From Verrucomicrobiota bacterium (GTDB taxonomy: Bacteria; Verrucomicrobiota; Verrucomicrobiia; Limisphaerales; PALSA-1396): a DNA stretch of 64,000 bases. Of the stretch, positions 1 to 64,000 are shown piece after piece; positions within the stretch are counted from its first letter, which is position 1, and each line of letters starts with the position of its first letter. The notes under the pieces are model-generated. The model was not told the DNA's origin and made no database searches. It saw only the letters and a program-made list of their open reading frames with translations. The DNA lies in contig JACQFP010000019.1 in assembly GCA_016200005.1 (NCBI GenBank), positions 1 through 64,000 of the forward strand, given 5' to 3'. The position numbers and the translations under genes were made by a program.

Positions 1-1
1 C

Positions 2-85
2 CCCGATGGAGACATTTACTACCTCCGCCACGCTCCAGACCCAGAAGCCAAACCCATCGTTCTGCTCCATTGCCCAGTGTTCTGA
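2..85 (+). other. possible 3' end of a gene cut by the window edge
   Basis: Frame 2 is open from the left edge to a TGA at 83-85 and reads PDGDIYYLRHAPDPEAKP and onward for 27 residues. The composition looks like protein, but the piece is too short to identify. It overlaps, in a different frame, the odd 5' part of the repeat-protein ORF that follows. It may be the true tail of an upstream gene, or chance. Confidence 0.2.
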
Positions 86-1949
86 ATCCATTCCAACTTT
101 GATCGCACACTCTTTTCCAACTTTGTTTGCTACACGACACACGTTCACGCCTTGGTTGCGTTTGTACAGTCCGGGTGGCTTGTTGCTAAGCTCGGGCTTT
201 GGCGCGTTGGCGGGCGAAGTGTCCGCACGGGCGACCAACAGTGGGACATTTATTGTCGTTGTTGGAGATGGCAACGGTGCGTTGAGCGGCTCAGGCAATT
301 ACCGATTGACGCTGGCCAAGACGGGCGATCCGGTGGTGGTGTCTGCGGGGGACGACGGCGGGCCGTTGACCAACGGGGTGATGCACATTGGAACCATTTT
401 GACCGGCGACCTGGACATGTGGACGTTCACGGCCAACAACGGGGACAACCTTATTGTGCGGCTTGGCGAGATCAGCGATACCAACACGTTCACGCCCTGG
501 TTGCGCTTGTATGGTCCGAACGGTGCGTTACTGGATTCCGGCTTTGGAAGCTTGGCAGCCGAAGTGTCGATAGGGGCGACGAACAGCGGCACGTTTATTG
601 TAGTTGTTGGAGATGGCAACGGTGCATTGAGCGGATCGGGTACTTACCGTCTGACGCTGGCCAAGACGGGTGATCCGGTGGTGGTGTCTGCGGGGGATGA
701 TGGCGGGCCGATGACCAACGCGGTGTTGCACACCGGTGCCATTCTGACCGGCGATCTGGACATGTGGACTTTCACGGCCACCAACGGCGACAGTATCGTG
801 GTGCGAGTGGGTGAGATCACCGATACCAACACGTTCACGCCCTGGTTGCGTTTGTACGGTCCGAATGGCGCACTGTTGAGTTCAGGCTTCGGTGCGTCGG
901 TGGGCGAGGTGTCCACCCGAGCGACCAACAGCGGGACGTTCATCGTGGTTGCCAGTGACGGCAATGGCGCTTTGAGTGGATCGGGTACATACCGTCTGAC
1001 GCTGGCCAAGACGGGCGATCCGGTCGTGGTGTCCGCGGGGGATGATGGCGGGCCGATGACCAACGGGGTGCTGCACACGGGTGCGATTCTGACTGGCGAT
1101 CTGGATCTATGGACGTTCACGGCGCAAATCGGGGAAGGCATCGTGGTACGGATCGGTGAGATTTCCGACACCAACACGTTCACGCCTTGGATACGTTTGT
1201 ATGGTCCGAGCGGCGCGCTACTGGATTCTGGATTTGGAGCCGTCGCGGGAGAAGTCGCGGTAACGGCAACGAATACCGGAACGTTCATCGTGGTGGTGGG
1301 TGACGGCAATGGCGCATTGAGCGGATCAGGTGCTTACCGTCTGACCTTGGCCAAGACGGGTGCAAGCCTTGCGGTTGCTCCCGGCGACGAAGGCGGATCG
1401 ATGAGCAACGGGATCAATCCAGAAGGGGTGATCAATATTGGTGATCTGGACGTTTACGCGTTTACGACCTGCAAAGGAGAGCACATCACCTTGCAGCTTG
1501 ATGAACTGACCGACACCAGCGGCAATTTTACTCCTTGGTTGCGGCTCTACGGTCCTGGCGGCGCGCTGCTGGGATCGGTTAGCGGGGCGACGACCGCGCA
1601 AATCAACGTGACCGCGACCAACAGCGGCACATTCATTGCAATTGTCAGCGACGGCAATGGTGCCCTCAGTGGCACCGGCACGTACCGTCTGACCAGCAAC
1701 GGCCTTTCCGATGAGTTGAGACTTTGCACCCCGATCATTTCTGGTATGAACGTCAACCTCGGCGCCGTCGGCGGAATTTCCAATGCCACTTATGTCGTGT
1801 TCACCCACACGAACCTCACGATTCCGGTGACATCCTGGACGCCGATTTTGACAAATCAACTCGACTCATTCGGCGTGTTCAACATCACAATCACCAACGT
1901 GTTCAACCCGACCGAGCCGAAAAGGTTCTTCCGGTTCTTGCAGGAATAA
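6..1949 (+). CDS. secreted-type tandem-repeat protein, 5' end truncated or rearranged
   Basis: The protein is built of repeats of about 118 residues. Five copies of the motif FTPW(L/I)RLY are visible, each followed by ATNSGTFIVVVGDGNGALSGSG-like sequence and a GDLDMWTFTA strand. This resembles the bacterial pre-peptidase C-terminal-like beta-sandwich family of secreted proteins; the assignment is by resemblance. The last ~85 residues (CTPIISGMNVNL to KRFFRFLQE) form a distinct C-terminal domain ending in the FFR motif shared with other secreted proteins here. The first ~45 residues (6-137) match no repeat and contain no signal peptide, so the true start is missing or replaced. The frame is open to the left edge. 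It lies 179 bp upstream of the ECF sigma gene on the same strand. Confidence 0.7.
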   Translation: METFTTSATLQTQKPNPSFCSIAQCSESIPTLIAHSFPTLFATRHTFTPWLRLYSPGGLLLSSGFGALAGEVSARATNSGTFIVVVGDGNGALSGSGNYRLTLAKTGDPVVVSAGDDGGPLTNGVMHIGTILTGDLDMWTFTANNGDNLIVRLGEISDTNTFTPWLRLYGPNGALLDSGFGSLAAEVSIGATNSGTFIVVVGDGNGALSGSGTYRLTLAKTGDPVVVSAGDDGGPMTNAVLHTGAILTGDLDMWTFTATNGDSIVVRVGEITDTNTFTPWLRLYGPNGALLSSGFGASVGEVSTRATNSGTFIVVASDGNGALSGSGTYRLTLAKTGDPVVVSAGDDGGPMTNGVLHTGAILTGDLDLWTFTAQIGEGIVVRIGEISDTNTFTPWIRLYGPSGALLDSGFGAVAGEVAVTATNTGTFIVVVGDGNGALSGSGAYRLTLAKTGASLAVAPGDEGGSMSNGINPEGVINIGDLDVYAFTTCKGEHITLQLDELTDTSGNFTPWLRLYGPGGALLGSVSGATTAQINVTATNSGTFIAIVSDGNGALSGTGTYRLTSNGLSDELRLCTPIISGMNVNLGAVGGISNATYVVFTHTNLTIPVTSWTPILTNQLDSFGVFNITITNVFNPTEPKRFFRFLQE

Positions 1950-2128
1950 CTCCAGCCTCCACGCGGTGATAATGGGACTGGTTCGGATTGAGTCAGATGG
2001 TGGTACGAGAGATCGGTGATTAAGTCTGCACCATCGGGTCCGTCCGTCCGGGTTGACTCTTGCGCCGATCCTGGCGGCCATCAACTCAGGCAAGGCGCCA
2101 GGCGAGGTCTTCGAATTTGCCTCTCTTT

Positions 2129-2695
2129 ATGAGCGAAGTGACCCGCATTCTCGAATCGATTGAGCAGGGCGAGAAACATGCCTCTGCCGACCTGCTCCCG
2201 CTGGTCTATGATGAACTGCGGCAACTGGCTGCCCAAAAACTTTCTCGCGAAAGGCCGGGACAAACCCTCCAGGCCACCGCGCTCGTTCACGAAGCGTGGT
2301 TGCGGTTGATCGGTCCAGTTGAATCGTCTTGGAATGGCCGGGGCCACTTCTTTTCGGCCGCAGCCGAGGCCATGCGCCGCATTCTCGTTGAAAACGCCCG
2401 CCGCAAGAACCGTCTCCGGCACGGCGGCGGCCTCCAACGGGTTGACGTTGATGAAGTCGAGGTGGCTTGTGGGATGCCTTCCGAAGAACTGCTGGCCGTG
2501 AACGAAGCCTTGGGTCAACTGGAACAATTGGATGCTACGGGTGCGCAAATAGTGAAGTTGCGCTTTTTCGCCGGCCTGACGCACCCGCAAATTGCCGAGG
2601 CGCTGGGTATCTCTTTGACGAGCGTCGAGCGCTCCTGGGCTTTCAGTCGAGTCTGGCTGTTTGAACAAGTCGGCGGCCGAGGAGTGAAGGACTGA
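2129..2695 (+). CDS. ECF-subfamily RNA polymerase sigma factor
   Basis: This 188-residue protein belongs to the ECF sigma group common in Planctomycetes and Verrucomicrobia, usually encoded beside Ser/Thr kinases. The region-2 part is LLPLVYDELRQLAAQKLSRE followed by TLQATALVHEAWLRL and FFSAAAEAMRRILVENARRK. The region-4 helix-turn-helix is LRFFAGLTHPQIAEALGISLTSVERSW. I start at ATG 2129 (MSEVTRIL); a longer reading from 2060 adds 23 residues with no family similarity, and the paralogue at 57.4-57.9 kb has exactly the same 567-nt length from the matching position. The kinase gene follows 247 bp downstream on the same strand, so the pair probably forms a regulatory unit for nearby surface proteins. 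Confidence 0.9.
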   Translation: MSEVTRILESIEQGEKHASADLLPLVYDELRQLAAQKLSRERPGQTLQATALVHEAWLRLIGPVESSWNGRGHFFSAAAEAMRRILVENARRKNRLRHGGGLQRVDVDEVEVACGMPSEELLAVNEALGQLEQLDATGAQIVKLRFFAGLTHPQIAEALGISLTSVERSWAFSRVWLFEQVGGRGVKD

Positions 2696-2794
2696 AGAAT
2701 CGCGCGTTTTTGTGAAGGGAAAATGCCCCATACATCGCACGTTAGAATGGGATACTCCGAGGGCGCTTGAATGAAATGATCTTCCGTGGGGGTC

Positions 2795-2900
2795 GGAGCG
2801 CGGCATTGATGCCGCTTCAACTGCGGTCCGGAACGAAGCATCAGGATGGATTTGCACGCCTTTCTCTGTGAACGGTGAGGCGGCATGAATGCCGCGCTCC
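2795..2900. repeat. REP-like inverted pair between sigma and kinase genes
   Basis: A 21-nt hairpin unit at 2795-2815 (GGAGCGCGGCATTGATGCCG plus C) recurs inverted at 2880-2900 with one mismatch. Each copy is itself palindromic around GCGGCAT/ATGCCGC. Two inverted palindromes about 65 bp apart is the layout of a REPIN-type element. It occupies most of the 247-bp gap between the sigma and kinase genes, the rest of which shows no gene. Confidence 0.65.
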
Positions 2901-2942
2901 TTTGGTTTAGACGTTGGGGATTCAATTGAAGCGTCACGATTT

Positions 2943-5600
2943 ATGGACTGGCAGAAAGTAAAAGCGATTTTCACAGAAGCCGCCGGGATGGCTTCGCCGG
3001 CGGAGCGTGCCGCATATCTCGATTCAGCCTGCGCAGGCGATCAGTCGCTGCGTGCGCAGGTGGAATCCTTCCTCGCCGATCAGCTCAAGCTGGGAGATTT
3101 TCTCGAACCTCCATTTGTCCAAACCTCCACAGACGATCCGGAAACCGTCGGCACCCGCATCGGCCCGTACAAGGTTCTCCAGAAAATCGGTGAAGGTGGA
3201 TTCGGTATCGTCTATATGGCCGAACAGGACGAACCCATCCGACGCAAGGTCGCCCTCAAAGTCATCAAAGCAGGGATGGACACCAAACAGGTGATCGCCC
3301 GCTTTGAAGCCGAGCGGCAGGCCCTGGCGATGATGGATCATCCGAACATCGCACGCGTTTTCGACGCCGGCGAGACGGACACGGGCCGGCCTTACTTCGT
3401 GATGGAACTGGTCAAAGGGATTCCACTGACCGAGTTCTGCGACCGCAAAAAGCTCAACGCCCGCGAGCGCCTCGAATTGTTCATCAAGGTTTGTCAGGCC
3501 GTCCAGCACGCCCATCAGAAAGGGATCATTCACCGCGATCTCAAGCCCTCCAACGTGATGATCACGATGCTGGACGGGCAGCCTGTTCCCAAGGTCATTG
3601 ACTTCGGCGTTGCCAAAGCCATCGAACAACGGCTCACGGAGAAAACCCTTTTCACCCGCTACGACCAGTTGATTGGGACGCCGGCCTACATGAGTCCGGA
3701 GCAGGCCGAGTTAAGCGGGCAGGATGTGGACACGCGCAGCGACATCTATTCGCTGGGCGTGTTGCTTTATGAACTGTTGACCGGCACACCGCCGATTGAT
3801 GCGGAGACCCTGCGCAAAGCCGGTCTGGATGAAATCCGGCGGCTGATCCGCGAGACCGACCCGCCCCCACCTTCCACGCGACTCACCCAGGAACTCGTAG
3901 CAGCCGATAAGGTAGGGCGCGTCACTCCGCGCGCGTCGTCGTCGGATGAAAGCATATCTGATGGCGCGCACGGAGTGACGCGCCCTACCCCGAAATCCGA
4001 AGAGGAAGTCAGGGCCTCCTCACGTCGGCTCCTACAACTGAAGGAAACGATCCGTTTCGTCCGTGGCGACCTGGATTGGATCGTGATGAAGTGCCTGGAG
4101 AAAGACCGCGCATGCCGATACGAAACAGCCAATGGCCTCGCGATGGATCTACAGCGGCACTTGAATCACGAACCTGTCGTCGCCCGTCCGCCCGGCAACC
4201 TTTACCGCTTCCGCAAATTTGCCCGGCGCAACCGGATTCAGGTGGCCTTTGCGGCGAGCGTTGCGGCGGCGCTGATAGTGGGTCTGGTCTTTGCAGTGAT
4301 CGGATTTGCAAAAGCAAGGCAAGAACGGGACCGGGCACTGGCAGCGGAAAGGCAGGCGAAAGCTCAACAGCAAATCGCCCAGACGGAAGCCGCCCGCAGC
4401 GCACAAGTGGCGAAATTCCTGAAAGATATGTTGGGCGGCGCGAGTCCCGCCATCGCCCAAGGCCGCGACACCACGATCCTGCGGGAAATTCTGGATCGAA
4501 CGGCAGGCAGGCTGGAAAAGGAACTGGCAAGTCAGCCCGACGTGGAGGCCGACCTGCGCGCAGTGCTGGGCCAGATCTATCTTGATCTGGACGACTACAC
4601 GAATGCTGCCGCGATGTACGAGCGGGCGCTGAACTTGCGCAAGAGAGTGCATGGCGACCAGCACCTGGATGTTGCGGTTTCGCTGTACTTCCTCGCGGAT
4701 CTGCGCCAGCGGCAACGCCGGTATGCCGAGGCCGAGAGCTTGTTTCGCGAAGCCCTGGCCATACGTCGGAAACTGCTTGATACAAACCATCCTGATGTTG
4801 CCAGATCACTCCACCGTCTTGCGAGCGTGCTGGCCGGTCAGGACGGAGCCAAGTCTGCTGAAGCCGTCACGCTGTATGCCGAGGCCGAGCGTTTGACGCG
4901 CGAACTGCTGGAAACCCGGCGCGCGGCATCGGACAATGAGCCCCACGAAATCCTCAGAATAATGGGGCGCTTGCGCGGAATCCTAATGCGCCAAGGCAAG
5001 TACGCCGAGGCCGAGTCCGTCATCCGTGAAGCGGGAACACTGCGGATGCAATTGCCGGAAGTGGAAAGAACCACTATTGGCGGAGGCCTTTTCGATTTGT
5101 CGGGATTCCTAATCAGCCAGAACAGGTTGCACGAGGCAGAGGCAGTCAGTCGCGAAGTATTGGCGGGTCGGAGGCGAGTCTTCGGCGATCAACATCGCGA
5201 GACCGCCCAAGCCCTCTCGGTCTTGGCCAATGTGCTCAAAGCCCAAGGGAGACTGCCCGAAGCCGAAACCGCTGTTCGCGAAGTGCTGGCGATTTTCGAC
5301 AAAATTGCTCCCGGAAGTTGGGAGACTTTCTCCAACCGGATCAAGTTGGGCGGCATCCTGCTCGCAGAGAAAAAATATGAAGAAGCCGAACCCTTGCTGC
5401 TCGCCGGTTACGAGGGCATCAAACAGCGAGGCGACCAGTCCCCGGTCAGTTACGAGGGGACTCTGAAACAGGTGCTCCAGCAACTGGTGCAACTCTACGA
5501 GGAAACGGGGCAGGCAAAACAGGCCGCCGAGTGGAAACAGAAGCTGGCCGAGTTCGACCAAGGCGAACGCCAGAAGCCAGCCGTCGTTCCCAATCCATAG
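2943..5600 (+). CDS. membrane Ser/Thr protein kinase with TPR repeats
   Basis: This 885-residue Hanks-type kinase is predicted to be anchored in the inner membrane. The kinase domain spans about residues 74-400, with the glycine loop GEGGFG (84-89), VALK lysine (~106), HRDLKPSN (catalytic D199), DFG (D220) and [12 protein letters not shown] (activation/P+1 loop). One transmembrane helix lies at about 431-456, followed by a charged coiled segment and many TPR motifs of the ALxIRRKLLDxxHPDVA type up to the C-terminus. I start at ATG 2943 (MDWQKVK) because the 18 upstream residues are encoded by intergenic repeat sequence. Residues 323-349 are encoded by an in-frame REP-like palindrome. The gene pairs with the ECF sigma gene upstream. 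Its target is unknown; neighbouring secreted repeat proteins are plausible outputs. Confidence 0.92.
3911..3989. repeat. REP-like palindrome inside the kinase coding sequence
   Basis: The arms GGTAGGGCGCGTCACTCCG and CGGAGTGACGCGCCCTACC face each other across a ~40-bp loop. A second copy at 57243-57322 has an identical right arm of 27-28 nt. Here the element is read in frame as [25 protein letters not shown], a serine-rich stretch in the kinase C-lobe region where family members have a short linker. The matched intergenic copy shows that this is an inserted element rather than ancestral kinase sequence. Confidence 0.85.
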
Positions 5601-5626
5601 AAGCTCCCTTATCAATAATCATAGCA

Positions 5627-5698
5627 GCGGACGTCTGTCCGCTCAATTCTCAAGCGGCGCATCGCGGCCCAGTTCCCGGCGCGCGGCCTTCAGGCCGC
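5627..5698. repeat. two short palindromes after the TPR kinase
   Basis: GCGGACGTCTGTCCGC (5627-5642) and GCGGCCTTCAGGCCGC (5683-5698) are perfect or near-perfect 16-nt palindromes in the 268-bp gap between the kinase and the next gene. The first has the GCGGACR/YGTCCGC core also seen at 45.4 kb and 58.2 kb. They could form mRNA hairpins that end or protect the kinase transcript, but no T-run follows. Nothing else is recognisable in this gap. Confidence 0.5.
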
Positions 5699-5868
5699 TT
5701 CAGCACCCGGCTGTCGAGATGCGCCTGTTTAACGAAAAAAAGTCAAAGCCTGCTCTCGCCTGCTGCTGGTTGGAAACTTTTTCATCTTTCTTGAAGGGTT
5801 TTCCGCCGCCACGTCGCACTGAAGGATGAAGCCAGCACAACCGCCAAATTCAGCGAAAGGCTATTAAT

Positions 5869-7576
5869 ATGCAGACACATCGAAACTCCACGGAATCGTC
5901 AACGCACGCAGGCCAACCGCATTCGGCCGCCCGCCGCTTAAAACCTGCCATCCGCATCCTTTTCCTGCTCTGCCTTATGTTGCTCTGCAACAGCACTGCC
6001 CGTGCGCAGTTTGCGAGCGGCGGTGTTTACTACGGCAGTATTTCCGTACCGGGAGAAACTAACACCTGGACCTTCTTAGCTACCAACGGGGAGCAAATCG
6101 TGCTGCGATGGGCGCAGTTGAGTGCGACGAACGGTTCCGGTTACATGCGGGTTTATGCACCCGATGGCACCTTGCTGTACACGCCCGGGCTTGCTGGCGG
6201 GGTGCGAGAATACGCTTTCACAGCAGCGACTAACGGCACCTTCACGGTGCGCGTGACTTATGGCCCGACGGGCACGGGCACCTACCAGTTTCACTTCGTC
6301 AAGCTTCCCGGTGCGTTCATCATTCCACCGGGCGATGACGGCGGCGAACTGTCCGGCAGCGGTGGTGCGACCAACGGTGTGATCGGGGAACTGGGCGATC
6401 TGGACCTGTGGACTTTTTCGGCGACCAACGAGGAACGGATTGTGTTGCGACTTGCGTGCGGGTCTATGCTCCCGATGGCACGCTGCTGTACACGCCCGGA
6501 CTCGTTGGCGGGGTGCGGGAATACGCTTTCACGGCGGCGACCAACGGCACCTTCACGGTGCTGGTGGCTGATGGTGGCGGCGGCAGCAGTGGCCCGATGG
6601 GGACGGGCACGTACCAGTTTCACTTCGTCAAGCTTCCCGGTGCCTTCATCATTCCACCGGGCGATGACGGCGGCGAACTGTCCGGCAGCGGTGGTGCGAC
6701 CAACGGTGTGATCGGGGAACTGGGCGATCTGGACCTGTGGACTTTTTCGGCGACCAACGAGGAACGGATTGTGTTGCGACTTGCGAGACGAATAGTTACT
6801 TGGCTTCCATGCGGGTCTATGCTCCCGATGGCACGCTGCTGGTCACGTCCTCGCTTGGCGGCGTGAGAGAATACGCTTTCACGGCAGCGACTAACGGCAC
6901 CTTCACGGTGCTGGTGGCTGATGGTGGGGGCGGCAGCAGCGGCCCGATGGGGACGGGCACCTACCAGTTTCACTTCGTCAAGCTGCCCGGTGCGTTCATC
7001 ATTCCACCGGGCGACAACGGCGGCGCGCTGGCAGATGCTGTAAACTCCTTGGGGACTATCTCTCTAGGAGACATGGACCTCTGGTCATTCAATGCCTGCC
7101 AAGGAGACGGAATTACACTGCAACGAACGCAGTTGAGCGCAACGAACGGATTTGCGGCATGGATGCGAGTGTATGATCCCAACGGGGTGTTGATTTACAA
7201 CGGAGCGACAGGCGGTGTGGACGAGTATGCGTTCACGGCGGCGAACAATGGCACCTTCGCGGTGCTGGTGGCTGATGGTGGGGGCGGCAGCAGCGGCCCA
7301 ACAGGCACGGGAACTTATCAACTGACGGGCCTCGGCGTCTCAACGGGGTTGATACTCTGTAAGCCGGTCATCTCGGGAACGAATCTGTTTCTAAGCGGCG
7401 CAGGAGGCATGACCGCCAGCAATTTTGTTCTTTTGACCGCAACCAATATCGTCACGCCTTTGGCGGCCTGGACACCGATTCGGACAAACCAGTTCGATCA
7501 ACTCGGCGTGTTCAGTTTCACAAACTTTTTCGACGTGAGCGAGCCCGAGCGGTTTTTCCGGCTCTTGTTGCCCTAG
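5869..7576 (+). pseudogene. secreted tandem-repeat protein, interrupted by two frameshifts
   Basis: The start at ATG 5869 gives a good signal peptide (ILFLLCLMLLCNSTARAQ). Repeat units follow, of about 110 residues, with GDLDLWTFSATNEERIVLRL, MRVYAPDGTLL and REYAFTAATNGTFTV. This is the same general family as the 6-1949 protein, with a matching C-terminal domain ending ERFFRLLLP. Frame 1 is correct to about 6455, frame 3 from there to about 6785, and frame 2 from there to 7576. Both shifts are -1 and both occur at the same site in consecutive repeats, just after GTGTTGCGACTTGCG. Repeating units are 329 and 350 bp, neither a multiple of three. Either a decayed gene or, less likely, a repeat-assembly error. 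Confidence 0.8.
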
Positions 7577-7642
7577 CCCTGCGTTGATCACATGGCTGGG
7601 CGGCGTTGAACCGCTGCCCGGCACGTCAGTCAGACCGCTTTT

Positions 7643-10600
7643 TTATTCCTGTTTCGGTGCTTCTTCCTTGGCGGAATAAAAATGTGCGGCGTTGGCTTCG
7701 GATTCCGGGGTGCTTTTGCCGGGCGGGATCTTTTGGGCATACAATCCCGGCGTCTTTTGTTTGCCCGCCTGCTTTGTTATCGCGGCGGTCCGTGACCGCC
7801 GGCCTTTGGTCTTGGGTGTGACAGGCAGCAACGGCGCGGTGAGTTTTTCGTAGAGCGAGAAAAGGAATTCCACGCGCTCGCGGTCGGAGTGGAACGGTTC
7901 GGGGCGATAGCATTTCTCCACAGCGCGATCCAGTTCCGTGTGCGCCTTGAGCAATTCGGGCGGCATGCTTTGGCCATCATACAAGTCTGCCAGTGAGGCA
8001 GAGGGATGATCCTTCTTGTTGGCGGGAAGAAATCCTGCCCGGCCATCGCCAAGTTCAATGCGCAGATCCAAAATGCGTTGTGCCAATTCTTCAATGCGCA
8101 CCCAGCGCTCATCGCTCACACCGTCCGGCCATGGAAAATTGTTGTAAACTATCTTGTTCGAGTAGCGGTAATCCGACTTCAATCGCCCACAAACCTGACG
8201 CACCCAAGCCATATGCATCGCTGAGGAAAGCACGCCGAAGTGATAATGTTTCGCTCCGGGCACGAGCAAAACAAGGTTGCTAGCGATGATGTCTGGCCGC
8301 AGGAAGCCAATCGGAATATAACGACGACGTTCGCTGGAAACGGATGGAATGAGCAAATAGGGAACTTCCGGCTGACGGTTCTCGCCAAAATAAGCGGCAG
8401 ACGTAGCCAACTTCTTTGTTGTTTCACGGCGGCTGTTCTTGCGGTGAATCGCTACTGCCTCAACGCAATCCATGACCGCTCGCATCGGGCGAAATTCTCC
8501 CGGATTTACACCGTGCAACCAAAGACACCATCGTTCCGTGCCATTCAGGAATTCTTCCGCTCCCACGAATCGTCGCAGAAACTTGGCGGCGTCAGGCTGT
8601 CGCTTGAGAAAATCTTCTTTAGAAAATCTCGTGAACAGCAAGTAGCCGCCATCGTTCGGCATGCTGCCGAACACAATTCCCGGCACGGCGCAAAGCGGTT
8701 TGCTCCGCGCAGAAATGCAAACATCTGACCCGGCAACTAGGTAGGGGCTGATGTTTGGCGCTTCTCTGACGGCGACAACCGTTTCAGTCGCCCGCTTTTG
8801 CTCCGCTTGTTTTGTTCGCGCAAACCCAGCCTCGTAGTCATAGATGCGCTTGCCGGTTTTGTCGAAACCGCCAAAACCAACGATGACGACGTGAACATGC
8901 GCTTTGCCACGCGCTTCGCTTTCCCATGCAAATGTCCGGTGTGCAAAATGAATTTTCAGATGGTAGCGCGCAAACAACTCGTTCCACAACACGCCAACCT
9001 GCTCGCCCTGCGTTACGGAGTTGGTTGAAACAAACCCAACCACAGCACGCGTGCCTTGAATGTATTGCCCCGCTTTGAAATACCACGCAGTTACAAAGTC
9101 GAGAAGCCCGTGTCCTTTAACATCGCCGCAAATCATTTCCATGTCCGCGTTTTGCTCCTTGGACATGAATTGTTTTCCAACAAACGGCGGATTGCCGAGG
9201 ACGTAGCTGCATTTGTCCGGCGGCAGAACGGTTTTCCAGTCGAGCCGCAGTGCGTTGCCGCATTTGATGGTCGGCGATTTCTTGAGCGGCAGGCGCTGGT
9301 AAAGCTGGCCGAAGGCTTCGGAGACTTTCAGGTTCATCTGGTGGTCCATCAGCCAGAGCGCGACTTCGGCGATGCGCGCCGGCCATTCGCCAATCTCGAT
9401 GCCGTAAAACTGGTCCACGTCCACCTGCGAGAGCCGGTTGATTTCGTCGAGCGTCAATTCCCGCTGGCCGCGGAAAAGTTCCATGAGCACCTCCAACTCC
9501 AATTGACGCAGTTCGCGGTAGGTGATAACCAGAAAGTTGCCGCAGCCGCAGGCCGGGTCGAGAAAGTGGAGGCGGCAAAGCTTGGCGTGAAACTCCTCCA
9601 GCCGCGCGCGGCGTCGGGTCGAGCGGTCGGCCTTGATGCTCTCAAATTCCGCGCGCAGCTCATCGAGAAACAGCGAGCGGACAACTTTGAGAATGTTCGT
9701 TTCGCTCGTGTAATGGCCGCCGATCTGCCGTCGCTCCTTCGGCTCCATGATGGATTGAAAGAGCGAGCCAAAGATCGCCGGCGAAATGCGCGACCAATCC
9801 TTGCGCGTGCAGCCGAGCAGCGCGTTGCGCATGTCGCGGTTGAAATCGGCAAAGCCAAGGTGTTCACCGAACAGGTCGCCGTTGACGTAGGGAAAGGCGG
9901 CGAGCGTCTCATCAAGGTTTTTCTGACGCTTTTCCGGCGGTGTGTTGAGAATCTCGAACAGGCGGGCGAGACATTGGCCGAGGTCCGAACCGTCTTCCTT
10001 GGTGCGGTTCTCGATGAACAGGTGAAAGGACTCGCGCTCGAAGATGCCAGTATCCTCGGCGAAGAGGCAGAACAGGATTCGGACGAGAAAGCGTTCGAGG
10101 TCGTGCCCGGTGTAGCCGCCGGCTTCGAGCGCATCGTGAAGGTCGCCCATGATCTGGACGGCTTCGAGGTTGACCGGGTCTTCCTCCTGAAGCGTGTGTT
10201 GCTTGTAGCCGGGAATGAAGGTGAAGTGCTGGACGTGGCGGTGAAATTCGGCGAGCGGGAATTCGTGCGTGACGCCGCGCTTCCTGTCGAGCAGCGGCAG
10301 GTCGCGTTGGTCTTCCGGCTCAAGATCGTGCAACGCAATGCGCGCGAAATCGGAGACGATGATGTAGCGCGGGATTTCGTCGTGCCGTGCCGGGTCGTTG
10401 GCCAGATCGCGGATGTACTGAAAAGCCTGAGTCTCTGCTTTGTGAAGGTCTTCACCGAATGATTTGTGTTCGACCACGAGGATGCTTGGCCAGAAAAGAT
10501 CAATGCGCCCATAGTCGCCCGAAATTTTCTTTACCGCTTCTTCAAAGCTGGCGACGACGCGGCGTTTGATGCCGAAAACCTGGAAGAATTCGTTCCAGAA

Positions 10601-10693
10601 GGTTTGTTTCTCGGCGCTCTCGCTTTTGACACCCGCCCATTCGCGGGCAAACTTGATCGAGTTGTGGCGGATTTCGTTCCAGGAGATAGGCAC
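7643..10693 (-). CDS. MmeI-like (type IIL) single-chain restriction-modification enzyme
   Basis: This 1016-residue protein has the layout of MmeI-family enzymes, which cut DNA at a distance and methylate one strand from one polypeptide. Near the N-terminus D65-(X9)-E75-H-K77 (IDLFWPSILVVEHK) fits the PD-ExK nuclease signature D-X9-ExK of MmeI. A helical spacer follows. The N6-adenine methyltransferase has motif I FLDPACGCGNF (~377-387) and motif IV NPPF (~501-504). The C-terminal ~400 residues would hold the target-recognition domain. MmeI itself is 919 residues, so this one is slightly long. No separate specificity or nuclease gene is adjacent, as expected. The recognition sequence cannot be read from sequence alone. 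The tail (residues ~965-1016) is basic and low-complexity. Confidence 0.88.
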   Translation of the reverse strand: MPISWNEIRHNSIKFAREWAGVKSESAEKQTFWNEFFQVFGIKRRVVASFEEAVKKISGDYGRIDLFWPSILVVEHKSFGEDLHKAETQAFQYIRDLANDPARHDEIPRYIIVSDFARIALHDLEPEDQRDLPLLDRKRGVTHEFPLAEFHRHVQHFTFIPGYKQHTLQEEDPVNLEAVQIMGDLHDALEAGGYTGHDLERFLVRILFCLFAEDTGIFERESFHLFIENRTKEDGSDLGQCLARLFEILNTPPEKRQKNLDETLAAFPYVNGDLFGEHLGFADFNRDMRNALLGCTRKDWSRISPAIFGSLFQSIMEPKERRQIGGHYTSETNILKVVRSLFLDELRAEFESIKADRSTRRRARLEEFHAKLCRLHFLDPACGCGNFLVITYRELRQLELEVLMELFRGQRELTLDEINRLSQVDVDQFYGIEIGEWPARIAEVALWLMDHQMNLKVSEAFGQLYQRLPLKKSPTIKCGNALRLDWKTVLPPDKCSYVLGNPPFVGKQFMSKEQNADMEMICGDVKGHGLLDFVTAWYFKAGQYIQGTRAVVGFVSTNSVTQGEQVGVLWNELFARYHLKIHFAHRTFAWESEARGKAHVHVVIVGFGGFDKTGKRIYDYEAGFARTKQAEQKRATETVVAVREAPNISPYLVAGSDVCISARSKPLCAVPGIVFGSMPNDGGYLLFTRFSKEDFLKRQPDAAKFLRRFVGAEEFLNGTERWCLWLHGVNPGEFRPMRAVMDCVEAVAIHRKNSRRETTKKLATSAAYFGENRQPEVPYLLIPSVSSERRRYIPIGFLRPDIIASNLVLLVPGAKHYHFGVLSSAMHMAWVRQVCGRLKSDYRYSNKIVYNNFPWPDGVSDERWVRIEELAQRILDLRIELGDGRAGFLPANKKDHPSASLADLYDGQSMPPELLKAHTELDRAVEKCYRPEPFHSDRERVEFLFSLYEKLTAPLLPVTPKTKGRRSRTAAITKQAGKQKTPGLYAQKIPPGKSTPESEANAAHFYSAKEEAPKQE

Positions 10694-10768
10694 GCGCTCT
10701 ATTTACACGGAAAATGGCGGCGGGGGCAATGCTGAGTTCTTTGACGTTCAAAGAAAGTCCGCGTCTCC

Positions 10769-13717
10769 TCAGTTCACGAACGAGGCTTCGTTACTGAGCA
10801 GGAGTGCATGGGCATATTCCTGCCAGCGATTCAGCGTCTTGGGAGTTTGACGCACCGGCGAAGGCTTGGCTTGGTTGGGTCGCCGAGGTTTGTTTACCTG
10901 CCCGACGACGTTGGCAACCGTTTGAAACTCTGGGAATCGCAGGTCCGATTTCTCTTCCGGCTGGGGCGCTGAAACAAATTCCACGCCGAAACGAATCTCC
11001 TCCGGCGTGGGCGGGCGCTGGAAAAAAAGTTCGTAGAGAAAACGGACGCGGCCTTCCGCGGTCTTTTGTTTTTGAAACTCGTCGCGGTTGACCACGCGGC
11101 GGACCTGTTCGATGACCAGCGGGCTGTTCATCAGGAAAAGCGCCTGCTGCGGGACGGTCGTCTCGTAACGCTTGCCCATCGAGGACAAAGGATTGGCGAA
11201 GTCGAATGTGTTCAGCGCCTCCAACAGATCGGCACGGTCGATGTAACCGTAGATGCTGCGGCGAGGGGCCGTGGGTAATTGGAACGCGCCGGGCCGGTTC
11301 ATGGCCGGACCGCGCCGCTGGGATTTGTGTGTGCCTTCAGAAAGATCCACAGGATGGCCGCCCACCGTCAAGTCGAGTTCACCGCCAAGATAGAGAATCG
11401 AATCGCGCAACGGTTCGAACTCCAACCGACGCACGTTCGCCCGCCACAACAGCCGGTTGAACGGATCTTTCTCGGCATAGGTCGGATTGTTCTTCGTGCT
11501 CTGTTGATACGTTGCGGAAAGGAGAATCGACTTGTGCAGTTTCTTGAGCGACCAGCCGTCGTCCATGAACCGGCTGGCGAGATAATCCACCAACTCTGGA
11601 TGGCTTGGTGGCGTGGATTGATTGCCAAAATCGTCGGGCGTCGTGACGAACCCTTCGCCAAAGTGGTGCTGCCAGACGCGATTGACCATCACGCGCGCGG
11701 TGAGCGGGTTGTTCTTGTTCGCGATGGCTTGCGCGAGTTCGAGCCGTCCGCTCCCGTTCTTGAACGTTGGTCGGCTCGTCCCGGACAACACTTCGAGAAA
11801 CCGACGGGGCACAATATTGCCGGGGTTTTCCAATTCACCACGGATGAAGATCGGTGAATCTTTTGGCGCCGGGCCGTCCACCAGAGCCGGAGCGCGGGCG
11901 GGAGTGCCGGGATGCACCATCTCCAGCATGTCGCTCTGCTCGCGTAGCGCAAAAAACTGGCCACGCTGCCGGTTGGAGAGGAAGCGGAACATGGCGTCAT
12001 TCAGCAAAATGGCGAGGGTGTTCTGCCATGCCGGATCGTTTTTTACGAACAGGGCGCCGTAGATGGCGGCGGCCTCCGCGAGCGTGTGCGGTGGTTTGGC
12101 CTTGAAGGCTTGCAACACATAGGGATTCAGTTCGCGCGCCCGCTCGCTTCGCTCCAGGTTGGCGATCAGGCGCGGTGCTTGCGCCGCAAAATTGCCCTCG
12201 GGAATTCTCGCCAGCGCGTTCCAAATCCCGAAAACCGAAGCCGCCTGACGACCGCCGCCGCGTGTCACCTGCTGCCAGTTCTTGAGCACATCCGCGTCTG
12301 CGCCGGTCTTGGCGAGATAAGCGGCGCGCTCTTTGACGGGCATCTGCGTGGCATAAAGATAAACGCCGCCCAGCCGCTTGTAGTCGCCAAACACCGTGTT
12401 CATGTTTTCCGCGCGTGCGGTTTGGATACGCGTGTCCAGCTCGCGACGTTTGACGAGGTAATCTTCGTAATTGGGATTCGCTTTCGGATCACCGATCTCC
12501 GGACGTAGGGGCGGCTCTTGGGAACTGGCGAAAATGCCGTGTAGCGAGTAATAGTCAGCCTGCGGAATGGGATCAAATTTGTGATCGTGGCAACGCGCGC
12601 AGGAAACCGTCAGGCCAAGAAACGCCTTTGACGTGACATCAATCCGGTCGTTGATGATGTCGCTCTGGTTGCCGTTAAAGTGGTCGCCGAGGGTGAGAAA
12701 ACCGAGCGCCGCCAGCGCGCTCTTGTCGCTGCTCAAGCTCAATTTGTCGGCGGCGAGTTGCTCGATGATGAACCGGTCGTAAGGTTTATCGTCGTTGAAA
12801 GCCTTGATGACATAATCGCGATAGGTCCAAGCGTAAGGATAGATGGAGCTTTCGCGCCGCCGGTCGAACTGGCCTTTCGAATCGGAGTACCGCGCGACGT
12901 CCAGCCAATGGCGCGCCCAACGTTCACCGTAATGCGGCGAGACCAGCAGATGGTCCACGACTTTTTCATAGGCATCGGATGAACTGTCGTTTTCGAAAGC
13001 GCTCACTTCCTCGGGCGTCGGCGGCAAACCAATGAGGTCGTAATAAACGCGGCGGATCAGCGTGTGTTTCTCCGCTGGCTCGTTGGGTTTCATTCCCTTT
13101 TCTTCGAGCTTGGCGAGGATGAAGCGATCGATGTCGTTCTTGACCCAGGCTTCATTCTTCACGGTCGGCGGGGCCGGCTTCTTCACCGGCTTGAACGCCC
13201 AATGATCCTTCGAATCGCCGGCGTATTCGATCTTCTCGGCCGCCGGACGGGTCGCGCGCGGATCGGGCGCGCCCATTTTTACCCAGGCGACAAGGTCGTT
13301 GACTTGCGCGGCCGAGAGCTTGTCGCCCTTCGGCGGCATTTTCAGATCGGGATCGGTGTAACGAACCGCCTTGATCAGCAGACTTTTCTCCGGCTCACCG
13401 GGGATGATTGCCGGACCGGAATCACCACCTTTTTCCCAACCGCCTTTCCAATCGAGTTCAAGCCCGGCTTTGACTTTGCCTCGGCCAGGGCTGTGGCATT
13501 TGTAACAATTCTCCGTGAAGATCGGGCGAACCTTGCTCTCAAAAAAATCGAGCTGCGTTTTGCTTGGTTCGGCGGCGGCAGTCAAACATCCAAGCGCCAA
13601 CATCCAAACTCCAAAAAAGCACCAAGCACCAAACATCAATCCTCGCAGCGCAGTCACTCGGTGTTTGGAAGTTGGAATTTCTCTGGAGCTTGGAGCTTGG
13701 AATTTGGAGCTTCTCAT
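10769..13717 (-). CDS. DUF1549/DUF1553 protein with N-terminal cytochrome c-type haem site
   Basis: This 982-residue secreted protein is of the planctomycete/verrucomicrobial PSCyt1-PSCyt2-PSD1 type. A haem-binding CYKCH (C71-C74-H75) and a MPPKGDKL segment mark the N-terminal cytochrome-like domain. DUF1549 follows (DVARYSDSKGQFDRRRE, CARCHDHKFDPIPQADYY, with a second CxxCH), then DUF1553 (LTARVMVNRVWQHHFGEGFV; RRSIYGYIDR). In this family such proteins accompany DUF1501 partners and sulfatases and are thought to act in polysaccharide breakdown; their reaction is not established. The start at 13717 lies one base beyond the DUF1501 stop, so the two are cotranslated. The first ~48 residues, including the signal peptide, are encoded by a CCAA/TTGG-rich repeat. 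Planctomycete pairs more often have the DUF1549 gene first. Confidence 0.92.
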   Translation of the reverse strand: MRSSKFQAPSSREIPTSKHRVTALRGLMFGAWCFFGVWMLALGCLTAAAEPSKTQLDFFESKVRPIFTENCYKCHSPGRGKVKAGLELDWKGGWEKGGDSGPAIIPGEPEKSLLIKAVRYTDPDLKMPPKGDKLSAAQVNDLVAWVKMGAPDPRATRPAAEKIEYAGDSKDHWAFKPVKKPAPPTVKNEAWVKNDIDRFILAKLEEKGMKPNEPAEKHTLIRRVYYDLIGLPPTPEEVSAFENDSSSDAYEKVVDHLLVSPHYGERWARHWLDVARYSDSKGQFDRRRESSIYPYAWTYRDYVIKAFNDDKPYDRFIIEQLAADKLSLSSDKSALAALGFLTLGDHFNGNQSDIINDRIDVTSKAFLGLTVSCARCHDHKFDPIPQADYYSLHGIFASSQEPPLRPEIGDPKANPNYEDYLVKRRELDTRIQTARAENMNTVFGDYKRLGGVYLYATQMPVKERAAYLAKTGADADVLKNWQQVTRGGGRQAASVFGIWNALARIPEGNFAAQAPRLIANLERSERARELNPYVLQAFKAKPPHTLAEAAAIYGALFVKNDPAWQNTLAILLNDAMFRFLSNRQRGQFFALREQSDMLEMVHPGTPARAPALVDGPAPKDSPIFIRGELENPGNIVPRRFLEVLSGTSRPTFKNGSGRLELAQAIANKNNPLTARVMVNRVWQHHFGEGFVTTPDDFGNQSTPPSHPELVDYLASRFMDDGWSLKKLHKSILLSATYQQSTKNNPTYAEKDPFNRLLWRANVRRLEFEPLRDSILYLGGELDLTVGGHPVDLSEGTHKSQRRGPAMNRPGAFQLPTAPRRSIYGYIDRADLLEALNTFDFANPLSSMGKRYETTVPQQALFLMNSPLVIEQVRRVVNRDEFQKQKTAEGRVRFLYELFFQRPPTPEEIRFGVEFVSAPQPEEKSDLRFPEFQTVANVVGQVNKPRRPNQAKPSPVRQTPKTLNRWQEYAHALLLSNEASFVN
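13584..13715. repeat. CCAA/TTGG-rich inverted repeat forming the 5' end of the DUF1549 gene
   Basis: On the plus strand 13584-13640 is built of CATCCAA, ACTCCAA and CACCAAG words. 13661-13715 is built of the complementary words TTGGAAG, CTTGGAG and TTGGAATTT. The two halves face each other across about 20 bp (CTCGCAGCGCAGTCACTCGG). The whole element is translated as residues 1 to ~45 of the DUF1549 protein, including the hydrophobic core LMFGAWCFFGVWMLALGCL of its signal peptide. Confidence 0.75.
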
Positions 13718-13718
13718 G

Positions 13719-15119
13719 TCAGGCGATGATTCCGTTTACAATTTTTCCAAAGTTGTCCGTCAGCCGGAAATCACGTCCGTTGTAACGATACGTCAGCTTC
13801 TCGTGGTCGAAACCGAGCAGGCGCAGGATCGTCGCATGCAAATCGTGGATGTGCACTTTGTTCTCGACCGCGCGCGCGCCGAACTCGTCCGTTGCGCCGT
13901 AAATCGTGCCGCCTTTGACGCCGCCTCCTGCCAACCAGATGCTGAAGGCGCGGTTGTTGTGGTCGCGGCCTGGATTATCATTTCCGTTGCGGTCGCGCGT
14001 GACAGTGCGGCCAAATTCACCGCCCCAGATCACCAACGTGCTGTCGAGCAGCCCGTGTTGTTTGAGATCGGCGAGCAAAGCCGCCGCGGGTTTATCAATC
14101 TCCGCCGCGCTCGCCGGCAACCGGTCTTCGAGGTCTTGATGATGATCCCAGCCGCCGGCCCACACTTGCACAAAGCGCACGCCACGCTCGACCAACCGCC
14201 GCGCGATGAGCAACTGCTTTCCTTGTGGCGTGTTGCCATAAAGATCGCGGACAGTCTGCGGTTCCTTGCCGATGTCGAAGGCGTCAGTCGCTTCCATTTG
14301 CATCCGATACGCCATTTCAAACGCATGGATGCGCGCTTCGAGCTGAGGATCCTTTTGCAGGCTTCGGCTGTGGACCGCATTGAGATTCTGCACGAGATCG
14401 AGCTGACGGCGCTGCTCCTTCTGCGAAAAATATTCGTTGTGAATGTTTTGCAGCATCCCCTCGACGGTCGAGGCCGACGTGTTGATGCTTGTGGCTTGCA
14501 GATCGCCCGGAAGAAACGACGAACCCCAGTTGATCGCGCCGCCCGGTGGTGGGCCGCCGCCCGGTCGCAGCGAAATGTAGCCGGGCATGTTCTCGTTCGC
14601 GCTGCCCAGACCGTAAAGCGCCCACGCCCCCATGCTCGGCTTGGCCATCCGCAACGATCCCGTGTTCATGAACACGGTGGCGACGTCGTGCGCCGGGATG
14701 TCGGTGTACATCGAGCGGATGATCGCCATGTCATCCACATGTTCGCCCAACGCCGGGAAAACTTCGCTGACTTCAATGCCGGACTGACCGTGCTTGGTGA
14801 ACTTGAACGGCGAGGGCATCGCCACGCCGTTGAGATCCGGCAGGGATTTGTCTGCGTACTGGGCAAGCGCCGGTTTCGGGTCCCAAGTGTCCACATGCGA
14901 TGGCGCGCCCTGGGCAAAAATGTGGATGACGTGTTTCGCCTTGGCCGGGAATTGCGTCGGTTTTGCCGTCGCCGCCGGCGTAGCTGCAGCAAAAAAATTA
15001 TCGGAAAGCAGACTGGCCAGGCCCAGCGCGCCCAAGCACAAACCGCAACGGGCCAGGAAATCACGGCGGGAACAAAACTCCTCTGGTCGCATCCGATGGT
15101 TGCAAAGACAATCGTTCAT
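13719..15119 (-). CDS. DUF1501 family secreted protein, Tat-type signal
   Basis: This 466-residue protein belongs to DUF1501, an alkaline-phosphatase/sulfatase-fold family abundant in Planctomycetes and Verrucomicrobia. The N-terminus has a twin-arginine motif (SRRDFLARCG) and hydrophobic stretch (LCLGALGLASLL), so folded export is likely. Family motifs seen are HIFAQGAPSHVDTWDPKP, SMYTDIPAHDVATVFMNTGS, LRPGGGPPPGGAINWGSSF, VQVWAGGWDHHQDLE and LVIWGGEFGRT. ATG 15119 and ATG 15092 (MRPEEFCSRR) are both possible starts. It lies directly upstream of the DUF1549 gene with one base between stop and start. A role in carbohydrate or sulfated-polymer use is family-based inference only. Confidence 0.92.
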   Translation of the reverse strand: MNDCLCNHRMRPEEFCSRRDFLARCGLCLGALGLASLLSDNFFAAATPAATAKPTQFPAKAKHVIHIFAQGAPSHVDTWDPKPALAQYADKSLPDLNGVAMPSPFKFTKHGQSGIEVSEVFPALGEHVDDMAIIRSMYTDIPAHDVATVFMNTGSLRMAKPSMGAWALYGLGSANENMPGYISLRPGGGPPPGGAINWGSSFLPGDLQATSINTSASTVEGMLQNIHNEYFSQKEQRRQLDLVQNLNAVHSRSLQKDPQLEARIHAFEMAYRMQMEATDAFDIGKEPQTVRDLYGNTPQGKQLLIARRLVERGVRFVQVWAGGWDHHQDLEDRLPASAAEIDKPAAALLADLKQHGLLDSTLVIWGGEFGRTVTRDRNGNDNPGRDHNNRAFSIWLAGGGVKGGTIYGATDEFGARAVENKVHIHDLHATILRLLGFDHEKLTYRYNGRDFRLTDNFGKIVNGIIA

Positions 15120-15263
15120 AGTATTCGCAATTTACTTGTACCAACAATGACGATACAGACGAAAAGGACGGCTAAAAGGTAACAGAATTTGAACTGATGA
15201 CAAGCGGCTCCATCGGCCATTGATGGCCTTTGAATGTTCGCACGGGAGTAGGGAGCTATCCGA

Positions 15264-17789
15264 TCAAAAGGATCTGACCCGATAAAAACGCACTGGTGCG
15301 TTCGTGCACCCCTGATCTACAATATTCTTTTTCGGACCGGACAATGTGCCGGTTTGTAATACATACCAGTCGAACAGGTTTGACGAATACTCTACGACAT
15401 AGCGGCTTCCGGCGGGGCCAGAGATGTAAAAGTTGAAACTCCCATCAGCCAATCGGCCGGGTGCTTTCGATTCAACAACGGCTTCGACTGCCTTTTGACC
15501 AGTCACGCTTTCATCCAAACGCAGCACTAGGTCGTCTCCACCCGGCCCCCTGGCAGCTAGCGACGCCCGATCGGCGAACTGGTCGTTCATGGCAGTCGGC
15601 GTAAAATCCAAATCCACCCGGATGTGTTCCTCATCGCCCCAGTAGGTGGCGAGCGCTATTTGATATGTCGTCCCGGCAGTGACCTCAAAAACTGCCGGCG
15701 GGAGCAGGCTTCCGAACGATAAGATTGTTTGTAGTGAATCCAGTGAATTGCCGGTATAAACTCCTCCGAGCAACCATGTCCCGTCGCTTTGCCGCAAGGT
15801 GACATAACCGCGGCCCGGCGCATTCCAACTCCACCACACTGAGTGGGATAGGTTGTAGCCCGCATAATCCGGCTCCCCGGACTCGCGCGTGGCCCCCACG
15901 GTGTGTCCTTCAAGCACGGCCAAAGGACCGTCAACAGCGATACGGTTGGTAAAGTCATCGTTGACCGGTGGTGTGTAAAACCGCAGGCGCAGATCCACTG
16001 CCGCTTCGGACTCTGTCGCCACCGCGATCTGGTAAGTCGTGCCAGCTTTTGTGTCAAGAGCGACCTCATTCGGGATGTAGAGCCTACCAAGATTGTTGGC
16101 AACCAGTTGGAGGTTTGTGAGGGCGTTGCCGCTGTAAACCGCCACCGTGGGGGGAAGGTTCCGAACCTCCGGTTCGCCGATGAAAAGCCGCCCATCAGCC
16201 GGCGCGGTCCATGACCACCAGATCGATGGCTCGGTCACGAACCAGCCGGCGTGATTCGGCTCCGCAGGTTCGGCGGTTCCGCCAGTAATTCGTCGGGCAA
16301 GGGTCGCGAAATTGGTGTGGAGCACGATGCGGTTGGTGAAGTTGTCGTTGATCGGATGAATGGTCAGTCCCTTGGGCAAGCTCGGCAGCGAAGTCAGCAG
16401 GTCCGACCTCACGACGCGAGCGTCGAGCATGTAGTTTCCGGAAGGTGCGTTGCTCCAAACCATCGTGAACGGTGGTGCGGTGACGCTGCCAATGAGTTGC
16501 GCGCCGGCGAATCCGTCGGTCGCATAAAATTCCACGCGCTGGATGCTACTGGGGGATTCCGTCGTCGAAATGGCCAGCGGGACATCAACCGGTTCGGTGA
16601 TGTCCGTAAAGGTGGGTTGAACCAAAGTCACGCTACGCAGCTTTCCCCTTAGCACGAACGGCCACGTTCCCGGATCCAGGTCCGGTTTCTTCGCAGCGAC
16701 CACAAGATAATAGACCGTTCCGCCAACTGCGTTGAAATGGTAATACTTGGAGGCATCCGGATAATCGATGACGCTCGTCCAGGGCACTCGCGTAAGATGA
16801 CTAACATCCGATCCGGTATAGACGACGAATTTCCGTTTGCGCAACGCACTGGCTTCTTCGCCCAATTGCGTCTCAATCTCCATCTCGCCACTGGACGGCG
16901 CCGTCCACGTCCACCAGACGGAGGCCGATCCGTGGTTGGGTTCGCCGTGTTCCCGGCTTGCTTGCGCGGTGTAGCCGAACGCTTCCCATTGATAACCTTC
17001 GAGCGTCTGGCGTTGGGCGAAATCATCGTTTCCCGCCCGCACTTTCACCAGCAGCGGTGGGGACACGCGCGGCTCGCCCAGAGTGTTCGTCGCCAGCGCA
17101 TAGAAGGTGATGAGTCCCAACGGAAGATTTGTTGGAACGACAGCGAATGGCGACGCCGTTGACAAACCTACCGGCCATTGTACCCCGTTCATTTGGACTG
17201 CCAGCAATCCCACGGATTGCAACACTCCATCCACCGACGCCTGCGGCAGGTTCACTTGGAACGGTGGAGGGTCCGCCGCACTGATGGTTGCGCTGGCCAG
17301 TGGATTGATGATTCGCAGTGTCGTTAGATCAATCCCAAAGACGATGGTGCCTCGTGCATCAGAAAAAAGTCCGTCCACGGAAACGACGTAGGTGCTTCCC
17401 GCCGTGGCCAGGAAAGAGCAGAAGACCCTCGCCGTTTCCCTCATCGCCAGCGAATTCACCACCCGCTTGAGTCCGTTGAGCGAACTGCCCTGATAAACGG
17501 AGATGACCGGGACGAAGCCATCGCCTTGGGCGATCATGCGCACGAATCCATCAACCGGCGCGGTCCACTCGTACCAGAGCGAGGCTTTGGCCATGCCCTT
17601 CGTTGGAATTCGTTCGCCCGGCTCGATGGTCGCGTCAAAATTACTATTGGTCGCCGCCGCAGAATGACCCGAAAGCACAAGCCGATTTGCAAAGTTGTCA
17701 TTCGAGGGGGCGGCTAAAACCTGCCCATCGCAGAACGAAAGCGCCACCAGGAAAATTCCTGCGCAACGGCCAAATCGCACTGTGGTCAT
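15264..17789 (-). CDS. secreted multidomain adhesion-type protein with NDNF...WWTWTAP repeats
   Basis: After a signal peptide (FGRCAGIFLVALSFCDGQVLAAP) the protein carries at least four copies of a ~130-residue unit. Each begins NDxFxxR and contains a GEP(N/D)HAG...SVWW(S/T)WTAP core, then a YTGxxLxxL strand and a TYQIAVAT strand. Between them are Ig-like stretches (FTDITEPVDVPLAISTTESP). The C-terminal ~90 residues end in FYRVRSF, a tail shared by other secreted proteins in this window. I chose ATG 17789, which follows an AGAGAGA purine run; ATG 17831 would add 14 residues ahead of the signal peptide. Function is unknown; a cell-surface or extracellular role is likely. Neighbours give no clue. 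Confidence 0.8.
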   Translation of the reverse strand: MTTVRFGRCAGIFLVALSFCDGQVLAAPSNDNFANRLVLSGHSAAATNSNFDATIEPGERIPTKGMAKASLWYEWTAPVDGFVRMIAQGDGFVPVISVYQGSSLNGLKRVVNSLAMRETARVFCSFLATAGSTYVVSVDGLFSDARGTIVFGIDLTTLRIINPLASATISAADPPPFQVNLPQASVDGVLQSVGLLAVQMNGVQWPVGLSTASPFAVVPTNLPLGLITFYALATNTLGEPRVSPPLLVKVRAGNDDFAQRQTLEGYQWEAFGYTAQASREHGEPNHGSASVWWTWTAPSSGEMEIETQLGEEASALRKRKFVVYTGSDVSHLTRVPWTSVIDYPDASKYYHFNAVGGTVYYLVVAAKKPDLDPGTWPFVLRGKLRSVTLVQPTFTDITEPVDVPLAISTTESPSSIQRVEFYATDGFAGAQLIGSVTAPPFTMVWSNAPSGNYMLDARVVRSDLLTSLPSLPKGLTIHPINDNFTNRIVLHTNFATLARRITGGTAEPAEPNHAGWFVTEPSIWWSWTAPADGRLFIGEPEVRNLPPTVAVYSGNALTNLQLVANNLGRLYIPNEVALDTKAGTTYQIAVATESEAAVDLRLRFYTPPVNDDFTNRIAVDGPLAVLEGHTVGATRESGEPDYAGYNLSHSVWWSWNAPGRGYVTLRQSDGTWLLGGVYTGNSLDSLQTILSFGSLLPPAVFEVTAGTTYQIALATYWGDEEHIRVDLDFTPTAMNDQFADRASLAARGPGGDDLVLRLDESVTGQKAVEAVVESKAPGRLADGSFNFYISGPAGSRYVVEYSSNLFDWYVLQTGTLSGPKKNIVDQGCTNAPVRFYRVRSF

Positions 17790-17897
17790 TTCTCTCTCTG
17801 TCATTGAGACAGAAAACTTCGCCAAGTTCAAGCTGCAACTGCGGTTCGCTTACAATGTCATCGCCGCATTTATGGCGAGCCAGACGGCGCCGCCCAA

Positions 17898-18065
17898 TTA
17901 TTCTGGATCGCTTCCCGTTCCGGTTTCCTGAAGCTTGCCGCTAAGGTTGGTGGTCGAGAGGCCAGCTTGCACGCTCAGTTCGTTCACAATGGACCTGGCG
18001 TAATTCACCGCCAGAGCGGGAAGTTGCCGGCGTGGCACTGGATCGGGGGAACTTCTGAACTCAAA
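17898..18065 (-). other. possible gene remnant in the gap before the GHMP-like fragment
   Basis: In the 343-bp stretch 17790-18132 the minus strand is open from a TGA at 18066-18068 to TAA at 17898-17900, without an ATG. It reads ...RRQLPALAVNYARSIVNELSVQAGLSTTNLSGKLQETG..., which has the composition of a real C-terminus but no family I recognise. The rest of the gap shows nothing. Confidence 0.2.
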
Positions 18066-18132
18066 TCACTCCGGTCGGTCTCTCGAACAACCAATGCGCC
18101 GCATCTGAAATCATGCTCCCTACTGCCCGCGC

Positions 18133-18529
18133 CTACGTCCACTCACACAGCGACTCGACGTAGGCCGCCGAGCCATCGCGCAGCCAGCCATCGAGTTGGG
18201 CCTGATCCTTGAGCTGCTGCCCGCGCATTGATGGCAAAATCATAAACAACCGGCTCCATCGCGAACGGCAAGGCGTGTTGCAACTCGCGTTTGGTCTCCG
18301 ACATGATGATTTGCAGCCGCTCCTGCGCACGGGCTTTGTGTTCCGGTTCGAAAATGAAACCCATGCCGCCGCCCGCCATGCCCCCGAGCATCCAAAAGCC
18401 CCAGAAATCAATTCCGAACTCCTCGCGCACGCGCCGGAAAAGCGTCTCCGTGAAAAAGTTGCTTGCCCAAGGGATGATGGTCTGTATTCTTTCATGAAAG
18501 TTGCCCGCCCTCACCGCTGGCCGCTCCAC
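18133..18529 (-). pseudogene. C-terminal remnant of a GHMP-kinase-like gene, frameshifted
   Basis: The frame beginning at 18529 reads [30 protein letters not shown], then [19 protein letters not shown] and [14 protein letters not shown]. The glycine-rich [10 protein letters not shown] stretch and its surroundings resemble the C-terminal half of GHMP-superfamily sugar kinases, perhaps the fucokinase-like group; this is by memory of the motif and uncertain. After FAIN the similarity moves to the other frame ([30 protein letters not shown], stop at 18133). That suggests loss of two bases near 18232 from an ancestral FAINERG. There is no upstream kinase half; the start overlaps the end of folC. 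I read it as a decayed fragment. Confidence 0.5.
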
Positions 18530-19839
18530 TCATTCAAGCCCTTCTCATCGCCGGACGGTGCGGCAGCGAGTTTCAACAACTCCATCGCTTCGCCCACCAG
18601 ATAAAGCGAACCGGTGATGACAGTGAAGGCATCGTCGGCAGCAAGGCGCAACGCTTCGTCGAGTGAGCAACACGCCCTCACTTCGGCCTGTGGATTTGCC
18701 TGCTGACAGAATGTGATCAACTCCCACGGCGTGGCGCTGCGCTCGCTTTTGACCGGCACAAGCAACACGCGTCCGGCCCACGGCACGAGAATCTCGCACA
18801 TCCGCGCGCAATCCTTGTCGCGCAAGACGCCGAGGATCAAAGTGGGCTGGGTTGACGGAAAATATTTTTGCAACGCCGCCACCAGCGATTCCGCGCCTGC
18901 GGGATTGTGCGCGGCGTCGAGAATAATGTTCCGTCCGGAATCTCTCTTGATCAATTGCAGCCGGCCCGGCCAGCTCAACGACCTCAGTCCTTGGCGAATC
19001 GTTTCGTCGGAGACCGGAATCTGCGCGGCGAGCTTGCGCACGGTGTTGACGGCAAGCGCGGCGTTGAGGCGTTGATGTTCGCCCAACAACGGAAGTTCCA
19101 AGTCACCCATCGGCTGCCGCTCCGTTTGAGTCCACGTGATCAGATTGAGCGGCGCGTTCCTTTCGCGCGCGACCTCAAGCAGGACTTTGAGGGTTTCCGT
19201 GGTGTCAACCGCAGTGCTGACCAGGACTCCGGGTTTGATGATGCCGGCTTTTTCGAACGCGATTGCTTCCACCGTTTCCCCCAGCCATTGCTGGTGATCA
19301 AGCTGCACGTTGGTGATGACGCACGCGAGCGGGGTGACGATGTTCGTCGCATCAAGCCGCCCTCCCATGCCGGTCTCCCAGATGACGATATCGCATTTCT
19401 GTTCGGCGAAATAACGCAGCGCCATGACGGTCACAACCTCGAAGAACGTAGGGTGAGCATCGTCTGCGTTTGGAGTCCCGGCTCTAGCCGGCTCCGATGC
19501 CGCCTGAAGGCGGAACTCCGAACATTTTCCGCGCATCTCCTCAACCAGCCGCGCCACTTCCGATTCAGCAATGAGCTGGCGATTGACCTGAATCCGTTCA
19601 CTGAACGAGACGAGGTGGGGCGATGTGAACAACCCGACGCGCAAGCCTGCCGCGCGATAAATGCTTTCCAGCATCGCGCACGTCGAGCCTTTGCCATTGG
19701 TGCCGGCGACGTGAATGAAGCGGAGTTTGTTTTGCGGATTGCCCGCCAGCGCGGCGAGCTTGAACGTGTTCTCCAGCCCCAGCTTCGCGCCGAACCAGCG
19801 CAGGTCGTAGAGGAATTGAATGTCGTCGGCGTAGGTCAT
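18511..19839 (-). CDS. folC: folylpolyglutamate synthase / dihydrofolate synthase
   Basis: FolC adds glutamate to dihydropteroate and folates in the cytoplasm. The Mur-ligase-type P-loop [10 protein letters not shown] is at residues 43-52. [14 protein letters not shown] follows, then the [22 protein letters not shown] and [13 protein letters not shown] motifs of the central domain and [13 protein letters not shown] of the C-terminal domain. The 442-residue length is normal to slightly long. Residues ~107-129 ([22 protein letters not shown]) are extra compared with the family and are encoded by an in-frame palindromic element. The ATG overlaps the stop of the upstream HEAT gene by 4 bp, so the two are coupled. 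The end overlaps the start of a GHMP-like remnant. Confidence 0.95.
19472..19519. repeat. double-hairpin palindrome inside folC
   Basis: GGAGT and ACTCC close a stem that encloses two further hairpins, CCGGCTCTAGCCGG and CCGCCTGAAGGCGG. The three-way-junction layout is typical of compact REP-type or small mobile palindromes. It is translated in frame as part of [17 protein letters not shown] in FolC. Confidence 0.75.
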
Positions 19840-20552
19840 TTGTTCAACCTGCCACTTGGCGTAATTCGCTGAAGCGTTTGCAGACTCCTAATAGCGGTTA
19901 CGCTAACGTCGCGATTGGTGTCTGATAACGCCTGCGTGATTGCGCCAATAGCGGCTGGAGTGTTCAGCCCTATGCGCCCAATCGAATCCACTGCACTCAT
20001 CCGCACGCCGGAATCTTCGTCAGTCGTTTTGGAGATCAATGCAGGAATCGCATTGCTCGCTCCCTTGCCAATTGCGCCCAACGCCTGGGCGGACAATGCT
20101 CGAACTTCCCGGCTGCCGCTATGAAGCGCTGCAATCAGCGACGGGATCGAAGCTCTCACTTCCGGAGTGTCTGAATTCCGGTAGGCGATGGCTCCCATTA
20201 CATTCGCCGCCTTGGCTTTCAAAACAAGTATTTCCGATTCGTTTGCGCGGCGATTTTTTGTTCCGGCTGGAACGAATGTAATGGGCAGGCGAATGGCGAT
20301 GTCTTTCAACGCTTCGGAGGCAAGCAAAATATTCGACAAGTCCGGCATGATTCGCGGTCCAGTCGAGATTAGAACCTCGAAAGCCACATTCGTTTCTCCG
20401 GGGAAAGCACCAAGCTCTACATCTCTAACCCAATCACTAATCGGACGTCCTTGAATCAGTAGCTTTGGCTTCGGACGGGATGTTACGAAACACATGAACA
20501 GTCCAGCGGCCAATGGCACACAAAGAAGCAACAGAATCGACCGCTTTTTCAT
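19836..20552 (-). CDS. HEAT-repeat protein with N-terminal membrane anchor
   Basis: The N-terminus (MKKRSILLLLCVPLAAGLFMCFV) is a signal peptide or membrane anchor. From about residue 110 there are HEAT-type helical repeats: VMGAIAYRNSDTPEVRASIPSLIAAL, REVRALSAQALGAIG, ALISKTTDEDSGVRMSAVDSIGRIG and AITQALSDTNRDVSVTAIRSLQTL. Such repeats bind partners rather than catalyse. The stop overlaps the folC start by 4 bp, and pyrG ends 24 bp upstream, so it lies in the pyrG-folC transcription unit. The role is unknown. Its base composition looks less GC-rich than that of pyrG and folC. Confidence 0.8.
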   Translation of the reverse strand: MKKRSILLLLCVPLAAGLFMCFVTSRPKPKLLIQGRPISDWVRDVELGAFPGETNVAFEVLISTGPRIMPDLSNILLASEALKDIAIRLPITFVPAGTKNRRANESEILVLKAKAANVMGAIAYRNSDTPEVRASIPSLIAALHSGSREVRALSAQALGAIGKGASNAIPALISKTTDEDSGVRMSAVDSIGRIGLNTPAAIGAITQALSDTNRDVSVTAIRSLQTLQRITPSGRLNK

Positions 20553-20576
20553 GACCGGTTCAAAGTCATCCCTGAA

Positions 20577-22190
20577 TCACAGCGGCTTCTGATGAATTTG
20601 CTGGTGCGCGGCAGCGATGAAACCTTTGAACAACGGATGCGGCTGGTGCGGCTTGCTGTGAAACTCCGGATGGAACTGGCTCGCGATGAAGAACGGGTGA
20701 TCGGCCAGTTCCATGACCTCGACCAGTTTGCCATCCGGCGTGAAACCGCTGAACACAACTCCCGCCTTCTCGAATCGCTCGCGATAGGCGTTGTTGAATT
20801 CGTAGCGATGGCGATGTCGCTCGTTGACGACAAACGCGCCGTAAAGTTGAGCTGCCTTCGTGCCCATCACCAACTGGCACGGCTGCGCGCCCAGCCGCAT
20901 CGTGCCGCCTTTCTTCGTCACCTTGGTCTGCCCGTCGAGCAGCGCGATGACGGGGTGTGGCGTGGTCGGGTCGAATTCTGTCGAATGCGCCTTCTCCAGT
21001 TTCAAAACGTTTCGCGCAAACTCGATGGTCGCGATCTGCATTCCCAAGCAAAGGCCGAGATAGGGAATCTTGTTTTCGCGTGCGTACTTGGCGGCCAAAA
21101 TCTTCCCTTGCACGCCGCGCTCGCCAAAACCGCCCGGCACAAGGATTCCTCCAAGTCCCTTCAATAGTTTCTCCGCGCCGTCGCGTTCGAGGTCCTCGGC
21201 GTCCACCTTTTGCAACTCCACACCGCAATCGTTGGCCACGCCGCCGTGGATGATCGCCTCATAGACCGACTTGTAAGCGTCGTTCAACTCGATGTATTTG
21301 CCGACGACGCCGATGCGGACGCGATGCCGGGGCGCGATGAGTTTGCGGATGATTTCCTGCCAGTGCGTCATGTTGGCGGGCGGCGTGTCGAGGTGCAACT
21401 GGCGGCAGATCAAATCGTCCAGCCGCTCGCGTTGCAGCATCAGCGGCACTTCATAAATGCTGTGCTCCACGTCCTGCTCCTCGATGACCGCGTCGTAAGG
21501 CACGTTGCAGAACATGGAAATCTTCTGGCGCAATTCCTTGTCGAGCGGTTTCTCGCAACGGCACACGAGAATATGCGGCGCGATGCCGATTTCGCGCAGC
21601 TTGGCGACGCTTTGCTGAGTGGGTTTCGTCTTCAATTCGCCCGCGGCCTTGATGAACGGCACGTAGGTCAGATGCACGAAGATGGCGTTGTTGTAGCCGA
21701 CTTCGAGCGCGAATTCGCGGATCGCTTCGAGGAACGGCAACCCTTCAATGTCGCCGGTCGTGCCGCCAATCTCCGTGATGACGACGTCGGCCTTGGTTTG
21801 TTCCGCCAGCAGGTGAATGCGATTCTTGATTTCGTCGGTGACGTGCGGAATGACTTGCACGGTTTTGCCGAGGTATTTTCCTTCGCGCTCGTTATTGAGG
21901 ACGGTCTGATAAACCTGGCCGCTGGTGAGATTGTTGATGCGCGTGAGCTTGACGTTGGTGAAGCGCTCATAATGACCGAGGTCGAGGTCGGTCTCCGCGC
22001 CGTCGTCGAGCACGTAAACCTCACCGTGCTGATAAGGGCTCATCGTGCCGGGATCGACGTTGAGGTAGGGATCAAACTTCTGGAGCGCGACCTTGAGGCC
22101 GCGATTTTCAAGCAACGTGCCGAGCGCGGCGGCTGTCAGGCCCTTGCCCAACGAACTGACCACACCGCCGGTGACGAAAATGAATTTCAT
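20577..22190 (-). CDS. pyrG: CTP synthase
   Basis: PyrG makes CTP from UTP, ATP and glutamine. The protein starts [17 protein letters not shown] (nucleotide-binding loop) and carries [36 protein letters not shown] and [17 protein letters not shown] of the synthetase domain. The C-terminal class I glutamine amidotransferase has [18 protein letters not shown] (nucleophile Cys) and [11 protein letters not shown] (His/Glu). I start at ATG 22190, giving 537 residues, the usual length. The longer open frame to 22307 is low-complexity intergenic sequence. It lies 118 bp downstream of the toxin-KdsB fusion, as kdsB and pyrG are neighbours in many Gram-negative genomes. Confidence 0.97.
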
Positions 22191-22308
22191 GCTGTCTTCA
22201 TAGTCTTTGGAGTAAGCGACCGGGAAAGGGAGCAGAGGAGAAAGGGAGATGGTAATGCCTCCCCCTTTCTCCTTTTCTCCCTTTCCCCTCAGCTTTTCGC
22301 CCCGCAAG

Positions 22309-23394
22309 TCATGTTTTCAAAATTCTTTCCACCCGCGCAACATCCTCCGGCGTGTCCACGCCGACGCTATCGTAATCAACCTTCACGACCGCGATTTGAA
22401 TGCCGTTTTCCAACGCGCGCAATTGTTCCAGTTTTTCCGCTGCTTCCAGCGGCGAAACCGGAAATTTCACCAGCCGCAACAACGTCTCGCGCCGATAACC
22501 GTAAATGCCCAGGTGCTTCAAAAAAGGAAACGCCGCCAACTGTTCGCTGACCGAACGACTTGCGGCCTCACGCAGATACGGTATCGTGCGCCGGGAAAAG
22601 TATAGGGCGCGACCGGAGGCGTTGACAATGACTTTTACGACATTCGGATTGTCATAATCGGCGGAGTTCTTGATCCAGGTGGCGGCGGTGGACATCTCGT
22701 TATTGGCCAGCGCCGCCGCGACGGCGTCAATCACCGCTGGTTCGATCAACGGCTCGTCGCCCTGGATGTTGACCACGGCATCGCAATCGCAACGCGCCGC
22801 GACTTCTGCGATCCGGTCCGAGCCGCTCGGATGATCTTCGCGCGTCATCTCAACGCGGCAAAACTTCTGCGCCGCGTCGCGAATGCGTGTGTCATCCGTG
22901 GCCACGATGACTTCGCTCAACGACTTGGCCTTCTTGCATTGCTCGACGACGTGCTGGATGAGCGGCTTGCCGGCGATGGACTTGAGCGGTTTGCCGGGAA
23001 AACGCGTCGAGGCGTAGCGGGCGGGGATGATGCCGAGGATGCGTCGAATTTCCGCAGGCTGTGGTTGTAAAGTTTGGCTTAACCGCGACAGAAGGCGTTG
23101 CAATCTTGTATTGCTGATCCGCCCAACATAACCGCGTACGGCGGCATTTGAAATGGTTGCCAGAAATCCGATGCGAATGAGAGAATCTTCCACCAATCCG
23201 CTTCCGGCAAAGTCGTCATCGGCCCGGCGGATGAACTCGTCCACTTCCGGCACGAAATGACGGAGTTGGGTACTGACACCGCAAACGAGAAAATCCCCAA
23301 ATGGTTTTGCTTCGCGGAGAATCAGCACCGGACGCGGCTTGGATTGCCTGTCGGCCTGTGCCAACGCCGCTATGATGATATGGCCCGGCTTCAC
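22309..23394 (-). CDS. kdsB: in-frame fusion: PemK/MazF-type toxin domain + CMP-Kdo synthetase (KdsB)
   Basis: Residues 1-110 ([26 protein letters not shown] ... LVCGVSTQL ... [18 protein letters not shown] ... [13 protein letters not shown]) match the PemK/MazF-type endoribonuclease toxin fold, with the usual KPRPVLIL strand and a full domain length. Residues 119-361 are a complete CMP-3-deoxy-D-manno-octulosonate cytidylyltransferase: [41 protein letters not shown] and [13 protein letters not shown]. KdsB activates Kdo for lipid A core synthesis. There is no stop, and no ATG or GTG, between the domains; TTG and ATT codons occur, so a separate KdsB start on a rare codon is not excluded. The start overlaps the antitoxin gene by 4 bp. 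pyrG follows downstream and gmhB lies upstream. Confidence 0.9.
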
Positions 23395-23627
23395 TCGGAC
23401 GGAGGCATTTTGCCGATGCAGTGGGAATAATCCGGCTCATTTTCGCCGTAAGCGCGCGCGAGCGACTGCTGGCTGAACGCGAGCCAGGCAGCTCTTTCTT
23501 CGTCGAAGGTTTCTTCCGATTCAGGAAGGACCGTCACCATCAACTTCGAGTCGCGTTGGAGTTCGTAAGGCTCGTCCAGGCAAATTTGTTTTCCGTCAAA
23601 GTGAGCTTTCAAAGTGATTGCGCTCAT
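23391..23627 (-). CDS. type II antitoxin-like small protein
   Basis: This 78-residue protein begins MSAITLKAHFDGKQICLDEPYELQRDSKLMVTVLP, which matches the pattern of small antitoxins (DUF2281/AF2212-like) that precede RelE- or PemK-type toxins. The C-terminal part (EERAAWLAFSQQSLARAYGENEPDYS) would bind and neutralise the toxin. It overlaps the toxin-KdsB start by 4 bp (ATGA-type coupling), typical of toxin-antitoxin modules. The pairing supports reading the N-terminal domain of the next protein as a toxin. The 162 bp upstream to gmhB would hold the promoter; no clear motif was seen. Confidence 0.75.
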   Translation of the reverse strand: MSAITLKAHFDGKQICLDEPYELQRDSKLMVTVLPESEETFDEERAAWLAFSQQSLARAYGENEPDYSHCIGKMPPSE

Positions 23628-23789
23628 GGAAATACTTTTATCTCAAACACTACCCGCCCGCAAGCGGTGAAATAATGGCGAGAATATTCCTGTCATTTCA
23701 TTCGCGGTTGGGCGAGACGCTGTCGAGTCCTGACATGCGGTTGGGACTGTTTCTAGAATCAGAGCTCGCTAGGAATTTCAACCCACCAA

Positions 23790-24419
23790 CTAAACGGACG
23801 CTTTCAGTATCCCCTCCGCTGCTGCAACCAAACCATCTACAATCACGGCTCTGCCAAGTTTATCGGCGGCTTGCTGTTCCCATTCCTTGCCATAGCCAGT
23901 CCGCACGAGCAGACATTTTTTTAAGCCGGCATTCCAGCCGCATTCCAAATCAATCAGCTTGTCACCGATCAGATAGCTTTGCGAAAGGTCAAGGCCGGAC
24001 TCGTCGCGCGCGTCGAACAGAAATTGCGGTGAAGGTTTGCGTCCACGGCTCGGCTGATCGGGCGCTTCGGGCGCGATGTAAATCTTCGTGATTCGCACAC
24101 CATCGCGAGCGAGTTGCTTGAGCAGATGCGCGTGAACCTTTTCAACCTCGGCCATCGTGAAATAGCCACGCCCCACGCCGGATTGGTTGGTGACGATGAA
24201 AAGCAGAAAGCCCGCGTTCTGCAATCGTTTCAACGCCTGGCCCACGCCCGGAAAAATCACCACGTCATCCGGGCGATGCAGATATTCCTTTTCCTCGATG
24301 AGCGTCCCATCGCGATCGAGGAAAACGGCATGGTGCAGGTTTCGATTCAATCGCTGATTGATAGAGAGGGACGGGTGAAATGAAAACTCAAAAGTGGGTT
24401 GGAAAACAAAAAGAGGCAC
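23790..24419 (-). CDS. gmhB: D-glycero-D-manno-heptose 1,7-bisphosphate 7-phosphatase-like HAD enzyme
   Basis: The protein is a HAD-IIIA phosphatase with the DxD motif FLDRDGTLIEE, followed by FPGVGQALKRLQNAGFLLFIVTNQSGVGRGYF, a KPSPQFL segment and SYLIGDKLIDLECGWNAGL. This matches GmhB, which removes the 7-phosphate during ADP-heptose synthesis for lipopolysaccharide core. Histidinol-phosphatase relatives share these motifs. The longest frame starts at ATG 24419, but the first ~25 residues lack family similarity; a TTG about 8 residues before the AVFLDRDGT segment is an alternative start. Together with kdsB it points to inner-core LPS synthesis. Confidence 0.85.
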   Translation of the reverse strand: MPLFVFQPTFEFSFHPSLSINQRLNRNLHHAVFLDRDGTLIEEKEYLHRPDDVVIFPGVGQALKRLQNAGFLLFIVTNQSGVGRGYFTMAEVEKVHAHLLKQLARDGVRITKIYIAPEAPDQPSRGRKPSPQFLFDARDESGLDLSQSYLIGDKLIDLECGWNAGLKKCLLVRTGYGKEWEQQAADKLGRAVIVDGLVAAAEGILKASV

Positions 24420-24458
24420 CCGACCAAACGGATGCCTCGGTGAGATTGCTGGAGATGC

Positions 24459-26636
24459 TTACCGTTTGATGCGATAGAATTGCGTGTCGCCACTGGGCGC
24501 AATGACGGCCTCAAAGGAACCTGGCCCAAGCTGGCTGATGACGGCGCCCACATCTCCGTAAGTGCCATTGACCGTGCCGGCGCTTTGTAACGTGAACAAA
24601 CCGGTCGTGTCACCCGCGCCAGCCGTGAAGTCGATCTGCACGTTGCCGCCGACGATTTGAATACTGGTGATGTTGGGTTGCGTCACAGTCGGAATCGGCG
24701 GGACAACGTCGGCAAACGCAGTACTCACCTTGAGGTTGTCGATGTTGTTGGTGCCGATGTTGAGGTCCTCGCGGAAGGCGTAGGAAGTAATCGTTGCCGT
24801 TGATTTGCTGTCGGTGGCGTCGTAGCTGGGATCGGATTCCACCGCGGGATTGAGCCAGATCCGGCTTTCGCCCGTGCCCACGTTGTAGCGGGTGACCACC
24901 CCGTAAGTGGTGTTGGTGCTCAAGTCGGTGGGAACCTGCGCGCTGAAGTTACCGCCCTGGTTGGCGATGCCGACGCGGAATTTTCCGGCCGCCGCGTTGG
25001 TCGTGCTCACAAAGACGCGTGCGCGGAAACCGTTTCCCGAATCCTTGAAGTGCGCAAAGTAATTTCCCAAGGCGGAGGGCGAGGGCAACGCGCTGAGGTT
25101 GATGTTGAAACCGGAGTAGAGAATGACTCCACTGTTGGGGGCGAAGGGGCTGTAGGTGAGCGCGGCGTTGAGGTCTTCGAAGAGCGACTGGCTGAGTTGA
25201 ATCCGGCCGCCGATGACCTGAATGTCGCCAAAGTTCGTTGCGGTTGGACTATGATGTTGCCAGGGGCTGCCCGCTGCGAGATAGAGTGAACCGTCCGAGT
25301 AGCTGTCGAAATTATCGGCGAGAACAATGCCCAAGATCGGGAACACCGTGATCACAAAACTGGTGTTGGCGGTGTTGGTCCCGTCGCTAACAGTGATGGT
25401 GATGGTGGAAATGCCCGCCTGATCAGGTTCTGGTGTGAGGGTGACGGTCCGGTTGGAGTCACTGCCGCCGAATACGATGTTGGTGATCAACGTGGGATTG
25501 GACGAACTCGCGCTCAACGTCAAACTGCTGGCCGGGCTTTCGGCGTCGCTGATCGTGAACGGAATCGCTGCGGTTGGCGTATTGGTCGGCGTGCTTTGAT
25601 TAGGAATGGCAGAAATCGTTGGCGCGCCAACCGTCAACTGGAATGACGTAGTGGTGACGTTGTCGCCGTCGCTGACGGAAAGGGTGATGGTGGTGACCCC
25701 TTGCTGCCCGGCTGCCGGGGTGACGGTGACGGTGCGATTGCTGTCGCTACCGCCAATCACGATGTTCTCGTCCGGCACGAGGAGGGTGTTCGATGAATTA
25801 CTGGAAAGCACCAAACTCGTGGCGGGTGTTTCTTTGTCTTGAATCGTAAACGGAATGGCAGCCGTTGCAGAGTTCGCCGCGATGTTTTGGTTGGGAATGG
25901 CTGTAATCGATGGCGGACGGTTGGTGCCAGCCACATCTTTGAACAGCGTGCCGACGGCGAGATCGTCAATTAGTTTGTTTCCTTCACCGCCGGATTCGCG
26001 GAAGGCGTAGGAACTGACGGCCAAAACATTTGAGATGCTGGTCGTGGCCGTGACACTGAGATCGGTTTCGTTGGTGGGATCGATCCATAAAGTTGAGATG
26101 CCGTTCGTGAGGTCAAGACGAGTTACCACTGTGTAGGTAGTGTTGAGATCCAAATCCACCGGATAATTCGTAAACCCCGCCGTGGTTGATGCAGAATTGG
26201 TGCTGGCGATTCCCAAACGAAACTTTCCGGCGGCTGCGCCATTGGTTAATGCAAATATCCGGGCGCGGAAATTCACGGTGCCATCATCTTTAAAATGCGC
26301 AAAGTAATTACCTGCGCCATTGGGTGTAGAGGTGAACTTGGCCGTGAAACTCGCATACAAGGCAGAAACCGTCGGGTTATTCGTGGTGTCGTACGGAGGA
26401 TTGAGAGTAAAGGTGGCGTTGACATCCTCAGATTGGGAACCCAAAACGGAAAGCTGCTGATTGAGCACCTGCATTTGCTTCAACGTTCCGCTATGGCTTG
26501 CCCAGAGTGTGTTGCCCGAATTACCGACGATTGGCCCGTTGGTATAGCCGTTAAAATCTTCGTTGAGGACGATGGCTGCGCGGGTGCCGGTTGTTAATGC
26601 ACTGACCGTAAGGATGGTGAGGATGGTTTTTTTCAT
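24459..26636 (-). CDS. secreted LamG-like / cadherin-like repeat protein
   Basis: The signal peptide MKKTILTILTVSALTTGTRA is clear. Two copies of a ~220-residue lectin-like unit are present: VLNEDFNGYTNG to FKDV, and VLADNFDSYSDG to FADV. Both contain NYFAHFKD, FRAR(I/V)F, AAGKFR(L/V)GIA, TTY.VVTR and ITSYAFRE. Between them are two cadherin/BIg-type repeats (PPSITAIPNQN... and PTISAIPNQS..., each with GGSDSNRTVT and TTITLSVSDG). A short C-terminal domain ends TQFYRIKR. Function is unknown; extracellular carbohydrate binding is plausible. It follows a 190-bp gap from the prepilin-like gene in which I see nothing but AT-rich promoter-like sequence. Confidence 0.85.
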   Translation of the reverse strand: MKKTILTILTVSALTTGTRAAIVLNEDFNGYTNGPIVGNSGNTLWASHSGTLKQMQVLNQQLSVLGSQSEDVNATFTLNPPYDTTNNPTVSALYASFTAKFTSTPNGAGNYFAHFKDDGTVNFRARIFALTNGAAAGKFRLGIASTNSASTTAGFTNYPVDLDLNTTYTVVTRLDLTNGISTLWIDPTNETDLSVTATTSISNVLAVSSYAFRESGGEGNKLIDDLAVGTLFKDVAGTNRPPSITAIPNQNIAANSATAAIPFTIQDKETPATSLVLSSNSSNTLLVPDENIVIGGSDSNRTVTVTPAAGQQGVTTITLSVSDGDNVTTTSFQLTVGAPTISAIPNQSTPTNTPTAAIPFTISDAESPASSLTLSASSSNPTLITNIVFGGSDSNRTVTLTPEPDQAGISTITITVSDGTNTANTSFVITVFPILGIVLADNFDSYSDGSLYLAAGSPWQHHSPTATNFGDIQVIGGRIQLSQSLFEDLNAALTYSPFAPNSGVILYSGFNINLSALPSPSALGNYFAHFKDSGNGFRARVFVSTTNAAAGKFRVGIANQGGNFSAQVPTDLSTNTTYGVVTRYNVGTGESRIWLNPAVESDPSYDATDSKSTATITSYAFREDLNIGTNNIDNLKVSTAFADVVPPIPTVTQPNITSIQIVGGNVQIDFTAGAGDTTGLFTLQSAGTVNGTYGDVGAVISQLGPGSFEAVIAPSGDTQFYRIKR

Positions 26637-26826
26637 GAGGCAGTTTTGATTGAGGGTTGCAGGGAGTTGAACCGGATGAAATTGAGCGTGGCGTTCTTCA
26701 GTTCTCTACGTTCTGAAACGTAATCCGCAATTATTGTGGATAAGATCATGCAGACATGGTTTTCAAGTTAAATGTCTTCCCGTTTCTGTCATCAGAGTTT
26801 TCATTCGATCGGCCAAATCAAGTGCG

Positions 26827-27591
26827 TCAGTTCGGCGTGCTATCGGAAGGATACCAATAAATCGCCCGCGGGAATCTCCATTCCTCGGCCGCGTTGTTTG
26901 ACTCGGTTGATGTCCGGATAAAGTCATTGGTGCGGGTGGGGCGGGCGCTGCCATCGACCAGCGCGAAATTGCCGCGCCGATCATGCCGCCCCACGGCATA
27001 CTGGCCGGTCACGTTGGATTGCGCCGGCCCTGCGGTGGGGGAGTTGCCGTCCGCCTCGGCCACAAGAATTGTGTCTGTGGGTTTCTTCACGGTGGAGAAT
27101 TTGGTCTGGCCGATACCGGAGTCGCGGGTCGATCGGTTGATGCAGATGCGTCCGTTCTCGCCATACATGAAATAGGCTTTGAACTTGCTGGGCGGCGAAA
27201 CTGGATTGGGCGCGGTCGGGCAGGAGTAGAGGGTCTTGGTATTCGGAAGCGGAGCGAGGGGCGGAACATTGGTATAGAGGTAAACCATCGTGGGCTGGCT
27301 GATGAAAGTGGAAACCTGGTTATACCAAGCCTCTGCATTTGCCGGATCGACAATGGGCAGAACCGTGTTCCCTTCCTCCGGCACTTCGTCGTTGTTGTCG
27401 TCAGCGAAGAGCCGGTAACCAATGCTCCACTGCCGCATATTGTTCAGGCAGGCGATGGCCTGCGCCTTGGCTTTGGCTTTGGCCAGGGCCGGCAACAACA
27501 GCCCAGCCAGAATCGCAATGATGGCAATGACCACCAAAAGTTCGATGAGTGTGAACGCCGACAATGGTTTGCGAGAGCGATCCACATGCAC
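26827..27591 (-). CDS. prepilin-like (type II pseudopilin/DUF1559-type) protein
   Basis: The N-terminus [29 protein letters not shown] is a classic type IV prepilin leader and hydrophobic helix with Glu at position 5 of the mature protein, processed by a prepilin peptidase. Downstream, [24 protein letters not shown] and the C-terminal [15 protein letters not shown] match the large H-X9-DG pseudopilin family expanded in Planctomycetes and Verrucomicrobia. These are predicted surface or secretion-system components whose exact role is unclear. Its 5' end faces the propeller gene at 27843, leaving a shared 251-bp intergenic region. Confidence 0.92.
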
Positions 27592-27761
27592 TCGAGAACC
27601 AGACGTGGCGTGCGTTTTAACGGACTCCCGACAAGTGACGAGGATGCGATTGGGTAGCTTTCTTTTTATACTCGACCCAGCTTAGAGGGGCGAAATCCGC
27701 GAATCAAGTTGTTCGTGGGAAAAGTTGTTAATTACTTATTCACGAGTTGCCGGTTTGGGAT

Positions 27762-27773
27762 TATACGTATAAG
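27762..27773. promoter_or_regulatory. perfect 12-bp palindrome in a divergent intergenic region
   Basis: TTATACGTATAA sits in the AT-rich part of the 27592-27842 gap between the divergent prepilin-like and PQQ-propeller genes, 69 bp upstream of the propeller ATG. It could be an operator or part of a -10 region (TATAAG overlaps its right half). No matching copies were noticed elsewhere, so the assignment is tentative. Confidence 0.3.
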
Positions 27774-27842
27774 TATTATTCGTTTGCCAAGCCGTTTGGG
27801 GTGCACGATAGTTTCGTCGTTGAAAAACAACTTCATCCGTTG

Positions 27843-28961
27843 ATGAACGCGCGGCATTACCTTGTTTGTATTTTGCTCGTGGCGGACGCGACGCTGCCGG
27901 CGTCGGCGGCCTGGCCGATGTTTCGCGGCGACGCGTCGCTGTCGGGCGTGGCGGCTGGCCAGTTGCCCGACAAGCCGGCGTTGCTCTGGAGTTTCAAAAC
28001 GGGTGGGCCGGTCAAATCTTCTGCCGCCATCGTCGATGGGCGCGTCTTTATAGGGTCGGATGATGGAAATGTTTATGCGCTGGACCTGACCAACGGAAAA
28101 AAAATCTGGTCTTACAAAACCGATGGAGGCGTCGAGTCTTCACCTCTCGTCTTGAATGGTAAGATTTTTGTGGGTTCAACCGACGGCTGGCTTTATGCGC
28201 TCGATGCAACCCATGGAAAGCTCATTTGGAAATACCAGACTGGTGACAAAATTCTCGGCGGGCCGAATTGGGTGAAATCGCCGAAAGGAGATGCGACGTG
28301 GGTGCTCGTCGGCAGTTACGATTTCAAGCTGCACTGCCTTGACGCCACAACCGGCAAGACCAACTGGGTTTACGAAACCAGCAATTTCATCAACGGCTCG
28401 CCCGCCGTCGCCAACGGCGTCACCGTCTTCGGCGGTTGCGACGCGATGCTGCACGTGATTTCCCTGGCGGACGGCAAGCAGACCAAGGAGGTGGACGCCG
28501 GTGCGTATGTCGCCGGGTCGGTCGCGCTCGTGGACAACTGCGCTTATTTTGGCCACATGGAAAATGAGTTTCACTGCGTTGACTTGGAGAAGGGAACGAA
28601 CGTCTGGATTTACAAGGACCGCGCGTTCCCGTTCTTTTCGTCACCGGCGGTGACGCGCGACCGCGTCCTCTTCGGCGGACGCGACAAACTGCTGCATTGC
28701 GTCCAGCGTGACACGGGCAAAAGTCTGTGGACGTTTGCGACGCGCGGTAAAGTGGACAGTTCGCCGGTGGTCGTAGGCGACAAAGTGGTCGTGGGTTCGG
28801 ACGACGGAAGGCTGTATATCGTCTCGCTGAAGGAGGGGAAGGAACTTTGGTCGTATGAAATCGGACAGCCGGTCGGCAGTTCACCGGCGGTGGACGACGG
28901 CAAGGTGATCGTTGGGAGCGATGATGGGAGCGTGTATTGTTTTGGAGAACGTAGGAAATGA
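27843..28961 (+). CDS. PQQ-type beta-propeller repeat protein, exported
   Basis: The protein carries repeated blades of the form SSPxVxxGxVFVGSxDGxLYALDxxTGKxxWxYxT, about seven of them, which is the BamB/PQQ-like propeller pattern. No catalytic dehydrogenase residues are evident, so it is probably a binding scaffold. The signal sequence is MNARHYLVCILLVADATLPASA, which supports ATG 27843 over the longer frame from 27747. AWPMFRGDASLSGVA, directly after the signal, is the usual opening of such proteins in Verrucomicrobia and Planctomycetes. The last codons overlap the next ATG by 4 bp. Confidence 0.9.
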   Translation: MNARHYLVCILLVADATLPASAAWPMFRGDASLSGVAAGQLPDKPALLWSFKTGGPVKSSAAIVDGRVFIGSDDGNVYALDLTNGKKIWSYKTDGGVESSPLVLNGKIFVGSTDGWLYALDATHGKLIWKYQTGDKILGGPNWVKSPKGDATWVLVGSYDFKLHCLDATTGKTNWVYETSNFINGSPAVANGVTVFGGCDAMLHVISLADGKQTKEVDAGAYVAGSVALVDNCAYFGHMENEFHCVDLEKGTNVWIYKDRAFPFFSSPAVTRDRVLFGGRDKLLHCVQRDTGKSLWTFATRGKVDSSPVVVGDKVVVGSDDGRLYIVSLKEGKELWSYEIGQPVGSSPAVDDGKVIVGSDDGSVYCFGERRK

Positions 28962-29620
28962 ACGAAATCTACGAGAAAATGCGCGAGCACTTGGAACGCA
29001 ACGATCAATCAAACGTGCGTGGCTTGAGCAGTCGTGAAGTGGTGGCGCAGACTTACACCGATTCCGATTTCGAAAAGATAGTGACGAAACTCAAAGAGCG
29101 TCCAATTGATTCGGAAGTGCTCTTCCGGTTAAGTTCTTTTGTTTGGGAGGGACAGCAAAATCGGATTCCCGAGTATTTACGACAACGAGCCGCCGATGCC
29201 ATTGCAGACTGCATTCCTGATTCCGACGCAAAAATTATCGCCGAAGTCGTTTTGATTTTTGTTTTTTGGGGCAATCGTCGCGCTGACTATCGCGACACAT
29301 GCATCAAATTACTCTCTCACCCTTACGAAGAAGTTCGCGAAACTGCTCTAAAGTGTTCGTCGATATTTCTTCGTCGTTCCGAGTATTCGAAACTTTTTGA
29401 ATTCCGTCGTGATCCTTCCTTTTCGGAAACTATGGGAATGGGCGGGCCACTGCGTTTCACAGTTCGAGATGAAGCGTTAAGAACTTTGGAAAGTCTTACC
29501 AATGCTCCGAAATCAGATGGCGACTGCTTTGAAAACACTTCTGAAGGGAAAGTCTCATATCGGAGTTGGTCACCGTTTTTGAATTGGTTCGAACAGAATA
29601 AAGCCAAATTTCGAGATTGA
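28958..29620 (+). CDS. uncharacterised HEAT-like helical protein
   Basis: I do not recognise a specific family. The 220 residues are largely helical: RQRAADAIADCIPDSDAKIIAEVVLIFVFWGNRRADYRDTCIKLLSHPYEEVRETALKCSSIFL has the spacing of HEAT/ARM repeats, and there is no signal peptide. The coding sequence is visibly more AT-rich than its neighbours, which suggests recent acquisition. ATG overlaps the stop of the propeller gene (ATGA), and the radical SAM gene starts 11 bp after its stop, so it is cotranscribed. Confidence 0.7.
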   Translation: MNEIYEKMREHLERNDQSNVRGLSSREVVAQTYTDSDFEKIVTKLKERPIDSEVLFRLSSFVWEGQQNRIPEYLRQRAADAIADCIPDSDAKIIAEVVLIFVFWGNRRADYRDTCIKLLSHPYEEVRETALKCSSIFLRRSEYSKLFEFRRDPSFSETMGMGGPLRFTVRDEALRTLESLTNAPKSDGDCFENTSEGKVSYRSWSPFLNWFEQNKAKFRD

Positions 29621-29630
29621 TAGGTTCGTA

Positions 29631-30995
29631 ATGAGCACAGCAATTGTTGAATCCGAAACTCCGAAAGCCCCGCCGCTGGAAAAGCAGACGACGGTTGGCA
29701 ACTACTTTGTCTCGAACTATCCGCCGTTCTCGTTCTGGAAACCGGAGTTCGTGCCGGACATTCTCGCCGCACTCGAACGTCCGCCCTCAACTCTCAACTC
29801 TCAACTCTCAACCCTTCCTCTCGGCCTCTACGTCCACATTCCGTTTTGCCGGAAGCGCTGCCACTTTTGTTACTTCAAGGTTTATACCGACAAGGATTCG
29901 GCAGCCATCCGCGGCTACATCGACGCGGTGCTCAAGGAGTTCGCCATTTATGCGGGCAAGCCATTCATCGGCGGACGCAAACCGCGCTTCATTTATTTTG
30001 GCGGCGGCACGCCGTCATATCTTTCCGTTGACCAGCTCAAACATTTGACCGATGGCCTGAAAGCATTGTTGCCGTGGGACGAAGCGGAGGAGGTCGCGTT
30101 CGAAGCCGAGCCGGGGACGTTGACCGATCACAAGCTCCGGGCGATTCGTGACCTCGGCGTCACACGCCTCAGTCTCGGCGTGGAAAATTTCGACGATCAC
30201 ATTTTGGAAATCAACGGGCGCGCCCATCACAGCAAGGAGATCACCCGCGCCTACAACTTCGCGCGCGAAGTCGGTTTTCCGCAGATCAACATCGACCTCA
30301 TCGCCGGCATGGTCGAGGAGACGGAGGCGAATTGGCGCGAATGCGTCCGCAAAACCATCCAGATGTCGCCCGACAGCGTCACGGTTTACGAAATGGAAAT
30401 CCCTTACAACACCACCATCTATCAAAAGATGAAGGCGGAAGGGAAACTGGTGGCGCCGGTGGCGGATTGGGAGACGAAGCGAGCGTGGGTTGACTATGCG
30501 TTCAAGGAACTGGAGAAAGTTGGTTACACGGTCGCCAGCGCTTACACGGCGGTCAAGAATCCGCAGCAGACGAAATTCCTTTACCGCGATCTTTTATGGG
30601 CGGGTGCGGATTTGCTTTCGCTCGGCGTCGCTTCCTTCGGTCACATCGGCGGTACGCATTATCAGAACCATGCGGACTTCGATCCGTACGTGGCCCAAAT
30701 CCAGCAGGGGAAGCTGCCGATCTACCGCGCACTCACGCCGAACGACGATGAGCGGCTGATCCGCGAGTTCATTCTGCAACTCAAGCTCGGCCACTTGAGT
30801 CTTGCGTATTTCCGCAACAAGTTTGGCGTGGACCCGCAGCAACGTTTTGCCGGGCCATTGCGGCGATTGAAGGACTGGGGTTTCCTGAGCATCGAAGGCG
30901 ATCTTGTGCTGCTGAATCGCGAAGGGCTGTTGCAAGTGGACCGGCTGCTCCATGAATTCTTTCTGCCGCAACATCAAACCACGCGTTATGTCTGA
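29631..30995 (+). CDS. HemN/HutW-like radical SAM enzyme
   Basis: This is a 454-residue member of the coproporphyrinogen-III-oxidase-like radical SAM group. LGLYVHIPFCRKRCHFCYF holds the CX3CX2C iron-sulfur site (about residues 74-81). FIYFGGGTPSYL, FEAEPGTLTDHKL, TRLSLGVENFDDHIL and PQINIDLIAGMVEET are the usual SAM-binding strands. The C-terminal domain (LIREFILQLKLGHLSLAYFRNKFGVD) matches HemN relatives. The motif following SFGHIGG (THYQNHADFDPYV) differs from the HNxxYW of HemW, so a specialised substrate is possible. Just before the cluster site, residues RPPSTLNSQLSTLP are encoded by a heptanucleotide repeat and are extra relative to relatives. It overlaps the next gene's start. Confidence 0.88.
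   Translation: MSTAIVESETPKAPPLEKQTTVGNYFVSNYPPFSFWKPEFVPDILAALERPPSTLNSQLSTLPLGLYVHIPFCRKRCHFCYFKVYTDKDSAAIRGYIDAVLKEFAIYAGKPFIGGRKPRFIYFGGGTPSYLSVDQLKHLTDGLKALLPWDEAEEVAFEAEPGTLTDHKLRAIRDLGVTRLSLGVENFDDHILEINGRAHHSKEITRAYNFAREVGFPQINIDLIAGMVEETEANWRECVRKTIQMSPDSVTVYEMEIPYNTTIYQKMKAEGKLVAPVADWETKRAWVDYAFKELEKVGYTVASAYTAVKNPQQTKFLYRDLLWAGADLLSLGVASFGHIGGTHYQNHADFDPYVAQIQQGKLPIYRALTPNDDERLIREFILQLKLGHLSLAYFRNKFGVDPQQRFAGPLRRLKDWGFLSIEGDLVLLNREGLLQVDRLLHEFFLPQHQTTRYV
29787..29814 (+). repeat. heptanucleotide repeat (TCAACTC)4 within the radical SAM gene
   Basis: Three perfect TCAACTC units plus TCAACCC, read in frame as STLNSQLSTL. A 7-nt unit encodes the same seven-residue cycle in all three frames on this strand, with no stop codon. 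The same word occurs on the coding strand of the WD40 kinase (54431-54458) and, in variant form, in the glycosyltransferase (35958-35985). Confidence 0.9.
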
Positions 30996-31587
30996 CAAAA
31001 ATCCAACTCTGACCGCGCGGCTGGCGGCGGACAAAATGGCGAATGGATTTTCGCTCGTTCATCCGCTCGACGATTTTTATGCACGCGCCGGCCAGCCGTT
31101 GCCGCCCTTAAATGAAGTCGATGGCGAAGCGGTGCCGGAGCCGTTTAAGACGCTGTTGGTCCATCAAAACGACATGACGCCGACGCTGGAGAAATTTCAT
31201 CAGCAGAGCATTCATTTGCGGGTCATCGGGCGGCGGCGGAATGGGGACGAGTATTTTCGCGAAGTGGTGTTGCTATTGGATGGCAACGATCAGCCCGTGG
31301 AGTTCGGCGCCATCAAGATCAACCTCGGTTTGTTTCCCCCGGCGGCGTGCCATCAAATCCTGGAAGAACGCCGCCCGCTCGGACATATTTTGGAGGAATG
31401 CCGGATTCCCCACAGCAGCCGACCGCGCGCCTTTCTCCGCGTGGCGTCTGACCCGCTGATTAACGATGCACTGAAACTCGCCGGCGCCCACGTGCTCTAC
31501 GGGCGGCGCAACACACTCCTTGATCCGCAGGGCAATTCCCTTGCTGAAATCTTCGAAATATTACCGCCGCCACCGCGCCCGACATGA
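30988..31587 (+). CDS. chorismate lyase-like (UbiC/DUF98) protein
   Basis: LLVHQNDMTPTLEKFHQQSIHLRVIGRRRNGDEYFREVVLLLDGNDQPVEFGAIKINL resembles the UbiC/chorismate pyruvate-lyase fold, whose members open with hD.MT..Le.f and continue with an R.V.L strand. The later segment EERRPLGHILEECRIPHSSRPRAFLRV fits the plG..L motif. UbiC makes 4-hydroxybenzoate from chorismate; related enzymes in aryl-polyene clusters make hydroxybenzoates. Catalytic residues could not be aligned with certainty. ATG 30988 lies inside the 3' end of the radical SAM gene (8-bp overlap), so the two are coupled. The length of 199 residues is in range. Confidence 0.6.
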   Translation: MSDKNPTLTARLAADKMANGFSLVHPLDDFYARAGQPLPPLNEVDGEAVPEPFKTLLVHQNDMTPTLEKFHQQSIHLRVIGRRRNGDEYFREVVLLLDGNDQPVEFGAIKINLGLFPPAACHQILEERRPLGHILEECRIPHSSRPRAFLRVASDPLINDALKLAGAHVLYGRRNTLLDPQGNSLAEIFEILPPPPRPT

Positions 31588-31626
31588 TGACAGATTTCAA
31601 CTTTCAAATTCCGAATGTGCGACGCC

Positions 31627-32910
31627 ATGAGTGAGCAAAAGAATTGCGATATCATCATCATCGGCGGCGGGCCGGCCGGTTGCAGCGCGGCGACCATCCT
31701 GGCGGAGAAGGGACGGCGCGTGCTGGTGTTGGAACGCGAAACATTTCCGCGTTATCACATCGGCGAGTCGATGTTGCCGTTCACGTTTCAACCGCTGCAA
31801 CGACTCGGCTTGATCGACAAGATGCGCCAGTCGGCGTTCGTCAAGAAGTACAGCGTCCAGTTCGTTTCGCCGTCGGGCAAGGCCAGTCAGCCGTTTTACT
31901 TTTTTGACCGCTACGACCGCGACACCATCGCCCAAACCTGGCAGGTCTTGCGCTCGGAGTTCGACTTGATGTTGATGAATCACGCGCGCGACAAAGGAGC
32001 GCTGATCAAAGAAGAAGTCACGGTAAAGGAATTGATCAAGCAAGGCGGGCGCGTGGTCGGTGTTCGCGCTGAGGACAAGATCGGCCGGAGCACCGAATAT
32101 CGCGCGCCGATGACGCTGGATTGCTCCGGTCGCGAAGCATTTGCGGCGGTGCGGAACGCGTGGCGTGTCGGCGACCCGGAACTGCACAAGGTCGCGGTTT
32201 GGACTTATTACAACGGCGCCAAGCGCGACCCGGGCATCGACGCGGGCGCCACCACGGTTGCGTTCGTTCCGGAAAAAGGTTGGTTCTGGTACATTCCGTT
32301 GCACAACGACCTCGTCAGCGTTGGCGTGGTGGCGGAGGGAAAATATCTTTCGCGGGGTCGCGTGAAAGATCCGGAGCAGATTTTCAAACGCGAAATCGAA
32401 CAGAACCTTTGGATCAAAGATCACCTCGCCACTGGCACACAAATCGGGCCTTACTATCTCACGAGCGAGTTCTCGTATCACGCGCGTTACTGCGGCACGG
32501 AAGGACTGCTGCTGGCCGGCGACGCCTATTGCTTTCTCGATCCCGTATTTTCATCCGGTCTGATGCCGGCGCTCAAAAGCGGCGTCATGGCTGGCGACGC
32601 CCTGAATGAGGCTTTCGACGCAGGTGATTTTTCGCCGGCGCGCTTCGGGGAATATGCCACGACATTGCGACAGGGAATTGAAAACATGCGCAAACTGGTT
32701 TACGCGTTTTACAATCCGAACTTCAGTTTCCGCCTGTTGACCGACAAACATCCTGAGCTTGCGGGCGACGTGACCGATTGTCTGTCCGGCGACGTGAACA
32801 AGGATTTCTCGCGTCTCTGGGAAGGGATAAGAGAATTCGCCGAAGTGCCGGAGGCGTTGCCCTACGGCAAACCCCTGGTGAAGGAAGCGCTGGAACATCA
32901 GCCAGCTTGA
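31627..32910 (+). CDS. FAD-dependent oxidoreductase, flavin halogenase-like
   Basis: The Rossmann FAD-binding motif is IIIGGGPAGCSAA (residues 11-22). FPRYHIGESMLP and the later LLAGDAYCFLDPVFSSGL are typical of the flavin-dependent halogenase / geranylgeranyl-reductase superfamily. GWFWYIPL at ~218-225 contains the WxWxIP motif that keeps halogenases from acting as monooxygenases, and lysines at 73-74 (FVKKYSVQF) sit where halogenases have their essential lysine. This favours a halogenase or a close relative acting on an activated aromatic or carrier-bound substrate, but reductases share most motifs. Starts at ATG 31627 or ATG 31615. It follows the chorismate lyase-like gene by 39 bp. Confidence 0.8.
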   Translation: MSEQKNCDIIIIGGGPAGCSAATILAEKGRRVLVLERETFPRYHIGESMLPFTFQPLQRLGLIDKMRQSAFVKKYSVQFVSPSGKASQPFYFFDRYDRDTIAQTWQVLRSEFDLMLMNHARDKGALIKEEVTVKELIKQGGRVVGVRAEDKIGRSTEYRAPMTLDCSGREAFAAVRNAWRVGDPELHKVAVWTYYNGAKRDPGIDAGATTVAFVPEKGWFWYIPLHNDLVSVGVVAEGKYLSRGRVKDPEQIFKREIEQNLWIKDHLATGTQIGPYYLTSEFSYHARYCGTEGLLLAGDAYCFLDPVFSSGLMPALKSGVMAGDALNEAFDAGDFSPARFGEYATTLRQGIENMRKLVYAFYNPNFSFRLLTDKHPELAGDVTDCLSGDVNKDFSRLWEGIREFAEVPEALPYGKPLVKEALEHQPA

Positions 32911-32931
32911 GCGAACAGTTTCACCAGCAGT

Positions 32932-34329
32932 TCACGCTGACCGAGGCGCGACGTCGGTAGCATCTGCCGGGTTGATTGCCGCAGTTCTTGTTTTTCGAAA
33001 CTTCTGTTCAACGTCCATCAAGTTGAGGCGTCGCTGAGCCGCGAACGCTTGCGGCGACTGCGGAAATTCACGAATCACTCGTTCAAGAAGTTTCCTGCCG
33101 GTGTCCGAACCGGGACGATACCTGATTTGCCAGGCCGCCATCAGGCTCAGCCATTCCGCCAGTTTTCGAGCCGGTTGATCCGGCATGGCTGACAATAATT
33201 CCAGTTGTTCAACCGCCAGATCGACACGGCCAAGTTGTTCCGCCCAAATTCTGGCCAGCTCCTCCCGCGCCGGCACGTTGTCCGGGTTTTGTTTGAGCTT
33301 TTCAACATATTGATTGGCCCGCGCGGCTGCTTCCTCTTTGCTGATCTCCGTTGAATGGCGCCCGCCCGCTTCGTCGGAGATGTCCACCAGCGCCGGCAGG
33401 TGAATCGGTTTGCCTTGCTGTCGCTCACGCAATTCATCGCGACTGGCCGGGAGCTGGTTGATGCGCAGCCGGGCCATCTTATCAACGTGACTGCCGGGAA
33501 ACCTTCGGTGAATCTCTTCGAGCGCGCGGCGCGCCGCGGTCGGATCACCGCCCACTTTGAGTTGCCAGTCGGCCAGCCGATGCAACGCGACCGAGACCTG
33601 CGATCCAGTGAGATTGGGCTGCTCACAAAGTTCCTGAATCACCTGACCTGCCGTCGTCATGTCGTGGAAGTGCGTCGCATAAAGCCCGGCGATCATCATC
33701 CAGCCTTCGAAATCGTCCTCACATTCTTCTAGTTCCTTGATGACCTCCATTTCGGCCTCTTTATATTTGCCGAACTTCATCTTGGCGATGGCGCGGGAAT
33801 ACATCGGTGGAAGCTTCTTCGTCACCACCAGCGGCACGGTGAAATGAGCAAGTGGAAAAAGCCAGATGAGTACCGCCAACCCGGCTGCGGCCCACCCGTT
33901 AGAATACAAGACCAGCGCGGCGACGGGAACGAGCACGAAGCTGCCCAGACTGATCAGCCCGATGAATTCTCCGCGATTCTCCCCAGTGACATTGGAGGCG
34001 ATGTCGGCGACCATCCAACCGAAACTGACCGCGGCCCAGTAAGTGCCGATCACCAACACCGTCGGCGCCATGACGCGCAGAAAAGCCGGAAGCCAAAAGC
34101 CGCCACGAGCGCGGGCCAGCTCAATCTCGGTCATCAAGGACGGCACTCCCGGCACGATCCCGGAGTTGAAAATGATCCACACAAAAAGCGGCACCCCGAC
34201 CCCTTTGACCGTCCAGGCGATGAGCCAGCGACGATGGGGCGAACCCACCTCTTCAGCGAGTCGCTGCCAGTAATGGAATGTCACCATGACAATGGCCGCG
34301 AGAACGACTATGGATGACGCAAAGCGCAT
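32932..34329 (-). CDS. polytopic membrane protein with TPR-like C-terminal half
   Basis: The N-terminal ~180 residues contain about five hydrophobic helices (e.g. FASSIVVLAAIVMVTF, APTVLVIGTYWAAVSFGWMVA, LGSFVLVPVAALVLYSNGWAAAGLAVLIWLF). The rest is soluble and helical with TPR-like units (YSRAIAKMKFGKYKEAEMEVIKELEECEDDFEGWMMIAGLYA; ALEEIHRRFPGSHVDKMARLRI; NQYVEKLKQNPDNVPAREELARIWAEQLGRVDLAVEQLELL). I recognise no enzyme motif. It lies on the opposite strand, tail to tail with the flavoenzyme, in the middle of a plus-strand cluster. A scaffold or assembly role is a guess. Confidence 0.7.
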   Translation of the reverse strand: MRFASSIVVLAAIVMVTFHYWQRLAEEVGSPHRRWLIAWTVKGVGVPLFVWIIFNSGIVPGVPSLMTEIELARARGGFWLPAFLRVMAPTVLVIGTYWAAVSFGWMVADIASNVTGENRGEFIGLISLGSFVLVPVAALVLYSNGWAAAGLAVLIWLFPLAHFTVPLVVTKKLPPMYSRAIAKMKFGKYKEAEMEVIKELEECEDDFEGWMMIAGLYATHFHDMTTAGQVIQELCEQPNLTGSQVSVALHRLADWQLKVGGDPTAARRALEEIHRRFPGSHVDKMARLRINQLPASRDELRERQQGKPIHLPALVDISDEAGGRHSTEISKEEAAARANQYVEKLKQNPDNVPAREELARIWAEQLGRVDLAVEQLELLSAMPDQPARKLAEWLSLMAAWQIRYRPGSDTGRKLLERVIREFPQSPQAFAAQRRLNLMDVEQKFRKTRTAAINPADATDVAPRSA

Positions 34330-34408
34330 GGTTCAAACTGTGTCGTTCAGCCTACACTCACCCTGGCGAAAATCCAAATAAACCTCCCCCTGAACTCGCG
34401 GCTCACCC

Positions 34409-34487
34409 AACCCACCCCTCACCCCTCCCAAGCGGGGAACAAGCGACCGTGCATTGCTCCCCTCGTGGGAGGGGCTGGGGGTGGGTT
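34409..34487. repeat. large imperfect inverted repeat in a 321-bp intergenic region
   Basis: The arms at 34409-34440 (AACCCACCCCTCACCCCTCC...) and 34456-34487 (...GGGGCTGGGGGTGGGTT) are reverse complements with few mismatches around a ~15-nt loop. The element fills most of the 34330-34650 gap between divergent genes. The remainder has no gene. It is probably a dispersed palindromic repeat and not a terminator, since both flanking genes point away. Confidence 0.7.
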
Positions 34488-34650
34488 CAAGGGTTCAATG
34501 CCCGACAATTTCGCTCCGGGAATTCCCTCTCTGAACTCTTCAGCCGGAACTCTTGATTTTTATCTCCCGTTCGACCAGCTTGGGTTCATGCAATTGGCAT
34601 TACTGATGACCTGTTTGCGAATGACCAACTAGTTACGGGCAGGAACGAAC

Positions 34651-35991
34651 GTGAACATCATTCAGATCACTCCCGGCGCCGGCGGCATGTATTGCGGGAA
34701 TTGTTTCCGCGACAACGCACTCGTCGCGGCACTCCGCAAGTTGGGACATCACACGCTGATGTTGCCGCTGTATCTGCCGATGACGCTGGAGGAGGAAGAC
34801 CAGAGCACCGGCACGCCCATTTTTTTCAGCGGCATCAACGTTTACCTCGAACAAAAATCGTCGTTATTCCGCCATGCACCGCAGTGGTTGCATCATTTGC
34901 TGGCGTCGCGCTCATTGCTCAAGCTGGCCGCCGGCAGCGCCGCCAAAACGCGCGCCGCCGACGTCGGCGAAATCACGCTCTCGATGATTCGCGGCGAGGA
35001 AGGCAATCAAGCCCGCGAACTGGAAGAACTGATCGGCTGGTTGAAAACGCAGGAGAAACCGGACGTGATTTGTCTCTCGAACGCGCTTCTGATTGGCCTG
35101 GTTCGCCGCTTGAAGGCGGAACTCCAAGCGCCGGTGGTTTGCATGTTGCAGGGCGAAGACACATTCCTCGATGCGCTGCCGGAAGCGCATCGCGATCTCA
35201 CTTGGAAAACCCTCGCGGAACGCGCGGCGGAAGCGGATTTGTTCGTCGCGCCGAGCCGATACTTTGCCAGTCGGATGGGTGAACGTCTCGGTATTCCTGC
35301 CGACCGAGTGTGCGTGGTTCACAACGGAATCAATCTTGAGGGCTTCGAAGTGCGGAACGCGGAACGCGAAGCGCGGCACGACGGCGCACCCGTGCTCGGT
35401 TACTTTGCGCGAATGTGCCGGGAAAAAGGACTCGATACGCTCATCGAGGCATTCATCATTTTGAAGCAGCGGGATCGCGTCAAGAATCTCAAGTTGCGCA
35501 TTGGCGGCGGCTGCGGGCCGTCGGACAAACCTTTCGTTGAAACTTTGCGCGATCGATTGAAATCAAACGGGCTTCTGGGCGACGTGGAGTTTCATCCCAA
35601 CCTCGATCGAGCGGCGAAACTTGAGTTCTATCGTTCACTTTCTGTTTTCTCCGTGCCGGCGCTTTACGGCGAAGCGTTTGGATTGTATGTCATTGAAGCG
35701 CTGGCGTCGGGAGTGCCGGTCGTGCAACCGCGTCACGCGGCGTTCCCGGAGTTACTCGAGGCGAGTGGGGGCGGTGTGCTGTGCGAACCTGGGGATGTGA
35801 ATTCGTTGGCGGATGCCATTGAGCAATTGCTTTTGTCGCCCGAAAGAGTCCGCCAGCTCGGCGAAACCGGCCGGCGTGCGGTGCTGGAAAAATTCAGCGC
35901 CGAAAGCATGGCCACAGGAATGGCGGACGTCTTCCGTGACGTGACCGCGAAAAATACTCAACCTTCAACGCTCAACCTGCAACCACACTGA
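34651..35991 (+). CDS. GT4-type glycosyltransferase
   Basis: This 446-residue GT-B protein opens with MNIIQITPGAGGMYCGNCFRDNALVAALRKLGH, the donor-loop region of GT4 enzymes. Its C-terminal half has VLGYFARMCREKGLDTLIEAF, LKLRIGGGCG and GEAFGLYVIEALASGVPVVQP with the EX7E-type acidic pair. It probably transfers a sugar to a lipid or cell-surface acceptor. Two stretches look repeat-derived: VRNAEREARHD (~35350-35378, GCGGAAC-type heptamers) and the extreme C-terminus QPSTLNLQPH. The stop TGA directly abuts the ATG of the thioesterase gene. Confidence 0.9.
   Translation: MNIIQITPGAGGMYCGNCFRDNALVAALRKLGHHTLMLPLYLPMTLEEEDQSTGTPIFFSGINVYLEQKSSLFRHAPQWLHHLLASRSLLKLAAGSAAKTRAADVGEITLSMIRGEEGNQARELEELIGWLKTQEKPDVICLSNALLIGLVRRLKAELQAPVVCMLQGEDTFLDALPEAHRDLTWKTLAERAAEADLFVAPSRYFASRMGERLGIPADRVCVVHNGINLEGFEVRNAEREARHDGAPVLGYFARMCREKGLDTLIEAFIILKQRDRVKNLKLRIGGGCGPSDKPFVETLRDRLKSNGLLGDVEFHPNLDRAAKLEFYRSLSVFSVPALYGEAFGLYVIEALASGVPVVQPRHAAFPELLEASGGGVLCEPGDVNSLADAIEQLLLSPERVRQLGETGRRAVLEKFSAESMATGMADVFRDVTAKNTQPSTLNLQPH
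35958..35985 (+). repeat. heptanucleotide repeat forming the glycosyltransferase C-terminus
   Basis: TCAACCT TCAACGC TCAACCT GCAACCA: four 7-nt units related to the TCAACTC repeat at 29.8 kb. They encode QPSTLNLQP, the last residues before the stop, so the repeat has extended or replaced the natural C-terminus. Confidence 0.75.
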
Positions 35992-36435
35992 ATGGCCTAC
36001 GAATTCAAAGTCACACGGCGGATCGAATTTTCCGACACCGACATGGTGGGCATCGTGCATTACTCGAATTTCTTCCGCTACATGGAGTCGGCGGAGCACG
36101 CCTTTTTCCGCTCGCTCGGTTTCTCCGTCTTGCTGAATGAGTTTGAACTGCCGCTTGGTTTGCCGCGCGTCCATGCCGAGTGCGATTACAAGCATCCGCT
36201 ACGGTTCGAGGACGAAGTCGAAATCCATCTGCTGGTCAGCGAAAAGAAGTCACGCTCGTTGAGTTACGTGTTTCGCTTTCGCAAGTTGAACACGTCACCG
36301 GTGTTGGAAGTGGCGCGCGGCAGATTGACTGTCGTGTGCGTCCTGCGCCATTCCGACGGCAAGATGGCTGCCACGGCGATTCCCAAATCTCTGGCGGACA
36401 AGATTGAGGTGGCACCGCCGGAGTTGTTGTCATAA
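35992..36435 (+). CDS. hotdog-fold acyl-CoA thioesterase (4-hydroxybenzoyl-CoA thioesterase/YbgC type)
   Basis: FSDTDMVGIVHYSNFFRYMESAEHAFFRSLG is the active-site helix region of the 4HBT/YbgC hotdog family (catalytic Asp in DxxGIVH). The next strands YKHPLRFEDEVEIHLLVSEKKSRSLSYVFRF complete the fold. At 147 residues it is of normal length and cytoplasmic. Family members hydrolyse aromatic or short acyl-CoA thioesters. Its placement with a chorismate lyase-like protein and a PaaK-like ligase is consistent with an aryl-CoA substrate, which is inference. The ATG follows the glycosyltransferase stop with no gap. Confidence 0.88.
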   Translation: MAYEFKVTRRIEFSDTDMVGIVHYSNFFRYMESAEHAFFRSLGFSVLLNEFELPLGLPRVHAECDYKHPLRFEDEVEIHLLVSEKKSRSLSYVFRFRKLNTSPVLEVARGRLTVVCVLRHSDGKMAATAIPKSLADKIEVAPPELLS

Positions 36436-36466
36436 GATGTCGCCGTCCCAATTAAAGCGGCACGAT

Positions 36467-37081
36467 ATGTGGAAGAAATTGGCCCATCTAAGTCTCACTA
36501 TTTGTTGTCTAGGGAGTGTATTACCTGCGGGTTACGCCGAGAATGTCGCTCAATCACAGCGATGGTACATGATGGCTGATATTGGCCCTGCGTTTCTTGA
36601 AGATATCCCCGTGAAAAGGTCGGGCGTGCCTTTAGGTGACGTTAAAGTCAAATCCAGATTCCGCGCCGACATGGACTTTGGATATCGTCTGACGCCATAT
36701 TTTTCGTCAGAGTTTGAACTCGGTTGCGTTATCGCGAAGCTTGAGGATGTTGGCCAACATGACTTCATCCAATTCCCCATCATGGTCAACCTTAAGCTGG
36801 CGTGGCCTAACTCTTCGCGTTTCAAGCCGTATGCTGGAATTGGTCTAGGCGGAATTGAAACTTACGCGGAGACAACAGCCGGCCCGAAACAGTCTGATAG
36901 TGAGTTTGGATTCGGATACCAGATCATAGGCGGCATTGAGTACGGCTTGAACAAACATCTCGCTCTCGGATTCGGTTACCGATACTTGGTGGGATCTGAT
37001 TTGCATCCTGGCAATGGACTCTTTCTGCTGAAGTCGCCGCGTACCCATAGCTTTGCACTGTCGCTTAGCTACGCGTTTTAA
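36467..37081 (+). CDS. outer-membrane beta-barrel protein (Opa/OmpW-like)
   Basis: The signal peptide is MWKKLAHLSLTICCLGSVLPAGYA. The mature part has alternating barrel strands: WYMMADIGPAFLED, SRFRADMDFGYRLTPYFSSEFELGCVIAKL, MVNLKLAWPNSSRFKPYAGIGLGGIETYAET, FGFGYQIIGGIEYGLNKHLALGFGYRYLV and HSFALSLSYAF with the terminal Phe typical of BAM substrates. It is a small eight-stranded-type barrel. An earlier ATG at 36437 adds ten residues before the signal peptide. It is less GC-rich than neighbouring genes. Function is unknown. Confidence 0.8.
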   Translation: MWKKLAHLSLTICCLGSVLPAGYAENVAQSQRWYMMADIGPAFLEDIPVKRSGVPLGDVKVKSRFRADMDFGYRLTPYFSSEFELGCVIAKLEDVGQHDFIQFPIMVNLKLAWPNSSRFKPYAGIGLGGIETYAETTAGPKQSDSEFGFGYQIIGGIEYGLNKHLALGFGYRYLVGSDLHPGNGLFLLKSPRTHSFALSLSYAF

Positions 37082-37092
37082 GTGGAACACAA

Positions 37093-37524
37093 TCAAAACT
37101 GCGGTTGGGGCAAACTGCGCCACTCCTTGACCACGCCGTTTTCAAAAACGATTTCCGCGCGCACATAACTGCGCGGGTAAAAGTCACTCTCCAAATAAGT
37201 TTCCGGATAACAATAATGGCCGTGGAAATAGGGGCGGGAACTCCAGTAACGATGCTCTTCGAGATAAGTCCCGTGGTAAAGCCAGGTGATGGTGTTGCCT
37301 TGGGATGATTCGCCGGTCAAGATTTGTGAAGGCTTGCCCCAGGCGATGTAAACTGCGTCCATGCTCATGCCCACCTTGATTCTCTTCTGATCGACCAGGC
37401 TTTTCATTTCCGGCGACAGGCTGGAATAAGCCGCCATCCGTTCGTGCTTACGCGATTCAACGGTTCTGGTGGCGCAGCCGGTCAAAGCCAGCGTCATCCA
37501 CAAAATGTAGCTGAAATGTTTCAT
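37093..37524 (-). CDS. small lipoprotein
   Basis: MKHFSYILWMTLALTGCATRT has a lipobox (LTGC) for acylation at Cys17. The mature domain contains KVGMSMDAVYIAWGKPSQI, the SmpA/OmlA-like opening also found in other small lipoproteins, and ends with a strand VRAEIVFENGVVKEW. It is oriented against its neighbours and resembles in style the plus-strand lipoprotein at 40.07 kb (AELGPPDKSTKLSDG... LRLTFGPDGKLKQW), so the two may be distant paralogues. An envelope role is inferred. Confidence 0.8.
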   Translation of the reverse strand: MKHFSYILWMTLALTGCATRTVESRKHERMAAYSSLSPEMKSLVDQKRIKVGMSMDAVYIAWGKPSQILTGESSQGNTITWLYHGTYLEEHRYWSSRPYFHGHYCYPETYLESDFYPRSYVRAEIVFENGVVKEWRSLPQPQF

Positions 37525-37627
37525 GATTCTTCTGACGTTGTATCCAAGAGTTCAGTGGAAACATACCACAGCCTGATTCGACAAACCATTTGAAGTCCGC
37601 GCCGCTCCGCACTAAACTTGGCGCACT

Positions 37628-38161
37628 ATGAACTGGCTGACCTTTGCTTTGATGACGGTGGTTTCGTGGGGACTCTACGGAATTTTTCTGCACAACGGAC
37701 AAACCGCGATGGCGGACAAGAGCAACGCGCTTTACAAATCGTTTCTCTTTGTCGGGCTGGCGTACTTCCTCACGGCCGTGTTGGCGCCGCTGGGGATGTT
37801 GCTGATGCGAAAGTCCAACTGGAGTTTTCCAACGGCGGGCATGGGCTGGTCTTTGCTGGCGGGGATTGTGGGCGCGATCGGCGCGTTTTGTGTGCTGCTG
37901 GCGTTTGGCGCGGATGGCAAGCCGGGCGTGGTCATGTCGATTGTCTTTGCCGGCGCGCCCGTGGTAAACGCCGTCACCGCCATCATGCTGCATCCGCCGG
38001 AAGGAGGATTCGCCGCCATCAAACCGCAATTTTATCTTGGCATTGTTTTGGCGGCGCTCGGCGGCTGCCTCGTTACCTTCTACAAACCGCCTCCGCCCAA
38101 GCCGCATCCCGTTGCCGCTCAAACCGCGCCCGTTTCGCCTGCTGCGCACCAGGAGAATTAA
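37628..38161 (+). CDS. small EamA/DMT-like membrane transporter
   Basis: This 177-residue protein has about five transmembrane helices (NWLTFALMTVVSWGLYGIFL, SFLFVGLAYFLTAVLAPLGMLLM, WSLLAGIVGAIGAFCVLLAFGA, VVMSIVFAGAPVVNAVTAIML, FYLGIVLAALGGCLVTFY). It corresponds to one half of a drug/metabolite transporter, like small DMT proteins that dimerise. The C-terminus is proline-rich. The TAA stop overlaps the ATG of the CoA-ligase gene (TAATG), so the two are translationally coupled. The substrate is unknown. Confidence 0.8.
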   Translation: MNWLTFALMTVVSWGLYGIFLHNGQTAMADKSNALYKSFLFVGLAYFLTAVLAPLGMLLMRKSNWSFPTAGMGWSLLAGIVGAIGAFCVLLAFGADGKPGVVMSIVFAGAPVVNAVTAIMLHPPEGGFAAIKPQFYLGIVLAALGGCLVTFYKPPPPKPHPVAAQTAPVSPAAHQEN

Positions 38162-39471
38162 TGGCCGGTGCCGCTCACCCTTCTCGCGCGGAGATTGCCG
38201 CTGGTCAACTGGCGCAACTCCGTTCGCTCGTCGCCGAATTGTTTCCCGCCAATCCATTTTACACGCGAAAGCTTCAAGCGGCCGGCGTCGCCTTCGACAT
38301 CGCTTCGCTCGAAGATTTTTCAAAACGTTTTCCTTTTACGACGAAACAAGAATTGGTGGGCGACCAACGCCATCACCCGCCGTACGGAACGAACCTGACG
38401 TATCCGCTGGCGGACTACACACGTTGTCACCAAACCAGCGGCACGAGCGGCGTTCCTTTGCGCTGGCTGGACACACCGGAAAGCTGGGACTGGATGGTCG
38501 AGAGTTGGATGAAAATTTTCGACGCGGCGGGCGTTGAGCGCGGCGATCGGATTTTTTTCGCGTTCTCGTTTGGCCCATTCATCGGCTTCTGGCTGGCGTT
38601 CGAGGCGGCGGCGCGGATCGGATGTCTTTGTCTGCCGGGCGGCGGCTTGAGCAGTGAATCCAGGTTGCGCGCGATGATTGACAATCAAGCAACCGTGCTG
38701 TGCTGCACGCCCACCTATGCGATGCGTCTGGCGGAAGTTGCCGCCAAAGAGAACATCGACCTCACACTGGCGAAAGTGGAAACGATTATCGTCGCCGGTG
38801 AACCGGGCGGCAGTATTCTGGCCACGCGCAATCGGCTGACGGAGCTTTGGCACGGGGCGCGCATCTTTGATCATCACGGAATGACGGAAGTCGGCCCGGT
38901 GACTTACGAATGTCCGCAACGACCGGGGGTGCTGCACGTCCTCGAATCGGCCTACTTCGCCGAAGTGATTGATCCAGCCAGCGGGCGTCACGTTTCCGCC
39001 GGTCAGAACGGCGAACTCGTTTTGACGACGCTCGGGCGCACGGGTTCGCCGTTGCTGCGCTACCGCACGGGCGATCTCGTGAAGTGCGGCGCGCGGAATG
39101 CGGAGCACGGAACGCTCTGCGCTTGCGGCCGGATTGAGCTGGCCCTTGAAGGCGGTATTCTCGGTCGCACGGATGACATGGTGGTGGTGCGCGGGGTCAA
39201 CGTTTATCCCACCGCCGTGGAAGAGATCGTCCAGGCCAGTGGTGAAGTGGCCGAGTATCAGGTGCACATCAACACCGCCCACTCATTGGTGGAACTCAGT
39301 GTCCAGATGGAGCCGGTGGCGAACTGCCGGGACGTTGCGGCTCTGGCGCGGAAATTGGAGAAAGGTTTTGACAAGGCGTTCGCTCTGCGTGTACCTGTGA
39401 CGGCTGTTTCGCCCGGAACGTTGCCGCGGTTTGAAATGAAATCGAAGCGCTGGGTGAGAAGTTCAACGTGA
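38161..39471 (+). CDS. phenylacetate-CoA ligase-like AMP-forming ligase
   Basis: This is a PaaK-type adenylate-forming enzyme of 436 residues. CHQTSGTSGVPLRWLDTPESWDW is the P-loop-like motif, FDHHGMTEVGPVTYECP the adenine-binding motif, and YRTGDLVKC and GRTDDMVVVRGVNVYPTAVEEIV the hinge and C-terminal motifs. PaaK relatives activate phenylacetate, hydroxybenzoates or anthranilate to acyl-CoA. The segment KCGARNAEHGTLCACGRI around 39084-39125 contains GCGGAAT-type heptamers and looks like an in-frame insertion between GDLV and CACGRI. It is coupled to the transporter upstream. Confidence 0.88.
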   Translation: MAGAAHPSRAEIAAGQLAQLRSLVAELFPANPFYTRKLQAAGVAFDIASLEDFSKRFPFTTKQELVGDQRHHPPYGTNLTYPLADYTRCHQTSGTSGVPLRWLDTPESWDWMVESWMKIFDAAGVERGDRIFFAFSFGPFIGFWLAFEAAARIGCLCLPGGGLSSESRLRAMIDNQATVLCCTPTYAMRLAEVAAKENIDLTLAKVETIIVAGEPGGSILATRNRLTELWHGARIFDHHGMTEVGPVTYECPQRPGVLHVLESAYFAEVIDPASGRHVSAGQNGELVLTTLGRTGSPLLRYRTGDLVKCGARNAEHGTLCACGRIELALEGGILGRTDDMVVVRGVNVYPTAVEEIVQASGEVAEYQVHINTAHSLVELSVQMEPVANCRDVAALARKLEKGFDKAFALRVPVTAVSPGTLPRFEMKSKRWVRSST

Positions 39472-39507
39472 AACTGTTTTCGGAATAATTTGAAGGGCGC
39501 ATGGGGA

Positions 39508-40035
39508 ATGAAAACAATCTGGCTGGTGGTGTTGTTGGGCGTGGTCAGTTTACAGTCGAGTTGGGCCGAAGACGCCGGTTGGGGTTCAGCCGGGGTGCGG
39601 GCGGGCTTCTCGGCGACCAGTCGCAACGATAACTTCTGGCAAAGCGAGGCGTTCGCGACGCATAACCTGCGCTGGCGCTGGGAGTGGGCTTCCGGATGGT
39701 TTTTGCAAACACGGTTGGATTTGTCCGCAGGCGTCCTCCACGGACGCGGCGAGGAGGGTTTCGTCGGCACGTTGGGGCCGGCTTTGGTCTTGGGCAAGGG
39801 AGATTTTCCCCTGACATTTGAAGGGGGTTCGAGTCCGACGATCCTGAGCCGCGATGAATTCGGATCTGAAAATTTCGGCATCCCGTTTCAATTTACCAGT
39901 CACGCTGGTTTCGATTGTCGCGTTTACAAGCAGTTAAGCATCGGCTACCGCTTTCAGCACATGTCCAACGCGAGCATCAGCGAGCACAATCCAGGACTGG
40001 ATCTGCACATGCTCTCGATCAGCTATCGATTCTGA
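39508..40035 (+). CDS. PagL-like lipid A 3-O-deacylase family outer-membrane protein
   Basis: After the signal peptide (MKTIWLVVLLGVVSLQSSWA) the 175-residue barrel ends with SIGYRFQHMSNASISEHNPGLDLHMLSISYRF. That matches the PagL signature with catalytic H151 and S153. The third catalytic residue of PagL (Glu, 12 residues after the Ser) is replaced here by D165, so activity may be changed or retained by the shorter acid. PagL removes the 3-O acyl chain from lipid A at the outer membrane. ATG 39508 is preferred over 39490 because it begins the signal peptide. Acyltransferases nearby fit an envelope-lipid setting. Confidence 0.82.
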   Translation: MKTIWLVVLLGVVSLQSSWAEDAGWGSAGVRAGFSATSRNDNFWQSEAFATHNLRWRWEWASGWFLQTRLDLSAGVLHGRGEEGFVGTLGPALVLGKGDFPLTFEGGSSPTILSRDEFGSENFGIPFQFTSHAGFDCRVYKQLSIGYRFQHMSNASISEHNPGLDLHMLSISYRF

Positions 40036-40072
40036 GGGTTGCAATCACTGTGGGTTCGGATAAAGTCCTTTC

Positions 40073-40462
40073 ATGAAGCCATACATTCGCCTTGCCCATA
40101 GCGTTGGTGTGTTCATCACGCCGTTGTTGTTTGCCGGGATGCTCGCCGGTTGCGCGTCCGCTCCCAAAGTCGATTGGAACGCGCGCGTCGGCAATTTCAC
40201 TTACGACCAGGCGGTGGCGGAATTGGGACCGCCCGACAAATCCACCAAGCTGTCCGACGGCTCGACGGTGGCCGACTGGATTACGAGGAAAAAATCGTCC
40301 GGCCTCTCGCTTGGGGTGGGCACTGGTTACAGCCACTATGGCGGTGGCGTGGGCACCAGCACGGGTGTGGGCGTCGCGGCGCCGGTCGGTTCGACCGGCG
40401 ACCATGTCCTGCGACTGACCTTTGGTCCGGATGGAAAACTGAAGCAGTGGTCCAAGTCGTAG
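40073..40462 (+). CDS. small lipoprotein, glycine-rich centre
   Basis: The sequence has a lipobox (LAGC) at the end of the signal MKPYIRLAHSVGVFITPLLFAGMLAGC, then NFTYDQAVAELGPPDKSTKLSDGSTVADW, a glycine-rich SGLSLGVGTGYSHYGGGVG stretch and a final strand HVLRLTFGPDGKLKQWSKS. It is of the SmpA/OmlA-like small lipoprotein type. 185 bp follow without a recognisable gene before the PlsC gene. Confidence 0.75.
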   Translation: MKPYIRLAHSVGVFITPLLFAGMLAGCASAPKVDWNARVGNFTYDQAVAELGPPDKSTKLSDGSTVADWITRKKSSGLSLGVGTGYSHYGGGVGTSTGVGVAAPVGSTGDHVLRLTFGPDGKLKQWSKS

Positions 40463-40647
40463 AAGCAAGTGGGTTGCTCCTGAGCATGAAGAAACTGCTT
40501 GCGATGTGGCGCGGCCAAATTGCCCGGCTTGGGTGACCTCAAACAGTTTGGCTGTTGCAAACGTCCAGCCGGATTCCGACGGATGGGCAAGGATTCAATC
40601 AAACGCTGTCGCGGCCAGGAGGAATGAAGTAGCGTGCTGGAACAGGT

Positions 40648-41430
40648 ATGAAACGTCATCCGTTGCGAGTGCTGCGCCGGTTTTTTGTTTTCACCGTTCT
40701 CATTCTGCTGTGTCTGCTCGAGTTCATTTTCTGCATCTGGTTGAGAGGAAAGGCAAGTTCGGCCCGCGCGCGCGCCGATTGGCTGCAACGCTGGAGCCGC
40801 CGGCACCTGCGCAATATCAACGCGGAAATCCAACGCTCCGGCCAGCCCCCCGCGCGCGGTCTGCTGGTCAGCAATCATCTCAGCTACCTTGACATTTTGG
40901 TGCTGGCGGAGGCGCAGCCGATGGTGTTTCTGTCCAAGGCCGAGGTGCGCGACTGGCCGTTGATCGGCTGGCTGACGCGCTGCGCCGGCACGTTGTACAT
41001 CCAGCGCGAACAGAAGTCGGACGTGGCGCGCGTCAATGCGCAGTTCGCGACGGTGGTGGAGCAGGGGTTGGTGCTGGCAATTTTTCCCGAAGGCACCAGC
41101 ACCGGTGGCAACACGCTTTTGCCCTTTCGCTCGTCCGTGCTGGCGCCGGCGGTCGAACAACAGTGGGCGATCACGCCGACGTGGATCGGCTATTCGCTGG
41201 AGGACGGACTGGTGGAGGAGGAGATTTGTTACTGGCGCGACATGACTTTTGGTCTGCACGCTTTGAATCTGCTGTCCAAGCGGCGCGTCACGGTGCACGT
41301 GGCTTACGCGGCGTCGATCGAGGCGGGACCGGATCGCAAGGAACTGGCGCGGCAGCTCCATGCGCAAGTTTGCGATCTGGCGGAGCGGCACGGCGGCAAA
41401 AAATTGAGAGGTTCGCCGGGCACGCTTTGA
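40648..41430 (+). CDS. 1-acyl-glycerol-3-phosphate acyltransferase (PlsC type)
   Basis: One N-terminal transmembrane helix (FFVFTVLILLCLLEFIFCIWL) is followed by the LPLAT motifs: VSNHLSYLD (HX4D catalytic dyad), KAEVRDWPLIGWL, and FPEGTSTGG (phosphate-binding motif III). The length of 260 residues is typical. It transfers acyl chains to lysophosphatidate or a related lipid at the inner membrane. Lying between a lipoprotein and an MFS transporter, it may serve general phospholipid synthesis or acylate the product of this cluster. Confidence 0.88.
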   Translation: MKRHPLRVLRRFFVFTVLILLCLLEFIFCIWLRGKASSARARADWLQRWSRRHLRNINAEIQRSGQPPARGLLVSNHLSYLDILVLAEAQPMVFLSKAEVRDWPLIGWLTRCAGTLYIQREQKSDVARVNAQFATVVEQGLVLAIFPEGTSTGGNTLLPFRSSVLAPAVEQQWAITPTWIGYSLEDGLVEEEICYWRDMTFGLHALNLLSKRRVTVHVAYAASIEAGPDRKELARQLHAQVCDLAERHGGKKLRGSPGTL

Positions 41431-41532
41431 TTGAAGCAAACGATGCCGCGCCCAGTTTTATCAATTTCCAATTGCGGGCCGGGTCGGATACATATCGCGG
41501 CATGAAACCAACGTCGCGTGAAGCTGGCCGCC

Positions 41533-42771
41533 ATGCAGACTAAAAGCCTCTCTCCATTCTGGCTGCTGTTCATCCTGACCGGGCTGAATCTGCTGAACTA
41601 TCTGGATCGCTCGGTGCTCAGCGCGGTGCGGACGCCCCTGGCCACGGATTTCGGTCTGACCTACGGCGAATCGGGACGCGCGTTCACGGCGTTCATGATC
41701 GGTTACTTTGTCACGTCGCCGTTCTTCGGTTACTTGGGCGACCGGCTGCCGAGGAAGTGGCTGATTGCGGTCGGGATTTTTGTCTGGAGTCTCGGCACGG
41801 TATTGACCGGATTTGCCGGCGGGTTCACGACGCTGTTGTGTTTCCGCGTCCTTGTGGGTTTCGGTGAAGCGAGTTATGCGACGATCAGCCCCAGTCTCAT
41901 TTCGGACACTTTCGGCCCGCTCAAACGCAATAACGCGCTGACGATTTTTTACGTGGCGATTCCGGTCGGCTCGGCGCTGGGTTATATCGTCGGCGGTGAA
42001 ATCCAGGCACTCGCCGGTTGGCGCCAGGCATTTATCTGGGCCGGATTGCCAGGGCTGATCCTCGCCTTGATTCTGCTTCCCTTCCGCGAACCCCGGCGCG
42101 GTCAGGCGGATTTGAAAGCGGGCGAAACGCTGTCCAAACCGACTTTCCGCGATTTTCTCAAACTGTTTCGCAACCTGAATTACATGCTGGTGATTTGGGG
42201 TTACGTGGCGTACACGTTTGCCATTGGCGCATTCGCTTTCTGGGGACCGACCTTTCTCGAAAAAATCCATCATCTCTCCAACGCCAATGCTAATCGTTTC
42301 TTCGGGTCAGTGCTCGTGGCTACGGGACTGGTGGGCACCTTGCTCGGCGGGTTCGCGGCCACTGCCTGGCAGAAACGAAATCCCGCGGGTTACGGTTGGT
42401 TGCTGACCAGTTCGGTGTGGCTGGCGGTACCGCTGGCAGTCGGCGCGTTCTGGGCGGCGAACACGACGCTGGCGATGAGCTTTCTCGCCGCCGCCATGTT
42501 CGCCTTGTTCTTGTCCACCGGGCCGGTCAACACGTTGATCATTGAAACCGTGCCGGTGAATTTGCGCGCCAGCGCCATGGCGCTCTCAATTTTCATGATC
42601 CATTTGTTCGGCGATGTCTGGTCGCCGGAAATTGTCGGCTGGCTGGCAGATTATTCGAGTCTGCAACGAGCGGTGTTGATCCTGCCGGCGGCCCTGGTGG
42701 TGAGCGGCGCGCTCTGGTTGACGTTGGCGGCGAAAACTGCGCGCGAACATCGAAAGAAACTTCAAGTGTAA
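41533..42771 (+). CDS. MFS transporter
   Basis: Twelve hydrophobic helices are visible. LNLLNYLDRSVLSAVRTPLATDFG and GYLGDRLPRKWLIAVGIFVWS carry the MFS motif A (GxLaDrxxRk) in the loop after helix 2. This resembles spinster-type/ACS-family carriers (NYLDRS). The gene can start at GTG 41518 (MKLAAMQTK) or ATG 41533 (MQTKSLSPFWLLF); I use the ATG. The Aas-like gene follows after 9 bp, so export or flipping of the acylated product is plausible; in other bacteria LplT (MFS) and Aas are paired for lysophospholipid import and re-acylation. Confidence 0.88.
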   Translation: MQTKSLSPFWLLFILTGLNLLNYLDRSVLSAVRTPLATDFGLTYGESGRAFTAFMIGYFVTSPFFGYLGDRLPRKWLIAVGIFVWSLGTVLTGFAGGFTTLLCFRVLVGFGEASYATISPSLISDTFGPLKRNNALTIFYVAIPVGSALGYIVGGEIQALAGWRQAFIWAGLPGLILALILLPFREPRRGQADLKAGETLSKPTFRDFLKLFRNLNYMLVIWGYVAYTFAIGAFAFWGPTFLEKIHHLSNANANRFFGSVLVATGLVGTLLGGFAATAWQKRNPAGYGWLLTSSVWLAVPLAVGAFWAANTTLAMSFLAAAMFALFLSTGPVNTLIIETVPVNLRASAMALSIFMIHLFGDVWSPEIVGWLADYSSLQRAVLILPAALVVSGALWLTLAAKTAREHRKKLQV

Positions 42772-42780
42772 CGGTTGCTT

Positions 42781-45027
42781 GTGAAAAATCCTGAACAACG
42801 AGATTGGTTTTTCTTGCGTTGGGTGTTGAGCGCGGTTTTGTGGGTGCTGACCAACCTGGTCTATCGCATCAAAGTCGTCGGGCGCGAACACGTTCCCGAA
42901 ACCGGCGGGATGCTGCTGGTCTGCAATCATCTATCGCAGGCGGACGCGATGCTGCTGTTCGCGGCCGGGCACCGGCGCATCCGCTTCTTGATGTACAAAG
43001 GAATTTATGACCGGCCGTGGATCAAACCGTTTGCGCGCCTCCTGGGCGTCATTCCCATCTCGTCAGAACTGCGACCGCGCGAAATGATCCAGTCCTTGAA
43101 GACGGCGAGCGAGGCGATCAAGAATGGGGAGGTCGTCTGCATCTTTGCCGAAGGCCAGATCACGCGCATCGGTCAAATGCTCCCATTCCGGCGCGGCTTC
43201 GAGCGGATCATGAAAGATGTCGATGCGCCGATCGTTCCGGTGGCGCTCGAAGGTGTTTGGGGCAGCATCTTCAGCTTCGAGCAGGGTCGCTTTCTGTGGA
43301 AATGGCCGCGGCGGATTCCATATCCCGTCACGGTACATTTCGGGAAACCGATGCCAGCCAGCGCGACGGCGTTCGAAGTGCGCCAAGCCGTGCAGGAACT
43401 CACGGCCAAGGCGTGGGAACACCGCAAGCCGCGCATGAGAACGTTGCACCGCGAATTTGTTTCCTCGGCACGACGACATCCGTTTCGCTTCGCCATGGCC
43501 GATGCGCAGGTTCGCAAACTGAACTTTGGCGCCGCGCTCACCCGCACGATTTTGTTGGCCCGGCGTTTGAGAAAAACTTGGTCCGGACAGAGCATGGTAG
43601 GCTTGCTATTGCCGCCATCGGTCGCCGGCGCGCTCGTCAACTACGCCGCCTTATTGATGGGAAAAGTGCCGGTGAACCTCAACTACACCGTATCCGACGA
43701 GACCCTCGCCTCGTGCGTGCGCCAGTGCGAGATCCAGACGGTGATCACGTCGAAAGTTTTTTTGGACAAGGTCGAACTCACTATCCCGTGCCGGACAATT
43801 TTTTTGGAGGAACTGGCGGCAAATCCAACCGTCGCTGAAAAACTGCTCGCGCTGCTGATGAGTTGGATGTTGCCGGTTGGTTTGCTGGAACGAGCGCTGG
43901 GTCGCGAAAAGCAATTCACGCTCGACGATCTGGCGACGATTATTTTTTCCAGCGGCAGCACCGGCGACCCGAAGGGCGTGATGCTGACGCATTACAACAT
44001 CGGCGCGAATGTCGAGCAACTCGGCCAGACGTTCGCGTTTAGCCGTCGCGACCGCATTTTAGGCGTGTTGCCATTCTTCCATTCGTTTGGTTTCACCGGC
44101 GCGTTGATATTGCCGGCGGTTCATGGAGTCGGCGTGGTCTATCATCCCAATCCGCTGGATGCGAAATCCATCGGCCCACTCGTCAGCGATTATGCCGTCA
44201 CGTTTCTGGTGGCGACGCCGACGTTTTTGCAAATGTACATCCGCGGTTGTTCGCCGGAAGATTTCGGAAGCGTGCAATATGTGCTGGTTGGCGCGGAGAA
44301 ATTGCCGGAACGCGTGGCCAACGCGTTTGAAGAACGATTCGGTGTGCGGCCGTTGGAAGCCTACGGTTGCACCGAATGCGCGCCGGCCGTGACGGTCAAC
44401 ACCCGCGACTTTCGCGCCGCCGGCTTTCGGCAGGTGGGCGCCAAGCGTGGCAAGATTGGTCATCCGCTGCCGGGAGTCAGCGTGCGCATCGTCGATCCGC
44501 AGACCGGCGAGCCATTGCCCGTGAATCAACCTGGTCTGCTTCTCGTCCGCGGACCGAATGTGATGAAAGGCTATCTCGGTCGCCCGGAAAAAACGGCGGA
44601 GGTATTGCGCGACGGCTGGTATGTCACCGGCGACATCGCGGCGCTGGACGAGGACGGTTTTTTGCAAATCACCGACCGCCTGAGCCGGTTCAGCAAGATC
44701 GGTGGCGAGATGGTGCCGCACATCAAAGTGGAGGAGAAGCTGCACGAAACAGCGGGCGTGACAGAGCAGACTTTTGTTGTCACCGGCGTGCCCGATGAAA
44801 AGAAAGGAGAGCGATTGGTTGTCCTGCACAAGCTTTCCGACGAGCAACTAAAGGCGAGCCTGGAAAAATTTGCCCAGGTAGATTTGCCGAATTTGTGGAA
44901 GCCGCGCGCTGATCAATTTTTCCGCGTCGAAGCCATCCCGTATCTCGGCACCGGCAAACTGGACCTGCGCAAAATTCGTGAACTGGCGGGCGAATTGTCC
45001 GCCGTCGAAAAATCATCAGACGAATAA
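42781..45027 (+). CDS. aas: Aas-like 2-acyl-GPE acyltransferase / acyl-ACP synthetase
   Basis: This two-domain protein has an N-terminal LPLAT acyltransferase (LLVCNHLSQADAMLL with the HX4D motif, FAEGQITRIGQ, VPVALEGVWGSIFSF). The AMP-forming acyl-ACP/CoA synthetase follows (TIIFSSGSTGDPKGVMLTHYNI, EAYGCTECAPAVTVN, GWYVTGDIAALDEDGFLQITDR, and C-terminal lysine region YLGTGKLDLRKI). At ~749 residues it matches Aas, which re-acylates lysophospholipids. GTG 42781 is the likely start (MKNPEQRDW); TTG 42775 is also open. The adjacent upstream MFS gene recalls the LplT-Aas pair, supporting a phospholipid-repair reading as an alternative to a biosynthetic cluster role. Confidence 0.9.
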   Translation: MKNPEQRDWFFLRWVLSAVLWVLTNLVYRIKVVGREHVPETGGMLLVCNHLSQADAMLLFAAGHRRIRFLMYKGIYDRPWIKPFARLLGVIPISSELRPREMIQSLKTASEAIKNGEVVCIFAEGQITRIGQMLPFRRGFERIMKDVDAPIVPVALEGVWGSIFSFEQGRFLWKWPRRIPYPVTVHFGKPMPASATAFEVRQAVQELTAKAWEHRKPRMRTLHREFVSSARRHPFRFAMADAQVRKLNFGAALTRTILLARRLRKTWSGQSMVGLLLPPSVAGALVNYAALLMGKVPVNLNYTVSDETLASCVRQCEIQTVITSKVFLDKVELTIPCRTIFLEELAANPTVAEKLLALLMSWMLPVGLLERALGREKQFTLDDLATIIFSSGSTGDPKGVMLTHYNIGANVEQLGQTFAFSRRDRILGVLPFFHSFGFTGALILPAVHGVGVVYHPNPLDAKSIGPLVSDYAVTFLVATPTFLQMYIRGCSPEDFGSVQYVLVGAEKLPERVANAFEERFGVRPLEAYGCTECAPAVTVNTRDFRAAGFRQVGAKRGKIGHPLPGVSVRIVDPQTGEPLPVNQPGLLLVRGPNVMKGYLGRPEKTAEVLRDGWYVTGDIAALDEDGFLQITDRLSRFSKIGGEMVPHIKVEEKLHETAGVTEQTFVVTGVPDEKKGERLVVLHKLSDEQLKASLEKFAQVDLPNLWKPRADQFFRVEAIPYLGTGKLDLRKIRELAGELSAVEKSSDE

Positions 45028-45108
45028 TCCTGAAGCCCAAGCACGTCACGGCGTGCCTCAATCGGCATCCCACAAGGTGTGGTCGATTGGCCCACCACCG
45101 TCGAAATC

Positions 45109-45342
45109 CTAAAAATTGAACAAAACCTGAACGTACACAAAGTCCGCGTCGCTCGAACCGATGGCGGAGAGTGAACTCTTCACATAATCGCCCACGAAGA
45201 AATGGCCGTAGCCGACTTGGGCGTTTGCATACGGTTTGATGGCGTAGCTGGCCAGCAAATCCAGTTCCGAGCCAACATAATTGCTGTCCGTTGGATTAAC
45301 TCCGTAGCCCGTCCCCGCCGTGGCCGGTACGCCGCCGCGGCG
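45109..45342 (-). pseudogene. orphan 3' end of an alginate-export-type porin gene
   Basis: The frame reads RRGGVPATAGTGYGVNPTDSNYVGSELDLL...YAIKPYANAQVGYGHFFVGDYVKSSLSAIGSSDADFVYVQVLFNF. This is nearly residue-for-residue the last ~78 residues of the porin at 58558-60051. Upstream of codon RR the similarity stops abruptly and no barrel or signal peptide is encoded. It is a remnant left by duplication or recombination and is not expected to make a functional porin. Confidence 0.85.
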
Positions 45343-45428
45343 CGAGCGGAATTCAACGCCAAGGCGCAAAAATGCCAAGGTGCGGAGACTCTGTGTCGAG
45401 ACTTTGATCCATCGCTTTGAAACTCGTG

Positions 45429-45498
45429 GCGCGGACAGCCATGTCCGCGCGTTTCCTCTCTCGGCCTTGGACTGGCGGACAAGGCTGTCCGCGCTCCG
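45429..45498. repeat. GCGGACA-type palindrome pair
   Basis: GCGCGGACAGCCATGTCCGC (45429-45448, plus GC) and GGCGGACAAGGCTGTCCGCG (from 45474) are two hairpins with the same GCGGACA/TGTCCGC stem. The pair at 58203-58275 is of the same type. It lies among gene debris. The surrounding plus strand 45343-45730 shows no gene. Confidence 0.65.
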
Positions 45499-45733
45499 GC
45501 CCTTGCAGTGCTATCCCATGACATCGTTTCATTCTGAGAGGATTATTTCACGCGGCAAGTGCCGTGAGTTGTTCGACATCCGCCTGGCGCGCGGCCAAAA
45601 ATGCGGTGATGATGTTGCGACCCTTCCCGGTCATCACGTAGCGGTGCGAGGAGACTGACGGGGGTTTTGATTTTCATACGTTTGATTTCGATTGAGTGTC
45701 GAAAGTTGCCGGTTGAGAGTTGGGTTTCTTGGG

Positions 45734-45806
45734 TTCGCAAGAACACACGAAAGGAACGAAGAGCTTCAGTCGCCTTCGTTGCCTTCTGTTCAATCCGGTC
45801 CTTCAT
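45734..45806 (-). repeat. dispersed repeat beginning ATG...ATTGAACAGAAGGC, copy A
   Basis: On the minus strand the element opens MKDRIEQKATKATEALRSFRVFL. Two relatives are at 54982-55090 and 57067-57149. All three begin with an ATG, share GATTGAACAGAAGGC and end in sequence complementary to the ACAGAAGCAAACGAAGG motif. All lie beside genes or gene pieces for SBBP-type secreted proteins. Here it lies upstream of nothing intact. Whether it is translated is unknown. Confidence 0.7.
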
Positions 45807-45835
45807 GGTTCAGTTCCCGGTTCATGTGGGCACGA

Positions 45836-46138
45836 TCACAGGCTGACCGCGCGGTAGAACTTGTTCGTGGCATCGAGAGCGCCCAGGTCGGTCAGTGCCA
45901 TCGGCCCGGTGTAATTGAAGTTCAACCAGTCCACCCAACTGCCTGGGGCAAGCGAGGTGGAGGTTTGAATCCGATAGGGCCGGCAAACGGTGCCGTCGCG
46001 GAAGATGAAGCTGAAACCGGTCTCCCGCGAATACGAAAGGTTGGTAAAGCGGCCGGGGTTGACCACCGTCAACTGGGCCACGCTGCTGGTCGTGCTGCCG
46101 TAGGCGTTCGTGATCACGACGGAGTAGCCGGCGGGTAG
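45836..46138 (-). pseudogene. orphan C-terminal piece of an SBBP-type secreted protein gene
   Basis: The frame reads AGYSVVITNAYGSTTSSVAQLTVVNPGRFTNLSYSRETGFSFIFRDGTVCRPYRIQTSTSLAPGSWVDWLNFNYTGPMALTDLGALDATNKFYRAVSL. It is closely similar to the last ~100 residues of the SBBP protein at 55120-56982. A TGA stop lies just before AGYSVV, so it has no start of its own. It sits immediately 3' of the broken RCC1 gene and 5' of copy A of the dispersed repeat. Confidence 0.85.
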
Positions 46139-46189
46139 TCAAAACGAGTGCTGTCTGTTTTATGTAGGTCTCCATCCCCCGGGTCGATC

Positions 46190-48143
46190 TCAATCTGACT
46201 TCAGCCGGAAGAATTGCGCGCCATTCGTGGCCGGAACGGTCACCCATTTGTTGGTGCCATCGTCGGTGATGCTGCTGGCGTTCGTGACCCACGCGGTTGG
46301 ATCGGCGAAGTTGGTGGTGGTTTGCAGCGTGAAATTCTGCGCCACAGCCGGCCAGGAAAGAAGGAGGTCGGCCCCTGACAATTTTGTCTTCAATATTGGC
46401 GGCTCCACCGGCCACGTCACCAGCGCCAAGCTCAAATCCGATCCCGCCGCAATGGCGAAGACGTTGGTCAATCCGCTTGGCACATTGCATTGGCCATAGT
46501 CATTCGCTCCCCAAGCCACGAACGTTCCGTTCGATTGCAACACAAGGCTGTGGTCATCACCAGCGGCGATGGCGATCACGTTGGTCAAATCAAGTGGGAC
46601 GTAAATTTGGCCGGACTCATTGCGTCCCCAGGCAACCACAGTGCCATTGGATCGGAGCGCCAGATTGTGGTTATATCCTGCCGCGATCGCCACGATTCCA
46701 CTCAGCCAGGGCGGAGGCAAGCTCTGGCCGAAGTAGTTGTCGCCCCATGCAACGACGGTGCCGTTCTATTTTAGCGCGAGGCTATGCTCATCCCCTGCCG
46801 CGACGGCGACGACACCGCTTAACCCGGCCGGCACGTTTGTATACCAAGATCCCCACGCCACGACGGTACCGTTTGATTTTAGCGCCAAGCTGTGGTAGCG
46901 GCCGGCGGCGACGGCTCTGACGCCACTCAATCCGCCCGGCACGTTGCATTGGCCATCACTATTAATTCCCCAAGCCACAACCGCCCCGTTGGACTTAAGC
47001 GCGAGGCTATGAAAATCCCCTGCCGCGATACCCACCACATTGCTCAAACCACTGGGGACCGTGAGTTGGCCCCAGTAGTTGTCACTTCCCCAAGCGACGA
47101 CGCTGCCGTCGGCAGCGAGGGCGAGACTGTGCGACAGTTTACCCCCGTCCAAAGCCACGAGGGGCTTACCTGGCGCCAGGCATTGGCCATACGATTTATC
47201 TCCCCAGCCCACGATGGTTCCATCGGATTTGAGCGCCAGGCTGTGGCTTCCCTGCTGGGCCGCCGCGATAGCCACCACGTTGCTCAAACCTGCCGGCACA
47301 TTGGTTTGGCCAGACCAGTTGTTTCCCCCCCCAAGCCACGACGATGCCATTGGACTTGAGTGCCACAGTATGACTCCCACCCGCTGAGATAGACGCAACG
47401 CCAGCCAAATCGGCCGGCACATTGATTTGGCCGGAGTAGTTCTCCCCCCAAGCCACGACGGTGCCGTCCGACATGAGAGCCAAGCTGTGGTAGGCACCGG
47501 CCGCAATGGCCACCACGTCGCTCAAACCTGCCGGCACATCGCATTGGCCCGACGAATTGTATCCCCACGCCACAACGGTGCCGTTGGACTTGAGGGCCAA
47601 GTTGAATTCAGCGCCTGCCGCGATGGCCACCACGTTGCTCAAACCCGCCGGCACGTTGCCTTGGCCCGACGAATTGTATCCCCACGCCACGACGGCGCCA
47701 TTGGACTTGAGGGCCACAGAATGACGCCCGCCCGCTGAGATACGCACAACGTCGGTCAGATTGACCGGTACGTTGCATTGGCCATCACTATTAATTCCCC
47801 AAGCCACGACAGTGCCATTGGACCTGAGTGCCAAGCAGTGTCCTCCGCCCGTCGCGATGGCCATCAGATTGCTCAAACCCGCCGGCACAGCGCGTGTGAC
47901 ACGGTTACTCTGCCCCCAAGCGACAACAGTGCCGTTCGACATGAGAGCCAAGCTGCTAGAGCCACCGGCCGCGATGGCCTTGAACCGGGCGTCAGGTTGA
48001 ACCAATGGTATCACTTCCTTTCCCCAAGCAAAAAGAGACCCGCATTGCGCAGGGGTGGGCAGCAGCCAGAGCAAGGCGGTTAACAGTCCTGGCAACGCCG
48101 GAAGCCTGGTTGTGCATCGTCGGTTTACATTGTTCGGTTTCAT
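46190..48143 (-). pseudogene. RCC1-type beta-propeller secreted protein, interrupted
   Basis: The signal peptide (LPGLLTALLWLLPTPAQCG) is followed by many RCC1-like units of the form VVAIAAGxxHSLALKSNGTVVAWGxNxxGQxNVPAGLS, and a C-terminal domain ending TNGAQFFRLKSD. Two lesions break it. First, a run of eight G on the coding strand (plus-strand C run near 47325-47333) shifts the frame; seven G would restore VAWGGNNWSGQTNVP. Second, an in-frame TAG at 46766-46768 replaces the Ser codon in LALKSNGTVVAWG. Downstream of each lesion the repeat pattern continues well preserved, so the damage is recent, or an assembly error in the case of the G run. Surface or secreted role inferred. Confidence 0.88.
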
Positions 48144-48248
48144 GGGATTTCTTTCTCCGATTGGCTCAGGTTGAAATCAGCCGGAAGAGTTACCGGGGTG
48201 GGCGGAACGGGTAACTTCGGTCCACCCGCCCTGCGACCCGGATTCTCG

Positions 48249-49271
48249 CTACCGGGCCGGACGCCAGCCGAGCGTAGTCGTGAATTGCGGCTTGTCGCCC
48301 ACCGTGCCGAGCACGCTCCCGGAGGCCGAGACAATTGTAACCTGCTCGCTCATGCTATTGAGCCGCTTGTTCAGCCACACGTCACGAGTGAAAACGATGC
48401 TCTGTCCTGTGGGCGACCAAAAGGCGAAGAACCCGTTGTCGCTGGGGCCCGAAACCGTACTGCCCGAACCCGGAAACACGGTGGTGAGTCCGGAGCCGTC
48501 AACGTTGATCGTCCGCACGCCGTTCGGCGTCCAGTAGCCCACGAGCTTGCTCCCATCGGCCGAGAGCTCCGGCCCTGCGAAATTCGACGCGAGCGGCCCC
48601 ACCGCGCTGCCGGTCGCTACCTCGGCCTTGAACAGGTCACGATTGAACGAGAAGTAGATGGTGCTCCCGTCCGCCGAGAAGTCGCAGCCGTTGTAGGCCC
48701 AGCTACCGGCGGTAACCATATCCACCGTCCAGGCTAGGAGCTGCGGCTCACCAGCCGCCCCCGGCAGCCCCGATGACCAATTAATGTCCATGAGGTAGAG
48801 CCCGACGACGAGATTCGTCTCGGTGCTCAGGTCCGGGACGCTGCCGATGAAGGCGACCTTGCCGTCGCTCACGAGCCAGCGCTGGTTAGAGGAGGGTTGG
48901 TAGTTGACGACTTGCACCGGGGGCCCAGTGCTCAATCGCACTTGGGCGCCGTTCTCGGCAATCGCCAACAGCACGGGGCCGCTGCCGTCGTCCCGAACCG
49001 TCAAGAACCAGTAGCAACCGCTGTGCGACAAGTCGCTCGGCCGAGGGAACTCGCGCCAGTCCAACACCGCGAACAGGTTCTGGATGCCCGAGCCGTCGCT
49101 GTTGGCCATCTTGACGTAGCCGTTCTGCGCGTAGAACACGATGCCCGGCTCGACACTGGGGTGAGGCGGTGGTTTGACCGGTTTGCCGGCCTGGGTGGTG
49201 ACGGCAAACGTGAGTGCGCCGCAGGCCAGGGCCAGCCCCAGCCAGCGTGTTGGGTTCTGTCTTGTCTTCAT
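48249..49271 (-). CDS. secreted TolB/WD40-like propeller protein
   Basis: The signal peptide is MKTRQNPTRWLGLALACGALTFAVTTQAGKP. The mature part has propeller-type blades with TolB-like phrases: GIVFYAQNGYVKMANSDGSGIQNL, GCDFSADGSTIYFSFNRDLFKAEV, GPELSADGSKLVGYWTPNGVRTINVDGSGLTTV and FAFWSPTGQSIVFTRDVWL. It has no lipobox and no catalytic motif. ATG 49271 is preferred to 49298 since it matches the MKT..N..RW.G start of the neighbouring HAF protein, with which it also shares a 58-bp leader. Possibly a periplasmic or surface binding protein. Confidence 0.8.
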   Translation of the reverse strand: MKTRQNPTRWLGLALACGALTFAVTTQAGKPVKPPPHPSVEPGIVFYAQNGYVKMANSDGSGIQNLFAVLDWREFPRPSDLSHSGCYWFLTVRDDGSGPVLLAIAENGAQVRLSTGPPVQVVNYQPSSNQRWLVSDGKVAFIGSVPDLSTETNLVVGLYLMDINWSSGLPGAAGEPQLLAWTVDMVTAGSWAYNGCDFSADGSTIYFSFNRDLFKAEVATGSAVGPLASNFAGPELSADGSKLVGYWTPNGVRTINVDGSGLTTVFPGSGSTVSGPSDNGFFAFWSPTGQSIVFTRDVWLNKRLNSMSEQVTIVSASGSVLGTVGDKPQFTTTLGWRPAR

Positions 49272-49306
49272 GATGATTTCCTTTTTTTCGTTGTTCATGC
49301 CGTTCT

Positions 49307-49364
49307 AATGGGTCCAAGCGATTTTCCGGGGCGGGTTGCACGGGGAATTTTGGAAGATTCTTTG
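49307..49364 (-). promoter_or_regulatory. conserved 5' leader, copy 1
   Basis: This 58-nt block upstream of the TolB-like gene matches 50751-50808 upstream of the HAF-repeat gene at most positions, including GCACGGGGAATTTTGGAA and CCAAGCGATTT on the plus strand. Both sit ~36-40 nt before the start codon. It may contain a shared promoter or mRNA leader, or mark a past duplication. Confidence 0.55.
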
Positions 49365-49382
49365 CCCCCGCGGGATGCGGAT

Positions 49383-49420
49383 TCAGGGCGGGCGAAGCAG
49401 GTTGCTTCGGCCCGCCCTGA
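49383..49420. repeat. strong hairpin between two secreted-protein genes
   Basis: TCAGGGCGGGC-GAAGC and GCTTCGGCCCGCCCTGA form a long stem with a 5-nt loop (AGGTT). It lies 47 nt downstream of the HAF gene stop and could act as a processing or termination structure for that transcript, though no U-run follows. It may equally be another palindromic repeat. Confidence 0.5.
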
Positions 49421-49466
49421 GTCGCTGTTTTGCCGGGCCCACCCGCCCGGCCTCGGTTGAGGGCCA

Positions 49467-50711
49467 TCATTTGGGCGTAGCCAGGTATGCGCGCTGGCCG
49501 GCGCTGGTGGTGCCCTCGCCCACGATCTGGCCTCGTTCGTTGATCGCCGAAGCAGTGTCCAAGTCGCTGAACCCGTCCAGGTCGGACAATAGACTCTCCA
49601 GCAGCATGGTCCCCTTGCCCTGCTCCCAGAGGAGCGGACGGTTGTCGAGATCCTTGGTGCGGTTTTGCCCGGTGCCTACCACCTGCCCGCGGTCGTTGAT
49701 GGCGCTGGAGGGCCCATGCTTCATCGTGTTCGGCTTCTGCAAGGTCGTCGTCGTGATCGTGACTGAGCCATTTGGCGCGACAACGACCGTCCACATGCGC
49801 GAATCCCACGACCAGTCATCGCTCCCGACAATCTGCCCCGCGTTGTTGACGTCATGTGCGTGGCTGGCGTCCAGGTAGATCATCAAGTCGTTGATGCCGT
49901 CCCCGTTCTCATCCGCGAACCAGGGGTTGGGCAGCGTGTAATCCGGGATGATCAGGAAGGCGCCATAACCAGAAAGTTTATAATCAAGCCCGACCACCCA
50001 TCCCAAGTCATTGATCGCATACGGCTCGATGCCATCGGCGTTCGGATGGGGTTCAAGCACGAACATCAGGTCATTGATTCCGTCGCTGTTGCCGTCGCGG
50101 AACCAGGTAACGGGCACCCCGTTTTCGTCCGTCTCCGGGCAAATCACGAACCCCATCTCAACGCCATTAAGTGGGAAATAGCCCACGACGAATCCCTTGT
50201 CGTTGATGTCATATGCGTATCCATTGGGATACGCGTTCCCAACCAGGTCCGTCGGGACATAGCCGTTCGCGTCGGGAATCCACACCGTCGGACGCGGTGA
50301 AGCGCCCGTATTAAGTCTGCATCGACCCACCACCTGGCCAGAATTGTTGATCGCGGAGGCTTCACTGTAGTCACACCCGTTGTCCAAGTCCGTAGGTGCG
50401 GCCGTGGCAGTCTCCCAGACGACGGCGTGCCATTGGCCATTGACCGTCTGCATGCGACCGACGACATGGCCGGAGTCGTTCAGATCCTCCGCGTCGCAGG
50501 TGGTGAATCCCGGGAGCCCGCTGAGTTGCGTCAGCGTGTACGAGGGAGGAACGGGCGCCGGCTTGCCGGCCAAGGCCGTATCGGAAAACGCGACGATGGC
50601 CGCCAGCGCGATGGCGGATAATGCGAGCGGGAGCTTTTGGGTGTTCGGGGTATTCGCCCGATCTGCGGCAAGCAGCCCGGGCCAGCGAACGGTATTCAAT
50701 GTTGTCTTCAT
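49467..50711 (-). CDS. secreted HAF-repeat protein
   Basis: The protein consists of HAF-type repeats: AINNSGQVVGRC, DINDKGFVVGYF, AINDLGWVVGLD, DVNNAGQIVGSD, AINDRGQVVGTG and AINERGQIVGEG, each followed by a W-containing strand. These are typical of extracellular repeat proteins. Two insert segments (FRDGNSDGINDLMFVLEPHP and FADENGDGINDLMIYLDASH) have the form of calcium-binding DxNxDGxND loops, like dockerin or thrombospondin type-3 motifs. The signal peptide is KLPLALSAIALAAIVAFSDTALA. I start at ATG 50711 (MKTTLNTVRWPG), since the upstream extension is leader sequence. Function is unknown. Confidence 0.85.
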   Translation of the reverse strand: MKTTLNTVRWPGLLAADRANTPNTQKLPLALSAIALAAIVAFSDTALAGKPAPVPPSYTLTQLSGLPGFTTCDAEDLNDSGHVVGRMQTVNGQWHAVVWETATAAPTDLDNGCDYSEASAINNSGQVVGRCRLNTGASPRPTVWIPDANGYVPTDLVGNAYPNGYAYDINDKGFVVGYFPLNGVEMGFVICPETDENGVPVTWFRDGNSDGINDLMFVLEPHPNADGIEPYAINDLGWVVGLDYKLSGYGAFLIIPDYTLPNPWFADENGDGINDLMIYLDASHAHDVNNAGQIVGSDDWSWDSRMWTVVVAPNGSVTITTTTLQKPNTMKHGPSSAINDRGQVVGTGQNRTKDLDNRPLLWEQGKGTMLLESLLSDLDGFSDLDTASAINERGQIVGEGTTSAGQRAYLATPK

Positions 50712-50750
50712 ATTTTTGCCTTTCGTAGATGGATTCACACGTGTGCTTCC

Positions 50751-50808
50751 AATGGTCCCAAGCGATTTCATGAAGTGGTTTGCACGGGGAATTTTGGAAA
50801 ATCTTTTG
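50751..50808 (-). promoter_or_regulatory. conserved 5' leader, copy 2
   Basis: This is the partner of 49307-49364, with the same order of blocks (CCAAGCGATTT, TGCACGGGGAATTTTGGAA, ATCTTTT on the plus strand). It lies upstream of the HAF-repeat gene. The two downstream proteins also share their first residues (MKT, N, RW, G) and an AGKP segment after the signal peptide, so the similarity extends into the coding start. The rest of the 50712-50912 gap shows no gene. Confidence 0.55.
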
Positions 50809-50912
50809 ACCACGGATGGACGCGGCTGACTTGTTTGCTCGAGTTTGCCGCACTCTTCCGACTGTAGCCACATGAGCCTCCGTGGTTGATCTCGTCAGAG
50901 CGCGGCTTGAGT

Positions 50913-53900
50913 TCAGGGCGTTCCCTGTTCGTCTGGGTCCAGGGTAATGCTGAGGCCTTTGAGCGGCTGACCGGTAGCGTCGGTGAACCGGATCGAACCC
51001 AACCAATCCTCCGGTCCGTTGACGACTTTGAACACGATAACGTTGAGGCCAGCCTTCAACTCAATGCCCGCCACCGCATCCTCATCCGCGATGAATACCC
51101 GCGGCAGGGTGCGGCGATAAATCTCCTTGCCATTCAAATAGACTTTGGACCCATCGTCGCTGCCAAGCCTAATCACCAATTCGCCTAGAGCCGCTCGACT
51201 CTTGATATAGCAAACCGCGTAACCCACGCTCCATTCGCTCGCCTCTCCCAAGAAGGCACCGAAATCGAGCACACAATCTTCCGTTTCGACCGCCCGCCAC
51301 ACCCGCTCGCCCGTGCCAATCGTGATCCGCTCGCCCTCACGCGGGCGCAGTTGGCTTTCGAGCGGTAGTTGTTCCTCATTCAAGGCCCGTTCAATATCGC
51401 TGACCTGATGATCCATAAACTCGAGCGGGGCCAGCACCAACCACTGTTTGAGGGCGCCTGTGTCCTGCGCACGAAGCGCGCGCTCGCGTTCGGCGGTCTC
51501 CGCGTCCTGACGCCCCAGGGCGGCAAGCTGCTCGGCGGCGGCGCGTTCTTCCTGTTCCCAGAACGCAACCTGCTCTGGTGTCGCCGCCTGCCAAACCCTT
51601 GCCGACCCATCCTCGTTCCCAGAGCCAATCCGTTCGCCATCAGCGGAAACGGCCACAGAGCACACCCCGCCAGAGTATCCCTTAAGGGTCAGCAATTCCC
51701 GTCCACTTGCCGCCTGCCACAGCTTGACCGTGCCGTCCGAACTGGCAGTGACAACCCGATGGCCGTCCGGGGAAAACGCCACCGAAGAAACCCCATTACC
51801 GTTCGCCTTGATGGCAAGCAATTCCCGACCGGTCGCAGCTTCCCACACCCGTGCTGTGCCATCACGGCTGCCCGTGACGATCCGCTCGCCGTCGGCAGAA
51901 AACGCCACCGAACTAACGCCCCGGCCGTGCCCTCTGAGGACCAGCTGTTCCTCGCCCCCAGCGGCTTCCCACACTCTTGCCGTGCCATCCGCACTCCCGG
52001 TGACAATCCGCTGACCATTGCAAGAATAGGCCACCGAGCTTATACCCGCGCTGTGTCCCTTGAGGACCTGCAACTCGTTGCCGGTTGCAGCCTCCCATAC
52101 CCGGGCTGTCTGATCCCAACTCCCACTGACAATCCGCTGGCCGTTGGGAGCAAACGCCACCGACCAAACAGCGGCGCTGTGTCCCTTCAGCGCGAGCAAT
52201 TCCCGGCCGTTGCCCGCCTCCCACACTCTGGCCGTCCCATCCGCACTGCCGGTGACAATGCGCTGGCCGTCCGCGGAAAACGCCACCGAGCGAATTCGAT
52301 TGTGGTGACCCTTGAAGGAAAACAACTCCCGACCGCCGGCCGCCTCCCACAGCCTGACCGTTCCATCCGCACTGCCGGTGACAATGCGCTGGCACTCGGG
52401 AGAAAGCGCCGCCGGGCAAGGGCCGGAACTGCCGGTCTTGAGAGTGAGCAATCCTCCGCCGGTGGCCACATCCCAGACCCTGGCCGTGCGGTCCGCGCCG
52501 GCGGTGACCACCCGCTGGCCGTCCGCAGAAATCATCGCCGAGCAAATTTCACTGTGGTGCCCTTTGAAGGAAAGCAGTTCCCGACCGCTGGCTGTCTCCC
52601 ACACCCTGGCCGTCCCATCCGCACTGCCGGTGACAATGCGCTGGCCGTCTGGAGAGAATCCCGCAGACCTCACTCCAGCACTGTGGCCCCTAAGGGTGAG
52701 CAATTCCCGGCCGCTGGCGGCCTCCCACACCTTGGCGGTCTGGTCACCGCTGCCGGTGACAATCCGTTTGCCGTCTGGGGAAAAGGCTGCGGCCGCTACC
52801 CCGCCATCGTGCCCCTTCAGAGTGAGCAACTCCCGACCGCCGGCGGCCTCCCACACCTTGGCCAAGCCATCCCCACTTCCGGTGACGATGCGCTGGCCGT
52901 CCCGCGAAAAATCTGCGGAGAGGATCCAGCGGAGGTGCCCTCTGAGGGTGAGAAGCTCCCGGCCGGTATCGGTTTCCCATACCTTGGCTGTCAGGTCATC
53001 GCTGCCGGTGACAATGCGCTGGCCGTTTGGGGAAAAGCCCACGTACTCCAACCCCGCAGTGTGTCCCCGAAAGGTGAGTAGTTCCCGACCGCTTGAGGCG
53101 TCCCAGAGCTTGGCCGTCTGATCAAAGCTGCCCGTGAGAACCCGCTGGCCGTCCGGGGAAAAGGCCACAGACTCCACCGCCGACCTGTGACCCCGGAGCG
53201 TGAACATTTCCTTGCCGCTGGATGCTTCCCACACCTTGGCTGTGCCATCCGAACTGCCGGTGACGATATTCCGACCATCCGGGCTAAACGCCGCAGCCTC
53301 GACGTCGCCGAGGTGTCCGCGCAGCGTCTTTAGCTCCAAGTGGCACTGGCGCTGCCAGTGATACCATTCAAAGCCGCGATCCGGATAGGCTGCCGTTTCC
53401 CGCAACAGTTCCCTCACACGTTGTACATTGTTCTGGTCCCACGCGGCCTGCGCCAGGTTCATGTTCGCGGCATACTCGCCCGCCTCTGCAAGTTGGCGTT
53501 CCCGCGTTTCCAGGACCTTTGCCGATTCCGCAGCCCTGCGCGCAGCAGCTTCCTTCTGCTCGGCTCGCACCGCTTCCTGCCTGGCGACCGTCGCCCGCAA
53601 TGCCTGCCAAGTGGTTCCGAGCATACCAAACACCAAGGCGAGCGCTACTGCGCTGGCGGTGGCGAACGCAATCTTGTTCCTTCGCACGAACTTCTGGAAC
53701 CGATAGCCCGGACTCGCCGGTCGCGCCACCACCGGCTGGTGGTCCAGGTGCCGCTGGATGTCGTTGATCAGGTCACCCGTACAGCCATAGCGGCGCGCGC
53801 GGTCTTTCTCGAGCGCCTTCATCACGATCCAGTCCAGGTCGCCTTGCAGCGTGCGGCGCAGCAACGCCGGCTCCACCTGCCGGTGCTTCGCAATCTCCGT

Positions 53901-54929
53901 GGCGCGTTCGCCCAGCGTACTGACACGCGTCGAAGGCTTTGGCGGTTCTTCCTGCCGGATGATGCGCATCATTTCCTCGAACGCCGCGGCACGCAGTCGC
54001 TCGGCCTCGAATGGCGTGGTGCCGGTGAGCAGTTCGTAGAGCAGCACGCCCAACCCGTAGATGTCGGCGCGGGTGTCCACGTCCAGCCCGCTCATCTCCG
54101 CCTGTTCCGGGCTCATGTATTGCGGCGTGCCGATGAGCTTGCCGTAGGCGGTGAACAAAGTCTTTTCCGTCAGCGATTGTTGCAGGGCCTTGGCGGTGCC
54201 GAAATCAATCACCTTGGGCACGGGTTTCCCGTCGTGCAGCGTGACGAGGATGTTCGACGGCTTGAGATCGCGGTGGATGATGCCTTTCTGGTGCGCGTGC
54301 TGGACCGCCTCGCATACTTGTTGGAAAAGCTTCAACCGCTCGTGCGCGGTCAAGTCGTTGGCGTCGCAGAACTGGGTGAGCGGCACGCCGTGGACGAGTT
54401 CCATGACGAAGTAGGGGCGACCGCTGTCAAGTTGAGAGTTGAGGGTTGAGAGTTGAGAGTCGGGAGCGCCGGTAACTCCGGCATCAAAAATCTTCGCGAT
54501 GTTCGGGTGATCCATCAGCGCCAGCGCCTGCCTTTCGGCTTCGAACCGGGCGATGACCTGTTTGGTGTCCATGCCCGGCTTGACGATCTTCAACGCCACG
54601 CGACGGCGGATGGGTTCCACCTGCTCGGCCATGAAGACGACGCCGAAACCGCCCTCGCCGATTTGTTCCAGCAGCTTGTAACGGCCAATGACCGTGCCGG
54701 GCGCTTCGGTGATTGCCGGGGCATCGCAGTCGAGGTTTCCGCCCAGCGCGTCCTGCGTCAGGAATTCGCCGGCCTGTTCGCGGGCGCGCAAGAGCGATTC
54801 GATCCGCTGGCGCAGATCGGTTTTGTCCCGGCAGGCCGCGTCGAGAAACCGGGCGCGTTCGTCCGGCGCGGTCAGAGCCAAGGCTTCGAGAAAGACCACC
54901 CGCACTTCATTCTGTTGTTCGGCCATCAT
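50913..54929 (-). CDS. Ser/Thr protein kinase with 14 WD40 repeats
   Basis: A Hanks-type kinase domain ([56 protein letters not shown]) is followed by a transmembrane helix ([22 protein letters not shown]) and a coiled segment. Fourteen WD40 repeats of ~42 residues of the form [42 protein letters not shown] come next, enough for two seven-bladed propellers. One repeat is degenerate ([16 protein letters not shown]). A C-terminal ~150-residue domain contains [20 protein letters not shown]. In the kinase N-lobe, [15 protein letters not shown] is encoded by a heptanucleotide repeat, an insertion just before the RPYFVMEL hinge. I start at ATG 54929; GTG 54947 and ATG 54926 are alternatives. Confidence 0.93.
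54431..54458 (-). repeat. heptanucleotide repeat inside the WD40 kinase
   Basis: The plus strand reads GTTGAGA GTTGAGG GTTGAGA GTTGAGA; the coding strand is therefore TCTCAAC-type, the same word as at 29787-29814. It is translated as QLSTLNSQL. The opposite orientation would contain TGA in frame, so only this direction is tolerated in coding sequence. Confidence 0.9.
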
Positions 54930-54978
54930 CTGATAAAGGGACGCCACGCGTCCGTTTGCACTGACAAACTCGATCCAC
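54902..54978. repeat. start region of the WD40 kinase, duplicated at 57153-57232
   Basis: The sequence covers the first codons of the kinase ([10 protein letters not shown]) and its upstream region (CTGATAAAGGGACGCCACGC on the plus strand). About 75 bp recur at 57153-57232 with more than four in five positions identical, including GACGCCACGCGTCCGTTTGC. The two copies are direct repeats flanking the SBBP gene. Confidence 0.85.
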
Positions 54979-54981
54979 CGA

Positions 54982-55090
54982 ATTCACAGAAGCAAACGAA
55001 GGGAACGAAGGCGGGACGACTAAATGTCGGCGGCAGAATCCTTTCCTGCTTCGTTGCCTTCGCGGCCTTCTGTTCAATCCGGGTTTCCAT
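54982..55090 (-). repeat. dispersed repeat ATTGAACAGAAGGC family, copy B
   Basis: The minus strand begins METRIEQKAAKATKQERIL. Compared with copies A and C it has a ~25-nt longer centre. It lies between the SBBP gene's 3' end and the WD40 kinase start, on the same strand as both. Confidence 0.7.
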
Positions 55091-55119
55091 GATTCACTTC
55101 CCGATCCAGTTGCGGACGG

Positions 55120-56982
55120 TCAGGGGCTGATCGCGCGGTAGAAGCGGTTCGTGGTTTCGAGCGCACCCAGGTCGCTGAAGCCGACCGGGCCGAGGTAATT
55201 GAAGCTCTGCCAGTCAAGCCAACCGCCCGCCAGCGAGGATGAGACCTGGATTCGGTACGGCCGGCCAACGGTGCCGTCGCGGAAGATGAAACTGAAGCCC
55301 ATGACCGGCGAATACGAGAAGTTGGTGAACCGGCCGGGGTTGGGCGGAATGTAAACCGTCAACTGGGCTACGCTGCTGGTCACGCTGCCGTAAACGTTCG
55401 TGACCACGACGGAGTAGCCGGCTGCGTCCGCAAGTTGCACATTGGCGATCAGGAGATTCGTGGTCGTGACGCCGGAGAGGTTGCCGCCGTTCACCAGATT
55501 CGTTCCCTGCCGGCGCCACTGGTAACCACCGAGCGGCACGTTGCCCGCGGCCTCGACGGTGAAGCTGACGGCGGTGCCGACGGCGTTGGTCTGGCTGAGG
55601 GGCTGGCGGCTGATGATGGCCGGGGTGACATATTTCAGAGTGGCCCAGTCCGCCATAGTCGCATCTCCAACGCTGCCACCCGAACGGCCCGTCACGTAGA
55701 CGCTGCCGCTGGCGTCTGCCGCTATTGAGGAGGGACTGTCCTCGTCGTTTCCCGGGCCGTTGTAGCGGTTGGTCCACAACGGCACCCCTGAGCTTGAATA
55801 CGCGAAGGTCAGGTAGTCGCCACCGGAGGGATTCGTCACATAGACATTCCCGCGGGCGTCCAATGCCAAGGCGGAGGTATCCGATCCCCCGCTAAGGCGG
55901 TTGGTCCACAAGGGTACCCCAGCGCTTGAGTATTTGATCGTGGCGTAGTCCAAACCTCCGACGCCAGCCGACCAGCCCGTCACGACTACATTGCCGCTCG
56001 CGTCCACCGCAATGGCCATGGCACAGTCGTTGTCAGCAATTACCGGCCCGTTGTAGCAGTTGGTCCACAGCGGCACGCCCGCGTCTGAGTACTTGATCGT
56101 CGCGAAATCATAATGGGGTTCGCTGCCACCAGTCCCAGCCGATTGGCCGGTCACATACACGTTGCCGCTGGCGTCCACTGCCACGCCGTTGGCCCAGTTT
56201 CCCGCGCCGGTTCCCGGCCCCTTGTACCTTCTGGTCCACAACAGCGCTCCCGCACTCGAATACTTGATCGTCAGGTATTCGCCGGCGTATTGGCCGTTTG
56301 AGGATATGCTGCCTACCACAAACACATTGCTGCTGCCGTCCACAGCCAGTGTGATCGGGCCACTGACGCTGATGTAATCACTATAAGTTCTCGACCACAA
56401 CAAAGCCCCGGTGCTCGAATACTTGATCGTCAAGCACCCTAAACCGGACGCGGGGAAGCCCATTACTATCACGTTGTTGCTGGCGTCCAGCGCCACGGCG
56501 TATCCGTGGCCAGAAGTGGCCCGGTTGGTCCACAACGGGATCCCTTCACTCGAATACTTGATCGTCGCGACGACGGAACCGCTCGCAGAGCCCTCACCGC
56601 CGGTCACGACCACGTTGCCGCTCGCCTCCACCGCAATGGCATAGGCCCGGTCATAATTGTTTGCCGGGCCGTTGTAGTAATTGGTCCACAACGGCACCCC
56701 CGCACTAGAATAGGCGATTGTCGCGTAGTCCATGCCACTGCCGCCGGAAAGCGGATCGCCGCCATGCGAGCCGCCTGTGACATACACGTTGCCGTTCGTG
56801 TCCACGGCCAACTGCGTCGCGTAGTCAAGGTTGTTGGCCGGTCCGTCATAGCGCTGCACCCAGGCTTGGATGGCCTGAGCATGGGTTTGCGCTGCCGTCA
56901 GGCCGAGCAGGACTGCCATCAATCCCCCGGACATCAAATCTCTGGCGAGCCATTCTAACCGAAGTGCGTTTTGTGTTTTCAT
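55120..56982 (-). CDS. secreted SBBP-repeat (seven-bladed propeller) protein
   Basis: After a signal segment (LMSGGLMAVLLGLTAAQTHAQ) come about nine SBBP-type blades, VPLWTNRYNGPANNxDxAxAIAVDASGNVYVTGxSxGxxxxDYATIKYSSAG. An Ig-like domain follows (PAIISRQPLSQTNAVGTAVSFTVEAAGNVPLGGYQWRRQGTNL) and a C-terminal domain ending ALETTNRFYRAISP. The family is extracellular and of unknown function. ATG 56982 is preferred; the 57072 start lies in repeat sequence. It is inserted between the sigma gene and the kinase gene and is flanked by direct repeats of the kinase start. Its C-terminal ~100 residues have an orphan paralogue at 45836-46138. Confidence 0.88.
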   Translation of the reverse strand: MKTQNALRLEWLARDLMSGGLMAVLLGLTAAQTHAQAIQAWVQRYDGPANNLDYATQLAVDTNGNVYVTGGSHGGDPLSGGSGMDYATIAYSSAGVPLWTNYYNGPANNYDRAYAIAVEASGNVVVTGGEGSASGSVVATIKYSSEGIPLWTNRATSGHGYAVALDASNNVIVMGFPASGLGCLTIKYSSTGALLWSRTYSDYISVSGPITLAVDGSSNVFVVGSISSNGQYAGEYLTIKYSSAGALLWTRRYKGPGTGAGNWANGVAVDASGNVYVTGQSAGTGGSEPHYDFATIKYSDAGVPLWTNCYNGPVIADNDCAMAIAVDASGNVVVTGWSAGVGGLDYATIKYSSAGVPLWTNRLSGGSDTSALALDARGNVYVTNPSGGDYLTFAYSSSGVPLWTNRYNGPGNDEDSPSSIAADASGSVYVTGRSGGSVGDATMADWATLKYVTPAIISRQPLSQTNAVGTAVSFTVEAAGNVPLGGYQWRRQGTNLVNGGNLSGVTTTNLLIANVQLADAAGYSVVVTNVYGSVTSSVAQLTVYIPPNPGRFTNFSYSPVMGFSFIFRDGTVGRPYRIQVSSSLAGGWLDWQSFNYLGPVGFSDLGALETTNRFYRAISP

Positions 56983-57066
56983 GCGATTGGTTCTGGTTGA
57001 AGGTTCATCCGCCGCCGTTTCACTTTGGCGCGACGAGAAGTTGAAGTTGAGCGTTGCATTTCGCGG

Positions 57067-57149
57067 ATCCACAGAAGCAAACGAAGGGAACGAAGAATTC
57101 TGCTCTCCTTCGTTGGCTTCGTTGCCTTCTGTTCAATCTGCTTTTTCAT
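57067..57149 (-). repeat. dispersed repeat ATTGAACAGAAGGC family, copy C
   Basis: The minus strand begins MKKQIEQKATKPTKESRILRSLRLLL. It lies directly upstream of the SBBP gene, in the same orientation as copy B downstream of it, so the SBBP gene sits between two direct copies. Confidence 0.7.
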
Positions 57150-57152
57150 GGC

Positions 57153-57232
57153 CGCAGTCCATTCTGTTGCCCGCCCATCATTTGATAAAGCGACGCCACG
57201 CGTCCGTTTGCACCGACAAACCAAACTCGATC
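57153..57232. repeat. duplicated 5' end of the WD40 kinase gene (remnant)
   Basis: The minus strand reads ATGATGGGCGGGCAACAGAA, i.e. MMGGQQNGLRP, matching the kinase start [10 protein letters not shown], plus the matching upstream sequence. After about 11 codons it runs into copy C of the dispersed repeat. It marks the original position of the kinase start next to the sigma gene. Confidence 0.8.
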
Positions 57233-57242
57233 AACGCCGGCT

Positions 57243-57322
57243 GGTAGGGCGCGCCACTCCGTGCGCGCCGCAGATTGGCAATCGTCGCACCGAATGGCGC
57301 GCACGGAGTGACGCGCCCTACC
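57243..57322. repeat. REP-like palindrome, second copy
   Basis: The arms GGTAGGGCGCGCCACTCCG and CGGAGTGACGCGCCCTACC are separated by ~40 bp. The right arm is identical to the copy inside the TPR kinase gene at 3911-3989. Here it is intergenic, between the ECF sigma gene and the kinase-start remnant. Confidence 0.85.
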
Positions 57323-57374
57323 AAACCCGGCATCGAACTTCCTTTGTCACAGTGATGGTTCACCATTTGCACCC

Positions 57375-57395
57375 CCAACCTTCAACTCTCAACTC
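57375..57395 (-). repeat. heptanucleotide repeat supplying the stop codon of the sigma gene
   Basis: Plus strand CCAACCT TCAACTC TCAACTC. The sigma gene reads the complementary strand (GAGTTGA), giving the codons GTT GAG AGT TGA, that is V-E-S-stop. The natural C-terminus may have been replaced. Confidence 0.75.
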
Positions 57396-57948
57396 GATCA
57401 CGCCGCATCTCCGCGAACAGCCACGTCCGCGCGTAAGCCCAAAGCCCGTCCGCCGCGCGACGCGAAATGCCCATGACCTCGGCGGCTTCCTGGTGGCCCA
57501 GTCCGGCGAAAAACCGCAACTCCACCAACCGGGCAGCCTCGGCATCCTCCGTTGCCAGCCGTTCCAGCGCTTCGTCCAGGGCCAGCAATTCATCCGCTCG
57601 CATCGGGCTGGCCGGGATGAAATCTTCGAGGTTGACGCGCTGCATCTGGCCACCGTGTTTGAGGCACTGCTTGTGCCGGGCGTTCTCGATGAGGATGCGG
57701 CGCATGGCCTCGGCCGCGGCAAAGAAAAAGTGGCGGGAGCCATTCCAATTCCGTCCGTCTTCCCGCGTCAGACGCAGCCACGCTTCATGGACGAGGGCAG
57801 TGGCCTGGAGGGTTTGGCCGGGTTTCTCGTGGGAAAGCTTGCGAGCAGCAAGGTGGCGCAGTTCGGCATAGACCAAAGGCAACAAGTCTTCTGCCGCGCT
57901 GGTTTCGCCCCGCTCAATCGCCGTCAGGATTTGAGTGACCTCAGCAAT
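57382..57948 (-). CDS. ECF-subfamily RNA polymerase sigma factor, probable ATT start
   Basis: The protein is closely related to the sigma factor at 2129-2695: AEVTQILTAIERGETSAAEDLLPLVYAELRHLAARKLSHEKPGQTLQATALVHEAWLRL, then FFFAAAEAMRRILIENARHKQCLKHGG, and helix-turn-helix RFFAGLGHQEAAEVMGISRRAADGLW. The open frame runs up to 58128 but has no ATG, GTG or TTG near the expected start. At 57948 an ATT aligns with the Met of the paralogue, is preceded by a GGGAGGAG ribosome site six bases upstream, and gives exactly the same length (567 nt). The stop codon comes from a heptanucleotide repeat. It presumably works with the WD40 kinase. Confidence 0.88.
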   Translation of the reverse strand: MAEVTQILTAIERGETSAAEDLLPLVYAELRHLAARKLSHEKPGQTLQATALVHEAWLRLTREDGRNWNGSRHFFFAAAEAMRRILIENARHKQCLKHGGQMQRVNLEDFIPASPMRADELLALDEALERLATEDAEAARLVELRFFAGLGHQEAAEVMGISRRAADGLWAYARTWLFAEMRRDRVES

Positions 57949-58557
57949 AAAGCACTCCTCCCAATGCCGCACCCGTTTGCACTCCACCCGGTGGTGATCC
58001 AGTTTGATTGAGAATCCATTCGCCTCGCACTTCAAACCTAGAGTGGACGGTTCGGGATGGTTCCAGCCAACGCACTTGCAGGTCAACGAGCGCAGCGACA
58101 CACCGCGCGGTGAATTCTCCCACACCAATTGGAGCGTCAGGCCCGTTCATCACCGACGCCGCGCTATCTCGTAACATCGTCGCGTTCTGCGAAGATTTTC
58201 CAGGAGCGCGGACAGTCTTGTCCGCGAGTTTCTTCCCCGACGCGAGCTTCGCGCGAACAAGGCTGTCCGCGCTCCTTTGGGGGCGGCCTTGCTGCGCTGT
58301 GTCTTTGCACGTTTCCACCTTCGCGTTGAGCGCCGGGTTTGAATTAAACTTGGTTTTCGTGGTTTGGATTCTCCAGTTTGTCTCAGGGCTGTCTGTTGGT
58401 TTCCAGGACGGTATGAAACAGGCATTACTTGTTTCCAGTATTGGTGTTATTACGGCTGAGATTGACGCCGTTACTGGCGATTGCGCTTCACCAAATTTGG
58501 CAAAGACAGGCTATTTCTTGGTATGGCAGGCGGGAGACTTTCGTGAGGCACTGGCGC
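57949..58557. other. intergenic region between sigma and porin genes
   Basis: About 600 bp without a convincing gene. It contains the ribosome site of the sigma gene (GGGAGGAG) and a palindrome pair at 58203-58275. The minus-strand reading to 58128 is open but shows no family similarity before residue 61 of that frame. Confidence 0.5.
58203..58275. repeat. GCGGACA-type palindrome pair, second locus
   Basis: GGAGCGCGGACAGTCTTGTC (58203 on) and GAACAAGGCTGTCCGCGCTC (to 58274) form inverted arms, each with an internal GCGGACA/TGTCCGC hairpin. The pair at 45429-45498 is of the same type; the single hairpin at 5627-5642 is related. Confidence 0.7.
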
Positions 58558-60051
58558 TCAAAACGCAAACAACACCTGGACGTAAACAAAATCCGCATCA
58601 CTCGAACCGATGGCGGAGAGCGAGCTTTTCACGTAATCGCCGATAAAGAAGTGACCATAGCCGACTTGCGCGCTGGCGTAGGGCTTGATCGCATAGGTGC
58701 CGATCAAGTCCAACTCCGAACCAACATAGTTGCTGTAAGTTGGGTTGATTCCATAGCCCGTGCCCGGCGTTGGCGTCACGCCACCGCGTCGCGCACCCGC
58801 CGAGGTGTAGAAGTTATCGTGTGTGTCGGCGAGCCAGAAGAAATCGTAGCTGGCGGTCAAGGTCAGCTTTTTGCACGGCTTGAACGAGGAGGTCAGGTGA
58901 AGGTTGTGGATGTTCTGCCAGGAAAAGAAATCCATGAGACCGTAAAACTTGTGGTTCGTAGGGAACAGGTTTTCAAAGGTTTCGTGTTTGCCGTCATTCG
59001 GATTGCGGTCACCGCTGGCGTAGTTGTATTCCAGTCCAACGCGCGGCGAGCCGAAGGCTTTGGTCCAGGTGTAACCCCCGCTCGCGGTGACCGCCAACGC
59101 TTCGTGGTCGAGGTTCACTCCCGCCTGCGGGCCGGCGGTTTCCTTGATCCGGCCAAACTGCCCGGCCACTTCTGCAGAGTAATCCCACCCGCCATAGCCA
59201 CCGGGCAATGATTTGACGCGCAGCCCGGCGGTGTAGATGTCGCGCGCCGCCGGCCCGCCGGCTTGCGGTGAACCCGAAGTGGCGTTGGGCGAGTCCGCGC
59301 TCGTATTGCGCGACAAGAAATAAAATTGCGTTTCCTGCTTCGGCACGAGCGTTCGCGTGGAAGCATAAATGCCGGAGAGATAATCGTAATCATTCGAGAC
59401 GTTGAAATTGTTGTCATCGACCAGGACCACTCGACTCGAAAAGACATCCATCCAGAGGTCTTCGTTCTCATATCGAAGTTTGGCGGCATCGAACACACGT
59501 CCCAAATTGTTCCAGTCGGACGTCCCAATCAATCGTTCATCCCCATAGGCCAATTCCTGACGACCCACCTTGGCGGTCAGCGGAAATTCCGTCGCGTTAC
59601 CGAACCTCAACCAGGCCTGATTCAGGTCGAATCTATCCGACTCGGGATCGGGATTGCGGTCGTCATGTTGCTCGAAGCTGTCGCGACCTTCGACGAAGGC
59701 GGTGAACCACGGACAAGGCGTGTAGCCGAGATGCACTTTCTCTCGGAACAGGAGATAGGTATTGTCCGTGTCCGCTCCGCTTTCCCGAAAATCAAATGAG
59801 CCGGGAGTGCCGCCAATGGCGAAGTGCTCCTTATGCTCGAAGCGGGTGCGGAACTGGCCGCCGAGGTCCCACGGATCGAAGAAGGAAGATTCTTCGCGCA
59901 ACCAATCGTTGACCAGACCGGCGCTGGCCTGCGCCGGTGGCGACGTTGGCTGTTTGATTGAATCAACAGTCGGTTTGTCATCGGCGTAAACACCGGCGGT
60001 CAGGGCGAGCACCAGAGCGCCGGCGGCAAGAGTCGGCAGATTTTCATTCAT
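58558..60051 (-). CDS. alginate-export-family outer-membrane porin
   Basis: This is a 497-residue barrel with signal peptide MNENLPTLAAGALVLALTAGVYA. DLGGQFRTRFEHKEHFAI, TYLLFREKVHLGYTPCPWFTAFVEGRDSF, FDLNQAWLRFGNATEFPLTAKVGRQELAYGDERLIGTSDWNNLGRVFDAAKLRYE and SRVGLEYNYASGDRNPNDGKHETFENLFPTNHKFYGLMDF are the hallmark strands of the alginate_exp group; it ends with FVYVQVLFAF. Such porins pass uronides or other anionic sugars, or serve as general porins in Verrucomicrobia. ATG 60051 is preferred to 60315 because it begins the signal peptide. An orphan copy of its last ~78 codons lies at 45109-45342. Confidence 0.92.
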   Translation of the reverse strand: MNENLPTLAAGALVLALTAGVYADDKPTVDSIKQPTSPPAQASAGLVNDWLREESSFFDPWDLGGQFRTRFEHKEHFAIGGTPGSFDFRESGADTDNTYLLFREKVHLGYTPCPWFTAFVEGRDSFEQHDDRNPDPESDRFDLNQAWLRFGNATEFPLTAKVGRQELAYGDERLIGTSDWNNLGRVFDAAKLRYENEDLWMDVFSSRVVLVDDNNFNVSNDYDYLSGIYASTRTLVPKQETQFYFLSRNTSADSPNATSGSPQAGGPAARDIYTAGLRVKSLPGGYGGWDYSAEVAGQFGRIKETAGPQAGVNLDHEALAVTASGGYTWTKAFGSPRVGLEYNYASGDRNPNDGKHETFENLFPTNHKFYGLMDFFSWQNIHNLHLTSSFKPCKKLTLTASYDFFWLADTHDNFYTSAGARRGGVTPTPGTGYGINPTYSNYVGSELDLIGTYAIKPYASAQVGYGHFFIGDYVKSSLSAIGSSDADFVYVQVLFAF

Positions 60052-60215
60052 GGTTTTCGATTTCGATTCTGATGGCAACGCGACAAGAATTACCAAATGG
60101 GACCAAACATGAAACCAGTAAGTGTGCGGCAGATCTGCAACGGGCGTGAATGATTGGCGACGGTTCGCTTTGGCACGCGCGAAGTTCAAGCCAGTTCCGG
60201 AGACGCTGGCTGGGA

Positions 60216-61445
60216 TCAATGTGGCGAAGGATGCGTTTCCACTGGTTCCGCGACCGGGAGTTTGGTGTCCAAAAAATATTTCACCAGAATCGCCAACAAG
60301 ATGAAAGGGAGGCACAGAATGGCGAGGGACAACATCCAGCCTTCATGCCCGGCGAACTCAATCTTGTAACTCATGAAACCGCGCAGGCTCTTGGAGAAAA
60401 GCTGGCCGCCGATGACCACATTCCACCGCATCGCCAGCACGCCAATCAGGATCAGCACGGAACTGGCGAAATACATCCGTTCCCGAACCAGGACGGCAAT
60501 GCGCTTGCGGAAAAGCTGATTTAATCCGAGCAGGACCAAGGGCACTGCCGTGCCCAGACAGGCCTGGCCGACCAGCAGCGTGTAAAACAGTTTCCCGGAA
60601 GCCAGTGATTTTAGGACCTGGATCGATTCGTCCGCCGAATAGAGCCGATGCATCCAATCGAGACCCTCGATTGTGGCATCGATCATCAAGGCATAAAAAA
60701 GGAAGGTGACCATCATATCGAGGCACCGGATGTCCACCGGCGTGCGTCGCGCCCAGCATAGAATCATGTAAACAAAAACGCACAGCGCCATGCCGGAGAC
60801 AATGGCCGACAGAATGAAAATGATCGGCATCAAGACATTGCCCCACCACGGATTGGCTTTGACCGAGCCGAAGATGAAGCCGACATAGCCGTGCAGCAAA
60901 AATGCCGACGGAATTCCCACGATTGAAATGATGCGACCCATCCGCGCATCCAGCCGCAAGGCCTCATCGTGGGTATCGTCCACGCCGAGCGTGAACGCGC
61001 GGTAAAGAATGCCCCGGAAGCCACTCTCGGTTTTCGACCATTCGACAAAATCGTGGCGGTAATCAAACCATAATTCCAGCAGCAACACCGCCATCAAGTA
61101 CCACGCATAGACAAACCCGAACATCGCCATTGGAGAACTGAGGTGCGGCGTCATCATGATTTCAAAGGAGCGCTCCGGGTGACCCAGATGAAACAGCAGC
61201 GGCAAGGGCGCGCAGAGCAGGAAAGCCAGCGCGGTCAGCAATGAGAGCCGGTACACCGGTTCGAGCGGCTTGACTTTGAAGACGCGGACCAGGGATGCCA
61301 TGATGAAGGCGCCGGCCACCAAACCAGTGATGTAAGGATACAGCACAATGAGCACACTCCATAGCGGATGCAGAGTGCGTTCGTTTGGATAGACAAAACC
61401 TTCAAACCTCGGCAGCACGTCCACCATAATATTTGTCGCTTCCAT
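60216..61445 (-). CDS. NrfD/PsrC-like polytopic quinone-binding membrane subunit
   Basis: About ten hydrophobic helices and the sequences LWSVLIVLYPYITGLVAGAFIMASLVRVF, LLFHLGHPERSFEIMMTPHLSSPMAMFGFVYAW and GFIFGSVKANPWWGNVLMPIIFILSAIVSGMAL identify the NrfD/PsrC/HybB family, which exchanges electrons between quinones and a periplasmic iron-sulfur subunit. LHGYVGFIFGSV and LRLDARMG match conserved loops. At 409 residues it is typical of the longer Qrc/ActC-type branch. Its start is one base from the stop of the ferredoxin-like gene upstream, so the two are cotranslated. Confidence 0.92.
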   Translation of the reverse strand: MEATNIMVDVLPRFEGFVYPNERTLHPLWSVLIVLYPYITGLVAGAFIMASLVRVFKVKPLEPVYRLSLLTALAFLLCAPLPLLFHLGHPERSFEIMMTPHLSSPMAMFGFVYAWYLMAVLLLELWFDYRHDFVEWSKTESGFRGILYRAFTLGVDDTHDEALRLDARMGRIISIVGIPSAFLLHGYVGFIFGSVKANPWWGNVLMPIIFILSAIVSGMALCVFVYMILCWARRTPVDIRCLDMMVTFLFYALMIDATIEGLDWMHRLYSADESIQVLKSLASGKLFYTLLVGQACLGTAVPLVLLGLNQLFRKRIAVLVRERMYFASSVLILIGVLAMRWNVVIGGQLFSKSLRGFMSYKIEFAGHEGWMLSLAILCLPFILLAILVKYFLDTKLPVAEPVETHPSPH

Positions 61446-61446
61446 G

Positions 61447-62259
61447 TTATCTGACCTCCTTGTCCAATTCGGCGTAGAGCACGCGGGGACCAGTGCCGAG
61501 GTGCGGCTTCAGGCTCTGCGCCTTGTTGCTTTCGAAAAAACGCTGGATGGGGTCGTCGGGCGACAGATTCTTCAAATCCCCGAAGATGCGGGCCTGTCCG
61601 GGGCACACTTCAACGCAGGCCGGCAGCAATCCACGCGTGATGCGGTGGTAGCAAAGCGAACACTTCTCGGCCGTCTTGGTGATGGGATTCAAAAAGCGAC
61701 AGCCGTACGGACACGCTTGGACGCAAAAGCCGCACCCGATACAATACTTCGGATCCACCAGGACCGCGCCATCGGGGGTGTCAAAGGTGGCGCCGACCGG
61801 GCAAACCTGAGAGCAGGGCGAGTGCTGGCAAAGGTTGCACAGCTTGGGCACGAAGAAGGATTTCAGGATTTGGTCCTTGGGAATTGTATTGGGCGGAAAA
61901 CCATGAATTCCGCCATTCGGGGAATCCACGAAGACTTCGCCGCGGGTTTCACCCGAACCCGCCTTTGGTTTGGTGATGGTGTAGCGTTCAATCCAGGTGC
62001 GGAAATAACTTTCGCCTTCGGGCACGTTGTTTTCCTTCTTGCACGCTTCAACACAAAGCCCGCAGCCGATGCAGCGATCCACATCAATCGCCATGAGCCA
62101 TTTGTGTTTGGTCGGATCGTAACCGCCGGGCGCCTGGGTTGAGACGAAGAATTTTTGGACGGCTGCCTTGGCGGTGCGTGCCACCGGCCATGTGGCCAGA
62201 CCCGCCAGCACCCCGGTCAACGTGGTCAGAAGATTGCGGCGTGTGAATTGTTGCTTCAT
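61447..62259 (-). CDS. periplasmic 4Fe-4S ferredoxin-like subunit, Tat signal
   Basis: The Tat-type signal TRRNLLTTLTGVLAGLATWPVARTAKA is followed by four cysteine sets: CIGCGLCVEACKKEN, CNLCQHSPCSQVCPVGA, CIGCGFCVQACPYGC and CSLCYHRITRGLLPACVEVCPGQ. This is the PhsB/NrfC/DmsB pattern of four [4Fe-4S] clusters. It passes electrons between the NrfD-like subunit and the cytochrome. ATG 62259 begins the Tat leader and overlaps the stop of the tetraheme gene by 4 bp. Confidence 0.94.
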   Translation of the reverse strand: MKQQFTRRNLLTTLTGVLAGLATWPVARTAKAAVQKFFVSTQAPGGYDPTKHKWLMAIDVDRCIGCGLCVEACKKENNVPEGESYFRTWIERYTITKPKAGSGETRGEVFVDSPNGGIHGFPPNTIPKDQILKSFFVPKLCNLCQHSPCSQVCPVGATFDTPDGAVLVDPKYCIGCGFCVQACPYGCRFLNPITKTAEKCSLCYHRITRGLLPACVEVCPGQARIFGDLKNLSPDDPIQRFFESNKAQSLKPHLGTGPRVLYAELDKEVR

Positions 62260-62714
62260 GGCACTTCGTTCGGTTGATGAGGAATGTGGCATTCGGTGCA
62301 GCGCTGGCCCGTGTAATGGTTGCGCGAATTGATCTGTTTCAACCATTTTGGTCGCGAGGGATCAGCTTCATGGCAGCGTACGCAACGGCTGAAGGCCAGT
62401 TTCGCAATCGGCGTATCTGGATTGTCAGCGTGGGGTTTGCCCACCCCGTGACAGGCTTCGCACGAGACAGTCTTGTGCTCAAACTTGGCGACCTTCTGGT
62501 ATTCTTCGGAATGGCACTCATCGCAGGCCTTCTTGCCGGCATGGACCGGTTCACGCGCCGCTATTTCCGCCAAGGCATCGCCGCGAAACCAGCCATACTG
62601 CGCGAACGTTGGCGGAGTAAGAAAAAATCGCGCGGTACAATAGACGGTGACAATACCGATGGTGAGCAGGACCAGGCGGACAATCTGGGGCGGCAATTTA
62701 AAGAGTCGCCGCAT
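62256..62714 (-). CDS. membrane-anchored tetraheme cytochrome c
   Basis: One N-terminal transmembrane helix (residues ~11-30) is followed by four haem sites: CDECH (64-68), CEACH (85-89), CVRCH (111-115) and CTECH (139-143), plus extra His residues for axial ligation. At 152 residues it is of the NrfH/CbcS/QrcA-like small multihaem type. With the following Fe-S and NrfD subunits it makes a cytochrome c / Fe-S / NrfD trio like CbcSTU or similar quinol:cytochrome complexes. Electron direction is not readable from sequence. Confidence 0.92.
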   Translation of the reverse strand: MRRLFKLPPQIVRLVLLTIGIVTVYCTARFFLTPPTFAQYGWFRGDALAEIAAREPVHAGKKACDECHSEEYQKVAKFEHKTVSCEACHGVGKPHADNPDTPIAKLAFSRCVRCHEADPSRPKWLKQINSRNHYTGQRCTECHIPHQPNEVP

Positions 62715-63031
62715 CGTGGGTATCCTTTTCTCGTCGGTTGGGTGCAGTTCTCATCTATTGACAGTCTCCAGCATTACCATCGCGCTGCGAACGTATGCGG
62801 TCGCCTCCGGCCATGCTGCACCGGAATTGGCGAGTCCTTCTTATTTTTTGGCGCAGCGGCGAACTCAAGCCGATCATCTGTCGATCGGTCGTCATAGTGT
62901 GAGGAAACTGTCGGGCAGGAAACCGACCGGGCGAGGGAGGCCAGCCGCTCCACTCGTGCGCCGCGTGCTTCTGGTCCAGCGCGGCCATCATCATTGGCTA
63001 CCGCAGAATGAAATCCAAGGTTGAGCGCGGC
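62715..63031. other. intergenic region upstream of the tetraheme gene
   Basis: 317 bp between the b-type cytochrome stop and the tetraheme ATG on the minus strand. No open frame with family similarity, tRNA or clear hairpin was recognised. It may carry a separate promoter for the tetraheme/Fe-S/NrfD trio. Confidence 0.4.
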
Positions 63032-64000
63032 TTAATGCGCCAGGCGCGACACCATCGCATAGATGATGAGCACGAGAAGGAGGAGGCCGAGGCCCAGGAA
63101 AAAATAGCCGAAGGAACGCGCAATGTTCTTCCACCCTTCCCAGTCGCCTTTGGCGCGGTGCTGGTCCAACCGGCCTTCGGCCACCAGCCGGTCGTACCAC
63201 CGCTTGCGGTCGTGCAGCATTTCCGCCTTCGAAATGCGACCCGAGAAGATCACGGTGTCCATCGGAAATTTCTCGATGCGGAAATGCGTGTTGAAAAAGT
63301 GAATCGAGAAAATGAAGCCCGCGGCGAGCAGCGCTTCGTCCGAGTGAATGATGAGCGCGATGTTGATGAGCCAGCCCGGCAGGAACTTCGTAAAGAAAAC
63401 CGGGAACCACAAGATCAAGCCCGACGCGCCGATGATCGCAACGCCCCAGAACACCGCGAAGTAATCAAACTTCTCCCAATACGTCCAGCGGTCGAAACAT
63501 GGCTTCTCCCCCTTGCCGAAGAACCATTTGTTGTGCGCGACGAAATCGCGCCAGTCCTGCCACGATGGTATCATCGAGTCCGGGCCGAAAAGAACATCCC
63601 ATAGCTGTTTGAAACTGAAACTGCCGGTTTGCGCATTGCGAATTCTTGCCCGGCCTTTCCAGCACCGGCCAACGAGCGATACGACGTGCAGTCCAAAATA
63701 GGCGAACGTCACCATCGCCCCAAAGTGATGCAGTGCGCGCGCCGTTTCCGCGCCGCCGATATACTGGAACAAAATCTTTGCCCAGTCCGTGTAGTAAAAC
63801 TTGAGCGGCATGCCAGTGATGACCAAAAGCAGAAAACTCGTCACGACGAGGAGATGCAGGAAGCGCTCAAACGGCACAAAACGCGTGAACCATTCATCGC
63901 CATTCTGCGTCGCGACCTTTGCATCGCGAAACTTCTTCGAGTCGTGCCAGTAGAGATAGGCCGCGCGGGTCAGCCACGCGATGGTATGCGCGCCGAAGAA
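63032..64000 (-). CDS. cytochrome b-type membrane subunit, 5' end beyond the window
   Basis: This is a b-type cytochrome of the formate dehydrogenase-gamma/Ni-Fe hydrogenase cytochrome b family. RFLHLLVVTSFLLLVITGMPLKFYY, LHHFGAMVTFAYFGLHVVSLVG, FDYFAVFWGVAIIGASGLILWFP and SDEALLAAGFIFSIHFFNTHF supply four helices with paired haem-ligating His. Reading continues without a stop to the right edge (FFGAHTIAWLTRAAYLYWHDSKKFRDAKV...), so the GTG at 63877 is not the start. An N-terminal multihaem domain is often fused in this group and may lie outside. It is probably part of the same redox complex as the downstream trio. Confidence 0.88.
   Translation of the reverse strand, partial: FFGAHTIAWLTRAAYLYWHDSKKFRDAKVATQNGDEWFTRFVPFERFLHLLVVTSFLLLVITGMPLKFYYTDWAKILFQYIGGAETARALHHFGAMVTFAYFGLHVVSLVGRCWKGRARIRNAQTGSFSFKQLWDVLFGPDSMIPSWQDWRDFVAHNKWFFGKGEKPCFDRWTYWEKFDYFAVFWGVAIIGASGLILWFPVFFTKFLPGWLINIALIIHSDEALLAAGFIFSIHFFNTHFRIEKFPMDTVIFSGRISKAEMLHDRKRWYDRLVAEGRLDQHRAKGDWEGWKNIARSFGYFFLGLGLLLLVLIIYAMVSRLAH

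Follow-up and report, generated by a model that had tools for sequence, protein, structure and literature searches.

The DNA analysed here, a window of 64,000 nucleotides from a bacterium of the Verrucomicrobiota, carries on its reverse strand a single frame of 361 codons (positions 22309-23394) that starts with GTG and runs without internal stop through two domains. Residues 1-112 (23059-23394) form a toxin domain of the PemK/MazF type, and residues 119-361 with the stop codon (22309-23040) correspond to the CMP-Kdo synthetase KdsB; the linker PAEIRR (residues 113-118, 23041-23058) joins the two. Two lines of evidence identify the toxin. First, the Pfam family PF02452 (PemK_toxin) matches residues 2-108 with an E value of 1.9e-8 and 34.9 bits, compared to a Pfam gathering score of 23.1. 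Second, the predicted structure, with pLDDT block means of 81-96 over residues 1-110, has the MazF/Kid barrel fold and superimposes on MazF-mt3 (5hk0_A) with a Z score of 15.0 and an rmsd of 2.1 Å over 103 residues. Both sequence score and fold point to a PemK/MazF-type toxin with predicted RNase activity. In the second half, TIGR00466 (kdsB, NCBIfam) covers residues 122-352 with 234.4 bits, above the equivalog cut-off of 155.2, and PF02348 (CTP_transf_3, Pfam) covers residues 121-334 with an E value of 1.8e-59. The best structural match of this half is the CMP-Kdo synthetase 4xwi_A (Z 16.8, 2.7 Å, 139 residues), obtained with a model that is poor due to a shallow alignment. This part is thus predicted to be a complete enzyme domain with CMP-Kdo synthetase activity. 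A previous sequence-only reading of this DNA had placed a PemK/MazF domain and a complete KdsB in one 361-residue open reading frame, and the reading frame as well as the Pfam and NCBIfam matches agree with this description.

Upstream of the toxin part, an open reading frame for a putative antitoxin of 78 amino acids is located on the same strand (23391-23627). Its stop codon TGA lies within the start of the toxin, giving the overlap GTGA (23391-23394). The gene is conserved in this position: it immediately precedes the toxin in all seven fused loci that we have found as well as in many stand-alone loci, and the 4-bp overlap, either GTGA or ATGA, is present in all seven. The only family match is weak, to the RelN antitoxin (NF050107, NCBIfam), and with 19.2 bits against a cut-off of 70 (E 0.0014) it indicates resemblance to this family rather than membership. 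A small antitoxin gene that adjoins the toxin in the same operon is the arrangement of type II toxin-antitoxin systems. The toxin-antitoxin nature of the pair and the 4-bp overlap had already been suggested by the sequence-only reading; the former is supported and the latter confirmed here.

The module is embedded in a conserved genetic context. On the same strand, the fused gene is preceded by a gmhB-like gene for a phosphatase with matches to the HAD families of Pfam (23790-24419) and followed by pyrG for CTP synthase (20577-22187, Pfam CTP_synth_N and GATase), which probably starts at the ATG at 22187. In nearly all examined relatives, pyrG follows kdsB, and gmhB often precedes it. The earlier idea that the module sits between gmhB and kdsB therefore holds in a setting, gmhB-kdsB-pyrG, that is itself conserved. 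The module is found immediately before kdsB; in the window genome (G000), G102 and G141 it directly follows gmhB, and in G019 it follows gmhB-glmS. The fusion point corresponds to the native start of kdsB: unfused relatives start KdsB with ATG or GTG, or with TTG in the case of L026 and L085, and this start lies a few residues ahead of the motif ILGIIPARY, i. e. at the position that is occupied by the linker in the fused genes. The congener G001, whose KdsB is the sister of the window KdsB (support 100/97), has GTG AAA at the place of CGA CGC in the window. In another genome, G077, about 4 kb separate gmhB and kdsB (L150:460-4584); they contain genes for an AAA-type ATPase-like and a RadC-like protein, both named from sequence only. 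This suggests that the gap between gmhB and kdsB is a hot spot for insertions.

A search for the same domain architecture in related genomes, the check suggested by the sequence-only reading, was positive: full-length fusions are present in six further genomes of the same order (G047, G019, G112, G102, G103 and G141), all of them metagenome assemblies that were assembled independently in unrelated studies. They are 69-74% identical to the window protein over residues 1-359/360, and their frames encode 375-405 amino acids without any stop and with linkers similar in length to that of the window. In total, seven of the 320 genomes of the order, spanning five families, carry the fusion. Evenly drawn samples of 384 genomes of the class and 388 genomes of the phylum contained no fusion outside the order. 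A search of 84,980 species genomes with one conserved peptide pattern, which may miss more distant cases, yielded 43 relatives, none of them fused. Viral contigs contained one stand-alone relative and plasmids two matches annotated as PemK/MazF, again none fused, and the module had no match in a library of anti-phage defence systems.

The constituent families are known. The window toxin shares with the PemK/MazF type II modules (PF02452) the toxin fold, the conserved arginine at the start of strand 2 and the antitoxin-first order with the 4-bp overlap, and its stand-alone relatives, which are about 45-55% identical, occur in many phyla. Unlike these, it lacks a stop codon of its own and runs into a housekeeping enzyme. 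Similarly, the KdsB part is a complete enzyme domain of the TIGR00466 family that is up to 90% identical to the unfused KdsBs of the order and adjoins pyrG, whereas the fused form differs by the loss of the native start and by the 112-residue N-terminal toxin domain with its linker. Toxins that are covalently linked to another domain have been described, e. g. CapRel-SJ46, fused HicA/HicB and SMC-HicA, in which the toxin is combined with an antitoxin, with a sensor or with an SMC domain (PMC10865869). In the present case, the toxin is joined to a core enzyme of metabolism, and the antitoxin remains a separate protein. Our literature search, which covered a small part of the subscription journals, gave nothing relevant on PemK with KdsB or on toxin-enzyme fusions; a toxin that is joined covalently to a core enzyme of LPS synthesis at a recurring gene thus appears to be unreported in the literature searched.

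How can this arrangement be explained? We propose that a small type II toxin-antitoxin module of a PemK/MazF subfamily was inserted just 5' of kdsB, and that the toxin frame became continuous with kdsB while the native start codon of kdsB was lost. From such an operon, the antitoxin would be made first and the fused protein would follow by translational coupling over the 4-bp overlap; in the product, about six linker residues would connect an RNase domain of the MazF fold to the KdsB that follows. The antitoxin would restrain, in trans, the toxin domain on each KdsB chain that is started in this way, while KdsB works. Removal of the module would eliminate the start of KdsB, and loss of the antitoxin alone would free the toxin at the abundance of a housekeeping enzyme. 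The module may therefore be anchored to a core gene. We regard this reading, an inserted module that gave rise to an antitoxin-restrained toxin-KdsB fusion, is anchored to a core gene, has arisen at least two to three times and can decay again, as reasonably probable. The architecture with its recurrence, the selection on all three parts, the site with its synteny and the decay relics are observed, and the synthesis of one polypeptide, the retained RNase activity, the neutralisation in trans by the antitoxin and anchoring as the benefit are those parts of it that we infer. A bolder version, to which we would give somewhat less than an even chance, states that such modules have repeatedly and independently fused an active toxin to the same LPS enzyme, and that this is a hostage-type anchoring that makes the supply of KdsB dependent on the antitoxin. 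If this were true, a selfish module would have become inseparable from a housekeeping gene, and every KdsB molecule would bear an RNase that needs its antitoxin. KdsB is needed for building the outer membrane, and the persistence of chromosomal toxin-antitoxin modules is a long-standing question. The toxin-KdsB loci are a natural experiment on the stabilisation of toxin-antitoxin modules by linkage to a housekeeping function, and they make it testable whether a toxin domain is tolerated at the levels of a housekeeping enzyme.

The main rival to anchoring is domestication: the toxin domain may have ceased to be a killing RNase and may now act within KdsB as a domain for regulation or assembly that is partnered by the antitoxin, e. 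g. in the autoregulation of kdsB expression or of enzyme activity. The patterns of selection are relevant here, and they also count in favour of our main reading. The pN/pS ratios are below 1 in all pairs for all three parts, with values for the toxin of 0.20-0.65 over 21 pairs; thus, toxin, antitoxin and KdsB are all under purifying selection. In the comparison of G112 with G102, in which synonymous changes are unsaturated (pS about 0.52), the ratios of toxin, KdsB and antitoxin are 0.20, 0.17 and 0.30, respectively, and a constraint on the toxin close to that on KdsB is what domestication would predict. Moreover, the two proteins share an exchange of Thr to Arg at position 42. Residue R21 is invariant in all seven fused toxins, and each has a Ser or Thr at position 41 or 42, position 42 being Thr, Ser or Arg; R21 and this Ser/Thr, which lie near the presumed active site, may be equivalent to the catalytic pair of MazF. 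The exchange in G112 and G102 loses weight as an argument for domestication, however, since the stand-alone modules vary at residue 42 as well. The repeated fusion with the same partner again hints at a function, but the antitoxin has been kept in all seven loci, and most relatives in the order have a KdsB without any toxin domain. Taken together, we consider domestication unlikely, although it has to be taken seriously.

Does the continuous frame give rise to one protein? It is conceivable that KdsB is made separately, either because translation starts internally at a TTG, GTG or ATG close to the border or because the protein is cleaved by proteolysis. In this case, the locus would contain an embedded, coupled toxin-antitoxin module that has lost its toxin stop, and the fusion would not be the main product. 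The sequence-only reading had noted that neither a stop nor an ATG or GTG separates the two domains. For the linker of the window this is correct, as seen at the level of codons; among the relatives, by contrast, G103 has an ATG and both G112 and G102 have a GTG at the KdsB border, which in G112 is in frame and shortly preceded by GGAGG. Over the 45 codons that lead up to the KdsB core of the window, TTG at residue 98 (23101-23103, reverse strand) is the sole common in-frame start codon and represents a possible but weak internal start. It lies in the last toxin helix, 26 codons before PARY, and has a weak motif upstream; the duplex with the anti-Shine-Dalgarno sequence is calculated at -4.8 kcal/mol, as compared to -2.1 (sd 1.8) for the coding background. 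The stop-start coupling by ATGA that stand-alone relatives use towards the next gene also fits a separate KdsB. On the other hand, no start codon at the border is common to all seven fused genes, and among unchanged residues, identical codons are least frequent just there (identity 0.27-0.29, residues 91-115), which indicates that no common initiation signal has been kept. Moreover, none of the seven has retained the toxin stop. ATT at residue 116 was also considered as a conserved non-standard start and was rejected, as the codon is ATT, GTT, CCT or CCC among the fused genes. Separate synthesis as the general explanation is therefore improbable in our view, and a single polypeptide appears more likely; in some species with usable starts, such as G112 and G103, separate KdsB may be made in addition.

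The reading of repeated insertion and fusion depends on the number of origins. In the KdsB tree, the fused proteins are scattered, corresponding to seven changes, and a single clade is rejected (AU test, p 0.005). A single clade of fused toxins is rejected in the toxin tree as well (p 0.0005; 0.019 with a smaller set). In this tree, G112 and G102 adjoin the stand-alone toxin of G077, G141 adjoins the stand-alone toxins of G054, G018 and G072, and G000, G047, G019 and G103 group together with one stand-alone relative of unsettled placement among them; the starred branches force at least three changes. Since both trees reject one fused clade, the fusion seems to have at least two and probably three separate origins in the order. 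We limit the claim to this number because a tree in which six fused toxins are held as one clade and G141 is left out gives a borderline result (p 0.052); a reversal from fused to stand-alone is possible. Spread of the whole fused cassette by transfer was rejected as the fused KdsBs do not cluster in the KdsB tree. Alternatively, the ancestor of the order may already have had the toxin-KdsB fusion, and most lineages would have dropped the module and regained a start codon. Loss of the toxin with KdsB starting at its own ATG is indeed seen in G004 and G083, and G077, whose toxin is the sister to those of G112 and G102, carries a 21-nt remnant of the kdsB 5' end that overlaps the toxin stop, indicating that some stand-alone modules were derived from kdsB. 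With only seven of 320 genomes fused, however, an ancient fusion requires many clean losses; the positions of the fused toxins in several separate parts of the tree, with the changes forced there, speak against it, and so does the coexistence of fused and unfused congeners in each of the genera g1, g77 and g91. We therefore assign a low probability to a single ancient fusion. Finally, an artefact of sequencing, binning or assembly that joined two genes would be conceivable in draft assemblies such as these, but it is for practical purposes refuted by the independent recurrence of the fusion in seven assemblies from different studies, always in frame, with a similar linker and with the antitoxin present; thus, the fused frame is genuine and reflects neither chance nor a local frameshift.

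To what extent the cell depends on the fused gene differs between the genomes. In six of the seven fused genomes, no KdsB other than the fused one was found. The Kdo transferase, which uses CMP-Kdo, is represented by its family PF04413 in all seven, so the product of KdsB has a user. In the genome of the window, contig 14 carries another full-length kdsB (L002:1480-2235) that is 47% identical to the fused copy, and hence the latter need not be essential there. Similarly divergent KdsB paralogues are also present in G106 and G107. The prediction that loss of the module would kill LPS synthesis is thus weakened for the genome from which it was made and holds better for the other six, in which no second full KdsB was found. 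Moreover, escape is possible, as G004 and G083 have lost the toxin: in these two congeners of genus g4 (L009 and L156), a relic of the antitoxin precedes an unfused kdsB. Fusions can therefore decay by deletion of the toxin.

Together, the loci display a series of congeners without fusion, a remnant with a stop-start overlap, the fused gene itself and antitoxin relics left after decay. The coupled, remnant and decayed loci look like states around the same event, and their order in time is our reading of them. In the remnant locus of G077, the stop codon of the toxin shares bases with the GTG of the kdsB remnant, which is followed by a repeat of the 3' end of glmS. The module and the remnant form a segment of about 700 bp that lies between glmS 3'-end repeats (L149, reverse strand, about 5020-5758), and a further copy of the repeat is the end of glmS itself; the segment looks like a small cassette integrated at the tail of glmS. 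Toxins of this family can sit in tight coupling 5' of ordinary genes: stand-alone toxins directly overlap genes for a GH43 glycosidase (L138:1931-2800), a methyltransferase (L131:5327-6133) and a hexapeptide-repeat enzyme (L115:5339-5926). In other bacteria, the overlap with the next gene is sometimes ATGA, as seen for a hexapeptide-repeat enzyme in Gracilimonas and for a methyltransferase in a genome of the Chloroflexota. In G349 and G142, stand-alone modules overlap the start of cas3 of a type I-G CRISPR system by ATGA (L100:1842-2798 and L044, reverse strand, 1839-2150), i. e. the toxin-antitoxin pair appears to be translationally coupled to cas3.
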